DNA from: Roseovarius azorensis
GTDB taxonomy: Bacteria > Pseudomonadota > Alphaproteobacteria > Rhodobacterales > Rhodobacteraceae
Assembly (NCBI RefSeq): GCF_900109455.1
Contig: NZ_FOAG01000006.1
Span: 124,001 to 188,000, forward strand
Reading direction: 5' to 3'
Length of the DNA: 64,000 bases
The notes beneath the pieces were generated by a model, which made no database searches, was not told the DNA's origin, and saw nothing but the letters and a program-made list of their open reading frames with translations. The stretch's first letter is position 1, and each line of letters starts with the position of its first letter. Positions 1 to 64,000 of this stretch are shown one piece after another. Made by a program: the position numbers and the translations under genes.

Positions 1-2
1 GC

Positions 3-1004
3 CTGCTTTACAAGCTGACGCCCGAGGATTGCCGGATGATCATGATTGACCCCAAGATGCTCGAATTGAGCGTCTATGACGGTATTCCGCATCTGATGAG
101 CCCGGTGGTGACCGATCCGAAGAAGGCCGTGGTCGCGCTCAAATGGGTGGTGGCCGAGATGGAGGACCGCTATCGCAAGATGTCCAAGATGGGCGTGCGG
201 AATATCGACGGCTATAACGGGCGCGTCGAGGATGCGCTGTCGAAGGGCGAGATGTTCAGCCGCACGGTGCAGACGGGATTCGACGACGAGACCGGCGAGC
301 CGGTGTTCGAGACAGAGGAATTCGCGCCCGAGAAGATGCCCTATATCGTGGTGATCGTCGATGAGATGGCGGATCTGATGATGGTGGCAGGCAAGGAGAT
401 CGAGGCCTGCATCCAGCGTCTGGCGCAGATGGCGCGGGCGTCCGGCATTCATCTCATCATGGCCACGCAGCGCCCGTCGGTGGATGTGATCACCGGCACG
501 ATCAAGGCCAATTTCCCGACTCGGATTTCGTTTCAGGTGACCTCGAAGATCGACAGCCGCACCATTCTGGGGGAAATGGGGGCCGAGCAGCTGTTGGGCA
601 TGGGTGACATGCTCTACATGGCGGGGGGTGGCAAGATCATCCGCTGTCATGGGCCTTTCGTCAGCGATGAAGAGGTCGAGGAGGTGGTCAATCACCTCAA
701 GGCCTATGGGCCGCCCGAATATCTGGGCAGCGTGTTGCAGGGCCCCGACGAGGATAGGGCCGACAGCATCGACGCGGTGCTCGGTCTGGGCGGCGGTAAT
801 TCCGATGGCGAGGACGCTCTTTACGATCAGGCGGTCGCGATCGTGATCAAGGATCGCAAGTGCTCGACCTCCTATATCCAGCGCAAACTGGCCATCGGCT
901 ATAACAAGGCCGCGCGGCTTGTCGAGCAGATGGAGGACGAGGGTGTGGTCAGCGGCGCCAACCATGTCGGCAAGCGCGAGGTTCTGGTGCCCGAGCCGCA
1001 ATAG
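3..1004 (+). CDS. ftsK: DNA translocase FtsK, C-terminal part (5' end outside window)
   Basis: FtsK is the septum-anchored ATPase that pumps chromosomal DNA during division and activates XerCD recombination at dif. Only the last ~334 codons are present; the frame is open to the left edge. Visible are the end of the RecA-like motor ([20 protein letters not shown], then the Walker B stretch [13 protein letters not shown] and the [12 protein letters not shown] segment) and the C-terminal gamma winged helix ([20 protein letters not shown] to KREVLV), which reads KOPS sites. lolA follows in the same direction, a common alphaproteobacterial order. The identification is very secure. Confidence 0.97.
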
Positions 1005-1082
1005 GCGGCGAGGTGCCAGGGCGTGAAAATTTTTGCACCCCGCAGAGGTGAAATGCCCGGCGGGGCATCATACATAGGCATC

Positions 1083-1688
1083 ATGAAACAGATGCGATTC
1101 CTGATGGTGCCCGCCCTATGGCTGGCGATGAGCCTGCCAGCGGCGGCGGAAAAGCTGTCACTGCGCGAGATTTCCACCTATCTCAACAGTCTGGGCACCG
1201 CGCGAGCGCAGTTTACCCAGATCAACGAGGATGGCACGATCAGCACCGGCCAAATCCTGATCCGGCGTCCCGGTCGGGTGCGGTTCGAGTATGATCCGCC
1301 CGAGGCAGCGCTGGTTGTGGCTGACGGGGCGACGCTGGGCATCATCGATCCGCGCTCGAATGATGGGCCGCAGGGCTATCCGCTGAACCGCACGCCGCTC
1401 AGTATAATTCTGGCGCGCAATGTGGATCTGACGCGGGCGCGGATGGTCACCGGCCATGTCAGCGACGGAACCAGCACCACGGTCCGGGCGCAGGATCCGG
1501 ACAATCCCGACTATGGCAGCATTGACCTGGTGTTCACCGCTAATCCGGTCGAATTGCGGCAATGGGTGATCAATGACAGTGGTGGCAGTCGAACCACGGT
1601 GGTGCTGGGAGAATTGCAGACCGGAGTTCAGCTTGCGGATGAGAATTTCGTCATTCCCGGTCGGGACAGGATGCGGATCGACCGCTAG
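1083..1688 (+). CDS. lolA: Outer-membrane lipoprotein carrier protein LolA
   Basis: LolA is the periplasmic chaperone that takes lipoproteins from the LolCDE transporter to the outer membrane. The 201-residue product begins with a clear Sec signal peptide (MKQMRFLMVPALWLAMSLPAAA, cut after AAA). It then shows the LolA pattern: LNSLGTARAQFTQIN, a G-x-I-LIRRPGRVRFEYDPP strand and a late LRQWVINDSGG segment. I chose the ATG at 1083 because it gives a compact signal peptide. An in-frame ATG at 1053 has a better Shine-Dalgarno (agaggtg) but would add 10 residues and sits in a small hairpin (ATGCCC / GGGCAT). It lies 78 bases after ftsK and is probably co-transcribed. Confidence 0.93.
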   Translation: MKQMRFLMVPALWLAMSLPAAAEKLSLREISTYLNSLGTARAQFTQINEDGTISTGQILIRRPGRVRFEYDPPEAALVVADGATLGIIDPRSNDGPQGYPLNRTPLSIILARNVDLTRARMVTGHVSDGTSTTVRAQDPDNPDYGSIDLVFTANPVELRQWVINDSGGSRTTVVLGELQTGVQLADENFVIPGRDRMRIDR

Positions 1689-1700
1689 GGGCGCCGGTCT

Positions 1701-2303
1701 TCAGACCAAGCCGCGCCCCTGCCGACACTGACTCAGCTGTGCGTGATAGACCTGCGCGCGAATATCCGCGTCATTCGCGACGCGCAGCAGCCACGGCTTG
1801 CCATTGTGGCTGCCGCGAGCAAAGCCGGTGCGCCCCTCGTGATAAGCAAGATACTGGTTGCGCGCGTCGTTCAGCGGGATCGCAAGCCGCTCGCTGGATT
1901 TGGCCATATACCAGCCGATGAAATCCGCAGCGTCATGGATATCGGTGCGCCGCGCGCCACGGCGGCCGGTATCGGCGCGATACTCGTCCCATGTGCCATC
2001 GAGCGCCTGGCTATAGCCAAGGGCCGAGCTCTGCCGGCCCATCGGGATCACCCCGAGCGTGAAGCGGTAGGGGGTGCGTGCATCGCTGATGAATCGGCTT
2101 TCATGATAGATCGTCGCCATCTGCACATGTGCGGGTACGCCCCAGCGGCGTTCCGATGCGGCGAAGGCGCGCCCGTATTCGGGTCGTTCGCGCAGGATTT
2201 CGCAGGCGTTTTCAAGGTTGCGCGGTGCCGTGCCATAGCCGGAGCCGCCTCCGCAGGAGGCCAGCAACAACAACAGCATGAATGCGCGAAGAGTTCTGCT
2301 CAT
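1701..2303 (-). CDS. Putative lipoprotein with SLT-type lytic transglycosylase fold
   Basis: A 200-residue predicted lipoprotein. The signal peptide ends in the lipobox LLLASC, followed by a glycine-rich linker. The mature part resembles the small SLT (soluble lytic transglycosylase) fold: a candidate catalytic glutamate in IYHESRF, then an ALGYSQALDGTW segment matching the GLMQ/GYSQ region and a YLAYHEGRTGF motif. Such enzymes cleave peptidoglycan between MurNAc and GlcNAc; activity here is inferred from the motifs. The ATG at 2303 is preceded by gagaggcag and gives the lipoprotein signal directly, so a longer upstream start was not used. The gene is convergent with lolA. Confidence 0.8.
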   Translation of the reverse strand: MSRTLRAFMLLLLLASCGGGSGYGTAPRNLENACEILRERPEYGRAFAASERRWGVPAHVQMATIYHESRFISDARTPYRFTLGVIPMGRQSSALGYSQALDGTWDEYRADTGRRGARRTDIHDAADFIGWYMAKSSERLAIPLNDARNQYLAYHEGRTGFARGSHNGKPWLLRVANDADIRAQVYHAQLSQCRQGRGLV

Positions 2304-2440
2304 CTGCCTCTCGCTTTCTTTTTTTTGCACAAGTGTAATGGAAACCACCCGGAGGGGAAATCACGAATTTATCAGTGTCGCCCGGTTTTCGCTGTCGAGG
2401 TTGGGTTCACAGACTGTTTCCCGCATCATTGCTCCGAGGA

Positions 2441-2470
2441 TTGGACAAACAGCCCTTGAAACGGTAAATA
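2441..2470 (+). promoter_or_regulatory. Possible promoter for hspQ
   Basis: TTGGAC at 2441-2446 and TAAATA at 2465-2470 are 18 bases apart and lie just upstream of hspQ. The stretch is locally AT-rich. The match to a housekeeping promoter is only fair, and a heat-shock sigma promoter cannot be excluded. Confidence 0.3.
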
Positions 2471-2493
2471 TGTGTGGTAGGGGCTAGTGCGAA

Positions 2494-2820
2494 ATGATCA
2501 AGACGCGTGCAAAATATTACCTGGGGCAAGTGGTCCGTCACAAGAAACATCCCTTTCGGGGGGTGATCTTTGACGTCGATCCGCAATTTTCCAATACCGA
2601 GGAATGGTATGCCTCGATCCCCGAGGATAGCCGTCCATCCCGGGAGCAGCCGTTCTATCACCTTCTGGCCGAGAACGAGCAGAGCTATTACGTGGCCTAT
2701 GTCAGCGAGCAGAACCTTGTCGCCGATTATTCCGGAGAGCCGGTGGATCACCCGGATATCCCGGATCTCTTCGGGCCCTTCGAGGACGGGCACTATCCGC
2801 TGCATTTTCAGCTGAATTGA
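2494..2820 (+). CDS. hspQ: Heat shock protein HspQ
   Basis: HspQ (YccV family) is a small hemimethylated-DNA-binding-like protein. In enterobacteria it acts as a specificity enhancer of Lon protease and is heat-inducible. The 108-residue product shows the family signature along its length: GQVVRHKKHPFRGVIFDVDP near the N-terminus, EEWY, the central PFYHLLAEN, and YVSEQNL followed by a C-terminal DIPDLFGPF. The length is typical. The gene stands alone between divergent and convergent neighbours, with a hairpin just downstream. Confidence 0.95.
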   Translation: MIKTRAKYYLGQVVRHKKHPFRGVIFDVDPQFSNTEEWYASIPEDSRPSREQPFYHLLAENEQSYYVAYVSEQNLVADYSGEPVDHPDIPDLFGPFEDGHYPLHFQLN

Positions 2821-2836
2821 AGAACAGATGAATTTG

Positions 2837-2873
2837 CACCCACCCTGCGTGCGACCTGCCGCTGGGGTGGGTG
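2837..2873. terminator. Hairpin between convergent hspQ and ggt
   Basis: CACCCACCC (2837-2845) pairs perfectly with GGGTGGGTG (2865-2873) across a 19-base loop. There is no T-run on either side. Its position between two convergent stop codons suggests a shared terminator or 3' stabiliser. Confidence 0.5.
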
Positions 2874-2889
2874 TCAACCTGCCAACCCC

Positions 2890-4467
2890 TCAGTAACCCA
2901 AGGCGCAACCATCCTTGCGCGGATCGCTGCCGCCCTCCAGCACGCCGTCCTCGTGAATCAGGATCGCCTGCGCACCGCCGATGGCCTCGGGCGGGGTGAT
3001 CACCTGATGCCCCAGATCGGCGAGACGCTGCGCCACCTCCGGCGCATAGCCGCGTTCCAGCTTGAGTCCGGCCGGATCGGCAAAGGCGCGTGGCGCGTCG
3101 ACGGCCGATTGCGGATCCATCCCGAAATCGCGCAGGTTCGAGACCATTCGTGCATGGCCGGTCGATTGATACGAGCCACCCATTACGCCAAAGGGCATGG
3201 TCACCCGGTCTCGTTCGGTCAGCATGCCAGGGATGATCGTGTGCATGGGACGTTTGCCGCCCGCCAGCTCGTTGGGGTGTCCCTCTTCAAGGGTAAAGCC
3301 AGCGCCGCGGTTCTGCAGCAGCACGCCGAACTTCTCCGACGCGATGCCTGAGCCGAAACCGTGGAAGATCGAATAGATCAGCGAGACCGCCATGCGGTCG
3401 CGGTCCACCACGGTGATGTAGATCGTGTCGCGATGCACAGCTTCGGTCAGCGGTTTCGCGGCGGGCATGGCGCGTTTGGGGTCGATCAGCGCGGCAAGGC
3501 GCGCCGCCGTCTCGGGGGATAGCATGTAGTCGAGTTTGGTCGTGTGATCGGGATCGGCGATGAAGCGGTTGCGTGCATCATAGGCCAGTTTTGTGGCCTC
3601 GGCCTCGATATGGGTGCGTTCTGCGCCAAAGGGCTCCATGCCCGCGATGTCGAAATGCTTGAGGATATTCAGCAGCAGGATCGCCGTGGCCCCCTGACCG
3701 TTGGGCGGATGCTCGACCAGATTGGTACCCTTGTAGTCGCCGCTCACGGGCGTGGTGTAATCGCAGCGCTGGGCGGCGAAATCCTCTGCGCTGTGAGCGC
3801 CGCCCGTTGCGTTGAGCGCGGCCAGCATATCCTCGGCCACCTCCCCTTCGTAGAATGCCGCACGGCCGTCGCGGGCGATGCGGCGCAGCACCTCGGCCTG
3901 ACCGGGGGCGCGAAAGATCTGCCCTGCTCTGGGCGGCGCGCCCGTGGGCATGAAATGGGCGATGCCATGGCCCTGAAGCGCCTTGCCCGCAGTCGGCCAG
4001 TCAAAGGCCACGCGGGGTGCGACCGGCACGCCCTCTTCGGCATAGCGGATCGCCGGGGCGAGCAGCGCGTCGAGGCCAAGTTTTCCGTGATCCGCGCTGA
4101 GTTGGCAAAAGGCGTCGATCGCACCGGGAATGGTTACCGCATGGGCGCTGTGCAATGGCACGGTGTCATGTCCCGCGACGCGCAGCGCGGCGGCCGAGGC
4201 GGCGGCGGGCGCGCGGCCCGAGCCGTTGAGCGCGTGGATGGTCTGGTCGCGGGGCCGGTTGAACAGCACAAAGCAATCGCCGCCGATCCCGGTCATCTGC
4301 GGCTCGCAGATACCCAGTAGAACGGCCCCGGCAATCGCCGCATCCATCGCATTGCCGCCGCGTTCGAGAATGTCGATGGCGGTTTTGGCGGCCAGCGGGT
4401 GCGAAGTGGCGCACATGCCATTGCTGGCAAAGGTGGCCGAACGACCGGGCAGGTGGAAATCACGCAT
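2890..4467 (-). CDS. ggt: Gamma-glutamyltransferase family protein
   Basis: Ntn hydrolase of the gamma-glutamyltranspeptidase family, which transfers or hydrolyses gamma-glutamyl groups such as that of glutathione after autocatalytic cleavage into two subunits. The nucleophile is Thr348 in HRDTIYITVVD. Other family marks are the N-terminal GGNAMDAA, TGIGGDCF, the PPNGQG loop and the C-terminal FGVMGGSYQ. At 525 residues the length is usual. No Sec signal peptide is visible (it starts MRDFHLPGRS), so a cytoplasmic location is likely, as in many alphaproteobacterial members whose substrate may not be glutathione. An aaggaac site precedes the ATG, and a perfect inverted repeat lies in the leader. 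Confidence 0.9.
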   Translation of the reverse strand: MRDFHLPGRSATFASNGMCATSHPLAAKTAIDILERGGNAMDAAIAGAVLLGICEPQMTGIGGDCFVLFNRPRDQTIHALNGSGRAPAAASAAALRVAGHDTVPLHSAHAVTIPGAIDAFCQLSADHGKLGLDALLAPAIRYAEEGVPVAPRVAFDWPTAGKALQGHGIAHFMPTGAPPRAGQIFRAPGQAEVLRRIARDGRAAFYEGEVAEDMLAALNATGGAHSAEDFAAQRCDYTTPVSGDYKGTNLVEHPPNGQGATAILLLNILKHFDIAGMEPFGAERTHIEAEATKLAYDARNRFIADPDHTTKLDYMLSPETAARLAALIDPKRAMPAAKPLTEAVHRDTIYITVVDRDRMAVSLIYSIFHGFGSGIASEKFGVLLQNRGAGFTLEEGHPNELAGGKRPMHTIIPGMLTERDRVTMPFGVMGGSYQSTGHARMVSNLRDFGMDPQSAVDAPRAFADPAGLKLERGYAPEVAQRLADLGHQVITPPEAIGGAQAILIHEDGVLEGGSDPRKDGCALGY

Positions 4468-4479
4468 GTCGGGTTCCTT

Positions 4480-4501
4480 GTGTCATCAATCGGGATGACA
4501 C
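4480..4501 (-). promoter_or_regulatory. Perfect inverted repeat upstream of ggt (candidate operator)
   Basis: GTGTCATC-N6-GATGACAC forms 8-base perfect arms, with the inner edge 12 bases upstream of the ggt start codon. Symmetry and position suit a dimeric repressor site or a leader hairpin. No regulator is identified. The rest of 4502-4678 holds no gene that I can support. Confidence 0.4.
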
Positions 4502-4678
4502 TAGGGGTTGCGTGGGGATTTGCCAATCGGGGGATGCGAGCAATCAAGAACCTCGGTGCCGCGCATTGGGTGGGGGCTAATTCACGCGACACCGAGGGAA
4601 GCCATATGCAGCTACGGGATCATGGATTGCACTGGTCTGCGGCGGCAGTTTGATCGGATTGCGGTGAGATTAGGGCGG

Positions 4679-5152
4679 TCACACGTCATGGTTGTTTTTC
4701 CGAGCATCAAACGTGAATTCGAGTGTCAGGATGTTTTCATCGCCGGTTCGCGCGTAGCAAAGCCCGTCGGTCAGGTGGCGAATCAGGAACCAGCCAAATC
4801 CGCCCTCTGGCAGGGTGTCGCGCGCCACATCGGGATCGGGCGGATCGTCATCGGGCAGCGCCATGTCTGGCAGTGGCGTGCCCCGGTCGCGCAGGGTGCA
4901 GCGCAGCCGGTCGCGAGTCAGGACCACTGCCAGCCGGATTTCACCCGGCCGATCCGGGGCGTAGGCATGTTCGACGATATTGTTCAGGGCTTCGGCCAGC
5001 GCCAGTTCGACAGTGCTCAGAAGATCCGGCGGCATTTTTCGCGCGGCAAGGCATGTGCGCAGGTTGGCCAGGGCCGCGCGCACCGCCATTTCCGTGGCGG
5101 CGAGGCTGAGGGTGAAATCCGGCGGTCGCATCCGTGATGTTACCGTGATCAT
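4679..5152 (-). CDS. Anti-sigma factor / serine kinase, HATPase_c_2 (RsbW/SpoIIAB type)
   Basis: A 157-residue GHKL ATPase of the anti-sigma regulatory factor type. These proteins bind a sigma factor or phosphorylate a STAS antagonist. The N-box is ELALAEALNNIVEHAY and the G-box is GGFGWFLIRHLTD. The last strand is ENILTLEFTFD. The ATG at 5152 lies 40 bases after the stop of the STAS gene, so the two form a pair; an upstream start overlapping that gene has no ribosome site. No sigma factor or PP2C phosphatase is in the window, so the target must be encoded elsewhere. Confidence 0.85.
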   Translation of the reverse strand: MITVTSRMRPPDFTLSLAATEMAVRAALANLRTCLAARKMPPDLLSTVELALAEALNNIVEHAYAPDRPGEIRLAVVLTRDRLRCTLRDRGTPLPDMALPDDDPPDPDVARDTLPEGGFGWFLIRHLTDGLCYARTGDENILTLEFTFDARKNNHDV

Positions 5153-5192
5153 TCCCGTGACATGGCGGGATTGCACCGCATGGCGTTGCCGG

Positions 5193-5531
5193 TCACCCGG
5201 TGGCGCGCGGTGCGAGGGCACGGATATCCTCGTGAATGACAAAAACCCTGTCCATTCGGGTCAGCCGGAACACCCTTGCCACGTCTGGCGTCAGTCCCGC
5301 CAGATCGAGATGCCGGTCGCCCCCCATCTGTGTCTTCGCGGCGACGATGGCCCCGAGGCCGCTGGAATCCACGAAGGTGACATTGCTCAGGTCCAGCACC
5401 ACATGCGCCGGACCCTCTGCGGTGGCCGCGCGCATCGCATCCTTGAACCGGACGGCGGCGGCGGCGTCGATACGCGGCTGACTGACGGTGATTATGTGCA
5501 TGTCATGATGCGTTGCAGAATGCAGGTCCAT
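5193..5531 (-). CDS. STAS-domain anti-sigma factor antagonist (RsbV/SpoIIAA type)
   Basis: A single STAS domain of 112 residues. The loop FVDSSGLGAIV holds the serine that the partner kinase would phosphorylate. The unphosphorylated antagonist binds the kinase and frees its sigma factor, or another target, in classical partner switching. A strong ribosome site (ggaggga) precedes the ATG. The gene is first in a two-gene unit with the HATPase. Confidence 0.88.
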   Translation of the reverse strand: MDLHSATHHDMHIITVSQPRIDAAAAVRFKDAMRAATAEGPAHVVLDLSNVTFVDSSGLGAIVAAKTQMGGDRHLDLAGLTPDVARVFRLTRMDRVFVIHEDIRALAPRATG

Positions 5532-5626
5532 GGTCCCTCCGGCCGGATACGTAGTAATACAGGCAAGGCTAGACGTGATTCCTTACCATTCGGTATGCAG
5601 CAACAGGTTCTGGAGGAGGCAAGGCG

Positions 5627-6799
5627 ATGAGAGAGGTGGTTATAGCCGGGGCGGCACGCACCCCGATGGGCGGCTTTCAGGGTGATTTCGACGGCGTTCC
5701 AGCGGCGGAACTGGGCGGGGCCGCGATTCGCGCGGCGCTGGCGGATGCGCGCGCGACCACGGTGGACGAGGTGCTGATGGGCTGTGTGCTGCCCGCAGGT
5801 CAGGGGCAGGCTCCGGCGCGGCAGGCCGGGTTCCTCGGCGGGCTGGGCGAGGAGGTGCCCGCCACCACGCTCAACAAGATGTGCGGGTCGGGTATGAAGG
5901 CGGCGATGATGGGCTATGACCAGATTGCGCTGGGCCATGCGGAGACGATGATTGCGGGCGGCATGGAATCGATGTCGAACGCGCCTTACCTTCTGCCCAA
6001 GATGCGCGGCGGCGCGCGGCTGGGGCATGCGCAGGTGGTCGATCACATGTTCCTCGACGGGCTGGAGGATGCCTATGACAAGGGCCGCCTGATGGGCACC
6101 TTTGCCGAGGACTGCGCCGAGAAGTTCCAGTTTACTCGGCAGGCGCAGGATGACTATGCGCTCGGCTCGCTTGAGGGCGCGCTCGAGGCGCAGCGGTCTG
6201 GCGCTTTCGAGGGCGAGATCACGCCGGTCACGATCCGTACCCGCAAGGGCGAGGTGACGGTCAGCACAGATGAACAGCCCGCCAAGGCGCGACCCGAGAA
6301 GATCCCGCAACTGAAACCCGCCTTTCGCGAGGGCGGCACGGTGACGGCGGCCAATTCATCTTCGATCAGCGATGGCGCGGCGGCGCTCGTGCTGGCCTCG
6401 CGTGCAGCAGCCGAGACGCAGGGCCTCAATGTCCGCGCCCGGATCATGGGGCATGCCAGCCACGCGCAGGCGCCTGGCTGGTTTACCACGGCCCCGGTTC
6501 CCGCCGCGCAAAAGCTGCTGACACGGCTGGGTTGGGACATCGGCGATGTCGATCTCTGGGAGGTGAACGAAGCCTTTGCCGTGGTGCCCATGGCCTTCAT
6601 GCACGAGATGGGCCTGCCGCGCGACAAGGTGAACGTGAATGGTGGCGCTTGTGCGCTGGGTCATCCTATCGGGGCCTCGGGTGCGCGGATCATGGTCACG
6701 CTGTTGAACGCTCTGGAAAAGCGGGGTCTCAGACGCGGTGTCGCCGCCATTTGCATTGGCGGTGGCGAGGGGACGGCGATTGCGATAGAGCGGGTTTGA
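5627..6799 (+). CDS. Acetyl-CoA C-acetyltransferase (thiolase)
   Basis: Thiolase of 390 residues that condenses two acetyl-CoA or cleaves beta-ketoacyl-CoA. It serves polyhydroxybutyrate synthesis, the ethylmalonyl-CoA pathway entry or fatty-acid degradation. The active site is complete: Cys86 in NKMCGSGMKA, His346 in ALGHPIGASGAR and Cys376 in ICIGGGEG. An atypical short start (MREVVIAGAARTPMGGF) is normal for the biosynthetic clade. The ribosome site ggagg is strong. No phaB is adjacent, so the direction of flux cannot be told from context. Confidence 0.92.
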   Translation: MREVVIAGAARTPMGGFQGDFDGVPAAELGGAAIRAALADARATTVDEVLMGCVLPAGQGQAPARQAGFLGGLGEEVPATTLNKMCGSGMKAAMMGYDQIALGHAETMIAGGMESMSNAPYLLPKMRGGARLGHAQVVDHMFLDGLEDAYDKGRLMGTFAEDCAEKFQFTRQAQDDYALGSLEGALEAQRSGAFEGEITPVTIRTRKGEVTVSTDEQPAKARPEKIPQLKPAFREGGTVTAANSSSISDGAAALVLASRAAAETQGLNVRARIMGHASHAQAPGWFTTAPVPAAQKLLTRLGWDIGDVDLWEVNEAFAVVPMAFMHEMGLPRDKVNVNGGACALGHPIGASGARIMVTLLNALEKRGLRRGVAAICIGGGEGTAIAIERV

Positions 6800-6800
6800 T

Positions 6801-6846
6801 TTCATCTGGCTGAAAATACCTCGGGGGTGCGGGGGCTGGCCCCCGC
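6801..6846 (-). repeat. Rhodobacterales-type intergenic repeat, copy 1
   Basis: Reads, in reverse orientation, a palindrome (GCGGGGGC-TG-GCCCCCGC, 6829-6846) joined to CCCCCGAGGTATTT and a CAGATGAA tail. Related copies occur at 12951, 15487 and 34550. It lies just downstream of the thiolase and may end transcription. Confidence 0.7.
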
Positions 6847-6873
6847 TTTGCCGCCCGTCACGCAGGAGCGCCC

Positions 6874-7329
6874 ATGCGGATTGATTACGACGCCATTTCC
6901 GGGACCATCGCCGCGCTGACGGCGGGTGAGACCGATACGGTCGCTCTCATGGCCACGGTGGTTTGCGAGTTGCACCATGCCGACGACCGGTTTGACTGGA
7001 CCGGGTTTTACCGCGTAACCGGGCCGGAAATGCTCAAGATCGGCCCCTATCAAGGTGGGCACGGGTGTCTGACGATCCCGTTCGCGCGCGGCGTCTGCGG
7101 AGCGGCGGCGCGCACCGGCGAGGTACAGCTGGTTGACGATGTCGAGGCATTTCCGGGACATATCGCCTGCGCCGCATCCACCCGGTCCGAGATCGTTCTG
7201 CCGGTATGGAACGGGGCGGGCGCCTTGCTGGGGGTTCTGGATATCGACAGCGATCAACCCGCCGCCTTTACCGAAGAAGATGCCGCGAGGCTGGCGGTGA
7301 TTCTCGCGCAGGTTTTCGGGCGGCTCTGA
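6874..7329 (+). CDS. msrC: Free methionine-(R)-sulfoxide reductase, GAF domain
   Basis: A GAF-fold enzyme of 151 residues that reduces free L-methionine-(R)-sulfoxide. The three redox cysteines of the family are present with the spacing of the E. coli enzyme: Cys65 (HGCLTIP), Cys75 (RGVCGAAA) and Cys99 (GHIACAA), followed by SEIVLPVWN. The gene has a good caggag ribosome site and precedes an XRE-cupin regulator by about 150 bases. The assignment rests on the exact cysteine spacing. Confidence 0.93.
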   Translation: MRIDYDAISGTIAALTAGETDTVALMATVVCELHHADDRFDWTGFYRVTGPEMLKIGPYQGGHGCLTIPFARGVCGAAARTGEVQLVDDVEAFPGHIACAASTRSEIVLPVWNGAGALLGVLDIDSDQPAAFTEEDAARLAVILAQVFGRL

Positions 7330-7367
7330 AACGCGCGGCGCAGCACCCGGTCGGGGCGGCGGGATTT

Positions 7368-7389
7368 GGGTATTTGAGCCAGGAAGAAG
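7368..7389 (+). repeat. Short form of the intergenic repeat (tail only)
   Basis: GGGTATTTGAGCCAGGAAGA matches the tail of the larger repeat family without the palindrome. A near-identical copy is at 58472 and a weaker one at 43466. It lies between msrC and the regulator gene. Confidence 0.55.
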
Positions 7390-7480
7390 CTGTAGCTGCG
7401 CGTGAAATTAGAGTTGATTTTTTCACTGAATTGCTGGAACGTGAAATTCTGATAATTTTTTTCATGGAAGCCGAGTCGGA

Positions 7481-8053
7481 ATGGAACAATCCCGGATCAC
7501 ATCCGCGCGGACGCTTGGGGCTGACCTGCGCGCCCTGCGCAAGGCGCGGGGGCTGACGCTTGCCGGACTTGCGGCACGGTTGGGCCGGTCGGTGGGCTGG
7601 CTCAGCCAGGTCGAGCGCGATCTGTCGGAGCCGTCGATCAGCGATCTGCGGCAGGTGGCCGAGGTTCTGGGCGTGCCGATGTCACTGCTCTTTGGCCATG
7701 CGAGCGCGCCGGCTGAGGAACAGGGCTATGTGGTGCGTGCCGGGGCGCGGCGACCGATGGGATCGGGCGAGGAAGGGTTGATCGAGGAACTTCTGTCGCC
7801 CGACCTGACCGATGATTTCGAGGTGATTCATTCCACGTTTCGCCCCCGCTCGAAGATGCAGCGCCCGGCGCAGCGTCCGACGCAGGAGGTGGGCTATATC
7901 CTGTCCGGGCGTCTTGATCTGACGATCGGGGGGCGGCGATTCACCGTGGGTCCGGGTGACAGTTTCCGCTTTCGCGGCGAACCCTATGCCTGGGCCAATC
8001 CCTATGACACCCCCTGCGTGGCGATCTGGGTGATCGCTCCGCCGGTCTATTGA
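7481..8053 (+). CDS. XRE-family transcriptional regulator with C-terminal cupin
   Basis: A 190-residue regulator: an N-terminal helix-turn-helix (about residues 10-65, with LTLAGLAARLGRSVGWLSQVE) and a C-terminal cupin barrel (about 110-185, with EVGYILSGRLDLTIGGR and GPGDSFRF). This layout is shared by regulators of small-molecule catabolism such as PuuR and sarcosine or betaine genes. It lies upstream of the GFA gene and the FAD-GcvT cluster in the same direction, so that cluster is a plausible target, but this is inference. The ligand is unknown. Confidence 0.9.
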   Translation: MEQSRITSARTLGADLRALRKARGLTLAGLAARLGRSVGWLSQVERDLSEPSISDLRQVAEVLGVPMSLLFGHASAPAEEQGYVVRAGARRPMGSGEEGLIEELLSPDLTDDFEVIHSTFRPRSKMQRPAQRPTQEVGYILSGRLDLTIGGRRFTVGPGDSFRFRGEPYAWANPYDTPCVAIWVIAPPVY

Positions 8054-8151
8054 GAGGGCGATTCCCGATATCTGGCCGAAGCGGGGGATGGCCGCCCCAG
8101 TCGTGATCCATGGTGCGGCATTGGCAGCGCCGAAAAACTGCGGAGGGAATC

Positions 8152-8523
8152 ATGCACAAAGGTTCGTGTCTGTGTGGAGACGTGACATTCATCGTGAGCG
8201 CACCGCCTGAGGGGGCGAGCGTGTGCCATTGCGGGCAGTGCCGCAGGCAATCGGGGCACCTGTGGGCCTCGGCCTATGTATCGGAGGAGGCGATCGAGGT
8301 GCAGGGACCGGTTGCCTGGTATGAGGCGAGCGCGATGGCTAGGCGCGGCTTTTGTCCGCGTTGCGGTTCGTTCCTGTTTTGGAAGGCGCATGACGAGAAC
8401 ACGATGAGTTTCGCGCTGGGGGCACTGGATCTACCCACCGGACTGAAGCTCGAAAAGCATATCTTCGTCGCGGACAAGGGCGATTACTACGACATCGCGG
8501 ACGGCGTGCCGCAGACGGATTGA
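8152..8523 (+). CDS. GFA family (CENP-V fold) zinc protein
   Basis: A 123-residue protein with the cysteine pattern of the glutathione-dependent formaldehyde-activating (GFA) family: GSCLCG at residues 5-9, CHCGQC around 25-30 and CPRCGS near residue 76. These bind zinc. A few members bind glutathione and S-hydroxymethylglutathione, but most have no proven substrate. An excellent ribosome site (ggaggga) decides the start. The next gene starts 11 bases after the stop; that gene is a demethylating dehydrogenase able to release formaldehyde, so a role in handling formaldehyde is plausible. Confidence 0.9.
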   Translation: MHKGSCLCGDVTFIVSAPPEGASVCHCGQCRRQSGHLWASAYVSEEAIEVQGPVAWYEASAMARRGFCPRCGSFLFWKAHDENTMSFALGALDLPTGLKLEKHIFVADKGDYYDIADGVPQTD

Positions 8524-8534
8524 GGGAGAAGGCA

Positions 8535-10985
8535 ATGGCGGAGTTTCCAACCACGGCGCGGGTGGTGATCATCGGGGGCGGGGTCGTGGGTGCGTCCTGT
8601 CTCTATCATCTGGCCAAGGCGGGATGGTCCGATTGCGTGCTGCTGGAGAAGAACGAGTTGACAGCGGGGAGCACGTGGCATGCGGCAGGCAATGTGCCGA
8701 CGTTTTCGACCTCATGGTCGGTGATGAACATGCAGCGCTATTCTACGGAACTCTACGCGCGGTTGGGGGGCGAGGTGGATTATCCGATGAATTATCATCA
8801 GACCGGGTCGATCCGCCTGGCGCATTCGCGCGAACGCATGCAGGAGTTCGGGCGCGCACGCGGGATGGGCAAGTATCAGGGGATGGATCTGGAGATCCTC
8901 GGGCTGGGCGACATTCGGGCACGCTATCCGTTCCTTGAGACGCATGATCTGGTGGGCGCGCTCTATGATCCGAACGACGGCGATATCGACCCAGCGCAGG
9001 TAACGCAGGCGCTGGCCAAGGGTGCGCGGGACATGGGGGCGACGATCCTGCGATTTACCCCTGCCACCGGCGTGCGGCGTGAGAATGGGGAATGGATCGT
9101 CGAGACCGAGAAGGGTGCAATTCGCTGTGAATACGTGGTCAATGCTGCCGGATATTATGCACAGCGCGTGGGTGAATGGTTCAAGCCCTATGGTGGTCGC
9201 ACTGTGCCGATGATGGTAATGAGCCATCAATACCTTCTGTCCGAGGAAATCCCCGAGATAGAGGCGTGGACGCGCGAGGCGGGCCACAAGCTGCCGCTTC
9301 TGCGCGATGTGGACGTCTCCTATTACCTGCGGCAGGAGAAGCATGGCTTCAACCTCGGCCCCTACGAGCCGCGTTGTCGCGCCCATTGGGTCGACCCGAG
9401 CGACCCGATGCCCGACGATTTCAGCTTTCAACTCTGGCAGGAGGATATCGACCGCATCGAGGAGATCGTCACCGACGCCATGGAACGGGTGCCTCTGCTG
9501 GGCACTGCGGGGATCAGCAAGGTCATCAATGGCCCGATTCCCTATGCGCCGGACGGGATGCCGCTGCTTGGCCCGATGCCCGGCGTGCCGAATGCCTTCG
9601 AGGCCTGTGTGTTCACCTTCGGCATTGCGCAGGGCGGCGGCGCGGGCAAGGTGCTGGCGGAATGGGTGACGGAGGGGGCGACGGAATGGGACATGTGGGC
9701 CTGCGATCCGCGCCGCTATACAAATTACACCGATCACGAGTATTGCGTCGCCAAGGGGATGGAGGTCTATGGCCACGAATACGCCATGCATTTTCCCTGG
9801 CATAGCTGGCCTGCGGGGCGCAACAGGAAGCTGTCACCGCTGCATGACCGCATCAAGGCGCTGGGCGGGGTGATGGGTGCCTATAACGGCTGGGAGCGGG
9901 CCAACTGGTTCGCGCAGCCGGGTGACGACACCTCGGAAGAGGCCACCCAGACCTGGGACCGCGCGGGGCCGTGGGAGTCGCGCATCCGGGAGGAATGCGA
10001 GGCGGTGCGCGAGCATTGCGGCGTGCTCGACCTGCCTGGGTTCTCGCGATTCAAGGTGCAGGGGCCGGGGGCTGATGACTGGCTGCGCGGGCTGGCCACG
10101 GGGGCCTTGCCCAAGGTGGGTCGCGTGGGGCTGGTGTATTTCGCCGATGAGCGGGGCCGCATCGTCACCGAGATGTCGGTGACGCGCGAGGCAGAGGATC
10201 TCTTTGTGCTGGTCACCGCCGCAACAGCGCAATGGCACGACCGCGAGTGGCTGGAACGGCACATGCCCGAGGGGGCGGGTTTCACGCTGGACGACTGGAC
10301 CGACAGGATGTCGACCCTGATCGTCACCGGCCCCGCGTCGCGCGATCTGCTCCGGCCGCTCACCGATGCCGACCTGAGCCTGCCCTGGCTCAGCTTTCAG
10401 GAGACGGCGGTGGCGGGACGGTGGGCCGCCTTGTTGCGGGTCTCCTTCGCGGGGGAACTCGGCTGGGAAATCCATGCGGAAAACGCCGATATCCCGGCCA
10501 TTTACGAGGCCGTCCTCGACGCCGGGGCCAAGCCTTTCGGCATGTGGGCGCTCAACTCCCTGCGCATCGAGAAGGGCTATCGCGCGTGGAAGGGGGACCT
10601 CTCGACCGATTACTCGCTGCTCGAGGGCGGGCTGGAGCGGTTCGTGAAATTCGACAAGCCGCAGAATTTCCCCGGCAAGGCGGCGCTAATGGCCGAGAAG
10701 CAAAGGGGCGTGAAGAAGCGGTTTGTGACCCTCATCGTGGCGGCGGATGCGGCGGATGCGCCCTATATGTCGACGCTCTGGCACGAGGGACAGATCGTGG
10801 GCGAGACGACGAGTGGTGCCTGGGGCTACCGGGTGAATGCCTCGGTAGCGCTCGGGATGCTGCGTGCCGATCTGGCGGTTCCGGGCACGAAGCTGGAGGT
10901 GGAGATCTACGGCGAACGGTTCCCGGCCACGGTGCAGCCCGACGCGCCGCTCTGGGATCCGGCAAACGCGAGGCTGCGTGCGTGA
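8535..10985 (+). CDS. FAD-dependent dehydrogenase fused to GcvT domain (dimethylglycine/sarcosine dehydrogenase-like), copy 1
   Basis: An 816-residue two-part enzyme. The N-terminal half is a DAO-type flavoprotein: VVIIGGGVVGAS dinucleotide fold at 10-21, then GSTWHAAG, whose His49 is the covalent FAD site in dimethylglycine dehydrogenase. The C-terminal half (from about residue 440) is a GcvT / aminomethyltransferase domain with SFAGELGWEIH and ALNSLRIEKGYRAWKGD, expected to bind tetrahydrofolate. The family oxidises N-methyl groups and passes the C1 unit to folate. The substrate (dimethylglycine, sarcosine or a related compound) is not fixed by sequence. The stop overlaps the next GTG start (GTGA). 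A paralogue starts at 13033. Confidence 0.9.
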   Translation: MAEFPTTARVVIIGGGVVGASCLYHLAKAGWSDCVLLEKNELTAGSTWHAAGNVPTFSTSWSVMNMQRYSTELYARLGGEVDYPMNYHQTGSIRLAHSRERMQEFGRARGMGKYQGMDLEILGLGDIRARYPFLETHDLVGALYDPNDGDIDPAQVTQALAKGARDMGATILRFTPATGVRRENGEWIVETEKGAIRCEYVVNAAGYYAQRVGEWFKPYGGRTVPMMVMSHQYLLSEEIPEIEAWTREAGHKLPLLRDVDVSYYLRQEKHGFNLGPYEPRCRAHWVDPSDPMPDDFSFQLWQEDIDRIEEIVTDAMERVPLLGTAGISKVINGPIPYAPDGMPLLGPMPGVPNAFEACVFTFGIAQGGGAGKVLAEWVTEGATEWDMWACDPRRYTNYTDHEYCVAKGMEVYGHEYAMHFPWHSWPAGRNRKLSPLHDRIKALGGVMGAYNGWERANWFAQPGDDTSEEATQTWDRAGPWESRIREECEAVREHCGVLDLPGFSRFKVQGPGADDWLRGLATGALPKVGRVGLVYFADERGRIVTEMSVTREAEDLFVLVTAATAQWHDREWLERHMPEGAGFTLDDWTDRMSTLIVTGPASRDLLRPLTDADLSLPWLSFQETAVAGRWAALLRVSFAGELGWEIHAENADIPAIYEAVLDAGAKPFGMWALNSLRIEKGYRAWKGDLSTDYSLLEGGLERFVKFDKPQNFPGKAALMAEKQRGVKKRFVTLIVAADAADAPYMSTLWHEGQIVGETTSGAWGYRVNASVALGMLRADLAVPGTKLEVEIYGERFPATVQPDAPLWDPANARLRA

Positions 10986-12052
10986 CCCTGCCCGCCACCA
11001 TGCGCGGCGTCACCCTCACCCGCCACGGCGGGCCCGAGGCGCTGGCGTGGCGCGAGGATATCCCCGTGCCGCGCCCCGGGCCGGGCGAGGTGCTGCTGCG
11101 CGTGCGGGCGGCGGGTGTTAACAACACCGATATCAACACGCGCGAGGGCTGGTATGCGGCGGAGGTGACGGGGGCTACGGGCGAGACCGACGCGGGCGTC
11201 GAGGTCGGGGGCTGGTCCGGGGCGTTGCGCTTTCCGTTGATCCAGGGCGGCGATCTCTGCGGCGAGGTGGTGGCGCAGGGGCCGGGCGTCACCGCCCCGG
11301 CCCTCGGGGCGCGCGTCACCTGCCCCATCAACATCCCCCGCCCGACGGACGAGAACCCGGTGGCCTTCGTCGCCCTCGGCTCGGAGATCGACGGGGCGTT
11401 TGCCGAATATTGCCTGATGCGGGCGGACGACCTGCATGACATATCGGGCGCGCCGCTGTCGGACGTTGAGGTCGCCGCCATGCCCTGCGCCTTCGGCACC
11501 GCACTCGGGCTTTTGGACCGGGCCGGGGTAAAGGCGGGGCAGGAGGTGCTGATTACCGGGGCGTCGGGCAATGTCGGCCTCGCAGCGGTGCAGCTTGCCG
11601 CGCGGATGGGCGCGCGGGTGACGGGCATCGCCGCGCCCTCCAAGGCCGAGACCGTGCGCGAAGACGGCGCGACGGAGGTGATCGCCCGAGACGCCTCTTT
11701 GCCCGAGAACCGCTTTCACGCGGTGATCGACCTTGTTGGCGGCCCCGCCTTTGCATCGCTCATCGGCGCGTTGCGTCCCGGCGGGCATTATGCCGTGGCG
11801 GGCGCCATTGCAGGGCCTATGGTCACAGCCGATCTGCGGCGCATCTACCTGCGCGACATCACGCTGCACGGTTGCACTTTTCAGTCGCCAGAAGTCTTTG
11901 CCCGTCTGATGGAGATGCTCCGCGCCGGCCGCTTGCGCCCCCGTATCGCCGCCACCTACCCACTGCATGAGATCGCCCGGGCCCAAGCGGATTTCCAGAC
12001 GAAGGTCCATGCCGGGAAACTGGTGCTTTTGCCGCCGGAGGTCGAAGAATGA
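10982..12052 (+). CDS. Zinc-type alcohol dehydrogenase / quinone oxidoreductase-like protein
   Basis: A medium-chain dehydrogenase/reductase of 356 residues. The N-terminal GroES-like domain holds PGPGEVLLRVRAAGVNNTD. The NAD(P) fold carries ITGASGNVGLAAVQLA around residue 180. It lacks the usual cysteine cluster for structural zinc, so it is nearer to the quinone oxidoreductase branch. I take the GTG at 10982, which overlaps the previous stop; an ATG at 11000 is possible. The gene is translationally linked on both sides (GTGA before, ATGA after), so it belongs to the demethylation unit. The reaction is unknown. Confidence 0.85.
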   Translation: MTLPATMRGVTLTRHGGPEALAWREDIPVPRPGPGEVLLRVRAAGVNNTDINTREGWYAAEVTGATGETDAGVEVGGWSGALRFPLIQGGDLCGEVVAQGPGVTAPALGARVTCPINIPRPTDENPVAFVALGSEIDGAFAEYCLMRADDLHDISGAPLSDVEVAAMPCAFGTALGLLDRAGVKAGQEVLITGASGNVGLAAVQLAARMGARVTGIAAPSKAETVREDGATEVIARDASLPENRFHAVIDLVGGPAFASLIGALRPGGHYAVAGAIAGPMVTADLRRIYLRDITLHGCTFQSPEVFARLMEMLRAGRLRPRIAATYPLHEIARAQADFQTKVHAGKLVLLPPEVEE

Positions 12053-12945
12053 CCGAAATCACATTGCTCGATGGTTCCATCGGGCAGGAATTGGTGAAAC
12101 GTTCGGGCGACAGGGCGACGCCGCTCTGGTCGACGCAGGTGATGATCGACCATCCCGAGATCGTGCGCGAGGTTCATGACGCCTATTTTGCAGTCGGCGC
12201 GACGGTGGCCTCGACCAATACCTATGCGGTGCTGCGCGACCGGCTGTTGCGGGTGGAATTGCAGCACGAGGTGGCGCGGCTCACCGATGTGGCGGTGCGC
12301 GCGGCGGTGGCGGCGCGCGATGCGCATGGGTCGGGTCGGGTGGCGGGCGCGATCGGGCCGCTGGTGCAGTCCTATCGCCCCGACCTCTGCCCGCCTGCCA
12401 TCAAGGCGGCGGCGCTCTATGCCGAGAATGTGGCGCTGCTCAAGGACCGGGTGGATCTGATCCTGCTGGAAACCATGGCCTCGGTCGATCAGGCGCGCGG
12501 AGGGCTCATGGCGGCCAAGGCCAGCGGGTTGCCGGTCTGGCTGGGCGTGACGGTGATGGACGAGGACGGCACGCGGCTGCGCTCGGGCGAGGGGTTGGGC
12601 GATCTGGCTGGGCTGGTGGTCGAATTTGCGCCCGAGGCGGTGCTGATCAACTGCACGCGGCCTGAATCCGTGGCGGCGGGGCTGGAGATCGTCCGGCATT
12701 TCGGTCGTCCCTTCGGGGCCTATGCCAACGGCTTCAGTTGCATCAGCGCCGGGTTCCTGACCACGGCGCCCACGGTCGATGCGTTGGAGCAACGAACCGA
12801 TTTGACTCCCGCCGCCTATGCGGAGTTTGTCATGGGCTGGGTGGATCAGGGGGCCAGCATTGTTGGCGGTTGTTGCGAGGTGGGGCCGGATCACATCGCG
12901 GAACTGGCGCGGCGGCTGTGTGCGGCGGGGCATGAGATTGTCTGA
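12049..12945 (+). CDS. Homocysteine S-methyltransferase family protein
   Basis: A 298-residue zinc methyltransferase of the BHMT / S-methylmethionine:homocysteine type. The zinc thiols are Cys202 (LINCTRPE) and Cys275-Cys276 (VGGCCEVGP). The N-terminal LLDGSIGQEL matches the family start. Such enzymes move a methyl group from betaine, S-methylmethionine or dimethylsulfoniopropionate to homocysteine. It lies between two demethylating dehydrogenases and overlaps the upstream gene by ATGA. A route that first strips one methyl from a fully methylated donor and then oxidises the rest is therefore likely; the donor is not known. Confidence 0.9.
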   Translation: MTEITLLDGSIGQELVKRSGDRATPLWSTQVMIDHPEIVREVHDAYFAVGATVASTNTYAVLRDRLLRVELQHEVARLTDVAVRAAVAARDAHGSGRVAGAIGPLVQSYRPDLCPPAIKAAALYAENVALLKDRVDLILLETMASVDQARGGLMAAKASGLPVWLGVTVMDEDGTRLRSGEGLGDLAGLVVEFAPEAVLINCTRPESVAAGLEIVRHFGRPFGAYANGFSCISAGFLTTAPTVDALEQRTDLTPAAYAEFVMGWVDQGASIVGGCCEVGPDHIAELARRLCAAGHEIV

Positions 12946-12950
12946 GGTCT

Positions 12951-12996
12951 TCATCTGGCCGGAAATACCTCGGGGGTGTGGGGGCAGCGCCCCCAC
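12951..12996 (-). repeat. Intergenic repeat, copy 2
   Basis: Reverse-oriented copy: palindrome GTGGGGGC-AGC-GCCCCCAC (12978-12996) plus CCCCCGAGGTATTTCC and a GGCCAGATGAA tail. It separates the methyltransferase from the second dehydrogenase. Confidence 0.72.
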
Positions 12997-13032
12997 CCTC
13001 GCCACTTTCATCATCGTTTCATGGGGTTATGA

Positions 13033-15480
13033 ATGACCAATCTTCCAACTCGGGCCCGTGTGGTCATCATCGGCGGTGGCGTCGTGGGCTGTTCTGTCGC
13101 CTATCATCTGACCAAGCTGGGCTGGACCGATGTGGTCCTCTTGGAGCGCAAGCAGCTCACCTCGGGCACCACATGGCATGCGGCGGGGCTGATTGGACAG
13201 TTGCGCGCCAGTGCCAACATGACGCGGCTCGCACGCTATTCGGCGGAGCTTTACATGGGGCTGGAAGAGGAAACCGGGATTGCTACGGGAATGCGGCAGG
13301 TGGGATCGGTCTCGGTCGCACTGACGGGGGAGCGGCTGGAGGAACTCAATCGCAATGCCGCCATGGCCCGCGCCTTTGGCGTGCCGGTGGAGGAGATGAA
13401 CACGGCAGAGATCAAGGAGCGGTATCCTCATATCAACCTTGAGGGCGTCACGGGCGGTGTCTGGCTGCCCACGGACGGGCAGGCGGATCCGGCGAATATT
13501 GCGCTGGCGCTGGCCAAAGGGGCGCGCAACCGGGGCGCACGGGTGCAGGAGCGGGTCAGGGTCACGGGCATCGCGCGGACGGGCCGTCGCGTGACAGGCG
13601 TGGACTGGCGGGCCGAGGATGGCGGTGCGGGCCACATCGCTTGCGAGATGATCGTCAACTGCGCGGGCATGTGGGGGCATGAGGTGGGGCGGATGGCAGG
13701 CACCAATGTGCCGCTGCATGCCTGTGAGCACTTCTATATCGTGTCCGAGCCGATTGCCGACCTCACGCAACTGCCCGTCCTGCGGGTGCCCGATGAATGC
13801 GCCTATTATAAGGAGGACGCGGGTAAGATCATGCTGGGCGCGTTCGAACCGGTTTCAAAACCCTGGGGGATGAACGGCATTCCCGAGAGTTTCGAATTCG
13901 ATCAGCTGCCCGAGGATTTCGACCATTTCGAGCCGATCCTGGAGGCGGCGGTGAACCGCATGCCGATGCTGGCGGAGGCGGGGATTCATACGTTCTTCAA
14001 CGGACCCGAGAGTTTCACGCCGGATGATGCCTATCATCTGGGGCTGTGTCCCGAGATGGACAATGTCTGGGTGGCGGCGGGGTTCAACTCGATCGGCATT
14101 CAGAGTGCCGGGGGGGCGGGCCATGCACTGTCGCTCTGGATGGATCAGGGTCAGAGGCCGTTTGATCTGGGCGATGTGGATGTGGCGCGGATGCAGCCCT
14201 TTCAGGGCAATAAGCATTATCTGTTCGAACGCTCCAAGGAGACATTGGGCCTGCTTTATGCCGATCACTACCCCTACCGACAGAAGGCCACGGCGCGCGG
14301 TGTGCGGCGAACGCCGTTTCATGCGCAATTGCTGGCCCAAGGTGCTGTCATGGGGGAACTGGCGGGTTGGGAGAGGGCGAACTGGTACGCCGAGGCCGGG
14401 CAGGAGCGGGAGTATCGCTATTCGTGGAAGCGGCAGAACTGGTTTGACAATGCCGCAGCGGAACATCGGGCCATTCGCGGCGAGGTGGGCCTCTATGACA
14501 TGTCGAGTTTCGGCAAGCTGCGGGTCGAGGGGCGGGACGCCGAGGTGTTCCTGAACAATGTTTGTGGCGCGGAGATGTCGGTGCCCGTGGGGCGGATCGT
14601 CTATACGCAATTTCTGAATGAGCGCGGCGGAATTGAGGCGGATGTGACGGTGACGCGGCTTGCCGAGACCGCATATCTGGTTGTCACACCCGCGGCGACG
14701 CGCCTGGCGGATGAGATATGGCTGCGGCGGCATGTAGGGGATCTGAGCGTTGTCATCACCGATGTGACGGCGGGTGAGGGGATTCTGGCGATAATGGGAC
14801 CGAACGCGCGCGATCTGATGCGGGCGGTGTCGCCCGGCGATTTCTCGAACGCGGCGCATCCCTTTGGCCATGCGCGGCAGATCGAGATCGGCATGGGGAT
14901 CGCGCGAGCGCACCGGGTGTCCTATGTAGGTGAACTGGGCTGGGAGATCTATGTGAGTGCCGATATGTGCGGTCATGTGTTCGAGGTGCTGCATGAGGCG
15001 GGCGCGGATCATGGCATCCGGCTCTGCGGGATGCATGCCATGGACAGTTGCCGGATCGAAAAGGCATTCCGGCATTTCGGCCATGACATCACCTGCGAGG
15101 ATCATGTGCTGGAGGCAGGTCTGGGGTTTGCCGTCGGGATGGGCAAGGCGGCGTTCATCGGGCGGGACGCGGTGATGCGCAAGAAGGATGAGGGCCTCGA
15201 GCGGCGGTTGGTGCAGTTTCGCCTGACCGACCCCGAGCCGATGCTCTATCACAACGAGCCGTTGCTCAGGGATGGCGAGATCGTGGGCTATCTGAGTTCA
15301 GGGGCTTACGGGCATCATCTGGGGGGCGCGATCGGGCTGGGCTATGTGCCATGCAAGGGCGAGAGTACCGAGCAGGTGTTGGCGTCTTCCTATGAGGTGG
15401 ATGTGGCGGGGCGCCGGGTGAAGGCGGAGGCGTCGTTGCGCCCCATGTATGATCCCAAGTCGGAGCGCATGAAGGCGTGA
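13033..15480 (+). CDS. FAD-dependent dehydrogenase fused to GcvT domain (dimethylglycine dehydrogenase-like), copy 2
   Basis: An 815-residue paralogue of the gene at 8535 with the same order of domains: RVVIIGGGVVGCS fold, GTTWHAAGL with His49 for covalent FAD, then a GcvT domain with SYVGELGWEIY and AMDSCRIEKAFRHFGHD. Clear differences in the substrate half (QLRASANMTRLARYS here) suggest a different methylated substrate. It is separated from the upstream operon by 87 bases with a repeat hairpin, so it may have its own expression level. The exact substrate remains open. Confidence 0.9.
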   Translation: MTNLPTRARVVIIGGGVVGCSVAYHLTKLGWTDVVLLERKQLTSGTTWHAAGLIGQLRASANMTRLARYSAELYMGLEEETGIATGMRQVGSVSVALTGERLEELNRNAAMARAFGVPVEEMNTAEIKERYPHINLEGVTGGVWLPTDGQADPANIALALAKGARNRGARVQERVRVTGIARTGRRVTGVDWRAEDGGAGHIACEMIVNCAGMWGHEVGRMAGTNVPLHACEHFYIVSEPIADLTQLPVLRVPDECAYYKEDAGKIMLGAFEPVSKPWGMNGIPESFEFDQLPEDFDHFEPILEAAVNRMPMLAEAGIHTFFNGPESFTPDDAYHLGLCPEMDNVWVAAGFNSIGIQSAGGAGHALSLWMDQGQRPFDLGDVDVARMQPFQGNKHYLFERSKETLGLLYADHYPYRQKATARGVRRTPFHAQLLAQGAVMGELAGWERANWYAEAGQEREYRYSWKRQNWFDNAAAEHRAIRGEVGLYDMSSFGKLRVEGRDAEVFLNNVCGAEMSVPVGRIVYTQFLNERGGIEADVTVTRLAETAYLVVTPAATRLADEIWLRRHVGDLSVVITDVTAGEGILAIMGPNARDLMRAVSPGDFSNAAHPFGHARQIEIGMGIARAHRVSYVGELGWEIYVSADMCGHVFEVLHEAGADHGIRLCGMHAMDSCRIEKAFRHFGHDITCEDHVLEAGLGFAVGMGKAAFIGRDAVMRKKDEGLERRLVQFRLTDPEPMLYHNEPLLRDGEIVGYLSSGAYGHHLGGAIGLGYVPCKGESTEQVLASSYEVDVAGRRVKAEASLRPMYDPKSERMKA

Positions 15481-15486
15481 GACGGA

Positions 15487-15535
15487 GTGGGGGGCCAGCC
15501 CCCCACGCCCCCCGAGGTATTTCGGGCCAGATCAA
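15487..15535 (+). repeat. Intergenic repeat, copy 3
   Basis: Forward copy: palindrome GTGGGGGGC-CA-GCCCCCCAC (15487-15506), then CCCCCCGAGGTATTTCGG and a GGCCAGATCAAAG tail. It lies between the second dehydrogenase and rluA. Confidence 0.72.
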
Positions 15536-15578
15536 AGCGGGAGTGGTGTCTTTGCGGAGGCTCGTGTAAGGCGCGGGC

Positions 15579-16223
15579 ATGTCCGATTACGACCCGCCCA
15601 CCGATCCCCTTGAGGTGCTGCATGACGATCACGAGATCGTTGTGGTGAACAAGCCTGCCGGTCTGCTGAGCGTGCCGGGCAAGGGCGAGCATCTGACGGA
15701 CTGTCTGATGGCGCGGGTCAGGGATGTGTTTCCCACGGCGCTTCTGGTGCATCGGCTGGACCGGGATACGTCGGGGGTGGTGATCTTTGCGCTGACGCCC
15801 CACGCGCAGCGGCATCTGGGGCTGCAGTTCGAAAAGCGGCAGGCGCGCAAGAGCTATGTGGCGCGGGTCTGGGGGCGGCTGGAACCGAAAGAGGGCGTGG
15901 TTGATCTCCCGCTCGTGGTGGACTGGCCCAACCGGCCCTTGCAGAAGGTCTGCCATGAGAGCGGGCGCGCGGCGCTGACCGAATGGCGGGTGATCAGGCA
16001 GGAGGCGAATGAGACGCGGGTTCGGTTGAGTCCCATGACGGGGCGCAGCCATCAGCTCCGGGTGCATATGCTGGCCCTGGGTCATCCGATTCTGGGCGAT
16101 CCGCTCTATGCGTCGGGAGAGGCGCGCGCCCATCCGCGGCTGATGCTGCATTCCGAGGAGTTACGCCTGCGTCATCCCGACGGGGGTGCGGGGGTGAAGT
16201 TTCGTGCCGGGGTGCCGTTCTAG
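15579..16223 (+). CDS. rluA: RluA-family pseudouridine synthase
   Basis: A 214-residue uridine isomerase. The catalytic aspartate is Asp61 in LLVHRLDRDTSGVVIFA. Also visible are the N-terminal VVNKPAGLLSVPGKG, the ARKSYVARVWG strand and the C-terminal GRSHQLRVHM. There is no S4 domain and the length is like E. coli RluA, which modifies 23S rRNA U746 and tRNA U32; the exact target here is inferred. The stop codon overlaps the convergent kinase-like gene by 4 bases. Confidence 0.88.
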   Translation: MSDYDPPTDPLEVLHDDHEIVVVNKPAGLLSVPGKGEHLTDCLMARVRDVFPTALLVHRLDRDTSGVVIFALTPHAQRHLGLQFEKRQARKSYVARVWGRLEPKEGVVDLPLVVDWPNRPLQKVCHESGRAALTEWRVIRQEANETRVRLSPMTGRSHQLRVHMLALGHPILGDPLYASGEARAHPRLMLHSEELRLRHPDGGAGVKFRAGVPF

Positions 16224-17266
16224 CGCCGCATCACCCGGTCAGTGAGGTTGAGGCGCGCGGCGAGGATCGGCTGCAATACCTCTGCGAGGTCGGGTTCGCG
16301 CCGCATCATCTCCTGCACTTCGCTGAGCCTGTTGGCCGCCACCAGGCTGAGCGCGTCCATGCGCAGGCTGCCATCGGGGTGACGGGGCAGGTGGGTGACC
16401 GGCTGGATCAGGTCCGGCGCGGGATCGGTGACGAGGCGGGCAAGCGCGCCCGCGTCGAGTGTCGTTTCGACAAAGGCATAGAGACCGACGCCACGGGCGG
16501 GCAGCGCATAGGTGCAGAGTGCGAGATCATGCACCTGCGGATGCGCCATGAGCGCTGCACGCAGGGCGGGGCCGTCCCGTTCCGCCCGGTCCTCGGTGCC
16601 CTCGCCATCGGACCAGTTCATGAGGCGGCGGGTGACGAAATTGTAGGCGCGCTTGCCGGTGGCCATCCACAGCCGCGCGGGCAGCGATTTCTGCGCCAGC
16701 AGGCGGAGTTCCGAGGCGGTCAGCAGATGCGGCGCATAGGCGCGCTTTTGCTTCAGCAGGTGGCGCAGATCCTCGCGCGCCATGAGCCGGAAGACGAGGC
16801 CGCGGCGGCGATGGGTGGAGGCGAGCTGAAAGTCGATCACCGCCGCGCGCCCCTCTGGCGTCATCAGCCAGTTCTGCGGCTTGGCGATGTCGTTATGGGT
16901 GACGCCCGCGCGGCGCATTTCACGCAGCAGGCGCTTGGCGTCCTTGTACCATGCGGGGTCGGCAGGTCTGGCCAGATGCAGCGGCGTGCCGCTGGTCCAG
17001 CTGCGCAGGAGGCCGGTGCGGTCGGCGCGGATGAGGATCGGGCAGCCCTCGATCCCCTGAACCGCGCGCAGCCCCCGGATTTCCTTGCGCGCCAGCCACC
17101 AGGCCAGCGGCCGGGCATAGCCGGGCACGCCATCGAGCCTGCGCAACACGACCGGGATATCGGGATAGCCTTCGAGATGCCCCGAGATCGTTTCGGAGAA
17201 CACATCGCGCTTGTGTACGGTTTCGGGCACAAAGGCGGCGCGGGCAGGATCGGGGGTGTCGGTCAT
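16220..17266 (-). CDS. Kinase-fold protein with AMP-binding-C-like tail
   Basis: A 348-residue protein. The first ~200 residues look like a protein/LPS-kinase fold: catalytic loop VTHNDIAKPQNWLM (His124, Asp126, Asn132) and VIDFQLAS (Asp145 in the DFG position). The usual lysine strand is weak (VVLRRLDG, with arginines). The last ~110 residues (LYAFVETTLDAGALA, LPRHPDGSLRMDALSLVA) resemble the small C-terminal domain of acyl-CoA synthetases. The gene is last in a leftward run after two glycosyltransferases, so a role in lipid or polysaccharide modification is possible. The function is not established. Confidence 0.65.
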   Translation of the reverse strand: MTDTPDPARAAFVPETVHKRDVFSETISGHLEGYPDIPVVLRRLDGVPGYARPLAWWLARKEIRGLRAVQGIEGCPILIRADRTGLLRSWTSGTPLHLARPADPAWYKDAKRLLREMRRAGVTHNDIAKPQNWLMTPEGRAAVIDFQLASTHRRRGLVFRLMAREDLRHLLKQKRAYAPHLLTASELRLLAQKSLPARLWMATGKRAYNFVTRRLMNWSDGEGTEDRAERDGPALRAALMAHPQVHDLALCTYALPARGVGLYAFVETTLDAGALARLVTDPAPDLIQPVTHLPRHPDGSLRMDALSLVAANRLSEVQEMMRREPDLAEVLQPILAARLNLTDRVMRR

Positions 17267-17310
17267 GGCGCGGGTGTAGAGGGTTTTGGGCGCGGGGGGA
17301 AGATCGGGCG

Positions 17311-18165
17311 TCAGAGGCGGTTCCAGCCCTCGGGGATCAGATCGGGATTCGAGAGTCTGGGCGTGCCGAACCAGTTTTTCGGCGCGATCACCCGCTTGTC
17401 AGGACCGGGATTGAGCCACGCCCCCCACCATGAAAAGGTGGAGTTGGCGATCACGTGATGCGCGCAGCGGGACATGAGGTGCAGATCGAACGGGCCGCGC
17501 GCCTCGTCGTTGATGTCCACCACGACCTGTTCCTGTCCGAGGGCGAGGTTATCGCGTGCCCAGTCGGGATCGTTTGAGAAGATGAAGCAGGTCAGCGGTT
17601 GGCCAAGGTCGTACGCCAGCGTGGCAATCGCCTGCTGGTAGTATTCGGGCGGGCAGGCGACATAGCTGCCCGATGCCAGATAATCGCCGCGCCGGACATG
17701 AACCGAAACCGGGCAGGCGGCGTCGGCGATGCGCGCGGCCATGTTGGCATTGGCCGGGTCGAGCGGTGTGGTGAAGGTGAGATCCCTGCGCAAGCGCTCG
17801 AGGATGGGGGCAAAATAGTGCTCGGATTGCCAGTAGCCGTGCAGATAAGTGTTTCTGGGCAGGTCGAAGAAAGCGGGATCGAAGCCGAGGAACCTCTCGC
17901 GCCGAAAGCGCGGGTTGCGGCCAAAAAGCCGCCAGAGGCCATAACGCAGCAGCCCGTCGGATTTGGCGGGGGGCAGGGGCGGCTCTTCGGTGAAGCGCGT
18001 GCATTTGAAATGGCCGAAACAGTTGGCCCTGCCGCCACCCACGTAGCGGGTATCGAGTTGCAGTGCCACGCCAAGATGATCGGCAAGCGCACGACCTGCG
18101 GCATATTGAAAGAGCTGATTGCCCGCCCCTCCGAAAAGCCGCGAGATGATCCGCGCCTGGGTCAC
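17311..18165 (-). CDS. Alpha-1,2-fucosyltransferase (GT11 family)
   Basis: A 284-residue glycosyltransferase. GT11 marks are the N-terminal FGGAGNQLFQYAAGRALA, the GDP-fucose motif VSVHVRRGDYL and the C-terminal IANSTFSWWGAWLN. These enzymes add fucose in alpha-1,2 linkage to surface glycans. The GTG start overlaps the stop of the preceding GT25 gene (GTGA), so the two are coupled. No fucose-synthesis genes (gmd, fcl) are in the window. Confidence 0.92.
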   Translation of the reverse strand: MTQARIISRLFGGAGNQLFQYAAGRALADHLGVALQLDTRYVGGGRANCFGHFKCTRFTEEPPLPPAKSDGLLRYGLWRLFGRNPRFRRERFLGFDPAFFDLPRNTYLHGYWQSEHYFAPILERLRRDLTFTTPLDPANANMAARIADAACPVSVHVRRGDYLASGSYVACPPEYYQQAIATLAYDLGQPLTCFIFSNDPDWARDNLALGQEQVVVDINDEARGPFDLHLMSRCAHHVIANSTFSWWGAWLNPGPDKRVIAPKNWFGTPRLSNPDLIPEGWNRL

Positions 18166-18917
18166 GAAAAACCACTCCCGGGTTGCGCTGCACTGCGCTT
18201 TGAAAACTTCATTACGCGTCGTCGGTAGAAGCTGCGCGCAACTTCGCGAAACAGGCGTTGTCGGAGCGTCCTGGGGCGACCTTGAATGGTTGAACCCTCA
18301 AGCTGATCCGAGATGGTGCGAACGCCGGCGGGATAGATGACGCCCGGACGCAACCGGGTGTGCCAGTGACTTTGCACGAATGTATCGACGGGGCGATCGA
18401 AAACGTCGGACAGATGCAACAGATGCCGCGCGGCCTTCTGGCTTACAAGCTGGGTTGAGGCGCGCAGCGGCGTCACCACGGGTATGCTCAACATGCTCCC
18501 GGCGCGTGTGTCGATAAGGTTTCCCCTCTGGTGTGGCATCCGGTTCTGAAGCTGGATATAGCCGAGAGCGGCTATATGGGTCACGGCCAAGGACAAGGCG
18601 TGGCCAAAAATCTCGGTATCGAGCGCAACGTCGTCTTCGAGGATCAACCCGTAATCCAGATTGCGGCGCACGATCTCGGCCCAGATCTGGCGGTGGCTGA
18701 GAAAACAGCCGATCTCGCCAGCCCTGAGCGAAAAGGGGTAGGCAGGCGCGAAGAGGTCCGCGCCGACCGTCACGGCAAGGTCGGTAGAGGACATGGCGGC
18801 ACCATCGACGGCCGACCATATCTCGCCTGCCAGCCCGCAGGCCGCGAGAAGGGCGTGCGCATTGTCGCGCCGTGCTGTGGCACGCGCAAGATGCAGGACA
18901 AAGGCGTGCCCGTCCAT
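18162..18917 (-). CDS. Glycosyltransferase family 25 protein
   Basis: A 251-residue GT25 (LPS core / beta-galactosyl type) transferase. It opens with MDGHAFVLHLARATARRDN. The middle shows AGEIGCFLSHRQIWAEIV, then LILEDDVALDT, the EDD metal and sugar-nucleotide motif. The C-terminus is rich in arginine and lysine, as in membrane-associated members. The ATG at 18917 follows a gagga site and begins 5 bases after the aldehyde dehydrogenase stop; longer starts would overlap that gene. Confidence 0.88.
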   Translation of the reverse strand: MDGHAFVLHLARATARRDNAHALLAACGLAGEIWSAVDGAAMSSTDLAVTVGADLFAPAYPFSLRAGEIGCFLSHRQIWAEIVRRNLDYGLILEDDVALDTEIFGHALSLAVTHIAALGYIQLQNRMPHQRGNLIDTRAGSMLSIPVVTPLRASTQLVSQKAARHLLHLSDVFDRPVDTFVQSHWHTRLRPGVIYPAGVRTISDQLEGSTIQGRPRTLRQRLFREVARSFYRRRVMKFSKRSAAQPGSGFS

Positions 18918-18922
18918 TGTCC

Positions 18923-20365
18923 TCAGGCGTCCGGTGTCCAGCCCGAGACGGCCTTGACCTCGAGAAAATCCTCGATGCCCCATTTGCCGCCCTCGCGGCC
19001 GTGGCCGGATTGTTTCATCCCGCCAAAGGGCGAGCCCGCAGAGCGCGATTTGCCGTTCATTTCCACCATGCCCGAACGCAGCGCGCGCGCAAGGCGGTTG
19101 GCGCGGGCCGGGTCGCCGGTCTGAACATAGTTGGTCAGGCCATATGGCGTGTCATTGGCGATGGCGATGCCCTCTTCTTCGGTGTCGAAGGGGATGATCG
19201 AGAGCACGGGGCCAAAGATTTCCTCGCGAGCGATAGTCATGTCGTTGTTCACGTCGGCAAAGACCGTGGGTTTGACAAAAAATCCCCGGTTGAGGCCATC
19301 GGGCCGCCCTGTGCCGCCAGCGACGAGACGCGCGCCCTCGTCGATGCCTTGACGGATGAGATCCTGAATCTTGTTGAATTGCGTCTCGTTGACAACAGGG
19401 CCGATATGGCGGCCTGACTCGGACGAGGGGCCGACCTTGATCGACCGCGCCACTTCGGCGGCCTCTTCGACGGCACGGTCATAGCGCCCGCGTTCTACCA
19501 GCATCCGGGTGGGGGCGTTGCAGGACTGACCGGTGTTGTTCATGCAATGCAGCACGCCGCGCTTGACCGCCTTTTCATCGGCATCGGCAAAGATGAGGTT
19601 CGCGCCCTTGCCGCCCAGTTCCAGGCTGACGCGCTTGAGCGTGTCGGCGGCGGATTTCGAGATCAGTCTGCCCGCCCGGCTGGAGCCGGTAAAGCTGATC
19701 ATGTCCACATCGGGATGCGCGGTCAGTTGGCTGCCGACGCCCGCGCCATCGCCGTTGACGAGGTTGAATACGCCCTTGGGCAAACCCGCCGCGTCGACAA
19801 TCTCGGCAAAGATAAGCGCGTTGAGCGGTGATTCCTCGGAGGGTTTGAGGATCATTGTGCAGCCCGCCACCAGCCCGGCGATCACCTTGAGCGTGACCTG
19901 ATTCATCGGCCAGTTCCAGGGCGTTATCATGCCCACGACGCCAACGGCCTCGTGGATGATCCGGTCATTCGGGGCATGGTCGCCAAGGGGTTCATCGAAA
20001 GGGAAGTCACGCGCGGCCCGGATGAAATTCGAGATATGCCAGGTGCCTGCGCCGACCTGTTGTTCGCGCGACATGTCGATGGGGGCGCCCATCTCGAGGC
20101 TGATCGCCTGTGCCAGATCTTCGGTGCGGGTCTTGTAGACCTCTAGAATTTTCTCGGCAAAGGCGATACGCTCGGCAGGTGGCGTCGTCATCCATGCCGG
20201 GAATGCGGCGCGGGCGGCGGCGACGGCGGCGTCGGTATCGGCCTGTCCACCAAGCGAAATGATCGCGCAGGGTTCTTCGGTCGAGGGGTTTATAACGACG
20301 TGGTCGTTGGCCGTAGAGGGCTTGACCCAAGCGCCGTTGATGTAGAACTGACGTTTCCCGATCAT
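18923..20365 (-). CDS. NAD(P)-dependent aldehyde dehydrogenase
   Basis: A 480-residue aldehyde dehydrogenase that oxidises an aldehyde to the acid. Catalytic residues are all present: Asn151 (ITPWNWPMNQ), Lys174 (LKPSEESP), Glu249 (LELGGKGAN) and Cys282 (NTGQSCNAPTRM). The aggaggt site before the ATG at 20365 is very strong and decides the start. The substrate is not evident. Two glycosyltransferase genes follow almost without a gap, an unusual partnership, and a divergent peroxiredoxin gene lies upstream. Confidence 0.92.
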   Translation of the reverse strand: MIGKRQFYINGAWVKPSTANDHVVINPSTEEPCAIISLGGQADTDAAVAAARAAFPAWMTTPPAERIAFAEKILEVYKTRTEDLAQAISLEMGAPIDMSREQQVGAGTWHISNFIRAARDFPFDEPLGDHAPNDRIIHEAVGVVGMITPWNWPMNQVTLKVIAGLVAGCTMILKPSEESPLNALIFAEIVDAAGLPKGVFNLVNGDGAGVGSQLTAHPDVDMISFTGSSRAGRLISKSAADTLKRVSLELGGKGANLIFADADEKAVKRGVLHCMNNTGQSCNAPTRMLVERGRYDRAVEEAAEVARSIKVGPSSESGRHIGPVVNETQFNKIQDLIRQGIDEGARLVAGGTGRPDGLNRGFFVKPTVFADVNNDMTIAREEIFGPVLSIIPFDTEEEGIAIANDTPYGLTNYVQTGDPARANRLARALRSGMVEMNGKSRSAGSPFGGMKQSGHGREGGKWGIEDFLEVKAVSGWTPDA

Positions 20366-20498
20366 GGTGTTGACCTCCTGCAATTTGGCGGCACTGTGTC
20401 AGGGGTGATGGCGACCTGCAAGGTTGGAAATCGAGAGATGATGGAAGATTTGATCAGATTACTGCCGGTGGATGAACAATGCGACAAAGGAGACTGAC

Positions 20499-21152
20499 AT
20501 GGGCCTGCGTATCAATGACATGGTTCCCGATCTGAAGGTCGAGACCGATATGGGGACATTTTCGCTGCATGACTGGATCGGGGACAGCTGGGCGATCCTG
20601 TTCTCGCATCCCAAGGATTTCACGCCCGTCTGCACCACTGAATTCGGGGCGGTGGCGCGGCTGGAGGGAGAGTGGGAGAAACGCGGCTGCAAGGTGATCG
20701 GCGTTTCGGTGGACGGAATCGAGGATCACAAGAAGTGGAAGGCCGATATCGAAAAGGTAGGCGGTGTGGCGCCTGAGTTTCCGATCATCGCCGATGATGG
20801 GCTGGCTGTCTCAAAGGCCTTTGACATGCTGCCCGCAGAGGCCTACCTGCCCGACGGGCGCACGCCCGCCGACAGCGCCACGGTGCGTTCGGTCTTTATC
20901 ATCGGGCCGGACAAGCAGCTCAAGCTCAGCATGACCTATCCGATGACGGTGGGTCGCAATTTCGCCGAGGTTCTGCGCGCGCTCGATGCGTTGCAGACAA
21001 CGGTGCGGCATGGCGTGGCGACGCCCGCGGACTGGACCGTGGGGCAGGATGTGATCATCCCCGCGACGGTCAACGATGCCGATGCGACTGCGAAATTCGG
21101 CAAGTTTGAGAAGGTGCTACCCTATCTGCGCAGGACTAGCCTGCCGGGGTAG
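20499..21152 (+). CDS. 1-Cys peroxiredoxin (Prx6 type)
   Basis: A 217-residue thiol peroxidase that reduces hydrogen peroxide and alkyl peroxides. The peroxidatic cysteine is Cys45 in SHPKDFTPVCTTEFG. The C-terminal dimerisation extension with PYLRRTSLPG is typical of the Prx6 group, and no resolving cysteine is present in the usual place. The start is fixed by the aaggag site. It is divergent from the aldehyde dehydrogenase with a 133-base shared upstream region. Confidence 0.93.
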   Translation: MGLRINDMVPDLKVETDMGTFSLHDWIGDSWAILFSHPKDFTPVCTTEFGAVARLEGEWEKRGCKVIGVSVDGIEDHKKWKADIEKVGGVAPEFPIIADDGLAVSKAFDMLPAEAYLPDGRTPADSATVRSVFIIGPDKQLKLSMTYPMTVGRNFAEVLRALDALQTTVRHGVATPADWTVGQDVIIPATVNDADATAKFGKFEKVLPYLRRTSLPG

Positions 21153-21162
21153 GAAGGGGTTG

Positions 21163-21188
21163 GAGGCCGGGGTGAACCCCGGCCTACG
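21163..21188. repeat. Hairpin repeat GGCCGGGGT-GA-ACCCCGGCC, copy A
   Basis: A 9-base perfect stem (21165-21173 with 21176-21184) with a two-base spacer, followed by TACG. It lies between the convergent peroxiredoxin and methyltransferase genes and covers the last base of the latter's stop codon. An almost identical copy is at 48173. It is a likely bidirectional terminator or mobile palindrome. Confidence 0.65.
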
Positions 21189-21795
21189 GGATGTGCGTGG
21201 CACGTCGGAAAACCGCCATCTGGCTAGCCCCGCCGAAGGTGGGATGCGTGCCGCCTATGTCATGGCAACTGACGTCATAGCCATGGCGCACGGCAATGCC
21301 TGTGGCCCATCGGGCAAATCTGTCGCGTCCCCATTCAAAGTGATGTCCCGGATGGCGATAGCGGTGCGCGGGTACGCCCAGCACCGGGTTGAAATCGGCG
21401 TTGGGCGTGGTGATGATCGCGTGGGCGGGCAGCATGTCGGCGAAGAGCGCGTGTTCCAGCCGGTTGAGATCGGCGGGTCGCAGATGTTCGATGGTCTCCA
21501 CGAGGCAGGCGCAATCGTAGCCGCGCAGCTTGGGGTGTGCGGCAGTTATCGAGGCATGGGCCAGTTGCACCTTGCCTCGGACGTCTCGCGGCAGCGCCCC
21601 AAGGCGGGCTTGCAGCGTGCTGAGCGATGCAAGGTCGATGTCCAGCCCGGTCAGGCGGGTGATCCGTGGTAGGGGCGCCAGCCGCAGGATCAGGTCGCCA
21701 TCGCCGCAGCCCAGATCGAGCAGGGTTCGTGCGCCGGTCTGTGTGATGGCCCGGATCACGGCCTCCAGCCGGTCGCGATGCAGGGGCGTGGTCAT
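21184..21795 (-). CDS. Stand-alone Hen1-like RNA 3'-terminal 2'-O-methyltransferase
   Basis: A 203-residue class I SAM methyltransferase. The SAM loop is LLDLGCGDGDL. The metal-binding set of Hen1 enzymes is present: Glu100, Glu103 and His104 in CLVETIEHL, and His151 in PGHHFEWGRDRF, together with the TTPNADFN strand. Hen1 enzymes methylate the 3'-terminal ribose of RNA. In bacteria Hen1 usually has an extra N-terminal domain and works with the repair enzyme Pnkp; both are missing here. The ATG overlaps the stop of the upstream methyltransferase (ATGA). The RNA target is unknown. Confidence 0.75.
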   Translation of the reverse strand: MTTPLHRDRLEAVIRAITQTGARTLLDLGCGDGDLILRLAPLPRITRLTGLDIDLASLSTLQARLGALPRDVRGKVQLAHASITAAHPKLRGYDCACLVETIEHLRPADLNRLEHALFADMLPAHAIITTPNADFNPVLGVPAHRYRHPGHHFEWGRDRFARWATGIAVRHGYDVSCHDIGGTHPTFGGASQMAVFRRATHIP

Positions 21796-22448
21796 GCGGC
21801 GGGCTTCTGCATCAGGACCACATCGTTGGCCGGTATGGTGCAGGACCAGCCGTGCGCCTGTGCGATCTGCCTGAATGTCCCGGCGCGGTAGAACACCACA
21901 TGCGTAGGATCCTTGCGGTAATGCCAGGCTCCGAAACGCGAGTCCTCGGTCTGAAAGCAGGTCATCACCGCCAGCCACCCACCGTGATTGAGCATTGCGC
22001 CCAGCCGGTCGAATTCGTCGGCGGGGTGGTGAAAATGCTCTGCTGTCTCGGTGCAGGTGATGAAGTCGTAGCGGTTCGTCAGTGGTGCGGGATCGGGATG
22101 AAAGAACGGATCATAGAGCGCCATGCGATAGCCTGCCTCGGTCAGCATGGCGGCAAGAGCGGGGCCGGGGCCACAGCCATAATCCAGTCCGCGCATCCCG
22201 GCCGTCAGCAGCGGCAGCAGTGGATCGGCGAGCCGTGACAGGAACCGGCGGTAGCCCGGATCGTGGATCTGGTTCTCGTGATGCAGGTAATGGGCGTGTT
22301 CCTGGGCCTTGTCGGGAAAATGCGCGGGATCGAGGCCCGTCGCCTCACAGCGGTCGCAGCGCCAATAGGCGCGCCCGTCGAACCGTCCGAAATGACGGGG
22401 ACCCGCGGCGCGGCAGACCGGGCAGGCGGGGGCTGTGGTGGACGTCAT
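21792..22448 (-). CDS. SAM-dependent methyltransferase with N-terminal zinc ribbon
   Basis: A 218-residue protein. CPVC (residues 9-12) and CDRC (31-34) form a zinc ribbon, followed by a Methyltransf_23-type domain: GLDYGCGPGPALAAML for SAM and DFITCTETAEHFHHP after it. The DPTHVVFY segment is conserved in this group, which includes enzymes of sugar, lipid and hypothetical substrates. It is the first gene of a pair with the Hen1-like enzyme. The substrate cannot be deduced. Confidence 0.82.
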   Translation of the reverse strand: MTSTTAPACPVCRAAGPRHFGRFDGRAYWRCDRCEATGLDPAHFPDKAQEHAHYLHHENQIHDPGYRRFLSRLADPLLPLLTAGMRGLDYGCGPGPALAAMLTEAGYRMALYDPFFHPDPAPLTNRYDFITCTETAEHFHHPADEFDRLGAMLNHGGWLAVMTCFQTEDSRFGAWHYRKDPTHVVFYRAGTFRQIAQAHGWSCTIPANDVVLMQKPAA

Positions 22449-22614
22449 GCGGGTGAGGTTTAAAGCATTTCCGGGGAATTGCCAGATGGGACGGCGCTCT
22501 TGGGACGAGAGGTCATTCGGTCACGCAGGATGATGACAGGCAGGAACCGGGCCGGCATGGACAGGCGCGCGGATATTGCCTAAGCCTGTGGGCGTGAGGC
22601 AGAGCGAGGACGCA

Positions 22615-23649
22615 ATGAACCGGCGCAAACCCTTTGAGATCAATGGCGGGGCGGTGATGCCGGGGACGCGGGCGCGGGTGGATATCCCGGTCAGTACGTT
22701 GTCCAATCACACGCCGGTCAACCTGTCGGTCGAGGTGCTGCACGGGCGGCGACCGGGTCCTGTGCTGTTCGTGTCGGCGGCGATCCACGGGGACGAGGTG
22801 ATCGGGGTCGAGATCATGCGCCGCCTGTTGCGTGCCGCCCCGCTCAGGACCATGGCGGGCACGTTGCTGGCGGTCCCCATCGTCAACACTTTCGGGTTTC
22901 TTGGTCATTCACGCTATCTGCCTGACCGGCGCGATCTGAATCGGGTGTTTCCGGGGGTGAGCGAGGGGTCGATGGCCTCGCAACTGGCGCATATCTTCAT
23001 GACGCAGGTTGTGGCACGGGCCGATGTCGGGGTCGATCTGCATTCGGCGGCGATCCATCGCACCAACCTGCCGCAGATCCGCCTGACGCCGGGCAATGCG
23101 CGACTGGAGGAGTTGGGCAGGGCGTTCGGCGCGCCGGTGATGATGGAGTCAAAGCTGCGCGAGGGGTCATTGCGCATGGCGGCCGAGACGGCGGGGGTGG
23201 ATGTGCTGCTCTATGAGGGCGGTGAGGGGTTGCGGTTCGACGAATTTGCGGTGCGCGCCGGGGTGAGCGGTATCCTGCGGGTCATGCACCATCTGAAGAT
23301 GATCGGCGGCAAGGGGGTGCCGAAGGCGCATGGCGTGCCGGTGCGCGCCGCGCGCTCGACTTGGTACCGGGCGCCGCGCGGAGGGCTGTTCCGGGGGTAT
23401 CTGGCGCTTGGCGATGCGGTGCAACCGGGCACGGTGCTGGGTGCGGTGGCCAATGCCTTTGGCGATGTCGAGACCGAACTGGTAGCCGATGTGACCGGCA
23501 TCATCATCGGGCGCAGCAATCTGCCAGTGGTCTATGAGGGGGATGCGCTGTTTCATGTGGCCGAGACCGCCCGCGCCGAGGCGGCGGCAGAGGGGATCAG
23601 CGCGCATCTCGAGGCCGCGCCGCTCTTTGACGAGGACGAGATCATCTGA
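22615..23649 (+). CDS. Succinylglutamate desuccinylase / aspartoacylase family protein
   Basis: A 344-residue zinc carboxypeptidase-like deacylase. The zinc ligands are His58 and Glu61 (AAIHGDEVIG) and His143 (VDLHSAAIH). RRDLNRVFPG is the substrate-binding segment, and a C-terminal beta domain follows. Members remove acyl groups from amino acids such as N-acetylaspartate, N-succinylglutamate or ectoine precursors; none is favoured by context. A gagga site supports the ATG at 22615. Its TGA shares a base with the next ATG. Confidence 0.88.
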   Translation: MNRRKPFEINGGAVMPGTRARVDIPVSTLSNHTPVNLSVEVLHGRRPGPVLFVSAAIHGDEVIGVEIMRRLLRAAPLRTMAGTLLAVPIVNTFGFLGHSRYLPDRRDLNRVFPGVSEGSMASQLAHIFMTQVVARADVGVDLHSAAIHRTNLPQIRLTPGNARLEELGRAFGAPVMMESKLREGSLRMAAETAGVDVLLYEGGEGLRFDEFAVRAGVSGILRVMHHLKMIGGKGVPKAHGVPVRAARSTWYRAPRGGLFRGYLALGDAVQPGTVLGAVANAFGDVETELVADVTGIIIGRSNLPVVYEGDALFHVAETARAEAAAEGISAHLEAAPLFDEDEII

Positions 23650-24362
23650 TGGCAGAACCAAGACGCACAATCGATATCAACGACATCGCGTTCGGAATCA
23701 TCCACACGCGGATGAGGCTGCATTTCATGGCCACCCCCAAGGGTGACCGAAGCGCGGTCAAATATTTTGTAATCGGCCATCCAAGAACCGGCACCACAAC
23801 GATGCACAAGCTGTTTGAGGCCAACGGGATCAACAGTTTTCACGATTCGCGCGACTGGCAGACCGGCAGATACGACGCGTTCTCGGATTTCGGGCAAGTG
23901 CGACCTGTCGCGGCCTATGACCGGGTCTATCCCAATGCGCGGTTCATCCTGAATTTCAGACCACTGCGTCATTATCTCAACAGCATCGCCACACATCATC
24001 AAAAGGTATTCAGCGTGCAGAATTTCATTAATGAAGCCCTGCGGCGGGCTGACTATTTCGCATGGGCGCTGGAGTATTTCCGAGGGCGGGACAATTTCAT
24101 CGCAGTGAATATCGAAGCGCCGGGAGCTGTTGCCGCAGTGGCGGATTTTTGCGGCTTTGCCGTGAAAGAACCGCCCGGCGGCGCGGTCAACAATGTCTCG
24201 AACCGGCCCAGATTCGCGCAGAACGCCGCCAATATCCAGGCCGCGCTGGAGGCGCTGGATATCGTCGAAGAGGCCGGGCGCGGTGTGCTGGTCTCGAAGT
24301 TGCACGGCACGCGGCAGGACACGCTGCGGGCCGCGCGCGATACGCTGCGGGTGGTGGAGTGA
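23649..24362 (+). CDS. Sulfotransferase-like protein
   Basis: A 237-residue protein with the 5' PAPS-binding loop YFVIGHPRTGTTTMHKLFE near residues 40-58 and an FILNFRPLRHYLNS segment like the 3' phosphate loop of sulfotransferases. It probably transfers sulfate to a metabolite or glycan, or is a related P-loop protein. Its base composition looks less GC-rich than its neighbours. It is coupled to the deacylase upstream (TGATG) and ends directly against the convergent membrane-protein gene. Confidence 0.75.
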   Translation: MAEPRRTIDINDIAFGIIHTRMRLHFMATPKGDRSAVKYFVIGHPRTGTTTMHKLFEANGINSFHDSRDWQTGRYDAFSDFGQVRPVAAYDRVYPNARFILNFRPLRHYLNSIATHHQKVFSVQNFINEALRRADYFAWALEYFRGRDNFIAVNIEAPGAVAAVADFCGFAVKEPPGGAVNNVSNRPRFAQNAANIQAALEALDIVEEAGRGVLVSKLHGTRQDTLRAARDTLRVVE

Positions 24363-25046
24363 TCAGGTCACCTGAGCGGCGTTGCGGGGCCGCAAAAAGA
24401 TCGACAGCGTCAGCAGGCTGAAGACAAGCTCGTAGGTTTCCCATTTGGTCATCAGCGGCACCGCCATGATCACGATGGTAGCGACAAGACCGAGGATCAT
24501 GTGACGGGTATCGGCGACCGGAATCGCCAGGCGATCCGCCAGTTGACGCAGCCGCGCCACGCGGGTGTAGAGCAGCGGCAGGACCAGCAGGTAGAGCAGG
24601 ATCACCACCGACAGCCCGCCGCCGAACACGGTCTTGACCAGCTTGACATCGCCGATCACCAGGTTGTGCAGATTGGTTTCCTGCTGGGCGTTGTTTTCGA
24701 GAAAGAACTCGCTGGCCTCCCAGTTGAACAGGCGGTAGCCCCAGGAGATTTCCTCGCCCGCGCCGAAAATGAAGAGAAGGCCGTAGAATCCGGTAATCAG
24801 CGCCGCCGCCTTGCCACGCCGCGCCCAAAGCACGCCAGCATTGCGCAGGAGCACCAGCGCCGACAGCAACAGGCAGACCGCCGTTCCCCATTCGACCGGC
24901 CCATCCTCGATGGCAAATCCGGTGCGGAATTCCTCGTGCAGGCCAATGACGTAATAGGCGATGGTGAAGATCAGGCTGGCATAGGCCAGACCGAAAAGCA
25001 CGACATCGGCATGGCTGAGATTGGAGCGTTCGTTGAGGCGGAGCAT
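24363..25046 (-). CDS. Uncharacterised membrane protein, GEEISWG family, paralogue 1
   Basis: A 227-residue protein with about six predicted membrane helices. Conserved blocks shared with the two genes that follow are IEDGPVEWGTA before helix 2, FGAGEEISWGYRLFNWE at the end of helix 3, ENNAQQETNLHNL in the loop after it, and KWETYELVFSLLTLSIFL at the C-terminus. The acidic GEE pair in or at the membrane and the invariant ETNLHNL loop look like an active or metal-binding site. I do not recognise a named family or function. It is third in the tandem set in the direction of transcription. A 17-base tandem repeat lies upstream. Confidence 0.8.
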   Translation of the reverse strand: MLRLNERSNLSHADVVLFGLAYASLIFTIAYYVIGLHEEFRTGFAIEDGPVEWGTAVCLLLSALVLLRNAGVLWARRGKAAALITGFYGLLFIFGAGEEISWGYRLFNWEASEFFLENNAQQETNLHNLVIGDVKLVKTVFGGGLSVVILLYLLVLPLLYTRVARLRQLADRLAIPVADTRHMILGLVATIVIMAVPLMTKWETYELVFSLLTLSIFLRPRNAAQVT

Positions 25047-25080
25047 GTCTTGGGCCTTTGGCAGATCAGGGTGATGGCAC

Positions 25081-25114
25081 GCGGTTACAGCATGTGCGCG
25101 GTTACAGCATGTGC
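25081..25114. repeat. Two perfect tandem copies of a 17-base unit
   Basis: GCGGTTACAGCATGTGC occurs twice in direct succession (25081-25097, 25098-25114), between membrane paralogues 1 and 2. It begins 35 bases upstream of the paralogue 1 start. It could be a recent duplication or paired regulator sites. Confidence 0.85.
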
Positions 25115-25157
25115 GCGGGTGCATCAAGCGGGTGCGGTTTCATGCGTTCTGCCGAGG

Positions 25158-25877
25158 TCACCTTTGGGGAGCATGCGCGGGTTGACGTTCTGATTTCGAC
25201 CTCGCGTGACGGGCGCGTCCGAAGACATGGGCGTTCTGCGGGTAGAGAAAGATCGACAGCGCGACGAGGCTGAAGATGAACTCGTAGACCTCCCATTTGC
25301 GTTGCAGGTCGACCAGCGCGATCACCCCCGAGGCCAGCAGCACCAGAACGGCATGGCGGTAGCCCGCGACGGGAATGGCCCAGTGGTCGGCGGTCTTTGC
25401 AACGGCGGGCATACGTTTGTAGATCAGAGTCAGCCCCACCAGCCAGAGCAGAAGCACCAGTGTCAGGATATTGCCGAACAGCACTTTGACCAGCTTTACC
25501 TCGCCGATCTTGAGATTATGCAGGTTGGTTTCCTCGCGGTGGCTGTTTTCGGTAAAGAATTCGCCGGCTTCCCAGCCGACGATGCGCTGCCCCCAGGAGA
25601 TTTCCTCGCCTGAGGCAAAGAAGAAGAGAAGCGCACCAAGCGCCATGATGGCCATTGCCGGTTTGCGCCCTGCACGGGCAAATCTGGCCGCATGTCGGGC
25701 TAGCACCAGGAAGGAAATGAAAAGAAGGATTGCTGTCGCCCATTCGGCGGGGCCGTCCTCGATCGCATAGACCGTATGGAAAAAATCCGTGCGCAGGAAA
25801 TGAAAGATGACAAGCGCGGTGATGTTAGCTGCGACGAGCGGCAGCAGAACACGGTCAAGAGGGGCATTGGCGGGCAT
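25158..25877 (-). CDS. Uncharacterised membrane protein, GEEISWG family, paralogue 2
   Basis: A 239-residue paralogue with about six membrane helices and the same blocks: IEDGPAEWATA, ASGEEISWGQRIVGWE, ENSHREETNLHNL and KWEVYEFIFSLVALSIFL. A charged tail (FGRARHARSKSERQ) after the last helix is not found in the other two. Upstream (25878-25985) is an AT-rich stretch that could carry its own promoter. No function is known; the strict conservation of the GEE and ETNLHNL blocks argues against simple decay. Confidence 0.8.
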   Translation of the reverse strand: MPANAPLDRVLLPLVAANITALVIFHFLRTDFFHTVYAIEDGPAEWATAILLFISFLVLARHAARFARAGRKPAMAIMALGALLFFFASGEEISWGQRIVGWEAGEFFTENSHREETNLHNLKIGEVKLVKVLFGNILTLVLLLWLVGLTLIYKRMPAVAKTADHWAIPVAGYRHAVLVLLASGVIALVDLQRKWEVYEFIFSLVALSIFLYPQNAHVFGRARHARSKSERQPAHAPQR

Positions 25878-25985
25878 TGGAGGGATCGGGCCTTTACGAA
25901 ACTGTTACTTCAATTTCATTGTTATGTCACAAATACCCCTCTGGCCAGTGCCGGAACGCGGGCCTTCCCGAATGTGATCGTGGTC

Positions 25986-26645
25986 TCAGCGGGTCTTGCA
26001 GCGGTTCACCGGCAGCAGAAAGATCGACGTGGTGATGATTGCGAAAATCAGCTCGTAGACCTCCCATTTGCGGGGCACGTCGACCGCAGCGATGACCAGA
26101 CTTGCAAGAAGCGCGAGCGCGGCATGGCGTAGCCCCGGCACGGGCACGGCAAGGGCATCTGCCAGACGTCGGATCAATGCGACGCGCGGATATGCAAGTG
26201 GCAGCACCACGAGATAGAGCAGCAGGACGGTGGTTAAAATGCTGCCGAAGAGAGTCCGGGCGAGCCGATGGTCGCCCACCATCAGATTGTGGAGGTTTGT
26301 CTCGCCCTGATAGTTGTTTTCAGCAAAGAAATCGCTGGCCTCCCAACCGAATATGCGCTGCCCCCAGGAGATTTCCTCGCCCGCCGCAAAAAAGAACAGC
26401 AGCGCATATAGTGCGGTCAGCCCAGTGGCCAGCCAGAGACCGCGCTGGCGCAGACTGAGCGCATTGCGGAAAAGCACGATGCTGGCCACCAGCAAAAACA
26501 GAGCCGTACCGTTTTCCACCAACCGGTCCTCGGCAGCGAAGGTGAGATGGAAATAATCCGGTGCCGTGACCGCGATGATCACGCTGGCGATCAATGTCAC
26601 GGCGATCAGGGCCATGAGCAGGCGATCAATGGTCTGGATGGTCAT
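25986..26645 (-). CDS. Uncharacterised membrane protein, GEEISWG family, paralogue 3
   Basis: A 219-residue paralogue, first of the three in transcription order, about 60 bases after the LOG-family gene. It keeps AAGEEISWGQRIFGWE, ENNYQGETNLHNL and KWEVYELIFAIITTSIFL. The block before helix 2 has diverged: AEDRLVENGTA in place of IEDGPxEWxTA, so the proline and tryptophan are lost. This suggests a changed role for one copy. I chose the ATG at 26645, preceded by agaggcacgg; a start at 26681 is possible. Confidence 0.78.
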   Translation of the reverse strand: MTIQTIDRLLMALIAVTLIASVIIAVTAPDYFHLTFAAEDRLVENGTALFLLVASIVLFRNALSLRQRGLWLATGLTALYALLFFFAAGEEISWGQRIFGWEASDFFAENNYQGETNLHNLMVGDHRLARTLFGSILTTVLLLYLVVLPLAYPRVALIRRLADALAVPVPGLRHAALALLASLVIAAVDVPRKWEVYELIFAIITTSIFLLPVNRCKTR

Positions 26646-26706
26646 CGTGTATGTTCCGTGCCTCTGGGCGGGTATCCTCATCCGATAGGCGAGGCGGTGT
26701 CGGGCA

Positions 26707-27540
26707 TCAACCCATATCGGTGGTTTGGTTTCCGGGCCAGTTGTTGATGATCTCCATTGCCTCATCGGCGGTTTCGACAAAGCGGAAGAGGTCGAGATCC
26801 TCGTCGCTGATCGTGCCGGACTGGGCCAGCGCGTCCCAGTTTATGATCGAGCGCCAGAACGATTCTCCGAAGAGCAGGAACGGCACGCGCGCCATGCGAT
26901 CGGTCTGGATTAGGGTAAGAGCCTCGAATGTCTCGTCCAGTGTGCCAAAGCCGCCGGGAAAGACGCAGACCGCGCGGGCGCGCATCAGGAAATGCATCTT
27001 GCGAATGGCGAAATAGTGAAAGTTGAAGCACAGGCCGGGTGTCACGTATTCGTTCGGGGCCTGCTCATGCGGCAGCACGATGTTGAACCCGATCGAGGCT
27101 CCGCCTGCATCTGCCGCCCCGCGGTTGCCTGCTTCCATCACGCCGGGGCCGCCGCCGGTGGCCACGACGAATTCGCGCCCGTAGGTGGCCATGGATTTTT
27201 CGGTTATCAGGCGGGCGAATTTGCGCGCCTCGTCGTAATAGCGCGACAGGTCAGCCAGTGTCCCGGTGCGCGCCGTGTCCTTCTGGGACGGTTCGGGAAT
27301 GCGCGAGCCGCCAAAGAGGACGACGGTGCTCTTTATGCCGCGCTCGTTCAGGATCATCTCGGGTTTCAGGAGTTCCAGTTGCAGGCGCACCGGACGCAGC
27401 TCATCCCGGCAGAGAAAATCCGGATCGGCAAAGGCCAGACGGTAGGCGGGTGCACGGGTCTGGGCGGTGTCGGGCACCTGTTCGGCGGTGGAGCGGTCCG
27501 AACCGGCATCGCGGAATTGGCTGAGGCGGTCGTCTTTCAT
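26707..27540 (-). CDS. LOG-family protein (TIGR00730-like nucleotide hydrolase)
   Basis: A 277-residue Rossmann-fold protein. The family signatures are VATGGGPGVMEAGNRGA and VFPGGFGTLDETFEAL. Proven LOG enzymes cleave the base-ribose bond of nucleoside 5'-monophosphates (cytokinin riboside monophosphate in plants, AMP in bacteria). An N-terminal extension of about 70 residues before FGGSRIPEP is usual for the larger bacterial type. An aaggatcgcc site supports the start. It is first in a leftward set with the three membrane paralogues; no functional link is known. Confidence 0.88.
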   Translation of the reverse strand: MKDDRLSQFRDAGSDRSTAEQVPDTAQTRAPAYRLAFADPDFLCRDELRPVRLQLELLKPEMILNERGIKSTVVLFGGSRIPEPSQKDTARTGTLADLSRYYDEARKFARLITEKSMATYGREFVVATGGGPGVMEAGNRGAADAGGASIGFNIVLPHEQAPNEYVTPGLCFNFHYFAIRKMHFLMRARAVCVFPGGFGTLDETFEALTLIQTDRMARVPFLLFGESFWRSIINWDALAQSGTISDEDLDLFRFVETADEAMEIINNWPGNQTTDMG

Positions 27541-27620
27541 CGGAGGCGATCCTTGCTTGGGTCTTTCTTCTCAGGAGTATAGGGTTTGCCGGATCAATGG
27601 AAGGCACAGAGGTGTGGCGG

Positions 27621-28535
27621 ATGGGCTGGAAGCAGTTGATTGCAGAGGCGGGCACGCGGATCGCGCCCTATGTGCGGCGCACGCCGGTCGTGATGGCGAT
27701 GTTTGACGGGCATTGGGTGGCGCTCAAGCTTGAGCAGATGCAGCATACCGGCAGCTTCAAGGCGCGGGGCGCGTTCAATACGCTGTTGCAGGCGGATGTA
27801 CCCGAGGCCGGGATCGTGGCCGCGTCGGGGGGCAATCACGGGGCGGCGGTGGCCTATGCGGCGGCACGGTTGGGGCACAAGGCGCGAATCTATGTGCCGC
27901 AGATTGCCGGCCCGTCCAAGATCGAGCTCATTCGCGCGCAGGGCGCCGTTCTGCAGGTGGTGTCGGGGGCCTATGCCGACGCGGCGGACCGTGCGCGCGA
28001 CTGGCGGGTCGCGACGGGGGCAATGGAGGTGCATCCCTATGATGCCGGGGCGACGGTTGCCGGACAGGGCACGGTCATGGCCGAATGGGAGGATCAGGGA
28101 TATGACGCCGACACGGTGCTGATCGCCGTGGGCGGCGGCGGCCTGATTGCGGGGGCGCTTGCGTGGCTTGCTGGGCGTCGCCGGGTGGTCGCGGTGGAGC
28201 CCGAAACTTCCTGTGCGCTGCACGCCGCCTTGCAGGGGGGTGCGCCGGTCGATGTCAAGGTGTCCGGCGTGGCCGCCAATGCGCTGGGTGCGCGGCGGAT
28301 CGGCGGCATCTGTTTCGATCTGGCGCGGGCGCAGGGAATCGAGAGCGTGCTGGTGAGCGATGCCGCGATCCTGGAAGCGCAGGCGGTTCTGTGGCGCGAG
28401 ACGCGGCAGTTGGTGGAACCGGCGGGGGCAGCGGCGCTTGCCGCGCTCTTGTCGGGGGCCTATCGACCGGCAAAGGGCGAGCGGGTGGCGGTGCTTGTCT
28501 GCGGCGGTAATATCACGCCCGATCCCCTGACCTAG
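27621..28535 (+). CDS. PLP-dependent threonine/serine dehydratase family protein
   Basis: A 304-residue fold-type II PLP enzyme. The cofactor lysine is Lys47 in HTGSFKARGAF, the substrate loop is SGGNHGAA and the phosphate loop is VGGGGLIAG. It has no ACT domain, so it resembles catabolic threonine dehydratase, serine racemase or an unassigned beta-eliminase. The ATG at 27621 has an agaggtg site at good spacing; a start 24 bases earlier is less supported. Its stop overlaps the convergent DUF2064 gene. Confidence 0.85.
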   Translation: MGWKQLIAEAGTRIAPYVRRTPVVMAMFDGHWVALKLEQMQHTGSFKARGAFNTLLQADVPEAGIVAASGGNHGAAVAYAAARLGHKARIYVPQIAGPSKIELIRAQGAVLQVVSGAYADAADRARDWRVATGAMEVHPYDAGATVAGQGTVMAEWEDQGYDADTVLIAVGGGGLIAGALAWLAGRRRVVAVEPETSCALHAALQGGAPVDVKVSGVAANALGARRIGGICFDLARAQGIESVLVSDAAILEAQAVLWRETRQLVEPAGAAALAALLSGAYRPAKGERVAVLVCGGNITPDPLT

Positions 28536-29116
28536 CGTGACGGGTGAGGCAGATCGGCGGCGGTGTCGACGTCGCTCAGCCTGTCGGTCAACGCAACGCG
28601 CAGCCCGCCGAGGCTGGCTATGGTGTCGCTCAAAGCGTGTTCGCCGGACCAGCGCACGCCTTCAAAGAGCGAGGCCGGAACAGCGCGGTTGCGCTTCATG
28701 CCGATGAGCCAATAGCCGCCATCATGGGCCGGGCCAAAGACCGCATCATGCGCTCCGAGCGCAACGAAGGCGCGGGCGATATGGGCGGGCGTGATGTCCG
28801 GAACATCCGCTCCGATGATGCAGACGAGGCCGGGTGGCAGGCCCCGCAGTAGTCGGCCCATCCGATCCCCGAGATTGCCCGGCCCCTGTGCCACGCGGGG
28901 CAGGCGGGCGGGCCAGACGCGGCTCTGGCGTCCCTCGCGGTCGGGGCTGACGGCAAGGATGATCTGCCAGCGCGAATCGTCGAGGCGGCGCAGCAGGCGC
29001 GCTACCTGATGACGGAACCACCACGCCGCGGGAACCATCCCGATCTCGCGACCGAGCCGTGTCTTGACCCGGCCGGGGCGCGGTTCCTTGACCATGACGA
29101 CAAGCGTGCGGCGCAT
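28532..29116 (-). CDS. DUF2064 / TIGR04282-type glycosyltransferase-like protein
   Basis: A 194-residue GT-A-like nucleotidyl or glycosyl transferase. It starts LVVMVKEPRPGRVKTRLG and contains IIGADVPDITPAHI and DAVFGPAHDGGYWLIGM, all hallmarks of this family. Some members are placed in arsenosugar synthesis, others are uncharacterised. The ATG shares one base with the stop of dapE (TGATG), so it is translated from the dapE message. Why it is paired with dapE is unclear. Confidence 0.85.
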   Translation of the reverse strand: MRRTLVVMVKEPRPGRVKTRLGREIGMVPAAWWFRHQVARLLRRLDDSRWQIILAVSPDREGRQSRVWPARLPRVAQGPGNLGDRMGRLLRGLPPGLVCIIGADVPDITPAHIARAFVALGAHDAVFGPAHDGGYWLIGMKRNRAVPASLFEGVRWSGEHALSDTIASLGGLRVALTDRLSDVDTAADLPHPSR

Positions 29117-30267
29117 CAGGCGAAATAGTCGCGCAGGATGCGGGCATAGATCGCCTTGAGTTGGTGGATCTGGGTGATCTCGACCCGCTCGTCGACCTGG
29201 TGCATGGTTTGTCCCACAAGGCCGAATTCCACCACCGGGCAGATATCCTTGACAAAGCGTGCATCCGAGGTGCCGCCGGTGGTGGACAACGCGGGTGTGA
29301 TACCTGTCTCGGCCTCGACCGCGCGCGCCACGAGATCCGAAAGCGGCCCCGGCGGGGTGAGAAAGCTCTCGCCCGAGACCTTGACCGACATCTCGCCGGT
29401 GATACCGTATTCTCCGGCCACGCAATCCAGTTCGTCCTGCATCCAGTTGATCAGCCCGGCGCTGTCATGGGCGTCGTTGAAGCGTATGTTGACGGTGGCG
29501 CGACACTGGGCGGGGATCACGTTGGTGGCCGGATTGCCGGTGTCGATGGTCACTACGGCCAGCGTCGAGGGATCGAAATGCGCGGTGCCTTCGTCAAGGC
29601 GATGCGAGGCGAGCCGGTCCATCAGCCGCGCCATTGCGGGCAGCGGGTTGCGGGCGCGGTGCGGATAGGCGGAATGGCCCTGCACGCCGGTCAGAGTGAA
29701 CCACGCCGAGAGCGAACCTCGCCGCCCGATCTTGATCATCTCGCCCAGATGTTCGGGGCAGGTCGGCTCGCCCACGAGACAGGCAGTCATCGTTTCGCCT
29801 TGCGCGCGCATCCAGTCAAGGATCGCTATGGTGCCGTCGACCGCGTCGCCCTCTTCGTCGCCTGTGATGGTCAGGATCACGGCGCCATCGGGCGGCGTCG
29901 CCGTCACGAAATCCACCGCGGCGGCGACAAAGGCTGCGACGCCCGATTTCATGTCCGTTGCTCCGCGTCCATAGAGCCAGCCGTTCTTTTCAACCGCGCC
30001 AAAGGGCGGCACGCTCCAGACGGATGCGTCGCCTGTTGGTACCACGTCGGTATGGCCGTTGAAGCCGAAGCTGCGCGCAGCCCCTCGCGCTCCCCAGCGT
30101 GCAAAGAGATTGGCAATCCCGTTGCGATCCACCCGTGTGCAGGAGAATCCGGCCTCGCTCAGCACGCGTTCCAGCAGCTGCAATGCGCCGCCCTCTTCAG
30201 GCGTGACCGAGGCGCAGCGAACGAGGTCGGCTGTCAGTCGGGCAGGGTCGATAGGGGTCTGTGGCAT
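29116..30267 (-). CDS. dapE: Succinyl-diaminopimelate desuccinylase
   Basis: DapE is a dinuclear zinc M20 hydrolase that removes succinate from N-succinyl-LL-diaminopimelate in lysine and peptidoglycan precursor synthesis. The zinc ligands and catalytic residues are His72 (GHTDVVP), Asp105 (GATDMKSG) and Glu138-Glu139 ([11 protein letters not shown]). The C-terminal GGTSDARF and the final METHQ-like HQVDERVEI segment fit DapE. The product is 383 residues. I prefer the ATG at 30267 (caggacagg site) over 30285. dapD and dapB are also in this window. Confidence 0.95.
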
Positions 30268-30711
30268 GCGGGCCTGTCCTGTCATTCGGGTCTGTGCGCG
30301 GCCTAACCCGGATCGTTGCCGAGCGCAAATGGCAACAGGTTCGGGGCAAATATCTGAAAGCGTTAATAAACCTTAACAGGAGTCGGATAATTTGCTAAAG
30401 CCGAGATGATAATAAACACCCGAGGCAGGGTAAACCAGAGCAGGGCCACAAGATCCGCAAGGGACGCATCGGCCCGGATATCGGGATGCTACGCGCGTAT
30501 CGAATGCGCGCTTGGGCCGGTCGCGCGAATGCATGGTTGCACTGCCTCCGGCAGAGATTCGGGGCAGTCATGGTTGCAGGTTCTGAACTTACGGCAGGTC
30601 GGAATTCCTTGGCGAGGTGGGTGACCGGGGCCGGTTACGGCCCGACCGCGCACCGGATGTGCAGGTATGGTGAAGCATGCCCGCCGATGATCCGGGGGTG
30701 CGCCACCTGAG
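30268..30711. other. Long intergenic region between dapE and the Hint gene
   Basis: About 440 bases without a supported gene. The dapE side (about 30340-30420) is clearly AT-rich and should hold divergent promoters. It contains GTTAA-N6-TTAAC at 30362. The rest is GC-rich; small open frames there have no ribosome site or family features. ATGGTTGCA occurs twice (30532 and 30569) without other structure that I can see. A small RNA cannot be excluded. Confidence 0.5.
30362..30377. promoter_or_regulatory. Inverted repeat GTTAA-N6-TTAAC upstream of dapE
   Basis: A perfect 5-base inverted repeat in an AT-rich stretch, about 95 bases from the dapE start. It resembles a CtrA box but the spacer between TTAA units is 6, not 7. 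It is a weak operator candidate. Confidence 0.25.
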
Positions 30712-31809
30712 ATGGGCTGGATCGGAATATTGGAACAGGCGGGCGGGCGGTTCGAGCCGGAAGGGCTGGGCGCGGATCGCCCGGTCGGGCCGGACAGGCC
30801 ACTGGAGGCGGGGATCGCCCTGATGCCGCGCGGCACTTTGATGCTGGAGGCGCGGTTGTCGCAGGAGGACCGGCCGCAGACGCTGCTGGCCTTTGGCCAG
30901 CGCCTTCCCTGGGTCGAGGAGGTTTCGATCCGGGCTTTGCCCGGGGGTGGGATCGTTCTGGTTCTCACACAGGCGGGGGACATGCGCCATGTCACGCTGC
31001 CTTATCAACCCGATGACCGGACGGATATCATCCGCCTGAGTTTCTGCTGGGATGCGCCCGCGCAATGGGGACGGCTGGTGTTGGAGCGGCCCGAGACGGA
31101 CCACGTGCATTGCGTCACCCTGCCGATGCCCCGCCCGCTGCCGGTGCCCATGATGCAGGCGATGCTGACCGATCCGCAACAGCGCGAGATGGACCGAGAG
31201 GTGATCTTTGTCGCGCTGTCCTCAAAGGTCGAGCCGGTAGGCCCGTTGCCAGGTCTTTGTGTCAACGCGCCGGTTCTTACACCTCGCGGCTATGTGCCGA
31301 TCAGCCGGATCCGGCGTGGCGATCAGGTCGAGACCGACGGTGCGGAGCCCGTGCCGGTTTTGCGGGCGATTGCGCGACGAGTGCCCGGATATGGCAGTTT
31401 CCGCCCCGTGCGGTTGCGCGCACCTTATTTCGGGTTGCGGCAGGATATCGTCGTCAGCCCGCAGCAGCGGCTGGTGATCCGGGGATCGGAGGTCGAGTAT
31501 CTCTTTGGCTCCGAGGCGGTGCTGGTCCCGGCGCGCCATCTGGTCAACGGACTCTCGGCGCAATTGGCGGATGCCCCGCCGGTGGTCACCTATCACCACT
31601 TGCTCTTGCCGGGGCATGAAGAGATCATCGCCGCAGGCACCCGCACCGAGAGTCTTTATGTCGGACGGCTGCGCCGCAACCGCGACCTTCTGGCAGCAAG
31701 CTGGCTGGCCGGTTTCGACCGCGCGCGCCTGCCCGAACACCCAAGGCCGGTCTGGCCGGTGCTGAGGCCCTATGAGGCGATCACGCTGGCGATGAATCGG
31801 GCGGCTTGA
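30712..31809 (+). CDS. Hint (Hedgehog/intein) domain protein
   Basis: A 365-residue protein. The N-terminal ~180 residues have no clear family. Then a Hint_2-type domain begins at LCVNAPVLTPRGYVPISRIRRGD, with VSPQQRLVI and TYHHLLLPGHEEIIA further on. In inteins these blocks carry the nucleophilic cysteine and the catalytic histidine; the histidine block here is HHLLLPGHE. Such Hint proteins are abundant in Rhodobacterales and are thought to self-cleave at the Cys, but their targets are unknown. The start is supported only by a distant gggggtg. Confidence 0.78.
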   Translation: MGWIGILEQAGGRFEPEGLGADRPVGPDRPLEAGIALMPRGTLMLEARLSQEDRPQTLLAFGQRLPWVEEVSIRALPGGGIVLVLTQAGDMRHVTLPYQPDDRTDIIRLSFCWDAPAQWGRLVLERPETDHVHCVTLPMPRPLPVPMMQAMLTDPQQREMDREVIFVALSSKVEPVGPLPGLCVNAPVLTPRGYVPISRIRRGDQVETDGAEPVPVLRAIARRVPGYGSFRPVRLRAPYFGLRQDIVVSPQQRLVIRGSEVEYLFGSEAVLVPARHLVNGLSAQLADAPPVVTYHHLLLPGHEEIIAAGTRTESLYVGRLRRNRDLLAASWLAGFDRARLPEHPRPVWPVLRPYEAITLAMNRAA

Positions 31810-31841
31810 GGGGGAAGGATCGAGTTGCGGCAAAGCTGCTG

Positions 31842-31876
31842 TCTGAACCGGAATCAGATTGAAAGACCGACTTTCA
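31842..31876 (-). terminator. Weak hairpins between Hint and TPR genes
   Basis: TCTGA-N7-TCAGA and TGAAAG-N5-CTTTCA lie side by side, directly before the TPR stop codon on the minus strand. No long T-run follows. This is a possible terminator for one or both convergent genes. Confidence 0.3.
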
Positions 31877-31878
31877 GG

Positions 31879-33525
31879 CTACTGGGCCGCCAGTTGTTTT
31901 TGGCGGCAATAGCAGGACGCTCGCACCGGCACTTCCGCGCGTGCGGACGCCTTGTCCAGTTGCAGTTTGATATGAGCGGCTTCGGTGGTTTCACCGCGCC
32001 GGGTCAGACATTCGTAAAGACCGTGGAGGCTCCAGACGTTGCTCGGATGCTGGCATGCCCGGCTCAGGGTTGCGTCGAGACCCAAGTCGGCGCGGTAGAC
32101 TGCCTCTGCCTCTTCGATCCTGCCTTGTTCCAATAGCAGCGCGCCGAGAGCGTGCCGGGTTGGCTGCATCCAACCCCACGGTTCGTCGTAGGGCAGGTTG
32201 TCGTCAAACTCGACCGCCTTGTGCAGATGGGCAAAGGCGGTTTCGTGCTCGCCCTTGTGATAAGCCAGTTCCCCAAGCATCATCTGTTCAGCGACCTTCA
32301 GAATGTCGCGGCAGGTGTTGTTGAAGAGCATGCGGCTTTCGGGAACGCGGTCTAGTGCGTCGTAGAATGCGTCCTTCTCGGCTTCGGCCTCAGCAATCCG
32401 TTGCTGGTTCGCCAGCGCTACGGTGCGGGCATAGCGCATCATGGCAAGAGTCACGCTAAAAAGCTTTTCGTCTGCGGGCAGTTCCTGATCCAGAATATCC
32501 TGCCAATGCCCGAAGCGGATCAGGACGTGCTGTTTTATCGGTATGAATCCTTCGAACCAGTCTGCCATAGGTCGGAGTGTCTCTGACGGCAGCGTCGATA
32601 TGAGTTCATCCGCCGCCTCCAGCGCGGTCGTGGGCTGACCCAGGAACATCGCGCCGTAGATTTTGAAGTGATAGTTGTGACAACGGTAGATGGAGTAGAA
32701 ATTGTCAGCGCCCTCGCGCCTGAGAAATTTCCGATCCGCCACGATCGCCGCTTCGTTGCGCAAGACGACATTCATGTAATCGCCACAGAGTACGTCCACA
32801 TGGGTCGGCATGTGCAGGAGGTGGCCTGCATCGGGGACCAGTGTACTGAGCGCATCGCCGTGGCGAAGTGCCCGTTGGGGATGCGGCGACATCTCCATCA
32901 GGTGGATATACATGTGCAGAAGCCCGGCGTGCTGCCAGGCTCCCGGTAGGGTTTCGAACGCCTTGTCGAGAACTGCGATGGCTTCCAACGTGTTCGCGCC
33001 TTTTGCAGGCTGGCCGTTAGGCAGATCCCAAAGCTGCCATGGCGTTCGATTCATGATTGACTCGGCGAATATCGCGCAGACATCCAGATCATCGCTGAAC
33101 TCTGCGTAGACCTTGCGCATCGCGTTGGCAAAGGCGTTGTTCCAAGGGCTGAAGTCGTCGACATCCGATGAGGCGGGATAGCGTGCGGGCAACGTCTCAA
33201 TCAGCGCGCGCTCGAATGGTGTAAGTTGATCCAGTATTCCCCGTGCCGCGTGGATCGAGGACTGTGCGACCTTGATGCAGTCAGGTTTTTCGTCCTCGTC
33301 GAACGTCTCCCACGGCTTGTTGTAGTTGGGGCCGATGCAATAAGCGATGCCCCAATGAGCCATCGCACATTCCGCGTCAGCGACCAGCACTTTTCGAAAA
33401 CACGCTATCGCCTCTTCGTGGTTGTAGGCGTAGGTCCATGCCAGACCACGGTCGAACCATTTTTGGGCTTCTTTTGACGAGGTCGAAACCGCACGAGAGT
33501 ACGACCCGAGGTCATAGTATTCCAT
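31879..33525 (-). CDS. Tetratricopeptide-repeat protein with conserved histidine motifs
   Basis: A 548-residue soluble protein made of TPR-like helix pairs. The first clear unit is SKEAQKWFDRGLAWTYAYNH with EAIACFRKVLVAD, and the last are near the C-terminus (ALGALLLEQGRIEEAEAVYR). The middle carries GLLHMYIHLMEMS and GHLLHMPTHVDVLCGDY, histidine blocks that recur in this uncharacterised TPR group and could bind a metal or haem. No signal peptide is seen. The C-terminal CYCRQKQ tail is unusual. Base composition looks less GC-rich than the neighbours, which may mean transfer. The function is unknown. Confidence 0.8.
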   Translation of the reverse strand: MEYYDLGSYSRAVSTSSKEAQKWFDRGLAWTYAYNHEEAIACFRKVLVADAECAMAHWGIAYCIGPNYNKPWETFDEDEKPDCIKVAQSSIHAARGILDQLTPFERALIETLPARYPASSDVDDFSPWNNAFANAMRKVYAEFSDDLDVCAIFAESIMNRTPWQLWDLPNGQPAKGANTLEAIAVLDKAFETLPGAWQHAGLLHMYIHLMEMSPHPQRALRHGDALSTLVPDAGHLLHMPTHVDVLCGDYMNVVLRNEAAIVADRKFLRREGADNFYSIYRCHNYHFKIYGAMFLGQPTTALEAADELISTLPSETLRPMADWFEGFIPIKQHVLIRFGHWQDILDQELPADEKLFSVTLAMMRYARTVALANQQRIAEAEAEKDAFYDALDRVPESRMLFNNTCRDILKVAEQMMLGELAYHKGEHETAFAHLHKAVEFDDNLPYDEPWGWMQPTRHALGALLLEQGRIEEAEAVYRADLGLDATLSRACQHPSNVWSLHGLYECLTRRGETTEAAHIKLQLDKASARAEVPVRASCYCRQKQLAAQ

Positions 33526-33675
33526 TCCACAGGCCCCCAACGATCTTGCCGGCAGAATAGATCAAAAACGTCTTTGTCGATAGTTCTTCAATTCTGACGC
33601 GGGCTCTCAGAGATTCCGGATCGAACATTGGACTGACGGTGGCGACAGATACACTCGCCAAAAATCACCCCGACC

Positions 33676-34011
33676 TCAATCGAAGAATGGCGTCACCTGT
33701 GCCACTATGACGGCGTTCTCCTCCAGCGCCCGCTGCATGAGCGCGCGTTCTTCCTCCGGGATGTCGTCGCCTTCTGCCTCGCGTTCTGCAAGTGTGCCGT
33801 AGCCGGTGACGTCGAGTGGCGCGGTGTCGGCCTGCTTGAGGATCGCCACGGTTTCGCGCACTGCTTCGGCCTCGTCCACGCCCGAGGCATAGATCAAGAG
33901 CGCCGCTCCCGTCGCCTTGGCGGGCAGGCCGTCGCCGTATTTGCGCCCTACCTCGACCAGCAGGGTATAGACCTGCTGGCGGTTGGGTTTCCTCTGCTCC
34001 TGATCCGCCAT
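33676..34011 (-). CDS. Conserved hypothetical protein, 111 residues
   Basis: A small acidic cytoplasmic protein with no recognised domain. It has an N-terminal basic start (ADQEQRKPNRQQVYTLLVEVG), a helical middle (AALLIYASGVDEAEAVRETVAIL) and a C-terminal VIVAQVTPFFD. A clear ggagggcc ribosome site precedes the ATG, and codon use matches its neighbours, so it is a real gene. No function can be given. Confidence 0.7.
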   Translation of the reverse strand: MADQEQRKPNRQQVYTLLVEVGRKYGDGLPAKATGAALLIYASGVDEAEAVRETVAILKQADTAPLDVTGYGTLAEREAEGDDIPEEERALMQRALEENAVIVAQVTPFFD

Positions 34012-34133
34012 GGTCCGGCCCTCCGTCGGTCGCAGCCCTGCGGCAAGGCGCGTGCGAAGTCAAGCGGGACAAGGGTTTTCATCAGCCTCGCGCGGCGTTA
34101 GCCTGCGGATCAGAGTAGCATGGGAATGGGCGG

Positions 34134-34526
34134 ATGAAACGGATCAAGGACATGGTGGCCGAGGCGAATGCGGTGGTGGACCACGCCCCGGCGGAGGAAA
34201 TGCTAAACCTTCTGGGGACCGAGGGGGTGACCTTTGTCGATCTGCGCGATCCGCGCGAACTGGAGCGAGACGGGATGATCCCCGGTGCGTTTCACTGCCC
34301 GCGCGGGATGCTGGAATTCTGGATCGACCCCGAGTCGCCGTATGCCAAGCCGCAGTTCCAGAGTGGCAACCGCTTTGTGTTCTACTGTGCCTCGGGCTGG
34401 CGCTCGGCCCTGTCGGCGCGCACCGCGCAGGAGATGGGGCTGGAGAACGTGAGCCATATCAGTGACGGTTTCAAGGGCTGGCAGGCGGCAGGTGGCGCGG
34501 TGGGGGAGAGGCCGAATAAAGGCTGA
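34134..34526 (+). CDS. Rhodanese-like domain protein
   Basis: A single-domain rhodanese of 130 residues, expected to carry sulfur as a persulfide on Cys85 in VFYCASGWRSALSA. The N-terminal VTFVDLRDPREL is the CH2A-like motif, and HISDGFKGWQAAGG is the usual C-terminus. The active loop ASGWRS fits the thiosulfate / polysulfide transferase group; the true acceptor is unknown. Confidence 0.92.
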   Translation: MKRIKDMVAEANAVVDHAPAEEMLNLLGTEGVTFVDLRDPRELERDGMIPGAFHCPRGMLEFWIDPESPYAKPQFQSGNRFVFYCASGWRSALSARTAQEMGLENVSHISDGFKGWQAAGGAVGERPNKG

Positions 34527-34549
34527 GCGCCAACCCCGGCGAGCGGTCA

Positions 34550-34598
34550 GCGAGGGGCCGGCCCCTCGCGCTCCCCGAGGTATTTGCGCCAAGAAGAA
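34550..34598 (+). repeat. Intergenic repeat, copy 4, with palindrome
   Basis: A perfect 20-base palindrome (34550-34569, half site GCGAGGGGCC), then GCTCCCCGAGGTATTTGCG and a CCAAGAAGAAG tail. It lies between convergent rhodanese and dapD genes, where it would serve as a terminator for both. Confidence 0.72.
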
Positions 34599-34616
34599 GT
34601 GCAGGCGCGGCGGAGG

Positions 34617-35444
34617 TCAGTCGCGCAAGAGTTCGTTGATGCCGGTCTTGGAGCGGGTTTGCTCGTCCACCCGTTTCACGATCACCGCGCAGTAGAGGTT
34701 GACGTTGTTCTTCGAGGGCATCGAACCTGCCACCACGACCGAATAGGGCGGCACCTCGCCATACATGACCTCGCCGGTTTCGCGATCGACGATCTTGGTG
34801 GATTTGCCGATGAAAACACCCATCCCCAGCACCGAGCCCTCACGGACGATGCAGCCTTCGACCACCTCTGAGCGCGCGCCGATGAAACAGTTGTCCTCGA
34901 TGATCGTGGGGCCTGCCTGCATCGGTTCCAGAACGCCACCGATGCCGACGCCGCCTGAGAGATGCACGTTCTTGCCGATCTGCGCGCAGGAACCTACGGT
35001 GGCCCAGGTATCGACCATGGTGCCGCTATCGACATAGGCACCGAGATTGACAAAGCTTGGCATCAGGACCACCCCCGGCGCAATATAGGCCGATTTGCGG
35101 ACCACGCAGTTCGGCACGGCGCGGAATCCGGCGGCGCGCCACTGGTTGTCGCCCCAGCCCTTGAACTTGCTGTCTACCTTGTCCCACCATCCACCGCCCT
35201 GCGCGCCGCCCGGATGAATTTCCATATCCTTGATACGAAAGCCCAGGAGCACCGCCTTCTTGGCCCATTGGTTGACGTGCCAGTCGCCATTATCATGCCG
35301 CTCGGCGACGCGCAGCGCGCCGCTGTCCAGCGCGTTCAGGGTGTCCTCGATGGCCTCGCGGGTCTCGCCCCCGGTCATCGGGGTGATGGTGTCGCGCGCC
35401 TCCCAGGCGGTGTTGATGGCAGTTTCCAGTGCAGCATGTGACAT
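34617..35444 (-). CDS. dapD: Tetrahydrodipicolinate N-succinyltransferase
   Basis: DapD transfers succinyl from succinyl-CoA to tetrahydrodipicolinate, opening the succinylase branch of diaminopimelate and lysine synthesis. The 275-residue product has the helical N-terminal part and then a left-handed beta helix made of hexapeptide repeats ([47 protein letters not shown]). The C-terminus [10 protein letters not shown] is typical. Length and motifs match full-length DapD. dapE (29.1 kb) and dapB (57.6 kb) act later and earlier in the same route. Confidence 0.97.
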
Positions 35445-35583
35445 GGGCGTTTCCTCGGTTTGCTGTCTCGTGGTTGACCTTGCCTATATGCGCAAGGGGG
35501 GACGGGATCAATGCGACCGCTTGCGGGGGATCGGCGACCTTTTCGCGGATGACGGCGCTCTGACTTCGTGCTAGGGGCGGGGC

Positions 35584-37839
35584 ATGAGCCAGATGCCCAG
35601 CAAGGACGAGATTCTCGAATGGATCTCTGACCACCCGACACTCACCTCGAAGCGCGATATAGCCAAGGCCTTTGGCATCAGGGGGGCTGCGCGGATCGAC
35701 CTCAAGCGTGTCCTCAAGGAGCTGGAGGACGAGGGTCATCTGGAAAAGCGCAAGAAGACCTATCGCGATCCCGATCGCCTGCCGCCCGTAAGTGTGCTGC
35801 AGGTGTCCGGCCAGACGCCGGATGGCGAATTGCTGGCCAAGCCGCTGGAATGGCAGGGCGAAGGGGTGGAGCCGGTGGTGCTGGTGATTCCGCGCGCGTC
35901 CGATCCGGCGATGGGCGAGGGCGACCGCATCCTTGCTCGGCTGACCGAGGTAAGGGGCGAGGCGCATCATTACGAGGCGCGGCTGATCAGGCGGATAGGC
36001 ACCAATCCGCGCAAGGTGTTGGGCGTCTTCCGCAAGGGGGCCGAGGGCGGGCGCATTCTGCCGATCGACAAGGGCGACGGCAAGGAGTGGGTGGTGGCCG
36101 CCGACGCAACCGGTGGTGCCAGGGATGGCGAGTTGGTCGAGGCCGAACAGGCGGGACCCGCGGGCCGAATGGGCCTGCCGCGCGCGCGGGTGCTGGAGCG
36201 GCTGGGCGATCCGTCGGCACCCAAGGCGGTGTCGCTGATTGCCATTCATCAGCATGGCATCCCGGATGAGTTTCCCGACGAGGTGATTGCCGAAGCCGAT
36301 ACGATGAAACCCGCGGGATTGAAGGGGCGTGAGGATCTGCGCGATCTGCCGCTGATCACGATTGATCCCTGGGATGCGCGCGATCATGACGATGCGGTCT
36401 GGGCGCATGCCGATGACGACCCCAGGAATGTGGGGGGGCATGTGATCTGGGTGGCGATCGCCGATGTTGCGCATTACGTTCGCCCCGGCTCCGCGCTGGA
36501 TCGCGAGGCGCGCAGGCGTGGCAATTCCAGCTATTTCCCCGACCGCGTGGTGCCGATGCTGCCGGATCGTCTGTCGGGCGACCTGTGTTCGCTGCATGAG
36601 GGCGTGCCGCGCGCCTGTATAGCGGTCAGGATGCAGATTGATGCCCATGGGGCCAAGATCGGGCATCGGTTCGTGCGCGGGCTGATGCGATCTGCCGCGA
36701 CGCTGACCTATCAGCAGGTGCAGCAGGCGATGGACGGCGCGCCGGACGACAAATGCGCGCCACTCATGGAAGAGGTGATCCGTCCACTTTATACCGTGCA
36801 TGACGCATTGCAGGAGGCGCGGCGGCGGCGTCAACCGCTCGATCTCGACCTGCCTGAACGCAAGGTGGTGCTGAGCGATGCGGGTAAAGTCCTGTCGGTC
36901 AGTTTCGCCGAGCGGCTGGAGGCGCACAAGCTGATCGAGGAATGCATGGTAATGGCCAATGTTGCTGCTGCCGAGACGCTGATCGCGCGCAAGTCGGCGC
37001 TGCTGTTCCGGGTGCATGAAGAGCCTGCGCCCGAGAAGCTGGAGACGCTGCGCGACGTGGCCGAGGCGGCAGGGCTGGTTCTGGCCAAGGGGCAGGTTCT
37101 GAAAACGGCGCATCTCAATGCGCTCTTGCATGCCGCGCGTGACACTGATCATTCCGAGGTCATCAACATGTCCACCCTGCGTGCCATGACGCAGGCCTAT
37201 TATGCGCCGCAGAATTTCGGGCATTTCGGTCTGGCATTGCAGGCCTATGCGCATTTCACCTCGCCGATCCGGCGGTATTCGGACCTGGTGGTGCATCGGG
37301 CGCTGATCTCGGTGCATGGCTGGGGCGATGACGGGCTGAGCCATGAGGAGGAAGCACGGCTGGACGTGACCGCGCAGCATATTTCCGAGACCGAGCGCCG
37401 CTCGATGATGGCCGAGCGCGACACCAATGATCGCTATCTGGCGGCGTTCCTGTCGGAGCGGCTGGGCGAGGAGTTCAGTGGCCGGATCAGCGGGGTGGCC
37501 AAGTTCGGGGTGTTCGTCAGGCTGGACGAGACCGGCGCGGACGGGTTGATCCCCGTGCGATCGCTGGGGCGCGAGTTCTTTCACTTCGACCGCGATGCGG
37601 GCACGCTGATGGGATCGGATACGGGACTGACCATCGGGCTGGGGCAGAGAGTGACGGTAAAGCTGTCGGAGGCTGCGCCGGTGACGGGCGGTATCGCGCT
37701 GGAACTGGTGAGCCTTGAGGGTGAGACGATGCCGAAAGGGCCGCGTGCGGCGCGCGGCAAGCCGCCCCGGCGCAAGCTGGGGGTGGCGAAACGCAAGGCG
37801 GCCTCGGTCAAGCGCAAGACGGAGCGGGGGCGACGCTAG
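35584..37839 (+). CDS. rnr: Ribonuclease R
   Basis: A 751-residue processive 3'-5' exoribonuclease able to degrade structured RNA. In order: an N-terminal helix-turn-helix (KRDIAKAFGIRGAARIDLKRVL), OB cold-shock domains, the RNB catalytic domain with TIDPWDARDHDDAVWA (metal-binding aspartates) and FTSPIRRYSDLVVHR, an S1 domain (FSGRISGVAKFGVFVRLDE) and a basic tail rich in lysine and arginine. All key aspartates are present. It stands alone after dapD, which is divergent. Confidence 0.96.
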   Translation: MSQMPSKDEILEWISDHPTLTSKRDIAKAFGIRGAARIDLKRVLKELEDEGHLEKRKKTYRDPDRLPPVSVLQVSGQTPDGELLAKPLEWQGEGVEPVVLVIPRASDPAMGEGDRILARLTEVRGEAHHYEARLIRRIGTNPRKVLGVFRKGAEGGRILPIDKGDGKEWVVAADATGGARDGELVEAEQAGPAGRMGLPRARVLERLGDPSAPKAVSLIAIHQHGIPDEFPDEVIAEADTMKPAGLKGREDLRDLPLITIDPWDARDHDDAVWAHADDDPRNVGGHVIWVAIADVAHYVRPGSALDREARRRGNSSYFPDRVVPMLPDRLSGDLCSLHEGVPRACIAVRMQIDAHGAKIGHRFVRGLMRSAATLTYQQVQQAMDGAPDDKCAPLMEEVIRPLYTVHDALQEARRRRQPLDLDLPERKVVLSDAGKVLSVSFAERLEAHKLIEECMVMANVAAAETLIARKSALLFRVHEEPAPEKLETLRDVAEAAGLVLAKGQVLKTAHLNALLHAARDTDHSEVINMSTLRAMTQAYYAPQNFGHFGLALQAYAHFTSPIRRYSDLVVHRALISVHGWGDDGLSHEEEARLDVTAQHISETERRSMMAERDTNDRYLAAFLSERLGEEFSGRISGVAKFGVFVRLDETGADGLIPVRSLGREFFHFDRDAGTLMGSDTGLTIGLGQRVTVKLSEAAPVTGGIALELVSLEGETMPKGPRAARGKPPRRKLGVAKRKAASVKRKTERGRR

Positions 37840-38005
37840 GTGTGCAATTTCAGAAGGCTGTTCAGTCGGATCGGGGTTAGGTTGCCGTCACCAGACGCCC
37901 GCCCCGGATCGGCAAGAGCACGCGCAACTGTGCCGAGTTTGCTTTTGATTCGGTGAGAACCGGGCTATGATCGGAGCAGAGCCACACCGTAGAAGGGGCC
38001 GGGCA

Positions 38006-39346
38006 ATGCAGGCATGTTTTCTTGGGTTTATCAGTGTTTTCATTGGGCTGAGCGCCACCATGGCGGCGGCAGTAGAGGTTTCGCCACGTCCGCAGATGCG
38101 GCCCGGTTCGGGGTTGATCACCGCCGCCACGGTGGTGTCGAGCGATGTTCCGGTCCGGAATCTGCGCCCGCAGATACGGCCCGAGAGAGGCGGCGATGCG
38201 GTGCTTGTGTCTGCGTCGACTGATGCCGGTTTTGACCGCTGGGTTGCAGGGTTTCGTGGGCGGGCGCTGAGTCAGGGGATCAGTGCACAGGTGTTTGACC
38301 GGGCGTTTCGCGGGGTCACCTTCAACCCGGAGATTGTCGCCAGGGATCGCAACCAGTCCGAATTCAAGCGCGAAATCTGGGACTATCTGGACAGCGCGGT
38401 GTCGCCTGTGCGGGTGAAGAACGGGCAGGAGGCGCTGCGCCGTCATCGCCGCGTGCTGGAACGCATAGAGGCCCATTACGGGGTCGAGAAAGAGATCGTG
38501 ACGGCGGTCTGGGGGATGGAGAGCACCTATGGCGAGCGCCTGGGCGATCTGCCGCTGATCCAGTCCCTCGCGACGTTGGCTTATGACGGCAGACGCGGAA
38601 AATTCTTTGAAAGTCAATTGGTTGGGGCGCTACAGATCCTGCAATCCGGTGACGTGACGCCGGAGAGGATGAAAGGATCCTGGGCCGGGGCGATGGGGCA
38701 TACGCAGTTCATCCCAACCTCTTATCTGGCCTATGCGGTGGATTTCACCGGCGATGGCAAGCGCGATATCTGGTCAGAGGATCCCACGGACGCGCTGGCG
38801 TCGACGGCGGCCTATCTCAAAAGGTTCGGCTGGACCAAGGGGCAACCCTGGGGAGTCGAGGTGAGATTGCCGCGTGGGTTCAGTGCCGGGGCGGCTGATC
38901 GCAACAAGATGAAGATGCCCTCGCAGTGGGCAGCACAAGGGGTTGTGGGGTTAAACGGTCGTGCGGTGCCGGATCATGGGCGGGCGTCGATCCTGCTGCC
39001 GGCTGGATTGCAGGGGCCGGCCTTCATGATTTTCGACAATTTCGCGGTGATCGAGAAATACAACCGCGCCACCTCTTATGTCATGGGCGTGGGTCATCTG
39101 GCGGACCGGATCGGTGGCGGACCGGAGATTCAGGCGAGTTGGCCGCGGGGATACAACCCTCTGACTTTCGAAGAGAAAATGGAGATGCAGCGGCGTTTGC
39201 AGAGCAAGGGTTACGGTATCGAGAAGATCGACGGGATCATCGGGCCGAATACCGTCAAGGCGATCCGCGCGTTTCAGCAAGCGGTCGGGGTGACGCCGGA
39301 CGGCGTGCCGTCAAAGGAATTTCTGGCGCTGCTGAAGCGGTCCTGA
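38006..39346 (+). CDS. MltB-type lytic murein transglycosylase with peptidoglycan-binding domain
   Basis: A 446-residue secreted enzyme that cuts glycan strands to 1,6-anhydro-MurNAc. A signal peptide (residues 1-21) is followed by a proline-rich linker with RPQMRP and RPQIRP. The catalytic glutamate is Glu172 in VWGMESTYGERLG; GAMGHTQFIPTSYLAYAVD and GGDGKRDIW-like GDGKRDIWSEDPTDAL confirm the SLT_2 (MltB) type. The C-terminal PG_binding_1 domain has KIDGIIGPNTVKAIRAFQ. The ATG at 38006 has an aaggggc site. A strong terminator follows. Confidence 0.93.
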   Translation: MQACFLGFISVFIGLSATMAAAVEVSPRPQMRPGSGLITAATVVSSDVPVRNLRPQIRPERGGDAVLVSASTDAGFDRWVAGFRGRALSQGISAQVFDRAFRGVTFNPEIVARDRNQSEFKREIWDYLDSAVSPVRVKNGQEALRRHRRVLERIEAHYGVEKEIVTAVWGMESTYGERLGDLPLIQSLATLAYDGRRGKFFESQLVGALQILQSGDVTPERMKGSWAGAMGHTQFIPTSYLAYAVDFTGDGKRDIWSEDPTDALASTAAYLKRFGWTKGQPWGVEVRLPRGFSAGAADRNKMKMPSQWAAQGVVGLNGRAVPDHGRASILLPAGLQGPAFMIFDNFAVIEKYNRATSYVMGVGHLADRIGGGPEIQASWPRGYNPLTFEEKMEMQRRLQSKGYGIEKIDGIIGPNTVKAIRAFQQAVGVTPDGVPSKEFLALLKRS

Positions 39347-39356
39347 ACGGGGCGCG

Positions 39357-39390
39357 CGCGTGCAGGGTGATCATCCTGCACGCGGGTTTT
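39357..39390 (+). terminator. Rho-independent terminator after the MltB-type gene
   Basis: CGCGTGCAGG pairs with CCTGCACGCG (10 bases, 8-base loop), followed by GGTTTT. The stem is strong and it sits 11 bases after the stop codon. Confidence 0.8.
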
Positions 39391-39492
39391 ATACACAATT
39401 CCAAGAGGGCTGTCCGAGGGGGAGCGGAGGGGTCGAGTGACCGCCGCGCGATGTCGGCGATGCGTCTGTCTATCCTCCATATGGTATTGAAT

Positions 39493-39544
39493 TTGCGAAT
39501 GAGTTGCAAGCGACTTGACTTAGTTGCGAATAACTCTCATATTC
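39493..39544 (+). promoter_or_regulatory. Candidate metal-regulator region upstream of the ABC transporter
   Basis: TTGCGAAT occurs at 39493-39500 and 39524-39531, exactly 31 bases apart (about three helix turns). GAATA-N7-TATTC (39528-39544) is an inverted repeat overlapping the second. The stretch is AT-rich in a GC-rich genome and ends 30 bases before the transporter operon, so a Fur-family (Mur or Zur) site is plausible. Confidence 0.35.
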
Positions 39545-39573
39545 ACTCCCGGAGATGAAACGAGAGGGATGTG

Positions 39574-40539
39574 ATGCTGATCAACCGCCGCGATGTCATG
39601 GGTCTTGCCGCCGGAGCCGCCGTCTGGGCGGGAGGGGGCGCAGGGGCGCAGGAGGCGCGACTGACGGTCGTGGCGACCACCGGCATGATCGCCGATGCGG
39701 CGCGTGTGGTGGGTGGCGATCTGGTGGAGGTGCGCGCGCTGATGGGGCCCGGCATCGACCCGCATTCCTATCGGCAGACGCGCAGCGATATCGCGGCTCT
39801 CACCCGGGCCGATCTGGTGCTGTGGCACGGGCTGTATCTTGAGGCGCAGATGGAGGATTTCATGCACAAGCTGGGCGCGCGGTCACCGGTGGTGGCGGTG
39901 GGCGAGGCGGTGCCGGAGTCGGAACTGATCGACCATGAGGATTACGAGGGCCGGTTCGATCCGCATGTCTGGATGGTGCCGGAGTTGTGGCTGTCCGTGG
40001 TGGACCGGATTGCCGATGCGCTGAGCGCCGCGCGCCCCGAAGGTGCAGAGGGTTTTGTCGCCCGCGCCGATGCCTACAAGGCGCAGCTGGGGCGGCTGGA
40101 AACATATGCGCGTGGCGTGCTGGCAAGCGTGCCCGCGCCTGCCCGCGTGCTGGTCACGGCACATGATGCGTTCAGCTATTTCGGGCGCGCCTATGATTTC
40201 GAGGTCGAGGGGATTCAGGGGATTTCCACCGAGAGCGAGGCCGGGCTGGCGCGGATCGGGGAACTGGTCGAAATGCTGGTCGCGCGGGGCATCGGCGCGG
40301 TCTTTGTCGAGAGCACGGTATCGGATCGCAATGTGCGCGCGCTGATCGAGGGTGCGGCGGCGCGGGGGCATGTGGTGCAGGTGGGCGGCGAGCTCTTTTC
40401 GGACGCGATGGGCGTGCCGGGCACTTATGAGGGGACCTATCTGGGCATGATCGACCATAACGTGACCACGATCGCGCGTGCGCTTGGCGGTGTGGCGCCC
40501 GAGCGCGGCATGGATGCGCGCCTGGCGGCGGGGAGTTGA
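39574..40539 (+). CDS. Mn/Zn ABC transporter substrate-binding protein (TroA-like)
   Basis: A 321-residue cluster A-I periplasmic binding protein. It has a twin-arginine-like start (INRRDVMGLAAG) and a signal peptide cut near AGAQE. The metal ligands by spacing are His64 (IDPHSY), His131 (FDPHVW), His197 (TAHDAF) and Asp277 (LFSDAMG). This HHHD set matches TroA rather than the HHED of PsaA/MntC. It should bind zinc and/or manganese. There is no histidine-rich loop like that of ZnuA. It is first in a four-gene operon. The ATG at 39574 has gagaggga upstream. Confidence 0.9.
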   Translation: MLINRRDVMGLAAGAAVWAGGGAGAQEARLTVVATTGMIADAARVVGGDLVEVRALMGPGIDPHSYRQTRSDIAALTRADLVLWHGLYLEAQMEDFMHKLGARSPVVAVGEAVPESELIDHEDYEGRFDPHVWMVPELWLSVVDRIADALSAARPEGAEGFVARADAYKAQLGRLETYARGVLASVPAPARVLVTAHDAFSYFGRAYDFEVEGIQGISTESEAGLARIGELVEMLVARGIGAVFVESTVSDRNVRALIEGAAARGHVVQVGGELFSDAMGVPGTYEGTYLGMIDHNVTTIARALGGVAPERGMDARLAAGS

Positions 40540-40541
40540 GC

Positions 40542-41330
40542 ATGGGGCTGGAACTCGTCGGCAGCGAAACCATTGCGGATGCGTCGGAAAGCCCGCTCAG
40601 CATAAGCGGGCTGACCGTGTCCTATGGCGAGAAACCGGCGGTGTTTTCGGTCGATGTGAGTTTTCAGCCCGGTCAGATGACGGCGATCGTTGGCCCCAAC
40701 GGGGCGGGAAAATCGACGCTGTTGAAGGCGGCGCTGGGGATCATCCGACCGCTTTCCGGGCGGGTGACAAGCTATGGCCGCCCCCTCGACGAAATGCGGG
40801 CGCGCATCGCCTATGTACCGCAGCGGGCGAGCGTGGACTGGGATTTCCCGGCGCGGGTGCTCGATGTGGTGATGATGGGGCTTTACCGCGAACTGGGCCT
40901 GCTGGGCCGGATGCGCGGGCAGCACCGCGCGCGGGCGATGGCCTGTCTGGCGCGTGTCGGCATGGAAGGCTTTGCCAACCGGCAGATCGGTCAGCTTTCG
41001 GGCGGGCAGCAGCAGCGGGTCTTTCTGGCGCGTGCGCTGGCGCAGGGGGCCGATCTCTATCTGCTGGACGAGCCGTTTGCCGGGGTCGATGCGGCGACGG
41101 AAAAGGCGATCATCAACGTCCTGAAAGATCTCAACGCGCAGGGTAGGACGGTGATTGCCGTGCATCATGACCTGGCCACGGTGCCCGAGTATTTCGACCG
41201 GCTGTTCCTGATCAATACCACGGCGATTGCCGAGGGGCCGATGGCCGAGGTGTTCACACCCGCGAATCTGCAGGTCGCCTATGGCGGGCGGCTGGCGCTG
41301 GCGCAACTGGGCAGCGCGGCGGCGGGGTGA
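40542..41330 (+). CDS. Mn/Zn ABC transporter ATP-binding protein
   Basis: A 262-residue ABC ATPase. Walker A is VGPNGAGKSTLLKA, the signature is QLSGGQQQRVFLARA, Walker B is LYLLDEPFAG and the switch histidine is AVHHDLATV. It resembles the metal importer ATPases (ZnuC, MntB/SitB). It starts 2 bases after the binding-protein stop and ends in GTGA with the permease, so the operon is tightly coupled. Confidence 0.94.
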   Translation: MGLELVGSETIADASESPLSISGLTVSYGEKPAVFSVDVSFQPGQMTAIVGPNGAGKSTLLKAALGIIRPLSGRVTSYGRPLDEMRARIAYVPQRASVDWDFPARVLDVVMMGLYRELGLLGRMRGQHRARAMACLARVGMEGFANRQIGQLSGGQQQRVFLARALAQGADLYLLDEPFAGVDAATEKAIINVLKDLNAQGRTVIAVHHDLATVPEYFDRLFLINTTAIAEGPMAEVFTPANLQVAYGGRLALAQLGSAAAG

Positions 41331-41332
41331 TC

Positions 41333-42532
41333 ATGCTCTGGGAGGCGCTGAGCCTGCAACTGGGCTATAATGCCACGCTGGTGACGCTGGGCGCGATGAT
41401 GCTGGGTGTCGCCGCGGGGTCCACCGGCACATTTCTTTATCTGAGCAAACGGGCGTTGGTCAGCGACGCGATCAGCCATGCGACATTGCCCGGCGTGGTG
41501 CTGGCGTTCATGGCGATGGTGGCGCTGGGCGGTGACGGGCGGTTTCTGCCGGGGCTGATGCTGGGATCGGCGGTTTCGGCGGGGGCGGGACTGCTTGCCG
41601 TCACATGGATGGCGGCGCGCACGCGGCTGGCGGAGGATGCGGCGATCGGGGCCGTGCTGTCGGTCTTTTTCGGCTTTGGCGTGGTGCTGCTGACGGTGGT
41701 GCAGGTGATGAGCGCCGGACGGCAGGCCGGGCTGGAGACGTTCCTGCTGGGCGCCACGGCGGGGATGCTGTGGGGCGAGGCGGTGGTGATCGCGCTGGGC
41801 GGGGCGCTGGTGCTGGGGCTGGTGGTGCTGCTGCGGCGGCCGATGGCGCTGGTGGCGTTCGATCCGGGTTATGCGGCGGGGCAGGGGATGCGCCTGCGCA
41901 CGGTGGAGCTGGCGATGATGGGGCTCGCGCTGGCGATCACGGTGGTCGGGTTGAAGATCGTCGGGCTGGTGCTGATCGTGGCATTGCTCATCATCCCGCC
42001 GGTGGCGGCGCGGTTCTGGTCCGAGCGGGTTGGCGTGGTGGTGGCGATTGCCGGGTTTTTCGGCGGGATCGCGGGCTATGCCGGGGCCGCGATTTCGGCC
42101 ACGGCGCCCGCCTTGCCGACCGGGCCGATCATCGTTCTGATGGCCTTTGCGCTGTTTCTTCTGTCGCTCCTGCTGGCGCCGGGGCGGGGGGTGCTGGCGG
42201 CGACGCTGCGGCATCTGCGGTTTCAGCGGCGGGTGCATCTGCGGCAGGGATTGCTGGCGCTGGCCGGGGGGCAGCCGGTTTATGAGCCGCTGACCCTGCG
42301 GCTGATGCGCCGGGCGGGACTGGTGCGCGCCGATGGCGTGGCGACCGAAACCGGCCGGGCGATGGCGGCGCGCGCGCGGCTGGACGAGCGGCGCTGGCAG
42401 ATGCTGCGCAGCGATCCGGCGTTCGAGGCGGCGGCGGCGCGATATGACGGGTTGACGCCGCTGGAAGAGGTGCTGACCGCCGATCAGATCGCCGCGCTGG
42501 ATCGCGGGCTGGGACCGGAGGGGATCGTGTGA
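41333..42532 (+). CDS. Mn/Zn ABC transporter permease 1 with C-terminal cytoplasmic extension
   Basis: A 399-residue ABC-3 permease. The first ~285 residues hold about eight to nine helices with SDAISHATLPGVVLAF near the start and KIVGLVLIVALLIIPPVAARF late, as in ZnuB/MntC. The remaining ~110 residues are soluble and include LTLRLMRRAGLVRADGVATE, which looks like a winged-helix segment, and LTPLEEVLTADQIAALDRG. Extended permeases of this kind are known in SitC/TroC-type systems, but the role of the extension is not. An in-frame GTG at 41327 overlaps the ATPase stop; I use the ATG at 41333. Confidence 0.88.
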   Translation: MLWEALSLQLGYNATLVTLGAMMLGVAAGSTGTFLYLSKRALVSDAISHATLPGVVLAFMAMVALGGDGRFLPGLMLGSAVSAGAGLLAVTWMAARTRLAEDAAIGAVLSVFFGFGVVLLTVVQVMSAGRQAGLETFLLGATAGMLWGEAVVIALGGALVLGLVVLLRRPMALVAFDPGYAAGQGMRLRTVELAMMGLALAITVVGLKIVGLVLIVALLIIPPVAARFWSERVGVVVAIAGFFGGIAGYAGAAISATAPALPTGPIIVLMAFALFLLSLLLAPGRGVLAATLRHLRFQRRVHLRQGLLALAGGQPVYEPLTLRLMRRAGLVRADGVATETGRAMAARARLDERRWQMLRSDPAFEAAAARYDGLTPLEEVLTADQIAALDRGLGPEGIV

Positions 42533-43467
42533 TGGGACAGGATTTCGTCATGCTGTCGCTGCCGCCGCTGGTGATCGGCATCTGCGCGGCGGTGGCCTGT
42601 GCGCTGCCGGGGAATTTCCTGCTGCTCAGGCGGCAGGCACTGATCGGCGATGCGATCAGCCATGTGGTGCTGCCGGGGATCGTGGTGGGATTCCTGGTGA
42701 CGGGCGTGGTGGCGACCTGGCCGATGATGCTGGGCGCGGCGGCGGCGGCGCTGCTGGCGGTGGTGCTGATCGAGACGATCCGGCGGCTGGGGCGGATCGA
42801 GCCGGGGGCGGCGATGGGGGTGGTGTTCACCGCGATGTTCGCGGGAGGCGTGCTGTTGCTGGAACAGAGCGCCGCCTCGGGGGTGCACCTGGATGTGCAG
42901 CATGCGCTTTATGGCAATCTCGAAAGCCTGATCTGGCTGGATGGCTGGGGCTGGGGGGCGCTGATGGATGCGGAGGCGCTGCGCGGATTGCCGCCGGAAC
43001 TGCCGCGCATCGGGGGGGTGATGCTGGGCGTCATCGCGCTGACGGCGGTGATGTGGCGGGCGCTGGTCATTTCGACCTTTGACGAGGGATTCGCGCGCAC
43101 GCTGGGCCTGCCGACCGGCGCAATCGGTCTGGGACTGGTGGCGGTGGCGGCGGTGGCGGCGGTGGCGGCGTTCGACGCTGTCGGCTCGATCATCGTGATC
43201 GCGATGTTCATCTGTCCGCCCGCCGCCGCCCGGCTGATGACCAACCGGATGGGCTGGCAGGTGGCGTGGAGCGTGGTCTTTGCCTGCCTGTCGGCGGTTC
43301 TGGGCTATGTGTTGGCGGGGTATGGGCCGCTCTGGCTGGGCTATCAGAATGCGCTGAGTGCGGCGGGGATGATCGCCACGGTGTCGGGGGCGATCCTGGG
43401 GCTGGCGGCGCTGTTCGGACCCTGCCGGCATCGCGGTGGCGCGCCGGTGGAGAACGGCGCGATCTGA
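42532..43467 (+). CDS. Mn/Zn ABC transporter permease 2
   Basis: A 311-residue ABC-3 permease without the extension of its neighbour. It has GDAISHVVLPGIVVGFLV near the N-terminus and SIIVIAMFICPPAAARLMTN late, with about eight helices. The ATG shares one base with the previous stop (TGATG). Two different permeases give a heteromeric channel, as in SitCD and TroCD, which favours a manganese-type importer over ZnuABC with its single permease. Confidence 0.92.
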   Translation: MGQDFVMLSLPPLVIGICAAVACALPGNFLLLRRQALIGDAISHVVLPGIVVGFLVTGVVATWPMMLGAAAAALLAVVLIETIRRLGRIEPGAAMGVVFTAMFAGGVLLLEQSAASGVHLDVQHALYGNLESLIWLDGWGWGALMDAEALRGLPPELPRIGGVMLGVIALTAVMWRALVISTFDEGFARTLGLPTGAIGLGLVAVAAVAAVAAFDAVGSIIVIAMFICPPAAARLMTNRMGWQVAWSVVFACLSAVLGYVLAGYGPLWLGYQNALSAAGMIATVSGAILGLAALFGPCRHRGGAPVENGAI

Positions 43468-43486
43468 GTATTTGAGGAACGATGAA
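43466..43486 (+). repeat. Degenerate short form of the intergenic repeat
   Basis: GAGTATTTGAGGAACGATGAA overlaps the stop of permease 2 and resembles the tail of the repeat family. It is the weakest copy. Confidence 0.35.
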
Positions 43487-43503
43487 CGCAGCGCGCCGGG
43501 CGG

Positions 43504-43923
43504 TTATCGGGACCGGTCGAGTTGTGCGATGAGGCCGGACATGTCGTAGCCTGCAGCGGCGGCGGCTCTGACGATCTCTTCGCCGGTCCGCTCGCCGTAG
43601 CTGGTCAGACTCCAGAGCATCGTGCAGCGGGTGCCGCTGCGGCAATAGGCGAGGATCGGTTTGGGCAATTCGTCGAGGGCGGTGCGGAATGCCGCTGCGT
43701 CGGCGGGTGTCACCTGACCCGAGACGATCGGCACGGAGCGCACCTGTAGTCCCGCAGCCTGCGCCGCCGCCGCCACATCGTCATAGGCGCATTGGCCGGG
43801 TTCTTCGTCATCGGGGCGGTTACACAGGACCGAGCGGAACCCGGCGGCGGCGATGGCGGGGATGTCGGCGCAGTCGATCTGCGGGGATACGGTGAAATCG
43901 TGGGTGATCTGGCGCAGGTCCAT
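43504..43923 (-). CDS. TIGR01244 / BLH-type phosphatase-like sulfur transferase
   Basis: A 139-residue protein of the beta-lactamase-hydrolase-like N-terminal family (DUF442), with a dual-specificity phosphatase-like fold. The active loop is AYCRSGTRCTMLW; SVLCNRPDDEEPGQ lies near the N-terminus. In other bacteria the same domain is fused to a persulfide dioxygenase and linked to hydrogen sulfide defence; here it is alone. An agggaggg site fixes the ATG at 43923. It is convergent with the metal transporter operon. Confidence 0.88.
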   Translation of the reverse strand: MDLRQITHDFTVSPQIDCADIPAIAAAGFRSVLCNRPDDEEPGQCAYDDVAAAAQAAGLQVRSVPIVSGQVTPADAAAFRTALDELPKPILAYCRSGTRCTMLWSLTSYGERTGEEIVRAAAAAGYDMSGLIAQLDRSR

Positions 43924-44207
43924 CGGGCCCTCCCTGGCGGTTCTGGCCATCATATGCGTAAAACCGCTGCCGAGTTCAATGGCTGCCCTCGACATCGCCG
44001 GTGCAGCGGCAGAGATGCGCGCGGCAAGGAACGGTCCTGCGATCACGGCAGATTTTTGCAGGATTGGTCAAACCTGGCGCGATTTTGACGCGATCGGCGC
44101 GTGAAATCATGGATTCCGGTACAAACGAAAAGAAAACTTTTGGTAGAGTGCGCCATCGGATCCCGCAAAGAGGGTCCGGATAACCAAACAACGAGGGAGA
44201 TCCTGTC

Positions 44208-44642
44208 ATGTCTGGAAAATTCGTCGTCGGTTACGACGGCAGCGTTTCGGCGCGGCGTGCGCTGGAATTCGCGGTCGAGCGTGCCCGCGCACAGGGCGGC
44301 AGCATCGTGCTGACGCATGTGCTGGAGTGGTCGCCGTATTCGTTCCTCACACCCAATGAACTGGAAGAGCGTCACCTGCGCCGCCGCGAAGAGATGGAGC
44401 GCGCTGAGAAAGCGATCATGCACCCGGTGGTGGCGGAACTCAAGGATTCTGGCGTGCCGGTGGAAACCGCGATCCGCTATGGCAACACCGCCGATCAGCT
44501 GGGCAAGGTCGCCCGGGAGATGAATGCGGTGCAGATCGTGATCGGGCGCGACGGGCAATCGGAGATCGGCGCGCGAATCTTCGGCTCGGTCGCGGTGGCG
44601 CTGGTTCAGACCTCGCCGGTCGCCTGCACCATCGTACCGTGA
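44208..44642 (+). CDS. Universal stress protein (UspA family, ATP-binding type)
   Basis: A 144-residue Usp domain. The N-terminal VGYDGSVSARRALEFA and the C-terminal IGRDGQSEIGARIFGSVA match the G-2X-G-9X-G-S ATP-binding motif. An internal charged helix (ERHLRRREEMERAEKA) is typical. It is 16 bases before the symporter gene, so the two are probably one operon. Usp proteins respond to starvation and membrane stress; its role with an amino-acid symporter is a guess. Confidence 0.92.
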   Translation: MSGKFVVGYDGSVSARRALEFAVERARAQGGSIVLTHVLEWSPYSFLTPNELEERHLRRREEMERAEKAIMHPVVAELKDSGVPVETAIRYGNTADQLGKVAREMNAVQIVIGRDGQSEIGARIFGSVAVALVQTSPVACTIVP

Positions 44643-44658
44643 ACATGACAGAACAGGG

Positions 44659-46212
44659 ATGACACAGATGTATAACAAGAGTTTTCCCGCGGTGATGACC
44701 GCGGCGGGGCTGGCGCTGGCCGGTGTCCCGGCACATGCGCAGTCGGTTGACGAGACCGTCAACCAGATATTCGCAGACTCGACCGGCTGGTTCGTGAACC
44801 TGATATTCGCCAACTTTCCCGGCACGAGTTTTCCGTGGATCGTGGCCTGGCTGGTGATCGGGGCGACGGTGTTCACGATCTATTTCGGCTTTATCCAGTT
44901 CCGGGCGGTGGGCCATTCCATCGCGCTGGTGAAGGGCGATTATTCCGATCCCAACGATGCCGGTGAGGTCAGCCACTTTCAGGCGCTGGCAACCGCGCTT
45001 TCGGGCACGGTGGGTCTGGGCAATATCGCTGGCGTGGCCGTCGCGGTCAGCATCGGTGGACCGGGGGCGACGTTCTGGATGATCCTTGCGGGTCTGATGG
45101 GCATGGCGTCGAAGTTCACCGAATGCACGCTGGGCGTCAAATACCGCAACGAATACGAGGACGGGCGCGTCTCGGGCGGGCCGATGTACTATCTCTCAAA
45201 GGGTTTTGCCGAACGCGGGCTGCCGGGTGGCAGGATCCTGGCGGTGCTGTTCTCGATCTTCTGCATCCTGGGTGCGTTGGGCGGCGGCAACATGTTCCAG
45301 GCCAACCAGGCGCATCAGCAGATCACCGGCGTGGTGGGGCAGTATCCGGGCTGGATCACCGGCCTGGTCTTTGCCGGGCTGGTCTTTGCCGTGATCGTGG
45401 GCGGGATCAAATCCATCGCACGGGTGACGGAAAAGATCGTGCCGTTCATGGGCCTTCTCTATGTCGGCACCGCGCTGGTCATCATCGCGATGAACTATCA
45501 CCTCATCGGCTGGGCCTTTGGCCAGATATTTGCCGGTGCCTTTACCGGGCTGGGTGTGGCTGGCGGCATGGTCGGCGCGCTCATTCAGGGGTTCAAGCGG
45601 GCGGCGTTCTCGAACGAGGCGGGCGTGGGTTCCGCCGCGATCGCGCATTCCGCGGTGCGCACCAAGGAACCGATCACTGAAGGCGTCGTCTCGCTGCTTG
45701 AGCCGTTCATCGACACGGTGGTGATCTGCACGATGACCGCGCTGGTGATCATCATCACGCAGCAACTGGTGACCGATCCGCAAACCGGTCTCTACCTGCT
45801 GAACGAGGCGGGTAACGGTGTGCAGACGGTGGGCGGCACCTCGGGCGTGGGCCTGACCTCGGCTGCCTTTGGCAGCGCCATTGGCTGGTTCCCCTATGTG
45901 CTGGCCATCGCGGTGATCCTGTTCGCGTTCTCGACCATGATCACCTGGTCCTATTACGGGCTCAAGGCATGGACCTATCTGTTCGGCGAGGGTGACACCA
46001 AGGAACTGGTGTTCAAGCTGATCTTCTGCGTCTTCGTGGTGATCGGCGCGGCGGCAAGCCTTGGCCCGGTGATCGACTTTTCCGACGCAGCGATCTTTGC
46101 GATGGCGGTTGTGAACATCATCGGCCTCTATTTCCTGATGCCGGTCGTCAAGCGTGAGCTGGACAGCTACATGAGCCGACTGAAATCGGGCGAGATCAAG
46201 AAGTTCGAGTGA
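44659..46212 (+). CDS. Alanine/glycine:cation symporter (AGCS family)
   Basis: A 517-residue sodium- or proton-coupled amino-acid importer. It begins with a cleavable-looking signal (AGLALAGVPAHA), then about eleven helices. Family marks are TALSGTVGLGNIAGVAVAVSIGGPGATFWM, GGPMYYLSKGF and KRAAFSNEAGVGSAAIAHSA. The ATG at 44659 follows acaggg; a start at 44668 is possible. A strong terminator lies 22 bases after the stop. Confidence 0.94.
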   Translation: MTQMYNKSFPAVMTAAGLALAGVPAHAQSVDETVNQIFADSTGWFVNLIFANFPGTSFPWIVAWLVIGATVFTIYFGFIQFRAVGHSIALVKGDYSDPNDAGEVSHFQALATALSGTVGLGNIAGVAVAVSIGGPGATFWMILAGLMGMASKFTECTLGVKYRNEYEDGRVSGGPMYYLSKGFAERGLPGGRILAVLFSIFCILGALGGGNMFQANQAHQQITGVVGQYPGWITGLVFAGLVFAVIVGGIKSIARVTEKIVPFMGLLYVGTALVIIAMNYHLIGWAFGQIFAGAFTGLGVAGGMVGALIQGFKRAAFSNEAGVGSAAIAHSAVRTKEPITEGVVSLLEPFIDTVVICTMTALVIIITQQLVTDPQTGLYLLNEAGNGVQTVGGTSGVGLTSAAFGSAIGWFPYVLAIAVILFAFSTMITWSYYGLKAWTYLFGEGDTKELVFKLIFCVFVVIGAAASLGPVIDFSDAAIFAMAVVNIIGLYFLMPVVKRELDSYMSRLKSGEIKKFE

Positions 46213-46234
46213 GTTCGTTCCGAGCAACGGAAAG

Positions 46235-46265
46235 AGGGCCGGGGCGCAGTTTGTGCCCCGGCCTT
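46235..46265 (+). terminator. Strong hairpin terminator after the symporter
   Basis: GGCCGGGGC (46237-46245) pairs with GCCCCGGCC (46255-46263). Extra inner pairs leave a 3-base loop. It is followed by TT and a moderately T-rich stretch. Confidence 0.7.
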
Positions 46266-46423
46266 GTGCATTTCTTCATGGCTGCGCGGAGATGTCACGA
46301 CCGGCATGTCTGTCAGGACCACTCTGCGTCGGCGGGGTTTGGCCGCCGGGCTTGATTGCGGGCGCAATGGGGCACATTCTTGGAGAGGTGATACAAATCT
46401 CATTGCAGAAAGGGGTTGATACC

Positions 46424-46711
46424 ATGGATGACAAACAGGTCTATCAACAGAAGCTGGAAGCCAAGCTGAAGGAATGGCGTGCGGATATCGACAAGTTGCA
46501 GGCCAAGGTCGATGGCGCGCAGGCGGATGCCAGGCTGAAATATCGCGAACAGCTGGAAGATCTGGAAGAACGCCGCAAGGAGATCGAGGCGCAGTTGCAC
46601 AAGCTGCGTGATGCGCAATCCGCGGCGTGGAGCGACATTCGCGCGGGCGCGGACAAGGCGTGGGAGAGCATGTCCAAGGCGATGCAGGACGCCTGGGGGC
46701 GGTTCGGGTAG
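46424..46711 (+). CDS. Small coiled-coil protein, 95 residues
   Basis: An almost wholly helical, highly charged protein: QQKLEAKLKEWRADIDKLQAK and REQLEDLEERRKEIEAQLHKL show heptad patterns. The C-terminus (AWSDIRAGADKAWESM) is amphipathic. There is no signal peptide or membrane segment. An aaagggg site precedes the ATG at 46424. Similar short coiled-coil proteins are widespread in proteobacteria without known function; a stress or scaffold role is only a guess. Confidence 0.78.
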   Translation: MDDKQVYQQKLEAKLKEWRADIDKLQAKVDGAQADARLKYREQLEDLEERRKEIEAQLHKLRDAQSAAWSDIRAGADKAWESMSKAMQDAWGRFG

Positions 46712-46749
46712 GCGTCAGGGCGCGCAGGTGGGTGCGCGCCCCGTGGAAT

Positions 46750-48099
46750 TCAGGCCGCCGCAAAGCCTGCGTCGAGCGCGGTGAGGATCACGTTGACCTC
46801 ATCCTCGGAGATGGTCAGCGGCGGCGACATCAGGATGTTGTGGGCGCCGAGGCGCACCATTGCCCCTGCCTCATAGGTGGCCTGATGGATGCGTTTCATG
46901 CTGGCCGCGTCCATCGGCGTCTTGTGTGCCTTGTCGCTGACGATCTCGATGCCGGTCATCAGGCCATGCCCGCCGCGCACATCGCCGATGATGTCGTGTT
47001 TGCGCGCAAGTTTCAGAACGCCCTCGTATAGCTGCGTGCCGCGTGCCGCCGCGTTGGTTCTGGTGTCCAGCCGCAGCGTTTCCGACAGGCAGGCCACCAC
47101 CGCCGCCGCGCCGACGGGATGGGCGGAATAGGTGTAGCCGGTCCAGATGCTGCCCTCGGGGCCGGCGGATTCGAACACCTCGGCCACCTTGTCGCCGACC
47201 AGAACCCCGCCCACCGGGAAATAGCCCGAGGTGATGCCCTTGGCGATGGTCATGAGGTCGGGTTGCACCCCCCAATGACGCGCGCCGGACCAGTCGCCGG
47301 TGCGCCCGAAGCCGGTGATCACCTCGTCCGAGATCATGAGGATCCCGTAACGGTCGCAGATCGCGCGCATGTGTTTCATGAAGCTGGCGTCGGGGACGAT
47401 CACGCCGCCCGCACCCTGGATCGGCTCCATGATGAAGGCGGCGATGGTCGAGGGATCCTGAAACTCGATCTCGTCCACCATGGCGGTGGCGATCTTTTCG
47501 GCCAGTTTCGCCGGGTCGGTTTCATCGAACGGGTTGCGATAGGTATAAGGGCTGGGCAGGTGGAAACAGCCGGGCAGCATCGGTTCATAGCCGATGCGGA
47601 AGCGGTTGTTGCCGTTGACCGATGCGCCGCCCCAATGGGTGCCGTGATAGCCTTTCTTGAGGCTGAGGAACTTGGTGCGCGTGGGTTCGCCGCGCAGGCG
47701 GTGATATTGCCGGGCCATGCGCAGGGCGGTATCGACGCTGTCGGAGCCGCCGGAGGTGAAGAACACGCGGGTCATGCCGTCCTGGGCGAAGAAGTCCTGC
47801 ACGGCGTAGGACGCCTCGATCGCCGCCGGATTGGTGCTGCCGGCGAAGGCCGAGTAATAGGGCAGTTGCCAGAGCTGATCGGCGATCGCCTGTTTGATCG
47901 CGTCGTTGGAATAGCCAAGGTTGACGCACCAGAGGCCGCCCACGGCATCGACCGGGTTGTGCCCGTCGATATCGGTGATGCGCACGCCCTCGGCCCCCTT
48001 GATGATCTTTGGGGTGTTGGTTTGTGCCTCGCCGGGATGGCCCATCGGGTGCCACAGGTGGCGGGCGTTCATTTCACGCAGGAAGTTGTCGTCTTTCAT
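46750..48099 (-). CDS. Class III omega-aminotransferase
   Basis: A 449-residue PLP enzyme. The cofactor lysine is Lys287 (TIAKGITSGYFPVGG) and Asp258 lies in MISDEVITGFGRTG. The start LREMNARHLWHPM and FTSGGSDSVDTALRMARQYH match the omega-amino acid:pyruvate / beta-alanine or taurine aminotransferase group, which moves an amino group from a terminal amine to pyruvate. The donor is not evident from context. The ATG at 48099 has cggag upstream. Confidence 0.9.
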   Translation of the reverse strand: MKDDNFLREMNARHLWHPMGHPGEAQTNTPKIIKGAEGVRITDIDGHNPVDAVGGLWCVNLGYSNDAIKQAIADQLWQLPYYSAFAGSTNPAAIEASYAVQDFFAQDGMTRVFFTSGGSDSVDTALRMARQYHRLRGEPTRTKFLSLKKGYHGTHWGGASVNGNNRFRIGYEPMLPGCFHLPSPYTYRNPFDETDPAKLAEKIATAMVDEIEFQDPSTIAAFIMEPIQGAGGVIVPDASFMKHMRAICDRYGILMISDEVITGFGRTGDWSGARHWGVQPDLMTIAKGITSGYFPVGGVLVGDKVAEVFESAGPEGSIWTGYTYSAHPVGAAAVVACLSETLRLDTRTNAAARGTQLYEGVLKLARKHDIIGDVRGGHGLMTGIEIVSDKAHKTPMDAASMKRIHQATYEAGAMVRLGAHNILMSPPLTISEDEVNVILTALDAGFAAA

Positions 48100-48172
48100 G
48101 GGGGTGCTCCGGCAGGGGTGGAATTTGATCAAATTCTGCCACCGGCGCGGGGGAGTGTCCAGAGGGATGTGT

Positions 48173-48198
48173 GGGGCCGGGGTGAACCCCGGCCTACG
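48173..48198. repeat. Hairpin repeat GGCCGGGGT-GA-ACCCCGGCC, copy B
   Basis: The same 9-base stem and TACG flank as the copy at 21163. It lies between the aminotransferase start and the M16 peptidase stop, where it can end the peptidase transcript. Confidence 0.65.
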
Positions 48199-48214
48199 TG
48201 ACGGCGGATCTGTG

Positions 48215-49528
48215 TCAGTTCACCGTGCTTTCCAGCCCCTCGGGTTGGCCCACGACCACGAAGGTCAGCGCGTCGGGGTCGAGCCGTTCGCGCGCGACGC
48301 GGGTGATGTCGTCGAGGGTGACGGCGTTCACCATGTCGTTGCGGTTGGCGATGTAATCGGTCGGCAGGCCCTGCATCTGCATGCCCACGGCGATCGAGGC
48401 GATGGGGCCGTTGCCCTCGAATTGCAGGGGATAGGCGCCGGTGAGATAGGTCTTGGCGTTCTGCAATTCCTCCTGGGTCACACCCTCGTTGCGGATGCGT
48501 TCCCATTCGGCGCGGATCACGGCGATGGCTTCGGCCACGCGATCATTGGCCGAGGCGACAGAGCCCATCCACAGCTTGGCCGCGTCCTTGTCGGCGAGAT
48601 AGGAATAGACGCCGTAGGTCAGGCCGCGTTTCTCGCGCACCTCGGTCATCAGGCGGCTTTCGAAGCCGCCGCCGCCGAGGATGTGGTTGAGGATATAGGC
48701 GGCGAAGAAATCCGGGTGGTCCCGGTCGATGCCGGGCTGGGCAAAGGCGACGATGGATTGCGGCGTGGCGAAATCGACCACCTGCACCCCGCCGGGCAGG
48801 TTCAGATCGGCCGGGCCGGGCAGGGGCGCGCCGGTCTCGGGCAGGTCGCCAAGCAGGTGATCGAGCAGCGTGGCCAGTTCCGCCTCGGTGATGTCGCCTA
48901 CGGCGCTGATATAGAGCCGGTCGCGGGTCAACCCCGCCGCATGGGCGGCCACGATATCCTCGCGGGTCAGCGCCGTGACGCTCTCGACCGTGCCGTCGAG
49001 CGAGGTGGCATAGGGGTGATCGCCAAAGACGAGCCTGTCGAAGGAGCGACCGACGATATCGCGCGGGTTGGTTTCGGACGAGCGGATGCTCGAGATGATC
49101 TGGCCTCGGACACGTTCTATGGCGTCGGGGTCGAAACGCGGCTGTAGCAGGCTGGCGCGCAGCAGGTCCACCGCCTGATCGCGGTTTTCGGTCAGGAAAC
49201 GGGCCGAGACGCTGATCTGATCGTCGCTGAGCGAATAGCTGAAATTGGCGGCCAGCGATTCGGTGGCGCGGGCAAAGGCGCGGGCATCCATGTCGGAGGC
49301 GCCCTCTTCGAGCAGGGCGACCATCAGGTTCGTCGCGCCGCGCTTGCCGGGCGCATCGAGCGAGCCACCGCCGCGAAAGCGTAGTTCGAGCGCCACGAAG
49401 GGGATCGAATGATCCTCGACCAGCCAGGCGCTGAGTCCGCCGGGGGTGGTCATCTCCTTGATGTCGACACCCGCGCGGGCGGGCAGGGCAGCGAAGAGGA
49501 TGAAGAGACTGAGCAGGATACGGATCAT
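48215..49528 (-). CDS. M16-family protein lacking the zinc site (non-catalytic subunit)
   Basis: A 437-residue exported protein with a signal peptide (FILFAALPARA). The fold is M16 (pitrilysin-like), but the HxxEH motif is replaced by NLMVALLEEGA, so it should not bind zinc. The C-terminal region keeps EVREKRGLTYGVYSYLA, the conserved R/Y pair. In this family an inactive subunit commonly pairs with the active one to form the closed chamber. Its ATG overlaps the stop of the active gene (ATGA). Confidence 0.9.
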   Translation of the reverse strand: MIRILLSLFILFAALPARAGVDIKEMTTPGGLSAWLVEDHSIPFVALELRFRGGGSLDAPGKRGATNLMVALLEEGASDMDARAFARATESLAANFSYSLSDDQISVSARFLTENRDQAVDLLRASLLQPRFDPDAIERVRGQIISSIRSSETNPRDIVGRSFDRLVFGDHPYATSLDGTVESVTALTREDIVAAHAAGLTRDRLYISAVGDITEAELATLLDHLLGDLPETGAPLPGPADLNLPGGVQVVDFATPQSIVAFAQPGIDRDHPDFFAAYILNHILGGGGFESRLMTEVREKRGLTYGVYSYLADKDAAKLWMGSVASANDRVAEAIAVIRAEWERIRNEGVTQEELQNAKTYLTGAYPLQFEGNGPIASIAVGMQMQGLPTDYIANRNDMVNAVTLDDITRVARERLDPDALTFVVVGQPEGLESTVN

Positions 49529-50868
49529 TGGGTGATCTCCGGGGCCATGAGCCAGCCGGTGACCGATTTCTTGCGGTCGAACACGCGGCGGGCGGCGGCC
49601 ATGATGTCATCGGCCGTGGTGGATTGCAGAATGTCGGGCCAGGCCTGCACATCCGCGACCGTGAGGCCCTGGGTCAGGGCGCGGCCATAGCGGTTGGCCA
49701 GTCCGCCTGCATCGTCGCGGGCATAGATATCCGAGGCGCGGACCTGCATCTTGATGCGGTCGAGTTGTTCGGGATCGACCCCGGTTTCGAGAAAGCTGGT
49801 GAGCACGTCGTCCATCGCCGCCTCGGCCTCTTGCAGGGTGACGCCTGCGGCGGGCACGACGACGAGATCGAATGTGGTGTCATCGAGCGACATGTCGGAA
49901 TACCATGCCCCGACCTGCACCGCGATCTGCGTGTCGAATTGCAGTTTCTCGGCCATGAAAGAGGTCTGTCCGCCGCCGAGAATCTCGGCGAGAAGCGTCA
50001 GTGCTGCCGCCTCTTGCTGCGCGCCGCTGTCGCGTTCGGGCGCGAGGTAGGAGCGGCTGACATAGGGTTGCGAGACGCGGGCGTCGCGAAAGGTGATGCG
50101 GCGTTCGGCCATCTGCGGCGGCTCTTGCGGGCGGATGCGCTCGGGCAGGTCTGGATTGGCGGGGATCGGGCCGTAATACCTCTCGGCCAGCACGCGCACC
50201 TCGTCGGGCGTCACGTCGCCCGCGACGATCAGGATCGCGTTGTTGGGCGCATAGAAGGTGCGGTAATAGTCGAGCGCGTCGTCGAGATCGAGCGCCTCCA
50301 TCTCGTGTCGCCAGCCGATGATCGGGATGCCGTAGCGGTGGTTGAAATACTGCATCGCGCTTTTTTGTTCGCGAAACAGCGCGGCAGGGCTGTTTTCAAC
50401 GCGCTGGTTGCGTTCCTCGATGATCACGTCGCGTTCGGTCAGGATGTCGGCCTCGTCGAGTTGCAGGTTGGTCATGCGGTCGGATTCCATGCGCATCACC
50501 AGATCCAGCCGGTCGGCGGCGATGCGCTGGAAATAGGCGGTGTAATCGTAGCTGGTAAAGGCGTTGTCAGAGCCGCCATTGCGCGCGACCGTGGCGGAAA
50601 ATTCGCCCGGCGCCAGCGTTTCGGTGCCCTTGAACAGCAGGTGTTCCAGAAAATGCGCGACGCCGGAGACGCCCGGTTTCTCATCCGCCGAGCCGGCGCG
50701 ATACCAGACCATCTGGGTGACGACCGGGGCGCGGTGATCCTCGATCACCACCACTTCGAGCCCGTTGTCGAGGGTGAAGGTCGAGACCTGATCGGTTGTC
50801 GATGCCTGTGCCATGCCCGCGCCGAGCGGGGCGAGGATCAGCAGCAGGCAGGCAGGCAATAGGCGCAT
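49525..50868 (-). CDS. M16-family zinc peptidase (catalytic subunit)
   Basis: A 447-residue exported metallopeptidase. A signal peptide (LLLILAPLGAGMAQA) is followed by the inverted zinc motif VAHFLEHLLFKGT (His72, Glu75, His76) and the distal glutamate in ERDVIIEERNQR (about residue 151). It should degrade peptides in the periplasm together with the inactive subunit encoded next. The downstream overlap implies a fixed 1:1 pair. The order with the DUF3035 gene, lspA and purH is typical of Rhodobacterales. Confidence 0.93.
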   Translation of the reverse strand: MRLLPACLLLILAPLGAGMAQASTTDQVSTFTLDNGLEVVVIEDHRAPVVTQMVWYRAGSADEKPGVSGVAHFLEHLLFKGTETLAPGEFSATVARNGGSDNAFTSYDYTAYFQRIAADRLDLVMRMESDRMTNLQLDEADILTERDVIIEERNQRVENSPAALFREQKSAMQYFNHRYGIPIIGWRHEMEALDLDDALDYYRTFYAPNNAILIVAGDVTPDEVRVLAERYYGPIPANPDLPERIRPQEPPQMAERRITFRDARVSQPYVSRSYLAPERDSGAQQEAAALTLLAEILGGGQTSFMAEKLQFDTQIAVQVGAWYSDMSLDDTTFDLVVVPAAGVTLQEAEAAMDDVLTSFLETGVDPEQLDRIKMQVRASDIYARDDAGGLANRYGRALTQGLTVADVQAWPDILQSTTADDIMAAARRVFDRKKSVTGWLMAPEITQ

Positions 50869-50942
50869 ATCCGGTCTCCGGTGCTGTGGGTGTCTGACCG
50901 TATAGATACGCCCCTGCGCCCCGGATTCAAGCGACAGGTCCG

Positions 50943-51470
50943 TTACCGGGGCGGTGGCGGGCTGGCCGGGGTGAGCACGCCGCGCTTGCGCAGCCGCTCT
51001 TCTTCGGCATAGGCGTCAAGCCATTCGCGGCGGTAGGCCTGCACGTAATCGTCGCCGGGCAGGATGCGCAGGATATTGACGTTGCCGTAATTCCTGCGCA
51101 CATCCCTGTCCTCTGCGGCGAGGGTCTGCCGGATGTTCGGTGTCGCGCCATAGCGATTGGCATGGTTGACCAGAGCACCATTCGCGGCTGAGGGTGCGAC
51201 TGCGCCGAGGGCGGCAGGATTGCCGCCAAGCGCCGCCACGCCATCGGCCAGCGGGTTCTGATCCGTCAGGTTCGCGGCCCCCGGCGTGGGTTGCGGCAGG
51301 GTGGCGTAATCTTCGGGTGTCTGGAGCGGCTTTCCGGGAAGGATCGAGAATTCGTCCGGGCCGTTGCCGGTATTGCGCAGCCGCGTCAGGGTCACGTCAT
51401 CGCGCCCGGAACAACCGGCCACAATGGCCGCCGCCAGTAGGGTCAGAACGGTTTTACGCGGCATCATCAT
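50943..51470 (-). CDS. DUF3035 lipoprotein (BamF-like)
   Basis: A 175-residue predicted outer-membrane lipoprotein. The signal MMMPRKTVLTLLAAAIVAGC ends in a lipobox. The mature part has DEFSILPGKPLQTPEDYATLP, a motif of the DUF3035 family; family members have been described as the BamF subunit of the beta-barrel assembly machine in alphaproteobacteria. The first ATG of the MMM run at 51470 has ggag at good spacing; a GTG two codons earlier is too close to it. lspA, which processes lipoproteins, is directly upstream. Confidence 0.83.
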   Translation of the reverse strand: MMMPRKTVLTLLAAAIVAGCSGRDDVTLTRLRNTGNGPDEFSILPGKPLQTPEDYATLPQPTPGAANLTDQNPLADGVAALGGNPAALGAVAPSAANGALVNHANRYGATPNIRQTLAAEDRDVRRNYGNVNILRILPGDDYVQAYRREWLDAYAEEERLRKRGVLTPASPPPPR

Positions 51471-51521
51471 CGCCACTCTCCTGCAACTTTCAATGTGCTT
51501 TACCGCATTCGCGGGCCAAGG

Positions 51522-51992
51522 TCACGAGGGCTTTTTGCCTGCGGGCAGCAGAACCATGCCGAAGGCTCCGGCAAAGACCGCGATATCGGCGATGTTGAAG
51601 GCATAGGGGTTGTCGATCCCGCAGCAGGACATGTTCAGGAAATCCGCGACCGCGCCATAGATCAGCCGGTCGATCACATTCCCGAGTGCGCCGCCCGCCA
51701 GCAGACCCGCCGCAACCTGATGCAGCCGCGTGCCGGGTTCGCGATGCACCCACCAGAGCACCGCGCCGACAATCACCAGCGCCACGGCGATGAGGATCCA
51801 TCGGGTTGCCGCCGCCTCGCCGCCCAGCAGGCCGAAATTGATCCCGTCATTCCACGCCATGCGCAGGTTGAGAAAGGGCGGCAGGACGTCGATCCGACCG
51901 AGGCTGCGCAGGTCCATGGTATGAACCACGATGTATTTCGTCGCCTGATCGAGCAGAAAGATCCAGAAGGCGGTCCAGAGTGTCAGTCTCAT
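51522..51992 (-). CDS. lspA: Lipoprotein signal peptidase
   Basis: Signal peptidase II cleaves lipoprotein signal peptides in the inner membrane. The 156-residue product has four helices and the aspartate dyad Asp117 (GAVADFLN) and Asp136 (FNIADIAVF), 19 residues apart as in characterised enzymes, with GNVIDRL before them. Only 7 bases separate it from purH upstream. The next gene encodes a lipoprotein. Confidence 0.96.
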
Positions 51993-51999
51993 GTGCGTC

Positions 52000-53595
52000 T
52001 CAGTGCCGGAAATGGCGCATGCCGGTCAGCACCATGGCGAGTCCTGCGGCGTCGGCGGCTGCGATCACCTCGTCGTCGCGCATCGAGCCGCCGGGCTGGA
52101 TCACCGCCGTCGCCCCGGCCTCGGCCGCCGTCATCAGCCCGTCGGCAAAGGGAAAGAACGCATCCGAGGCGACCACGCTGCCCTGCGTGAGCGGTGCGGA
52201 CAGGCCGAGCGTCTCTGCCATGTCCTGCGCCTTGCGGGCGGCGATGCGGCAGCTGTCGACCCGGCTCATCTGGCCAGCGCCCACGCCCACCGTGGCGCCG
52301 TCGCGGGCATAGACGATGGCGTTCGACTTGACGTGTTTCGCCACCTTCCATGCAAAGAGCATGTCGGAGAGTTCGCGATCCGTCGGCGCGCGTTTCGTCA
52401 CCACGCGCAGAGCCTCTGCCGTGATGCGGCCATTGTCCTTGTCCTGCACCAGATAGCCGCCCGAGACCTGCCGGATCACCCGTCCGGTCGCCGCCGGGTC
52501 GGCCAGCCGCTCGGTCAGGAGCAGGCGCAGGTTCTTCTTTCCGGCAAAGATTTCCATGGCGGCGTCATCCGCGCCGGGCGCGATCACCACCTCTGTAAAG
52601 ATCTGGCTGATCTCTTGGGCGGTGGCGGCGTCGAGCGGCTGGTTGAGCGCGATGATGCCGCCGAAGGCCGAGGTGCGGTCGCAGTCGAAGGCGTTTTTAT
52701 ACGCTTCAAGCAGGGTCGCGCCGCGCGCCACGCCGCAGGGGTTGGCGTGTTTGATGATCGCGCAGGCGGGGCCGTTCCCGGGGGCGAATTCGCTGACCAG
52801 CTCGAATGCCGCGTCGGTGTCGTTGATGTTGTTGTAGCTCAGTTCCTTGCCCTGCACCTGACGGGCGGTGGCGACGCCGGGGCGGTGCGTGCCGTCGGTG
52901 TAGAAGGCCGCCGTCTGATGCGGGTTCTCGCCATAGCGCAGCGTTTGCGCGAGGGTTCCGGCAAAGGCGTGGCGGCGTGGGGCGGGATCGCCGATGGCCT
53001 CCGCCAGCCATGTGGACACGGCGGCGTCATAGGCGGCGGTGCGGGCATAGGCGCGCTGCGCCAGCTTGCGGCGGAATCTGGGGCAGGTGGCGCCGTCATG
53101 CTGGTCCATGTCGCCCAGCAGTTTATCGTAATCCCCGACATCCACCACCACGGTGACATGGGCGTGGTTCTTGGCCGCGGCGCGGATCATCGCCGGACCG
53201 CCGATGTCGATATTCTCGACGCAGGTTTCATAATCGGCGCCGCGCGCCACGGTTTCCTCGAACGGGTAGAGGTTGACGACCAGCAGGTCGATGGGGCCAA
53301 TCCCGTGTTCGGCCATCGCCGCCACGTGCGCGGGATTGTCGCGCAGCGCCAGAAGCCCGCCGTGCACCATCGGGTGCAGCGTCTTGACGCGGCCGTCCAT
53401 CATTTCGGGAAAGCCCGTGATCTCGGCCACATCGCGTACATCGAGGCCCGCATCGCGCAGCGCGCGGGCGGTGCCGCCGGTCGAGAGCAGTTCGACCCCG
53501 CGCGCGGCGAGGGCGCGCCCAAGATCAATGAGGCCGGTCTTGTCGGAAACGGAGAGCAGGGCGCGTGTGACGGGCGCGAAATCGGCCATGGGCAT
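52000..53595 (-). CDS. purH: Bifunctional AICAR transformylase / IMP cyclohydrolase
   Basis: PurH carries out the last two steps of IMP synthesis, using 10-formyl-tetrahydrofolate. The 531-residue protein has the N-terminal cyclohydrolase domain ([40 protein letters not shown]) and the C-terminal transformylase domain ([22 protein letters not shown], and [15 protein letters not shown] near the end). The ATG at 53595 is preceded by aggatc. It is in the run heparinase-like, purH, lspA. Confidence 0.97.
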
Positions 53596-53615
53596 GTGAT
53601 CCTGTATCGGTCTGT

Positions 53616-55358
53616 TCAGTCGTCGGTCGCGGGCTCGGGCACGTCCTCGATCAGATCGCGGATCCCGATGGGGGTATCCTGTGCCTTGGCCAGCGACCAT
53701 CTGACATGGGTTGCATAGGCCGTCGCGCGGCCCGACAGGACGATCTGTTCGGCCGCGCGCGGTTTGAGCCGCGTTTTTTCAAGATAGACGCTGGGTTGCA
53801 AGGACAAAGCGGCGCGTCCGTCGCTGCGGAACACCCAGATTTCGCCGCTGCGCAGCGCCAGCGAGATTGCGGTGCCGCCCAGATCGACCGAGGCGTCGAT
53901 ATCGGGGTGCAGGTGAAAGCGGATGTCGAAGGGCACGCCGTGCAGGCGGGTGGCGTCGAGCGCCAGATCGAATCGGCGTTTGTCGGCCTCTTCGATGGCG
54001 ATCAGCATATCCTCGCCCGCAAGGCCCCGCCCGTCAAAGGTCAGATCGAGCCGCCGGATATGGGTCAGGCCATGGGCGGCGACATAGCCGTTCTGAGCGC
54101 CTTCGAACCGCAGCCCGTCGGGGGCGCGCGAGAGGCTTACGGGCACATGGCTTGGGGCCTCGCTCAGCCAGTCGCCATGGGCGGTGTCATTGCTGAGCCG
54201 GGCGCTTGACTGGCTGGCCAGCACCAGCGTGGAATGCGATGGCGTGGCGCGGCCCGCGCGCCGCCATTCGGTGCCGAAACTGGCCCCCGAGCCACAGCTC
54301 ACGATCAGCGGGCGGCGGCCCGAGGTCAGTTCGAATGCCAGCGTCGAGGCATGCGCCCCCCCCGAGGCCGGGCCGACGGGCGGAGCGGCGGCGTCGATGA
54401 TCACGCTGGTGCGTCCCGCGCCCAGCCGGGCATAGCCCATGGCCAGCCCCTGCGCGTGGCGGGTCTTGACGCCGCTTGTGGCGAGTGCGGCATCAAGCCG
54501 CCCCTCCAGCCCGCGCCCGCCGCCATGGAACCGCGCGAGCCCGCCATCGGCGTGCCGCAGCAGGCGCAGGGTGGGGGCGATGCGTTCTATCGCGCGCCAA
54601 TGGGCGTCGTCGGCGGAATGCCCGGCTTCGCTCAGCGTGAGGGCTGTCCAGGTGAGCAGGGTGAAGACATCGAGCAGTTCCTCGGGGTTGCGGGTGGGCA
54701 GGCCGCCCTGCGCGTCGATCCGGGCATCGCATTCGCGCGCCAGCGCGGTGCGCGCGGGCGCGAGGTGGCGTTCCATCCCTTCCAGCGCCAGGCCCGCGTA
54801 GATCAGCCCCGTCAGCGCCTCGAATCGTGGCAGTCCGGGGCTGGTCGCGTGCCAGCGCCGGGCGAGGAAGGCGGTTTGTTGCGCCAGCGAGCGAAACAGC
54901 GGGCGCGAGGCTTCGGACGGCTGGCCGCGCAGCAGGAACATCGCCTGGCTGATCCAGCGGATCAGGCGTCGCCCGGTCAGATCGGGGGTCCAGCCGGGGC
55001 CGGTGCCGTTGCCGTAGCGGTCGATCCAGTTCCAGAGCCATTCCTGCGCGCGGGCGCGGGCCGGGCCATCGCCGACAGCAACCAGATCGTCGAGCCAGCC
55101 AAAGCCGTGCATCTCGGCGGCAAAGGCGGCGTCGGGCGGATCGAGTTCCCAGATCGGCGTGTCGGGGGCCTGCACCAGATGCCCGGCAAAGACGAAGTTG
55201 CCGGCGCAGAGCTGGCGGCCACGCGCCAGATAGCCGATGCTGCGCGGTTCGGGTTGCGAGATCAGGGCGGTGGCCGGACGGCTGAGCGCGGCGCGGCGCG
55301 CGGCCAGCCGGTTCATCAGGCGCGCCCAGCGCGTTGACAGGGGTTCGGAATGCGACAT
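53616..55358 (-). CDS. Heparinase II/III family protein
   Basis: A 580-residue protein with an N-terminal alpha-barrel ([31 protein letters not shown]) and a C-terminal beta-sandwich of the heparinase II/III type ([41 protein letters not shown]). Secreted members are polysaccharide lyases, but this one has no clear signal peptide and lies in a core rsmB-purH run found across Rhodobacterales, so a housekeeping cell-wall or exopolymer role is more likely. Its substrate is unknown. The ATG at 55358 follows agagg. Confidence 0.85.
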
Positions 55359-55477
55359 GTGCCTCTGGACGCTTCTGGCGGCGCTGATGGGGGCACTATA
55401 GCCGCGCGGTCCGGCCAAGTCACCGCCTGATTGACCGCCGGTGTCCGGATTGCCGGGTTGGCCGGTTTCATCCCTGT

Positions 55478-55580
55478 GTCATCCTGGGGAAAGGCCCGAG
55501 GGTCTCCTGATGCAGGATCGGGTCCGGCAGAAGATCCGCCGGTCAAGCCGGAGGATGACGGGAAACGGCGGGGGATGACG
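55478..55580. repeat. Palindromic intergenic element (GTCATCC...GGATGAC type)
   Basis: Bounded by GTCATCCTGGGG (55478) and GGAGGATGACGGG, with an inner CCGG-TCAA-GCCGG hairpin near 55540. Elements of this kind, which can encode peptides like PPVKPEDDG, are scattered through many alphaproteobacterial genomes. Together with flanking bases it fills the 238-base gap between rsmB and the heparinase-like gene; nothing else is seen there. Confidence 0.55.
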
Positions 55581-55596
55581 GGCGCGGCTGTCGGCC

Positions 55597-56865
55597 TCAG
55601 CGGCGCAGGCAGGCGATGTAGAATCCGTCCATGCCGCCCAGATCGGGCCAGAAGTCGGGGCGCAGGCGCAGGCCGCCCTCTTCGGTGATCCACGCGGGGT
55701 CGATGCCGGGGCGATCGAGCGCCGCGCGGTCGGGGGTGAGGCCTGGATGGCGCTGCATCGCCTCTTCGATCTGGCATTCCCCCTCGTCGGGCAGGAGCGA
55801 GCAGGTGCAATAGACCAGTCGCCCGCCGGGTTTCAGCAGTGTCAGCGCATGGTCGATCATCGCCGCCTGCAGCGCGATCAGCGCGCCGAAGTCGGACCCG
55901 TCCCTGGCGTGCGGCAGGTCGGGGTGACGGCGGATCGTGCCGGTGGCCGAACAGGGCGCATCGAGCAGGATGGCGTCATAGGGTCCGCCACGGTGGTCGA
56001 GCGCGTCGCCGACAAGGCAGGTGGCGGTGAGCTGCGTGCGGGCGAGATTCTCGGTGACGCGCGCCATGCGCCGGGCGGAGAGGTCGAGGGCGGTCACATC
56101 CGCCCCGGCATGGGCCAGTTGCAGCGTCTTGCCGCCGGGGGCCGCGCAGAGATCGAGGATATGTTCACCCGGCAAGGGGGCCAGCACCTGCACGGGCAGG
56201 GCGGCGGCGGCGTCCTGCACCCACCAGTCGCCGCTGGCATAGCCCGGCAGGGCAGAGATCTGGCCGGGGTCGCCCAGCCGGACAGAGCCGGTGGGCAGGA
56301 CGATGCCACCCAGCCGTTCGGCCCAGCCCTCGGGATCGGATTTGATCGTCAGATCCAGCGGCGCGCCCGCGAAATGCGCGCGCTCCATCGCGGCGACGGC
56401 GGCCTTGCCCCAGGCCTCGGTGAGCGGGCCACGCAGCCATGCGGGCAGGCCGGGCACGCGCAGGTCGTTCCAGGATCGGGGGGCGTCCTCGGCCATCTTG
56501 CGCAGGACGGCGTTGACCAGCCCCTTGAGGCTGCCAAAGCGGGGGTGGCGGGCGATGATCCCGACGGCCTCGTTGACCACACCGTGCGGATCGCCGCCCT
56601 GCGCCAGTTCCACCGTGCCCGCGCGCAGGATGTTGAACACCGGCAGCGGCGGCGGTTTGCGCAGGTGCCGCGACAGGAGGCGGTCTGCGCGCGCCAGCCC
56701 GCGCAGCGTATCGGTGGCCAGCCGCTGTGCGCGGGCGCGGTCGGGGGGCGACAGGGCATCCAGAGCGCCGCCCGCGATGAGATCGGACAGGAGGCGGCTC
56801 TCGCCCAATACCTGGTCGAGCAAATGCACGGCGGCGGCGCGGGCGGTGGGGGCGCTCTTTTTCAT
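55597..56865 (-). CDS. rsmB: 16S rRNA (cytosine-967-C5)-methyltransferase
   Basis: A 422-residue RNA methyltransferase. The N-terminal NusB-like RNA-binding part (ARAAAVHLLDQVL, RFGSLKGLVNAVLR) is followed by a Fmu-type SAM domain: LDLCAAPGGKTLQLA, ILLDAPCSATGTIRRHPD and the catalytic cysteine in LVYCTCSLLPDEGE. It methylates C967 of 16S rRNA in E. coli; the same site is inferred here. It is divergent from the small SDHAF4-like gene. Confidence 0.94.
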   Translation of the reverse strand: MKKSAPTARAAAVHLLDQVLGESRLLSDLIAGGALDALSPPDRARAQRLATDTLRGLARADRLLSRHLRKPPPLPVFNILRAGTVELAQGGDPHGVVNEAVGIIARHPRFGSLKGLVNAVLRKMAEDAPRSWNDLRVPGLPAWLRGPLTEAWGKAAVAAMERAHFAGAPLDLTIKSDPEGWAERLGGIVLPTGSVRLGDPGQISALPGYASGDWWVQDAAAALPVQVLAPLPGEHILDLCAAPGGKTLQLAHAGADVTALDLSARRMARVTENLARTQLTATCLVGDALDHRGGPYDAILLDAPCSATGTIRRHPDLPHARDGSDFGALIALQAAMIDHALTLLKPGGRLVYCTCSLLPDEGECQIEEAMQRHPGLTPDRAALDRPGIDPAWITEEGGLRLRPDFWPDLGGMDGFYIACLRR

Positions 56866-56933
56866 CGGGTTGTCCTTGGCGGCGGGCTGGAGGCGGGATA
56901 TATCAGCGGGGTCAGCACAAGGAAAGCCCGGCC

Positions 56934-57125
56934 ATGAGCACCGATGACACGCCCGAGACCAGGGATCTGCCGCCAGCAGCCCTGCGCGCGCTGGCCGAGG
57001 CCGAAGAGCGGCGCAAGGCCGCCGAGGCGCTGGATCTGCCCCGGGAACTGGGCGGGCGGCGCGAGGGGCTGGAGCCGGTCCGCTATGGCGACTGGGAGAA
57101 AAAGGGGCTGGCGGTCGATTTCTGA
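56934..57125 (+). CDS. DUF1674 / SDHAF4-like succinate dehydrogenase assembly factor
   Basis: A 63-residue protein ending in ELGGRREGLEPVRYGDWEKKGLAVDF-type sequence; the block EPVRYGDWEKKGLAVDF is the hallmark of the SDHAF4 family. In mitochondria SDHAF4 binds the flavinated SdhA subunit and shields it during complex II assembly. The N-terminus is acidic and disordered. The role in bacteria is inferred from homology. No sdh genes are near. Confidence 0.88.
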   Translation: MSTDDTPETRDLPPAALRALAEAEERRKAAEALDLPRELGGRREGLEPVRYGDWEKKGLAVDF

Positions 57126-57147
57126 GCGGGATTGCGGGCGCGGTCTG

Positions 57148-57501
57148 TCAGCGCAGCTGCAAGTCCGCGAATTGCCCTTGTCCCTGATCGGAAATGAAGC
57201 GCAGCGTGCTGCCCTGCACCCGGACCGCCTGGCAGTTGGGTCCGAGATCCATCTGGCCCCAATAGAGATCGCGACAGAAATATCCGCCGTTCCAGCGCCA
57301 TGCGCCGGTCACGTCGCGGCCAAAGGCGCGCCCCTTGATCCGGCCGTCGGGGGTCACGTTGAGGGTGATGCCAAAGCGGGTGAGATCGCGCCCCTCGATC
57401 AACGAGACGAATCTGTCACGCTCGGTGATCTGGGCAAAGCCTTCGGCAAAGGCCGGGTTGCCAAGGGCAAGGGACAGGACGAGGGCCAGGATCGCGCGCA
57501 T
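57148..57501 (-). CDS. Small secreted protein of unknown function
   Basis: A 117-residue periplasmic protein with a clear signal peptide (ILALVLSLALGNPAFA). The mature part contains FVSLIEGRDLTRFGITLNV, WRWNGGYFCRDLYWGQMDLG and a second cysteine in PNCQAVRV, so one disulfide is likely. Proteins like this recur next to dapB in relatives, and I suspect some carry a misplaced dihydrodipicolinate-reductase name; the sequence has no nucleotide fold and cannot be that enzyme. Confidence 0.8.
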   Translation of the reverse strand: MRAILALVLSLALGNPAFAEGFAQITERDRFVSLIEGRDLTRFGITLNVTPDGRIKGRAFGRDVTGAWRWNGGYFCRDLYWGQMDLGPNCQAVRVQGSTLRFISDQGQGQFADLQLR

Positions 57502-57558
57502 CGGACATACCTGTTTTCAGGGTTATGTACCGGTCTACGCGCGGCGGGGGCAATCGGA

Positions 57559-58377
57559 TCAGTTTTCGCCGAGGCCAAGAACGTCGATCATGTCATAGCT
57601 GCCGGGTTTGCGGCCCAGCCCCCAGAGGGCGGCGCGCAGCGCGCCACGGGCAAAGATCGCGCGGTCGGTGGCGATGTGGCGCAGCACGATGCGTTCACCG
57701 GCGGCGGCGAAGATGACGTCATGCTCGCCCACGATGTCGCCGCCTCTGATGGCCGAGAACCCGATATGGCCGCGTTCGCGTTTGCCGGTGATCCCGTCGC
57801 GGCCACGGTCGCTGACGTTTTCCAGCGCCACGCCGCGCCCTTCGGCGGCGGCCTCGCCCAGCATCAGCGCGGTGCCCGAGGGCGCATCGACTTTCTGGTT
57901 GTGGTGCGCCTCGACGATCTCGATATCGAAATCTTCGTCGAGAGCGGCGGCCACCCGTTTCGTCAGTTGCGTCAGAAGATTGACCCCGAGGCTCATGTTG
58001 CCGGCGCGTACGATCACCGCATGGCGCGCCGCGGCCTCCAGTTTCTTGAGGTCTGCCGCATTGAACCCGGTGGTGCCGATCACATGCACGACGCGCGCCT
58101 GTGCCGCGAGCGTGGCGAATTCCAGCGTGGCGGCGGGCGCGGTAAAGTCGATCACCACCTGCGCGCGGGCAATCACCTCGAGCGGGTCGTCGGTCACGGT
58201 CACGCCGATTTCCGCGCCGCCCATGGCGGTGCCGAGATCCTGCCCGGTCCAGGGATGGCCGGGCCGTTCCAGCGCGCCGATGAGCCGGGCGCGGGGGCTG
58301 TCCTGAACCGTGCGGGCCAGCATCCGGCCCATCCGGCCCGAGGCCCCGGTGATCACGATACCCGGCAGATCGGTCAT
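57559..58377 (-). CDS. dapB: 4-hydroxy-tetrahydrodipicolinate reductase
   Basis: DapB reduces the DapA product to tetrahydrodipicolinate with NAD(P)H, the step just before DapD. The 272-residue protein has the dinucleotide fold [23 protein letters not shown], and the signature [18 protein letters not shown] with the catalytic His-His and Lys. The C-terminal [27 protein letters not shown] is typical. Confidence 0.97.
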
Positions 58378-58471
58378 GGCGACGGCTCCTGTCCTGATTG
58401 CGCTTTTGCATAGCGCGCGACAGGCGGGGCGGCAAGGGGGCGGGCGGGGCGCTATGAGGTGCCGGTGCGAT

Positions 58472-58493
58472 GGGTATTTGAGCCAAGAAGAAA
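58472..58493 (+). repeat. Short form of the intergenic repeat (tail only)
   Basis: GGGTATTTGAGCCAAGAAGAAA, nearly identical to the copy at 7368. It lies in the divergent region between dapB and rbfA, about 50 bases before the rbfA start, so it is not purely a downstream element. Confidence 0.55.
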
Positions 58494-58546
58494 CGCGGTG
58501 GATTTCCCTGCTTGGAAATGCGGGGCCAAGCGATTAGATGCGGGGT

Positions 58547-58942
58547 ATGGCAAAGAACAGCTTTCATGACGGGCCAGGACCGTCGCAGCGGCAGTTGCGC
58601 GTGGGCGAGCTCATCCGGCGCACCCTGTCGGAGGTGCTGATGCGCGGCGATATCCATGATCCCGACCTCAACCGCATCTCGGTGACGGTGGGCGAGGTGC
58701 GCACCTCGCCGGATCTCAAGATCGCCACCGCCTATGTGATGCCGCTGGGCGGCGAGGGGCGCGAGGACCTGATTGCGCTGCTGGCGCGCAACAAGCATGA
58801 ACTGCGGCGGATCATCGGCAAGAAGGTGGGGTTGAAATACGCCCCCGATCTGCGGTTCCGGCTGGATGAGACCTTTGACCAGATGGACGAGGCAAGGCGT
58901 CTTTTCGCGCAGGACAAGGTGCGCCGGGATGTGGAAAGCTAG
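58547..58942 (+). CDS. rbfA: Ribosome-binding factor A
   Basis: RbfA is a KH-fold factor for 30S subunit maturation and cold adaptation. The 131-residue product has [23 protein letters not shown], then [27 protein letters not shown] and [18 protein letters not shown], all family marks. The ATG at 58547 agrees with the usual MAKN start; one 9 bases earlier is possible. The end overlaps the next gene by 14 bases. truB follows, as in many bacteria, with one extra gene between. Confidence 0.95.
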
Positions 58943-59687
58943 GGTGGCGCTGACGCTGATCGCGCTGGCATGGGCCGGGGCGGTGCAGGCGGCGGAGTGT
59001 CGCGTCGAACGATTCGACGGCGCGGGCTATACGGTCTGCGAGGTCGATCTGGTGCGGGGGGATGTGCGGCTTTTTCTCAACGATCCGGGCAGCGGCGCGC
59101 CGCTGGGCAGTTTCGTGGCCATCGAGCGGCTGTTGCAGGCTGAAGGCAAGGTGCTGGCCTTTGCCATGAATGCCGGCATGTATCATGCGGATCGCAGCCC
59201 GGTGGGTTTATATGTCGAGAACGGGCGCGAGGTGGCACCGCTGGTCACGCGGGCGGGGCCGGGAAATTTCGGGCTGCTGCCCAACGGCGTCTTTTGCCTG
59301 CGCGAGGGCCGCGCCGATGTGATCGAGGCCCGGCGATTTGCCGAGGAAGGGCCAGACTGTAACGCCGCCAGCCAATCGGGGCCGATGCTGGTGATCGACG
59401 GTGAATTGCACCCGCGTTTCATCGAGGACAGCGACAGCCGCCATATCCGCAATGGTGTGGGCACCTCGGCGGACGGGCGGCGCGCGTGGTTCGTGATCTC
59501 GGATCGGGCGGTGAATTTTCATACGTTCGGGCGGGTGTTTCGCGATCACCTGAAGGTGCCGCAAGCGCTGTATTTCGATGGCAAGATCTCGAAGCTGCAT
59601 GCGCCGCGTCTGGGGCGGTCGGATCTGGGATTTGCCATGGGGCCGATGGTGGGCGCGGTGATTGACGCTGACGCCGCCGTGGATTAG
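58929..59687 (+). CDS. Phosphodiester glycosidase (NAGPA) family exported protein
   Basis: A 252-residue exported protein with a signal peptide ([14 protein letters not shown]). The NAGPA-like domain shows [52 protein letters not shown] and [11 protein letters not shown]. The eukaryotic relative removes GlcNAc from phosphodiester-linked mannose; bacterial members are mostly uncharacterised, and some act on cell-wall teichoic-acid-like or glycan phosphodiesters. It starts inside rbfA (14-base overlap) and sits between rbfA and truB. Confidence 0.88.
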
Positions 59688-59722
59688 GCCCTGCCGTCTG
59701 ACAGGGGATTCATGGGGCGGGC

Positions 59723-60628
59723 ATGGCACGCAAACGCAAGGGGCGCGATATTTCGGGGTGGCTGGTGGTGGACAAGCCCGCCGGCGTCACCTCGACCGCC
59801 GTGGTGAACAAGGTGAAATGGGCGCTGCAGGCGCAGAAGGCGGGCCATGCGGGCACGCTCGATCCCGAGGCGACGGGGGTGCTGGCGGTGGCGCTTGGCG
59901 AGGCCACGAAAACCGTGCCCTATATCACCGATGCGTTGAAGGCCTATGAGTTCTGCGTGCGTCTCGGGCAGGCCACCAATACGGACGACATCGAAGGCGA
60001 GGTGGTGGCGCAGAGCGACGCACGCCCCACCGATGACGAGATCAAGGCGGCGCTCGGGCGTTTTGTCGGAGACATAATGCAGGTGCCGCCGAAATTCTCG
60101 GCCGTCAAGATCGACGGGCAGCGCGCCTATGCCCTGGCGCGCGAGGGCGAGGAATTCGAGGTCGCCGCGCGTCCGCTGTGGGTGGAAGAACTGATCATGG
60201 CAGGGCGGCCCGATGCCGATCACGTGGTGCTGGAAATGACCTGCGGCAAGGGCGGCTATGTGCGCGCGATCGCACGCGATCTGGGGGAGGTTCTGGGCTG
60301 TCATGGTCATGTGGCGTGGTTGCGGCGGATCTGGTCTGGGCCGTTCGAGGCGCAGGATGGGTTGAGCCTGGACGAGATCGACAGGCTGGCGCACGATCCG
60401 GCGCTGGACGCATATCTGCGTCCGCTCGAAGAGGGGCTGGCCGATCTGCCGATGGTGACCGCGACCCCCGAGGGCGCGGCGCGGCTGAGGAACGGCAATC
60501 CGGGGATGGTGATCGCGCGGGAGGTTGAGTATGGCGAGGAATGCTGGGCCTCCTTTGAGGGGCGCGCGGTGGCGGTGGGGCGCTACAAGGCGGGGGAATT
60601 GCATCCCTCGCGGGTTTTCAACACATGA
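59723..60628 (+). CDS. truB: tRNA pseudouridine-55 synthase
   Basis: TruB makes pseudouridine 55 in the T-loop of tRNAs. The 301-residue protein has the catalytic Asp47 in [23 protein letters not shown], then [21 protein letters not shown] and [15 protein letters not shown]. It has no PUA domain beyond a short C-terminal part. The stop overlaps the following ATG (ATGA). Confidence 0.97.
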
Positions 60629-61191
60629 CTGTCGGGGCGCCGGATGATCTGCATGATCCGGGTGGCAAGGTGCGGCTGCGCTTGCCTGACGGGGTGATCG
60701 GCGGTGCCGGTTATTCGCCTTGCGGACGCTACCGGCAGATGCTCAGCCGAGACTGGACGCCCGAGGGGGCCCATCCGCGCACGGTGCTTTTCGTTGGCAT
60801 GAACCCGTCGGTGGCCAGTGCCGAGGTGTCCGATCCGACCTGTCACCGCGAGCTTGTCTTTGCCCGCGACTGGGGGTTTACCCGCTACCTCAAGGGTAAT
60901 GTGCTGGACTGGCGGGCGACCTCGCCCAGGGATCTGCCCGCCGATCCGGCAGAGGCGTGCAGCCCGGCGAATATTCCGGCGCTGGTGGCGATGGCCGGGG
61001 AGTCGGAGATGGTCGTGCTGGCCTATGGCAGGCTGCATGCGCGCTACTCTGGCGTGGTGCAGGCGGCGTTGCGGGCGATTGCGGCGACGGGGCGGCCGCT
61101 CAGGTGTCTTGGGCTGAACAAGGACGGATCGGCCAAGCATCCGCTCTATCTGCGCAGGGATACGGGTCTGATGGATTTTCCGGGGCTGTGA
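60625..61191 (+). CDS. DUF1643 domain protein
   Basis: A 188-residue protein of the DUF1643 family, with [37 protein letters not shown], and [21 protein letters not shown] followed by AYGRLHARY and [15 protein letters not shown]. The family resembles uracil-DNA glycosylase-like folds in its GMNPS motif, but no activity is known. It is translationally coupled to truB. Confidence 0.87.
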
Positions 61192-61211
61192 TGCGTGGCC
61201 CTGCATGAAAA

Positions 61212-61234
61212 GGGGCGCTCGTGCGGAGCGCCCC
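61212..61234. terminator. Bidirectional terminator between the DUF1643 gene and the DegP-like gene
   Basis: GGGGCGCTC pairs with GAGCGCCCC (9 bases, 5-base loop). On the minus strand the stem is followed by CTTTTCATG, a short T-run that suits termination of the protease transcript. It serves both convergent genes. Confidence 0.78.
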
Positions 61235-61256
61235 CTGGGTCTGGCGACAGCGGGTG

Positions 61257-62720
61257 TTATTCCTCGATGCCGAGCGCCACGAATCGCGGCTCGCCGGCGC
61301 GGCGCACCAGAAGCAGCAGAGATTTGCGCCCGGCTTCGCGGGCTTCGGCGATTCGGTCGTCGAGATCGCTGATCGCGGCCACCTTCTGCTGACCGGCCTC
61401 GGTGATCAGATCGCCTGCGCGCAGTCCTTTCTCATAGGCTTCGGACAGGTTGTCGACATCGGTCACGACCAGTCCGCTTGCGTTGCTGTCCAGTTCGAGC
61501 TGCGCGCGCAGTTCGTCGTTGAGCGGGCTGAGCGTCAGGCCGAGCATGGTTTTCTCGGCAGGTTCCTGGCTCTCGCCGCCCGGTTGGGCGACGGGAATGG
61601 CGGCCTCGGCATCTTCGCGGCGGCCAAGGGTGATCTTGAGCGTGGTGGTCTTGCCGTCGCGGAACACCAGGACGCGCACCGCCTTGCCGACCTCGGTATT
61701 GCCGACCTGACGCACCAGGCTGCGGGTGTCGGCCACATCCTTGCCATCGAAGGACAGGATCACGTCACCGGCCAGCATGCCGGCATCGGCGGCGGGGCCT
61801 TCGGGGACGTCGGTCACCAGTGCGCCGGCGGCTTTTTCCAGCCCCATCGCCTCGGCCACGTCATCGGTCACGTCCTGAATACGCACGCCGAGCCAGCCGC
61901 GGCGGGTTTCGCCGAATTCCTGTAGCTGATCGACCACGCGCTTGACGACGTTGGAGGCCATCGAGAACCCGATGCCGATCGATCCGCCTGTGGGGCTGAG
62001 GATTGCGGTGTTCACGCCCACGACCTCGCCGTCGAGGTTGAAGAGCGGGCCGCCGGAGTTGCCGCGGTTGATCGCGGCGTCGGTCTGGATGTAATCGTCA
62101 TAGGTGCCCGAAAGGGCGCGGTTGCGCGCCGACACGATCCCGGCGGAGAGCGAAAAGCCCTGGCCCAGCGGGTTGCCCATAGCCAGCACCCAATCGCCGA
62201 CGCGCGCGGTATCGCTGTCGCCAAAGCTGACGAAGGGCAGCGGTTTGTCGGCCTTGACCTTCAGGAGCGCGATGTCGGTCTTGGGGTCGGTGCCGATCAC
62301 CTCGGCGGGCAGGGTTTCGCCCGAGAAGAATTCGATCACGATCTCATCGGCGCTTTCGATCACGTGGTTGTTGGTCACGACAAAACCGTCCTCGGAGATG
62401 ACGAACCCGGAACCGAGTGCCGAGGAGCGGCGCGGGCGATCGCCCTCGCCCTGACGGTTGCGGAACTGTTCAAAGAAGTCCTCGAACGGCGAGCCCTCGG
62501 GCACGATGGGCGAGGGTCCGGTGCCCTGGGCCACCACCGTCGAAGTGGTGATGTTCACCACCGCCGGGCTGATCTTTTGCGCCAGATCGGCAAAGCTGTC
62601 GGGCCGCGCCTGCGCTGCAATCGCCTGCGCCAGCATCAGCGCCAGAACGAGAGTCATCAGCGCGAGCTGGCGCAGGGGCCTGGTGTCCTTCAGGGTTGTG
62701 GAAATTGTTGGGAGTGTCAC
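61257..62720 (-). CDS. DegP/HtrA-type periplasmic serine protease
   Basis: A 487-residue exported Do-type protease. The catalytic triad is His119 (TNNHVIES), Asp149 (KTDIALLKV) and Ser222 (NRGNSGGPLF). Two PDZ domains follow (GWLGVRIQDVT, and LGLTLSPLNDELRAQ with GLRAGDLI). A GTG at 62720 with a perfectly spaced aaaggag site is the best start; an ATG 27 bases earlier lacks one. It degrades or refolds damaged envelope proteins. It lies close to hflC and the DUF2065 gene, a common order. Confidence 0.95.
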   Translation of the reverse strand: MTLPTISTTLKDTRPLRQLALMTLVLALMLAQAIAAQARPDSFADLAQKISPAVVNITTSTVVAQGTGPSPIVPEGSPFEDFFEQFRNRQGEGDRPRRSSALGSGFVISEDGFVVTNNHVIESADEIVIEFFSGETLPAEVIGTDPKTDIALLKVKADKPLPFVSFGDSDTARVGDWVLAMGNPLGQGFSLSAGIVSARNRALSGTYDDYIQTDAAINRGNSGGPLFNLDGEVVGVNTAILSPTGGSIGIGFSMASNVVKRVVDQLQEFGETRRGWLGVRIQDVTDDVAEAMGLEKAAGALVTDVPEGPAADAGMLAGDVILSFDGKDVADTRSLVRQVGNTEVGKAVRVLVFRDGKTTTLKITLGRREDAEAAIPVAQPGGESQEPAEKTMLGLTLSPLNDELRAQLELDSNASGLVVTDVDNLSEAYEKGLRAGDLITEAGQQKVAAISDLDDRIAEAREAGRKSLLLLVRRAGEPRFVALGIEE

Positions 62721-62859
62721 GCCAATATCTCCTTTGGTCTGTGTCATTCGGCGGCGATGGTTCCGGCCACCCCTTGCCGCTCAATGTAGGGGGTCTGGGC
62801 GGGATCGCAAAGTCCGCGACATCGTGTCACGCGCATGTGAACCTTTTGTCGCGGCGAAA

Positions 62860-63057
62860 TCAAGCGCCGAGGGACTTGGCCATCCAGACCAGCGCCAGTC
62901 CGATGACGAGCGCGAGCATGCCGGCAATGCGCCGCGCCTCGGGCGGCAGGGCCGCGAGCGCCAGCAGCATCCGGTCGATAAGCGAAGGGGCCAGCGCATA
63001 GACCAGCCCCTCGACAATCAGCACCAGCCCAAGGGCCAGAAGCGCGGTTTCGATCAT
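62860..63057 (-). CDS. DUF2065 inner-membrane protein (YjeT-like)
   Basis: A 65-residue protein with two membrane helices: ALLALGLVLIVEGLVYALAP and IAGMLALVIGLALVWMAK. Family members lie beside hflC in many proteobacteria, including E. coli yjeT. Its start overlaps the hflC stop by 4 bases (ATGA), so it is co-translated. The function is unknown. Confidence 0.9.
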   Translation of the reverse strand: MIETALLALGLVLIVEGLVYALAPSLIDRMLLALAALPPEARRIAGMLALVIGLALVWMAKSLGA

Positions 63058-63932
63058 TGCGATGCGGTTCCCGACCGCAGATAATCGAAAAACTCGCTGT
63101 CCGGTGTCATCACCATCGAGGAATTACCGCCCTGCAACGCCTTTTCATAGGCTTCCAGCGAGCGGTAGAAGGCAAAGAATTCCGGGTTCGCGCCAAAGGC
63201 ATTGGCGAAGATGGCGTTGCGTTCGGCATCGGCCTCGCCGCGCACGACCTGGGCCTGCCGCTCGGCATCCGAGAGCGTTTCCGTCACCGTCCGGTCGGCA
63301 AGGGCGCGCACGCGCTGCGCGGCTTCGTTACCGCGGGCGATCTCGTCGGCGGCTTCGCGCTCACGTTCGGCGCGCATCCGGGCGAATGTCGCCTCGAGGT
63401 TCTGATCGGGCAGGTTGGTCTGCTTGAGACGCACATCGACGACATCGAGACCAAGGCCCTGGGCGCTTTGCTGTGACTGTCGCTGGATGCGGCGCATCAA
63501 CTCGCGGCGATCCTCCGAAAGGATCGTGTCCGACGTGACCTGATCGGCACCCAGAACCTCTCGGATCTGGGCGTTGAGGATCGACGACAGCCGGTCCTCG
63601 GCCACGCGAATCCCGCCCACGCCAACGGCCTGACGGAACTGCACCACGTCACGGATCCGGTAGCGGGCAAAGGCATCGACCACGAGGCGGCGGTCGTCCG
63701 AGGGCGTTACCTCGATGGTCTCGGTATCCAGCGACAGGATGCGGTCGTCATAGCGCACGACCTCCTGGATGAAGGGGATCTTGAACGACAGGCCGGGGTT
63801 TTCCTTGACGGCCTTGATCTGGCCGAATTGCAGCACCAGCGCCTTTTCGCGTTCATCCACGACAAAGATCGAGGACAGGCCCAGGAACAGGATCACGACC
63901 AGAAAGGGAATGATGAATTTTGTCTTGCCCAT
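63054..63932 (-). CDS. hflC: Protease modulator HflC
   Basis: HflC is a membrane-anchored SPFH/band-7 protein that forms, with HflK, a large cage around FtsH and modulates its proteolysis. The 292-residue product has one N-terminal helix (FIIPFLVVILFLGLSSIFVV), VDEREKALVLQFGQI, the SPFH domain (ALVLQFGQIKAV to VDVRLKQTNLP) and a long coiled coil (ARMRAEREREAADEIARGNE). It is downstream of hflK. Confidence 0.96.
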   Translation of the reverse strand: MGKTKFIIPFLVVILFLGLSSIFVVDEREKALVLQFGQIKAVKENPGLSFKIPFIQEVVRYDDRILSLDTETIEVTPSDDRRLVVDAFARYRIRDVVQFRQAVGVGGIRVAEDRLSSILNAQIREVLGADQVTSDTILSEDRRELMRRIQRQSQQSAQGLGLDVVDVRLKQTNLPDQNLEATFARMRAEREREAADEIARGNEAAQRVRALADRTVTETLSDAERQAQVVRGEADAERNAIFANAFGANPEFFAFYRSLEAYEKALQGGNSSMVMTPDSEFFDYLRSGTASQ

Positions 63933-63936
63933 GGTC

Positions 63937-64000
63937 TCAGTTCCCCTCGCTGGTCGTGTTGCGGCGCAGTTCGTTCAGCGGCAGGTAGGGTACGACATTG
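63937..64000 (-). CDS. hflK: HflK, C-terminal end (5' part outside window)
   Basis: Only the last ~21 codons are present, reading NVVPYLPLNELRRNTTSEGN before the stop. VVPYLPLNEL is a typical HflK C-terminus. The stop is 4 bases before the hflC start, as expected for an hflKC operon. Confidence 0.9.
   Translation of the reverse strand, partial: NVVPYLPLNELRRNTTSEGN

Follow-up and report, generated by a model that had tools for sequence, protein, structure and literature searches.

A tandem set of six-helix membrane proteins in Roseovarius azorensis with a conserved, possibly catalytic site and a tentative link to envelope glycolipids

The locus described here raises the question of what three adjacent, related membrane proteins of Roseovarius azorensis might do with the acidic, histidine and asparagine residues that they all retain. 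Their genes lie on the minus strand of the window, the 64,000-nucleotide stretch of DNA that was analysed, and encode P0001 (paralogue A; 24363-25046, 227 aa), P0002 (paralogue B; 25158-25877, 239 aa) and P0003 (paralogue C; 25986-26645, 219 aa), the last with an ATG start at 26645 in an open reading frame that extends to a TTG at 26780. The three proteins, each of about 220 residues, are 47-52% identical in pairwise comparison and all contain the motifs GEEISWG, ETNLHNL and KWE[TV]YE, as the first-pass annotation of this DNA had described; the residue immediately after GEEISWG differs, being Y in P0001 and Q in P0002 and P0003. A search of the genome with P0002 recovered P0003 (E 8e-64) and P0001 (E 6e-59), and a fourth copy is located away from the array (C42:149771-150424). 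Nine comparisons with orthologues yielded dN/dS values of 0.10-0.27 for the window copies, all three of which look to be under purifying selection.

The same annotation knew of no named family for these proteins and held that a profile match to a well characterized enzyme family would count against its reading; no match of any kind rose above cut-off in Pfam, NCBIfam or PADLOC. At E 1 no Pfam family was returned for P0001 or P0003, while P0002 gave similarities to Ninjurin (12.2 bits, cut-off 26) and TgpA_N (9.4 bits, cut-off 30), and none of the 25 of 28 families listed matched more than three of 97 relatives at E 0.1. The best NCBIfam score was that of P0002 against NF033207 (10.5 bits, cut-off 45), and PADLOC contained no model for P0001-P0004 at E 1. 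Judged by sequence, the family would be categorically new in the limited sense of being unassigned in these three libraries. The PDB contained no sequence match to a family protein, no paper containing the string GEEISWG or EEISWGQR was found, and among the titles listed on LAB_N and ArnT, on lipid A in Arenibacter and in Roseovarius, and on flavobacterial lipid A glycosyltransferases, none concerned the family. A phage or defence gene was rejected on the basis of the missing PADLOC model and of the absence of relatives from phage records and from viral contigs, where 20 stretches fitted a pattern but none was a relative; a fold search of BFVD returned no match at E 0.001. A mobile gene was set aside as well; four conjugative Roseovarius plasmids have one family copy each, all annotated as hypothetical protein.

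The AlphaFold2 model of P0002 (pLDDT 92) displays six long helices (residues 8-28, 43-68, 72-93, 129-155, 173-188 and 194-211), and the third of these ends in GEEISWG, in agreement with the arrangement first read from the sequence. A Foldseek search of the PDB with this model returned nothing at E <=0.001, the best match being a ferritin (E 0.47, TM 0.25), and the best VIA-align score (Z 7.4, a 7TM receptor) does not rise above the noise level given for helical bundles; with a TM of about 0.25 and a Z of at most 7.4, both likenesses were treated as noise, and the fold matches indicate no enzyme class.

The conserved residues are numbered here as in P0002. Among 97 aligned members 17 positions are invariant, including Glu40, Asp41, Glu45, Glu91, Glu92, Ser94, Trp95, Arg98, His120, Asn121, Glu196 and Glu199, and the same residues are present in 122-123 of the 124 sequences of a larger set that includes fragments. 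The conservation of acidic, His and Asn residues, already proposed from the three window copies, persists to 27 distant homologues, all of which contain Glu45, Glu92, Gln97, Glu116, His120, Glu196 and Glu199, with Asn121 in 26 and Glu40 in 21; Glu91, [SA]94 and Trp95 were demanded by the filter that defined this set. Six entries without the E..[SA]W motif, corresponding to four distinct proteins, were dropped from the set, among them L130, with Y at Trp95, and the broken pieces of L114 were also left out. The model places Glu40, Asp41 and Glu45 at the top of helix 2, Glu91, Glu92, Ser94, Trp95 and Gln97 after helix 3, Glu116, His120 and Asn121 in the following loop, and Glu196 and Glu199 at the top of helix 6, so that they share one face of the molecule. 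The number of Lys and Arg residues is higher on the opposite face in 97/97 sequences (means of 10.2 versus 5.0), and the conserved cluster is predicted to face the periplasm. The invariant Pro169 and the near-invariant His175, at the start of helix 5, lie on the face opposite the cluster, and the 97 aligned members have no invariant charged residue deep in the helices. Conservation of this kind, reaching to remote homologues, fits a putative catalytic or metal/lipid-binding site.

An indication of a role comes from the gene context in another phylum. Multi-component transmembrane glycosylation combines a GT-A synthase of an undecaprenyl phosphate-linked (Und-P) sugar, a flippase and a GT-C glycosyltransferase, with Gtr, CsbB/GtcA/YfhO and Arn as three-component examples (available portions of PMC8035078 and PMC11127046). 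The loci of the best 80 of at least 533 relatives were surveyed; these loci are not independent, and their genes were called by longest-ORF rules. Within this survey, most Bacteroidota loci contain GT2, LAB_N and PMT_2 genes, and hence candidates for all three components, upstream of the family gene. A PMT_2 (ArnT-like) gene is directly upstream in 30 of 38 loci, with a gap of at most 12 bases in 23 of the 30; four-base overlaps number 12, of which 11 are from Arenibacter. A convergent PAP2 gene follows the family gene in 32 of the 38. The nearest NCBIfam models for the GT2 and PMT_2 proteins are ArnC and ArnT, far under cut-off, and we infer that LAB_N, which has sub-threshold SWEET-type similarity, is the flippase of the operon. 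The family nevertheless differs from the components of such systems in that it lacks profile similarity to LAB_N and PMT_2 (hhalign probabilities against PAP2, LAB_N, PMT_2, MatE and sulfatase-fold transferases were 0.94, 0.09, 0.15, 0.38 and 0.16%, respectively) and in that it also occurs without them.

Of 199 Flavobacteriaceae genomes, 17 contain a close family member; LAB_N was found in 14 of these versus 67 of the 182 others, and the two genes are at most 5 kb apart in 13 of the 14; around the three close members without LAB_N, no neighbour matched the neighbour profiles used. A sugar-nucleotide epimerase is almost always absent from flavobacterial operons containing the family gene, while in the same operon without the family gene it adjoins in most of the sampled genomes (10 of the 67 that have LAB_N but lack a close member, chosen from the upper part of the LAB_N list with some skipped and with kinship ignored), as if the family gene and the epimerase were parts of alternative sugar chemistries.

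One remote homologue (L138) directly precedes, on the same strand, two ORFs of about 510 residues resembling PMT-type glycosyltransferases, behind which lies an epimerase-like ORF, as judged by sequence inspection, and in two loci from Pseudomonadota metagenome-assembled genomes the family gene directly precedes a phosphoglycerol-transferase-like gene of the sulfatase fold. Among 140 proteins encoded beside distant homologues, 10 have GT2 domains, versus 2 of 117 control proteins, an enrichment that stems largely from four similar loci (L205, L207, L209 and L210) and is set against a control that includes two GT1 proteins as well. For many of the alphaproteobacterial relatives no glycan gene is evident nearby, nor was one recognized adjoining the array in the window. 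The genome of R. azorensis has no match to LAB_N (PF07578) or PMT_2 (PF13231) at E 1e-3, and so these two of the three glycosylation components were not found there, whereas the same searches matched 2 and 10, respectively, of 14 control genomes. Since neither match is present, the window proteins must act without LAB_N or PMT_2.

The explanation that we favour, although only tentatively, is that the family consists of periplasm-facing, probably metal-dependent enzymes acting on an outer-leaflet glycolipid or a lipid-linked sugar. Each member would be a six-helix inner-membrane protein with its carboxylate/His/Asn cluster directed towards the periplasm, where it may hydrolyse or transfer a lipid head group at the outer leaflet of the inner membrane; candidate substrates are a glycolipid of the envelope, for example lipid A, and a polyprenyl-linked sugar. 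It is because relatives in another phylum often adjoin envelope sugar-transfer genes that an envelope enzyme appears probable. In Flavobacteriaceae the enzyme would usually be coupled to an operon of Und-P-sugar synthase, LAB_N and ArnT-like GT-C, while in R. azorensis it would function with neither LAB_N nor a PMT_2 glycosyltransferase.

Reports on flavobacterial lipid A bear on this explanation from both sides. In Cellulophaga pacifica, D-mannose replaces the 4' phosphate of lipid A (available portion of PMC11065906). Cellulophaga is among the genera with the family gene, with a complete GT2/LAB_N/GT-C/family row in one Cellulophaga sp. locus (L110) and GT2 plus the family gene, with LAB_N and GT-C absent there, in two others (L098 and L103); lipid A mannose is a plausible product of the operon. 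The available part of that report links no gene to this mannose. On the other hand, Arenibacter certesii (L090), which has the complete operon, is described in the available text of PMC4052302 as having lipid A phosphorylated at C1 as well as at C4'. Since both phosphates are reported, no operon-made lipid A sugar is seen in this species, and the report, to the extent of that text, counts against the favoured explanation.

The position behind an ArnT-like gene in those 30 of 38 loci would also suit an accessory role beside the GT-C enzyme of a transmembrane glycosylation system. According to the available portion of PMC8035078, such systems can comprise more than three proteins, and small GT-C enzymes are speculated to need a partner for acceptor recognition. 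Such a role is nevertheless unlikely, given the absence of LAB_N and PMT_2 matches from the window's own genome, the three flavobacterial members that lie apart from such genes and the many genomes (67 of 182) that have LAB_N but no close member; moreover, an accessory protein would hardly retain so many acidic residues together with a His and an Asn.

The family could instead transport or sense divalent cations or protons, with the six to eight carboxylates conserved on one side of the membrane as the ion site, the glycan neighbours then being incidental. Both plasmid-borne Roseovarius copies that were inspected lie close to a cation P-type ATPase, and one also has copper-resistance genes nearby; the same plasmid regions, however, contain L,D-transpeptidases, which are envelope genes. 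The lack of invariant charged residues deep in the helices for a transmembrane path, and the recurrent position behind ArnT-like genes that would be left unexplained, make this alternative rather unlikely. A lipid mover, which would flip or recycle either undecaprenyl phosphate or a lipid-linked sugar, would share the glycan contexts of the favoured explanation and would be consistent with a protein that is helical and compact and whose conserved polar residues lie at the edge of the membrane. It is considered improbable: the operons already include LAB_N as a candidate transporter, the conserved polar cluster is confined to one face, and a mostly acidic site would be odd for phosphate without a metal.

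An Rce1/CPBP-type glutamic intramembrane protease (PF02517), characterized by the motifs EExxxR and HxxxN, was rejected as very improbable. The likeness is superficial, in that both are compact, helical and membrane-bound and have an EE pair followed by Arg, His and Asn (Arg98, His120 and Asn121 in P0002); the spacing differs (EExxxxxR and adjacent His and Asn) so that both motifs are absent, the family site is predicted to be periplasmic, and the glycan context counts against a protease. The hhalign probability was 0.3% against 30 motif-picked ORFs from PF02517 loci compared with 99.9% for a positive control that was easy, since it consisted of distant members that the family profile itself had recovered.

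The LOG-family gene noted upstream of the array is real (P0004; 26707-27540, minus strand, 61 bases upstream of P0003 and codirectional), scoring 104 bits against PF03641 (cut-off 27) and 92.5 bits against TIGR00730, just below the cut-off of 96.35. Proteins of the LOG family are cytokinin riboside 5'-monophosphate phosphoribohydrolase-like. The adjacency recurs in seven other Roseovarius loci among the best 80 of at least 533 relatives, but in these and in the window only beside copies of clade C (P0003-type), for which reason LOG was set aside as a functional partner. On the plus strand, a sulfotransferase-like gene (23649-24362) converges on the 3' end of the array and an AstE/AspA-like deacylase gene lies beyond it (22576-23649); both are regarded as neighbours only. 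Among the same 80 relatives, the sulfotransferase-like cluster flanks seven loci, directly adjoining in four, and the AstE/AspA-like cluster flanks 21, all from Rhodobacteraceae. One promoter-like site was found (1.0 expected) and eight terminator-like sites (2.9 expected), several of the latter overlapping and intragenic, and Rfam has no match within the window.

The family is present in the R. azorensis genome and in 29 of 35 other Roseovarius genomes, sporadic in other Rhodobacteraceae and recurrent in Flavobacteriaceae. The first-pass annotation had seen in three copies behind a LOG gene a diversified system; in support, the array copies fall in separate clades common to other species, but this view is too strong in that few Roseovarius genomes (8 of 36) have a tandem array, most copies being single and often having other neighbours. 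Clade support in a quick tree is 85 for ten rows of clade A, which is not strong, with the L040 copy just outside, 97 for six rows of clade B (94 with two more) and 95 for twelve rows of clade C.

Each window copy departs from the family at different positions. P0001 has Y at the otherwise conserved Gln97, P0002 has Ser in place of Asn112 and Arg in place of Gln114, and P0003 has Arg in place of Gly42 and Asn in place of Trp46 while keeping Gln97, Asn112 and Gln114. In total, 18 copies depart at Gln97, Asn112 or Gln114, all in tandem arrays, compared with none of 103 single copies, defined as those lacking another copy at a distance of up to 1 kb in the sequence examined; because the 18 belong to two clades, with about two origins, the Fisher value of 2e-14 is no valid probability. 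In clade A, 10 of 11 copies depart at Gln97, L043 retaining it. Different positions altered in each paralogue around an intact acidic/His core suggest divergence of substrate or partner. Duplication would have produced three copies that kept the cluster and changed different surrounding positions, most simply understood as different substrate or partner specificities; A, B and C may assemble into a hetero-oligomer or may be a set of enzymes that differ in their lipid substrates. The broader proposal is that the family constitutes a new superfamily of membrane enzymes in Bacteroidota and Pseudomonadota that face the periplasm and act on glycolipid or lipid-linked sugar, with a Roseovarius tandem set altered at Gln97, Asn112 plus Gln114 and Gly42 plus Trp46, respectively, all of them positions that scarcely vary elsewhere; it is doubtful at present.

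The membrane site of this family is strictly conserved and probably catalytic, occurs in two phyla and is unnamed in the libraries searched, and the genomic position of the family provides a first testable role in outer-leaflet glycolipid or lipid-linked sugar chemistry near ArnT-like glycosyltransferases. The Roseovarius arrays may be viewed as a natural experiment on the release of positions around an intact putative site after duplication. If the favoured explanation is true, these proteins would be an unrecognized component of envelope modification in marine bacteria.

P0001 (24363-25046), P0002 (25158-25877) and P0003 (25986-26645), all on the minus strand, encode copies A, B and C of an unnamed six-helix membrane protein family, with pairwise identities of 47-52%, and stand co-directionally behind the LOG-family gene in the order LOG-P0003-P0002-P0001, the coordinates giving gaps of 61, 108 and 111 bases. 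The first-pass annotation described a tandem trio sharing GEEISWG, ETNLHNL and KWExYE, and all of these motifs were found in each of the three proteins. The E/D/H/N core is unbroken in the three copies, dN/dS against their orthologues is 0.10-0.27, and another contig of the same genome carries a fourth copy. The family is real, conserved, unnamed and diversified within the array.

Elsewhere in the window, the minus-strand gene at 21184-21978 matches the C-terminal part of bacterial Hen1 (TIGR04074, 191.9 bits against a cut-off of 340, model positions 257-462 of 462); its product would be a short Hen1-like RNA 2'-O-methyltransferase, and a methyltransferase-like ORF (21792-22448; PF13489) overlaps it. 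The plus-strand gene at 30712-31809 encodes a Hint-domain protein (PF13403 Hint_2, 111 bits, residues 183-318), whose N-terminal region matches no Pfam family at E 1e-3.

The lack of a named family, as initially claimed, was upheld: the window copies have no match above cut-off in Pfam, NCBIfam or PADLOC, and a search of PDB sequences with the family profile gives no hit at E 1. When 97 members were scanned one by one against Pfam, at most three matched any single family at E 0.1. An AlphaFold2 model of P0002 is confident (pLDDT 92, pTM 0.86); a Foldseek search with it brings up no PDB chain at E 0.001 (lowest E 0.47), VIA-align gives a top Z of 7.4, inside helical-bundle noise, and BFVD yields nothing at E 0.001. 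The absence of fold matches does not prove a new fold.

Seventeen residues (E40, D41, E45, L52, G90, E91, E92, S94, W95, G96, R98, H120, N121, F134, P169, E196 and E199, in P0002 numbering) are invariant in 97 sequences. Among 27 distant homologues, related to the family at 99.9% profile probability and chosen with a filter that included E91, [SA]94 and W95, residues E45, E92, Q97, E116, H120, E196 and E199 are each kept in 27, N121 in 26 and E40 in 21; a homologue left out of this set, L130, carries Y at W95. The strict conservation of acidic, His and Asn residues reported at first holds in the 97 members and mostly in the distant homologues. In the model these residues share one face, formed by the end of helix 3 and the following loop and by the starts of helices 2 and 6. 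With segments hand-chosen from the model, the opposite face is richer in K+R in 97/97 sequences (means 10.2 versus 5.0), so that by the positive-inside rule the conserved site would face the periplasm. P169 and H175 (H in 117/124 sequences) sit where helix 5 begins, across from the site, and the proposed site does not account for them.

A quick tree of 134 members places the window's three copies in three separate groups, each with relatives from other Roseovarius species, so that the copies seem to predate the species. The twelve rows of clade C are supported at 95 and the clade B core at 97, clade A at only 85; the fourth copy groups with single-copy members (support 98). In clade A, to which P0001 belongs, 10/11 members carry Y, F or H in place of Q97; in clade B, with P0002, S112 and R114 are present in 8/8; in clade C, with P0003, position 42 is R or H in 9/12 and position 46 is N in 10/12. 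The separate clades support the diversification originally proposed for the array. All members of clades A (11/11) and B (8/8) belong to arrays. Departures at Q97, N112 or Q114 occur in 18 of the 134 members, all in arrays, and in 0/103 single copies; they count as about two origins rather than 18. Six genomes have a B copy, and each of them also has a copy with canonical Q97, N112 and Q114, either in the same array (the window, L037 and L040) or, judged from contig names, in the same assembly (L041 with L078, L045 with L080, L042 with L112). We infer that these three positions surround the site and may set substrate or partner rather than the chemistry itself.

The family is common in Roseovarius, being found in the window's own genome and in 29/35 others of the genus; that sample has 31/60 positive genomes overall, including one distant match outside Rhodobacteraceae. 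Tandem arrays, counted from the match-position table, occur in 8/36 genus genomes. In the bacterial-family sample 11/295 genomes are positive (including the window's own and one same-genus genome, and two with only distant matches), and in the phylum sample 6/398, the window's own included and the remaining five distant. Flavobacteriaceae have matches in 33/199 genomes at E 1e-4, 17 of these at E 1e-40 or better, and the Bacteroidota sample in 6/296, the centre genome counted. The twelve source genomes examined for flavobacterial and other loci each carry a single copy. In Roseovarius sp. FR_34 (L114, 8090-9340) a second tandem copy, adjoining an intact one, lies in two pieces in different frames, either a decaying array copy or a sequencing error. 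Two Roseovarius conjugative plasmids (L218, NZ_CP045411.1; L219, NZ_CP031599.1) carry a single copy each, with two L,D-transpeptidases and a cation P-type ATPase nearby; copper-resistance genes come next in L218. Four plasmid copies are annotated 'hypothetical protein'.

Neighbours were examined at the best 80 of 533 relatives. The usual Bacteroidota order is MeaB, GT2, LAB_N, PMT_2 and the family gene, followed by a convergent PAP2 and MatE. Among 38 Bacteroidota loci (48 table rows minus 10 Pseudomonadota rows, contig ends retained), PMT_2 is the immediate upstream ORF in 30, in 23 of which no more than 12 bases separate the two genes, and PAP2 follows the family gene in 32; PMT_2 overlaps the family gene by 4 bases in 12 loci, 11 of them from Arenibacter. 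The nearest NCBIfam models, all far below cut-offs, are ArnC for GT2, ArnT for PMT_2 and undecaprenyl-diphosphatase for PAP2. Counted by eye, LAB_N is present in 14/17 Flavobacteriaceae genomes with close members versus 67/182 others. Of those 14 genomes, 13 have LAB_N no more than 5 kb from the family gene, and one has the two on separate contigs. In 10 operons without the family gene, drawn from 10 of the 67 genomes that have LAB_N and no close member, an NAD-dependent epimerase gene stands beside GT2 in eight (exceptions L220 and L224); where LAB_N and the family gene occur together (31 loci), the epimerase gene takes that position only in L101, and in L081 it lies about 7 kb off. In two Pseudomonadota MAG loci (L099 and L109) a phosphoglycerol-transferase-like sulfatase-fold gene is immediately downstream.

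Around the distant homologues, glycosyltransferase or polysaccharide genes, named from sequence and counted by eye, occur near about 10/25 loci (L138, L141, L198, L200, L205, L207-L210 and L215). Pfam GT2 domains are found in 10/140 neighbours at 25 loci versus 2/117 control proteins from 20 stretches, each from one of these genomes, an excess that leans on four similar loci; the control also contains two GT1 proteins, and several alphaproteobacterial homologues have ordinary neighbours. In L205, L207, L209 and L210 an ORF of about 215-226 aa, membrane-like by eye, lies convergently beside the homologue; only L210:4137-4811 was scanned, and it matches no Pfam family. In the flavobacterial L210 a distantly related member occurs three times in tandem (4795-7015) inside a glycosyltransferase cluster, a triplication that looks independent of the Roseovarius arrays. 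In two Rhodobacteraceae the gene immediately preceding the family gene codes for a protein of about 200 aa without a Pfam match (L149, 7051-7665; L150, 6206-6802), a possible partner.

Three-component glycosylation systems are described in passages of PMC8035078 and PMC11127046. In Cellulophaga pacifica lipid A, position 1 bears phosphate, and at 4' a D-mannose disaccharide takes the place of phosphate (passages of PMC11065906, which tie no gene to mannose); this mannose would suit as a product of the GT2/GT-C operon. At two other Cellulophaga loci, L098 and L103, neither LAB_N nor GT-C adjoins the family gene. Arenibacter certesii, with a full operon row (L090), is described in PMC4052302 as having a GalA-containing core and phosphate on both C1 and C4'. 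This counts against a sugar on lipid A in that species; the target could then be the core or a different lipid. Two findings argue against a simple role in glycosylation: LAB_N and PMT_2 have no match in the window's genome, and three close flavobacterial members (G761, G894 and G929) lie away from these genes. The protein must therefore be able to act without such partners. For this reason a putative enzyme acting on an outer-leaflet lipid is preferred over an accessory subunit. The chemistry proposed for the family is a guess, and its link to the envelope is moderately supported.
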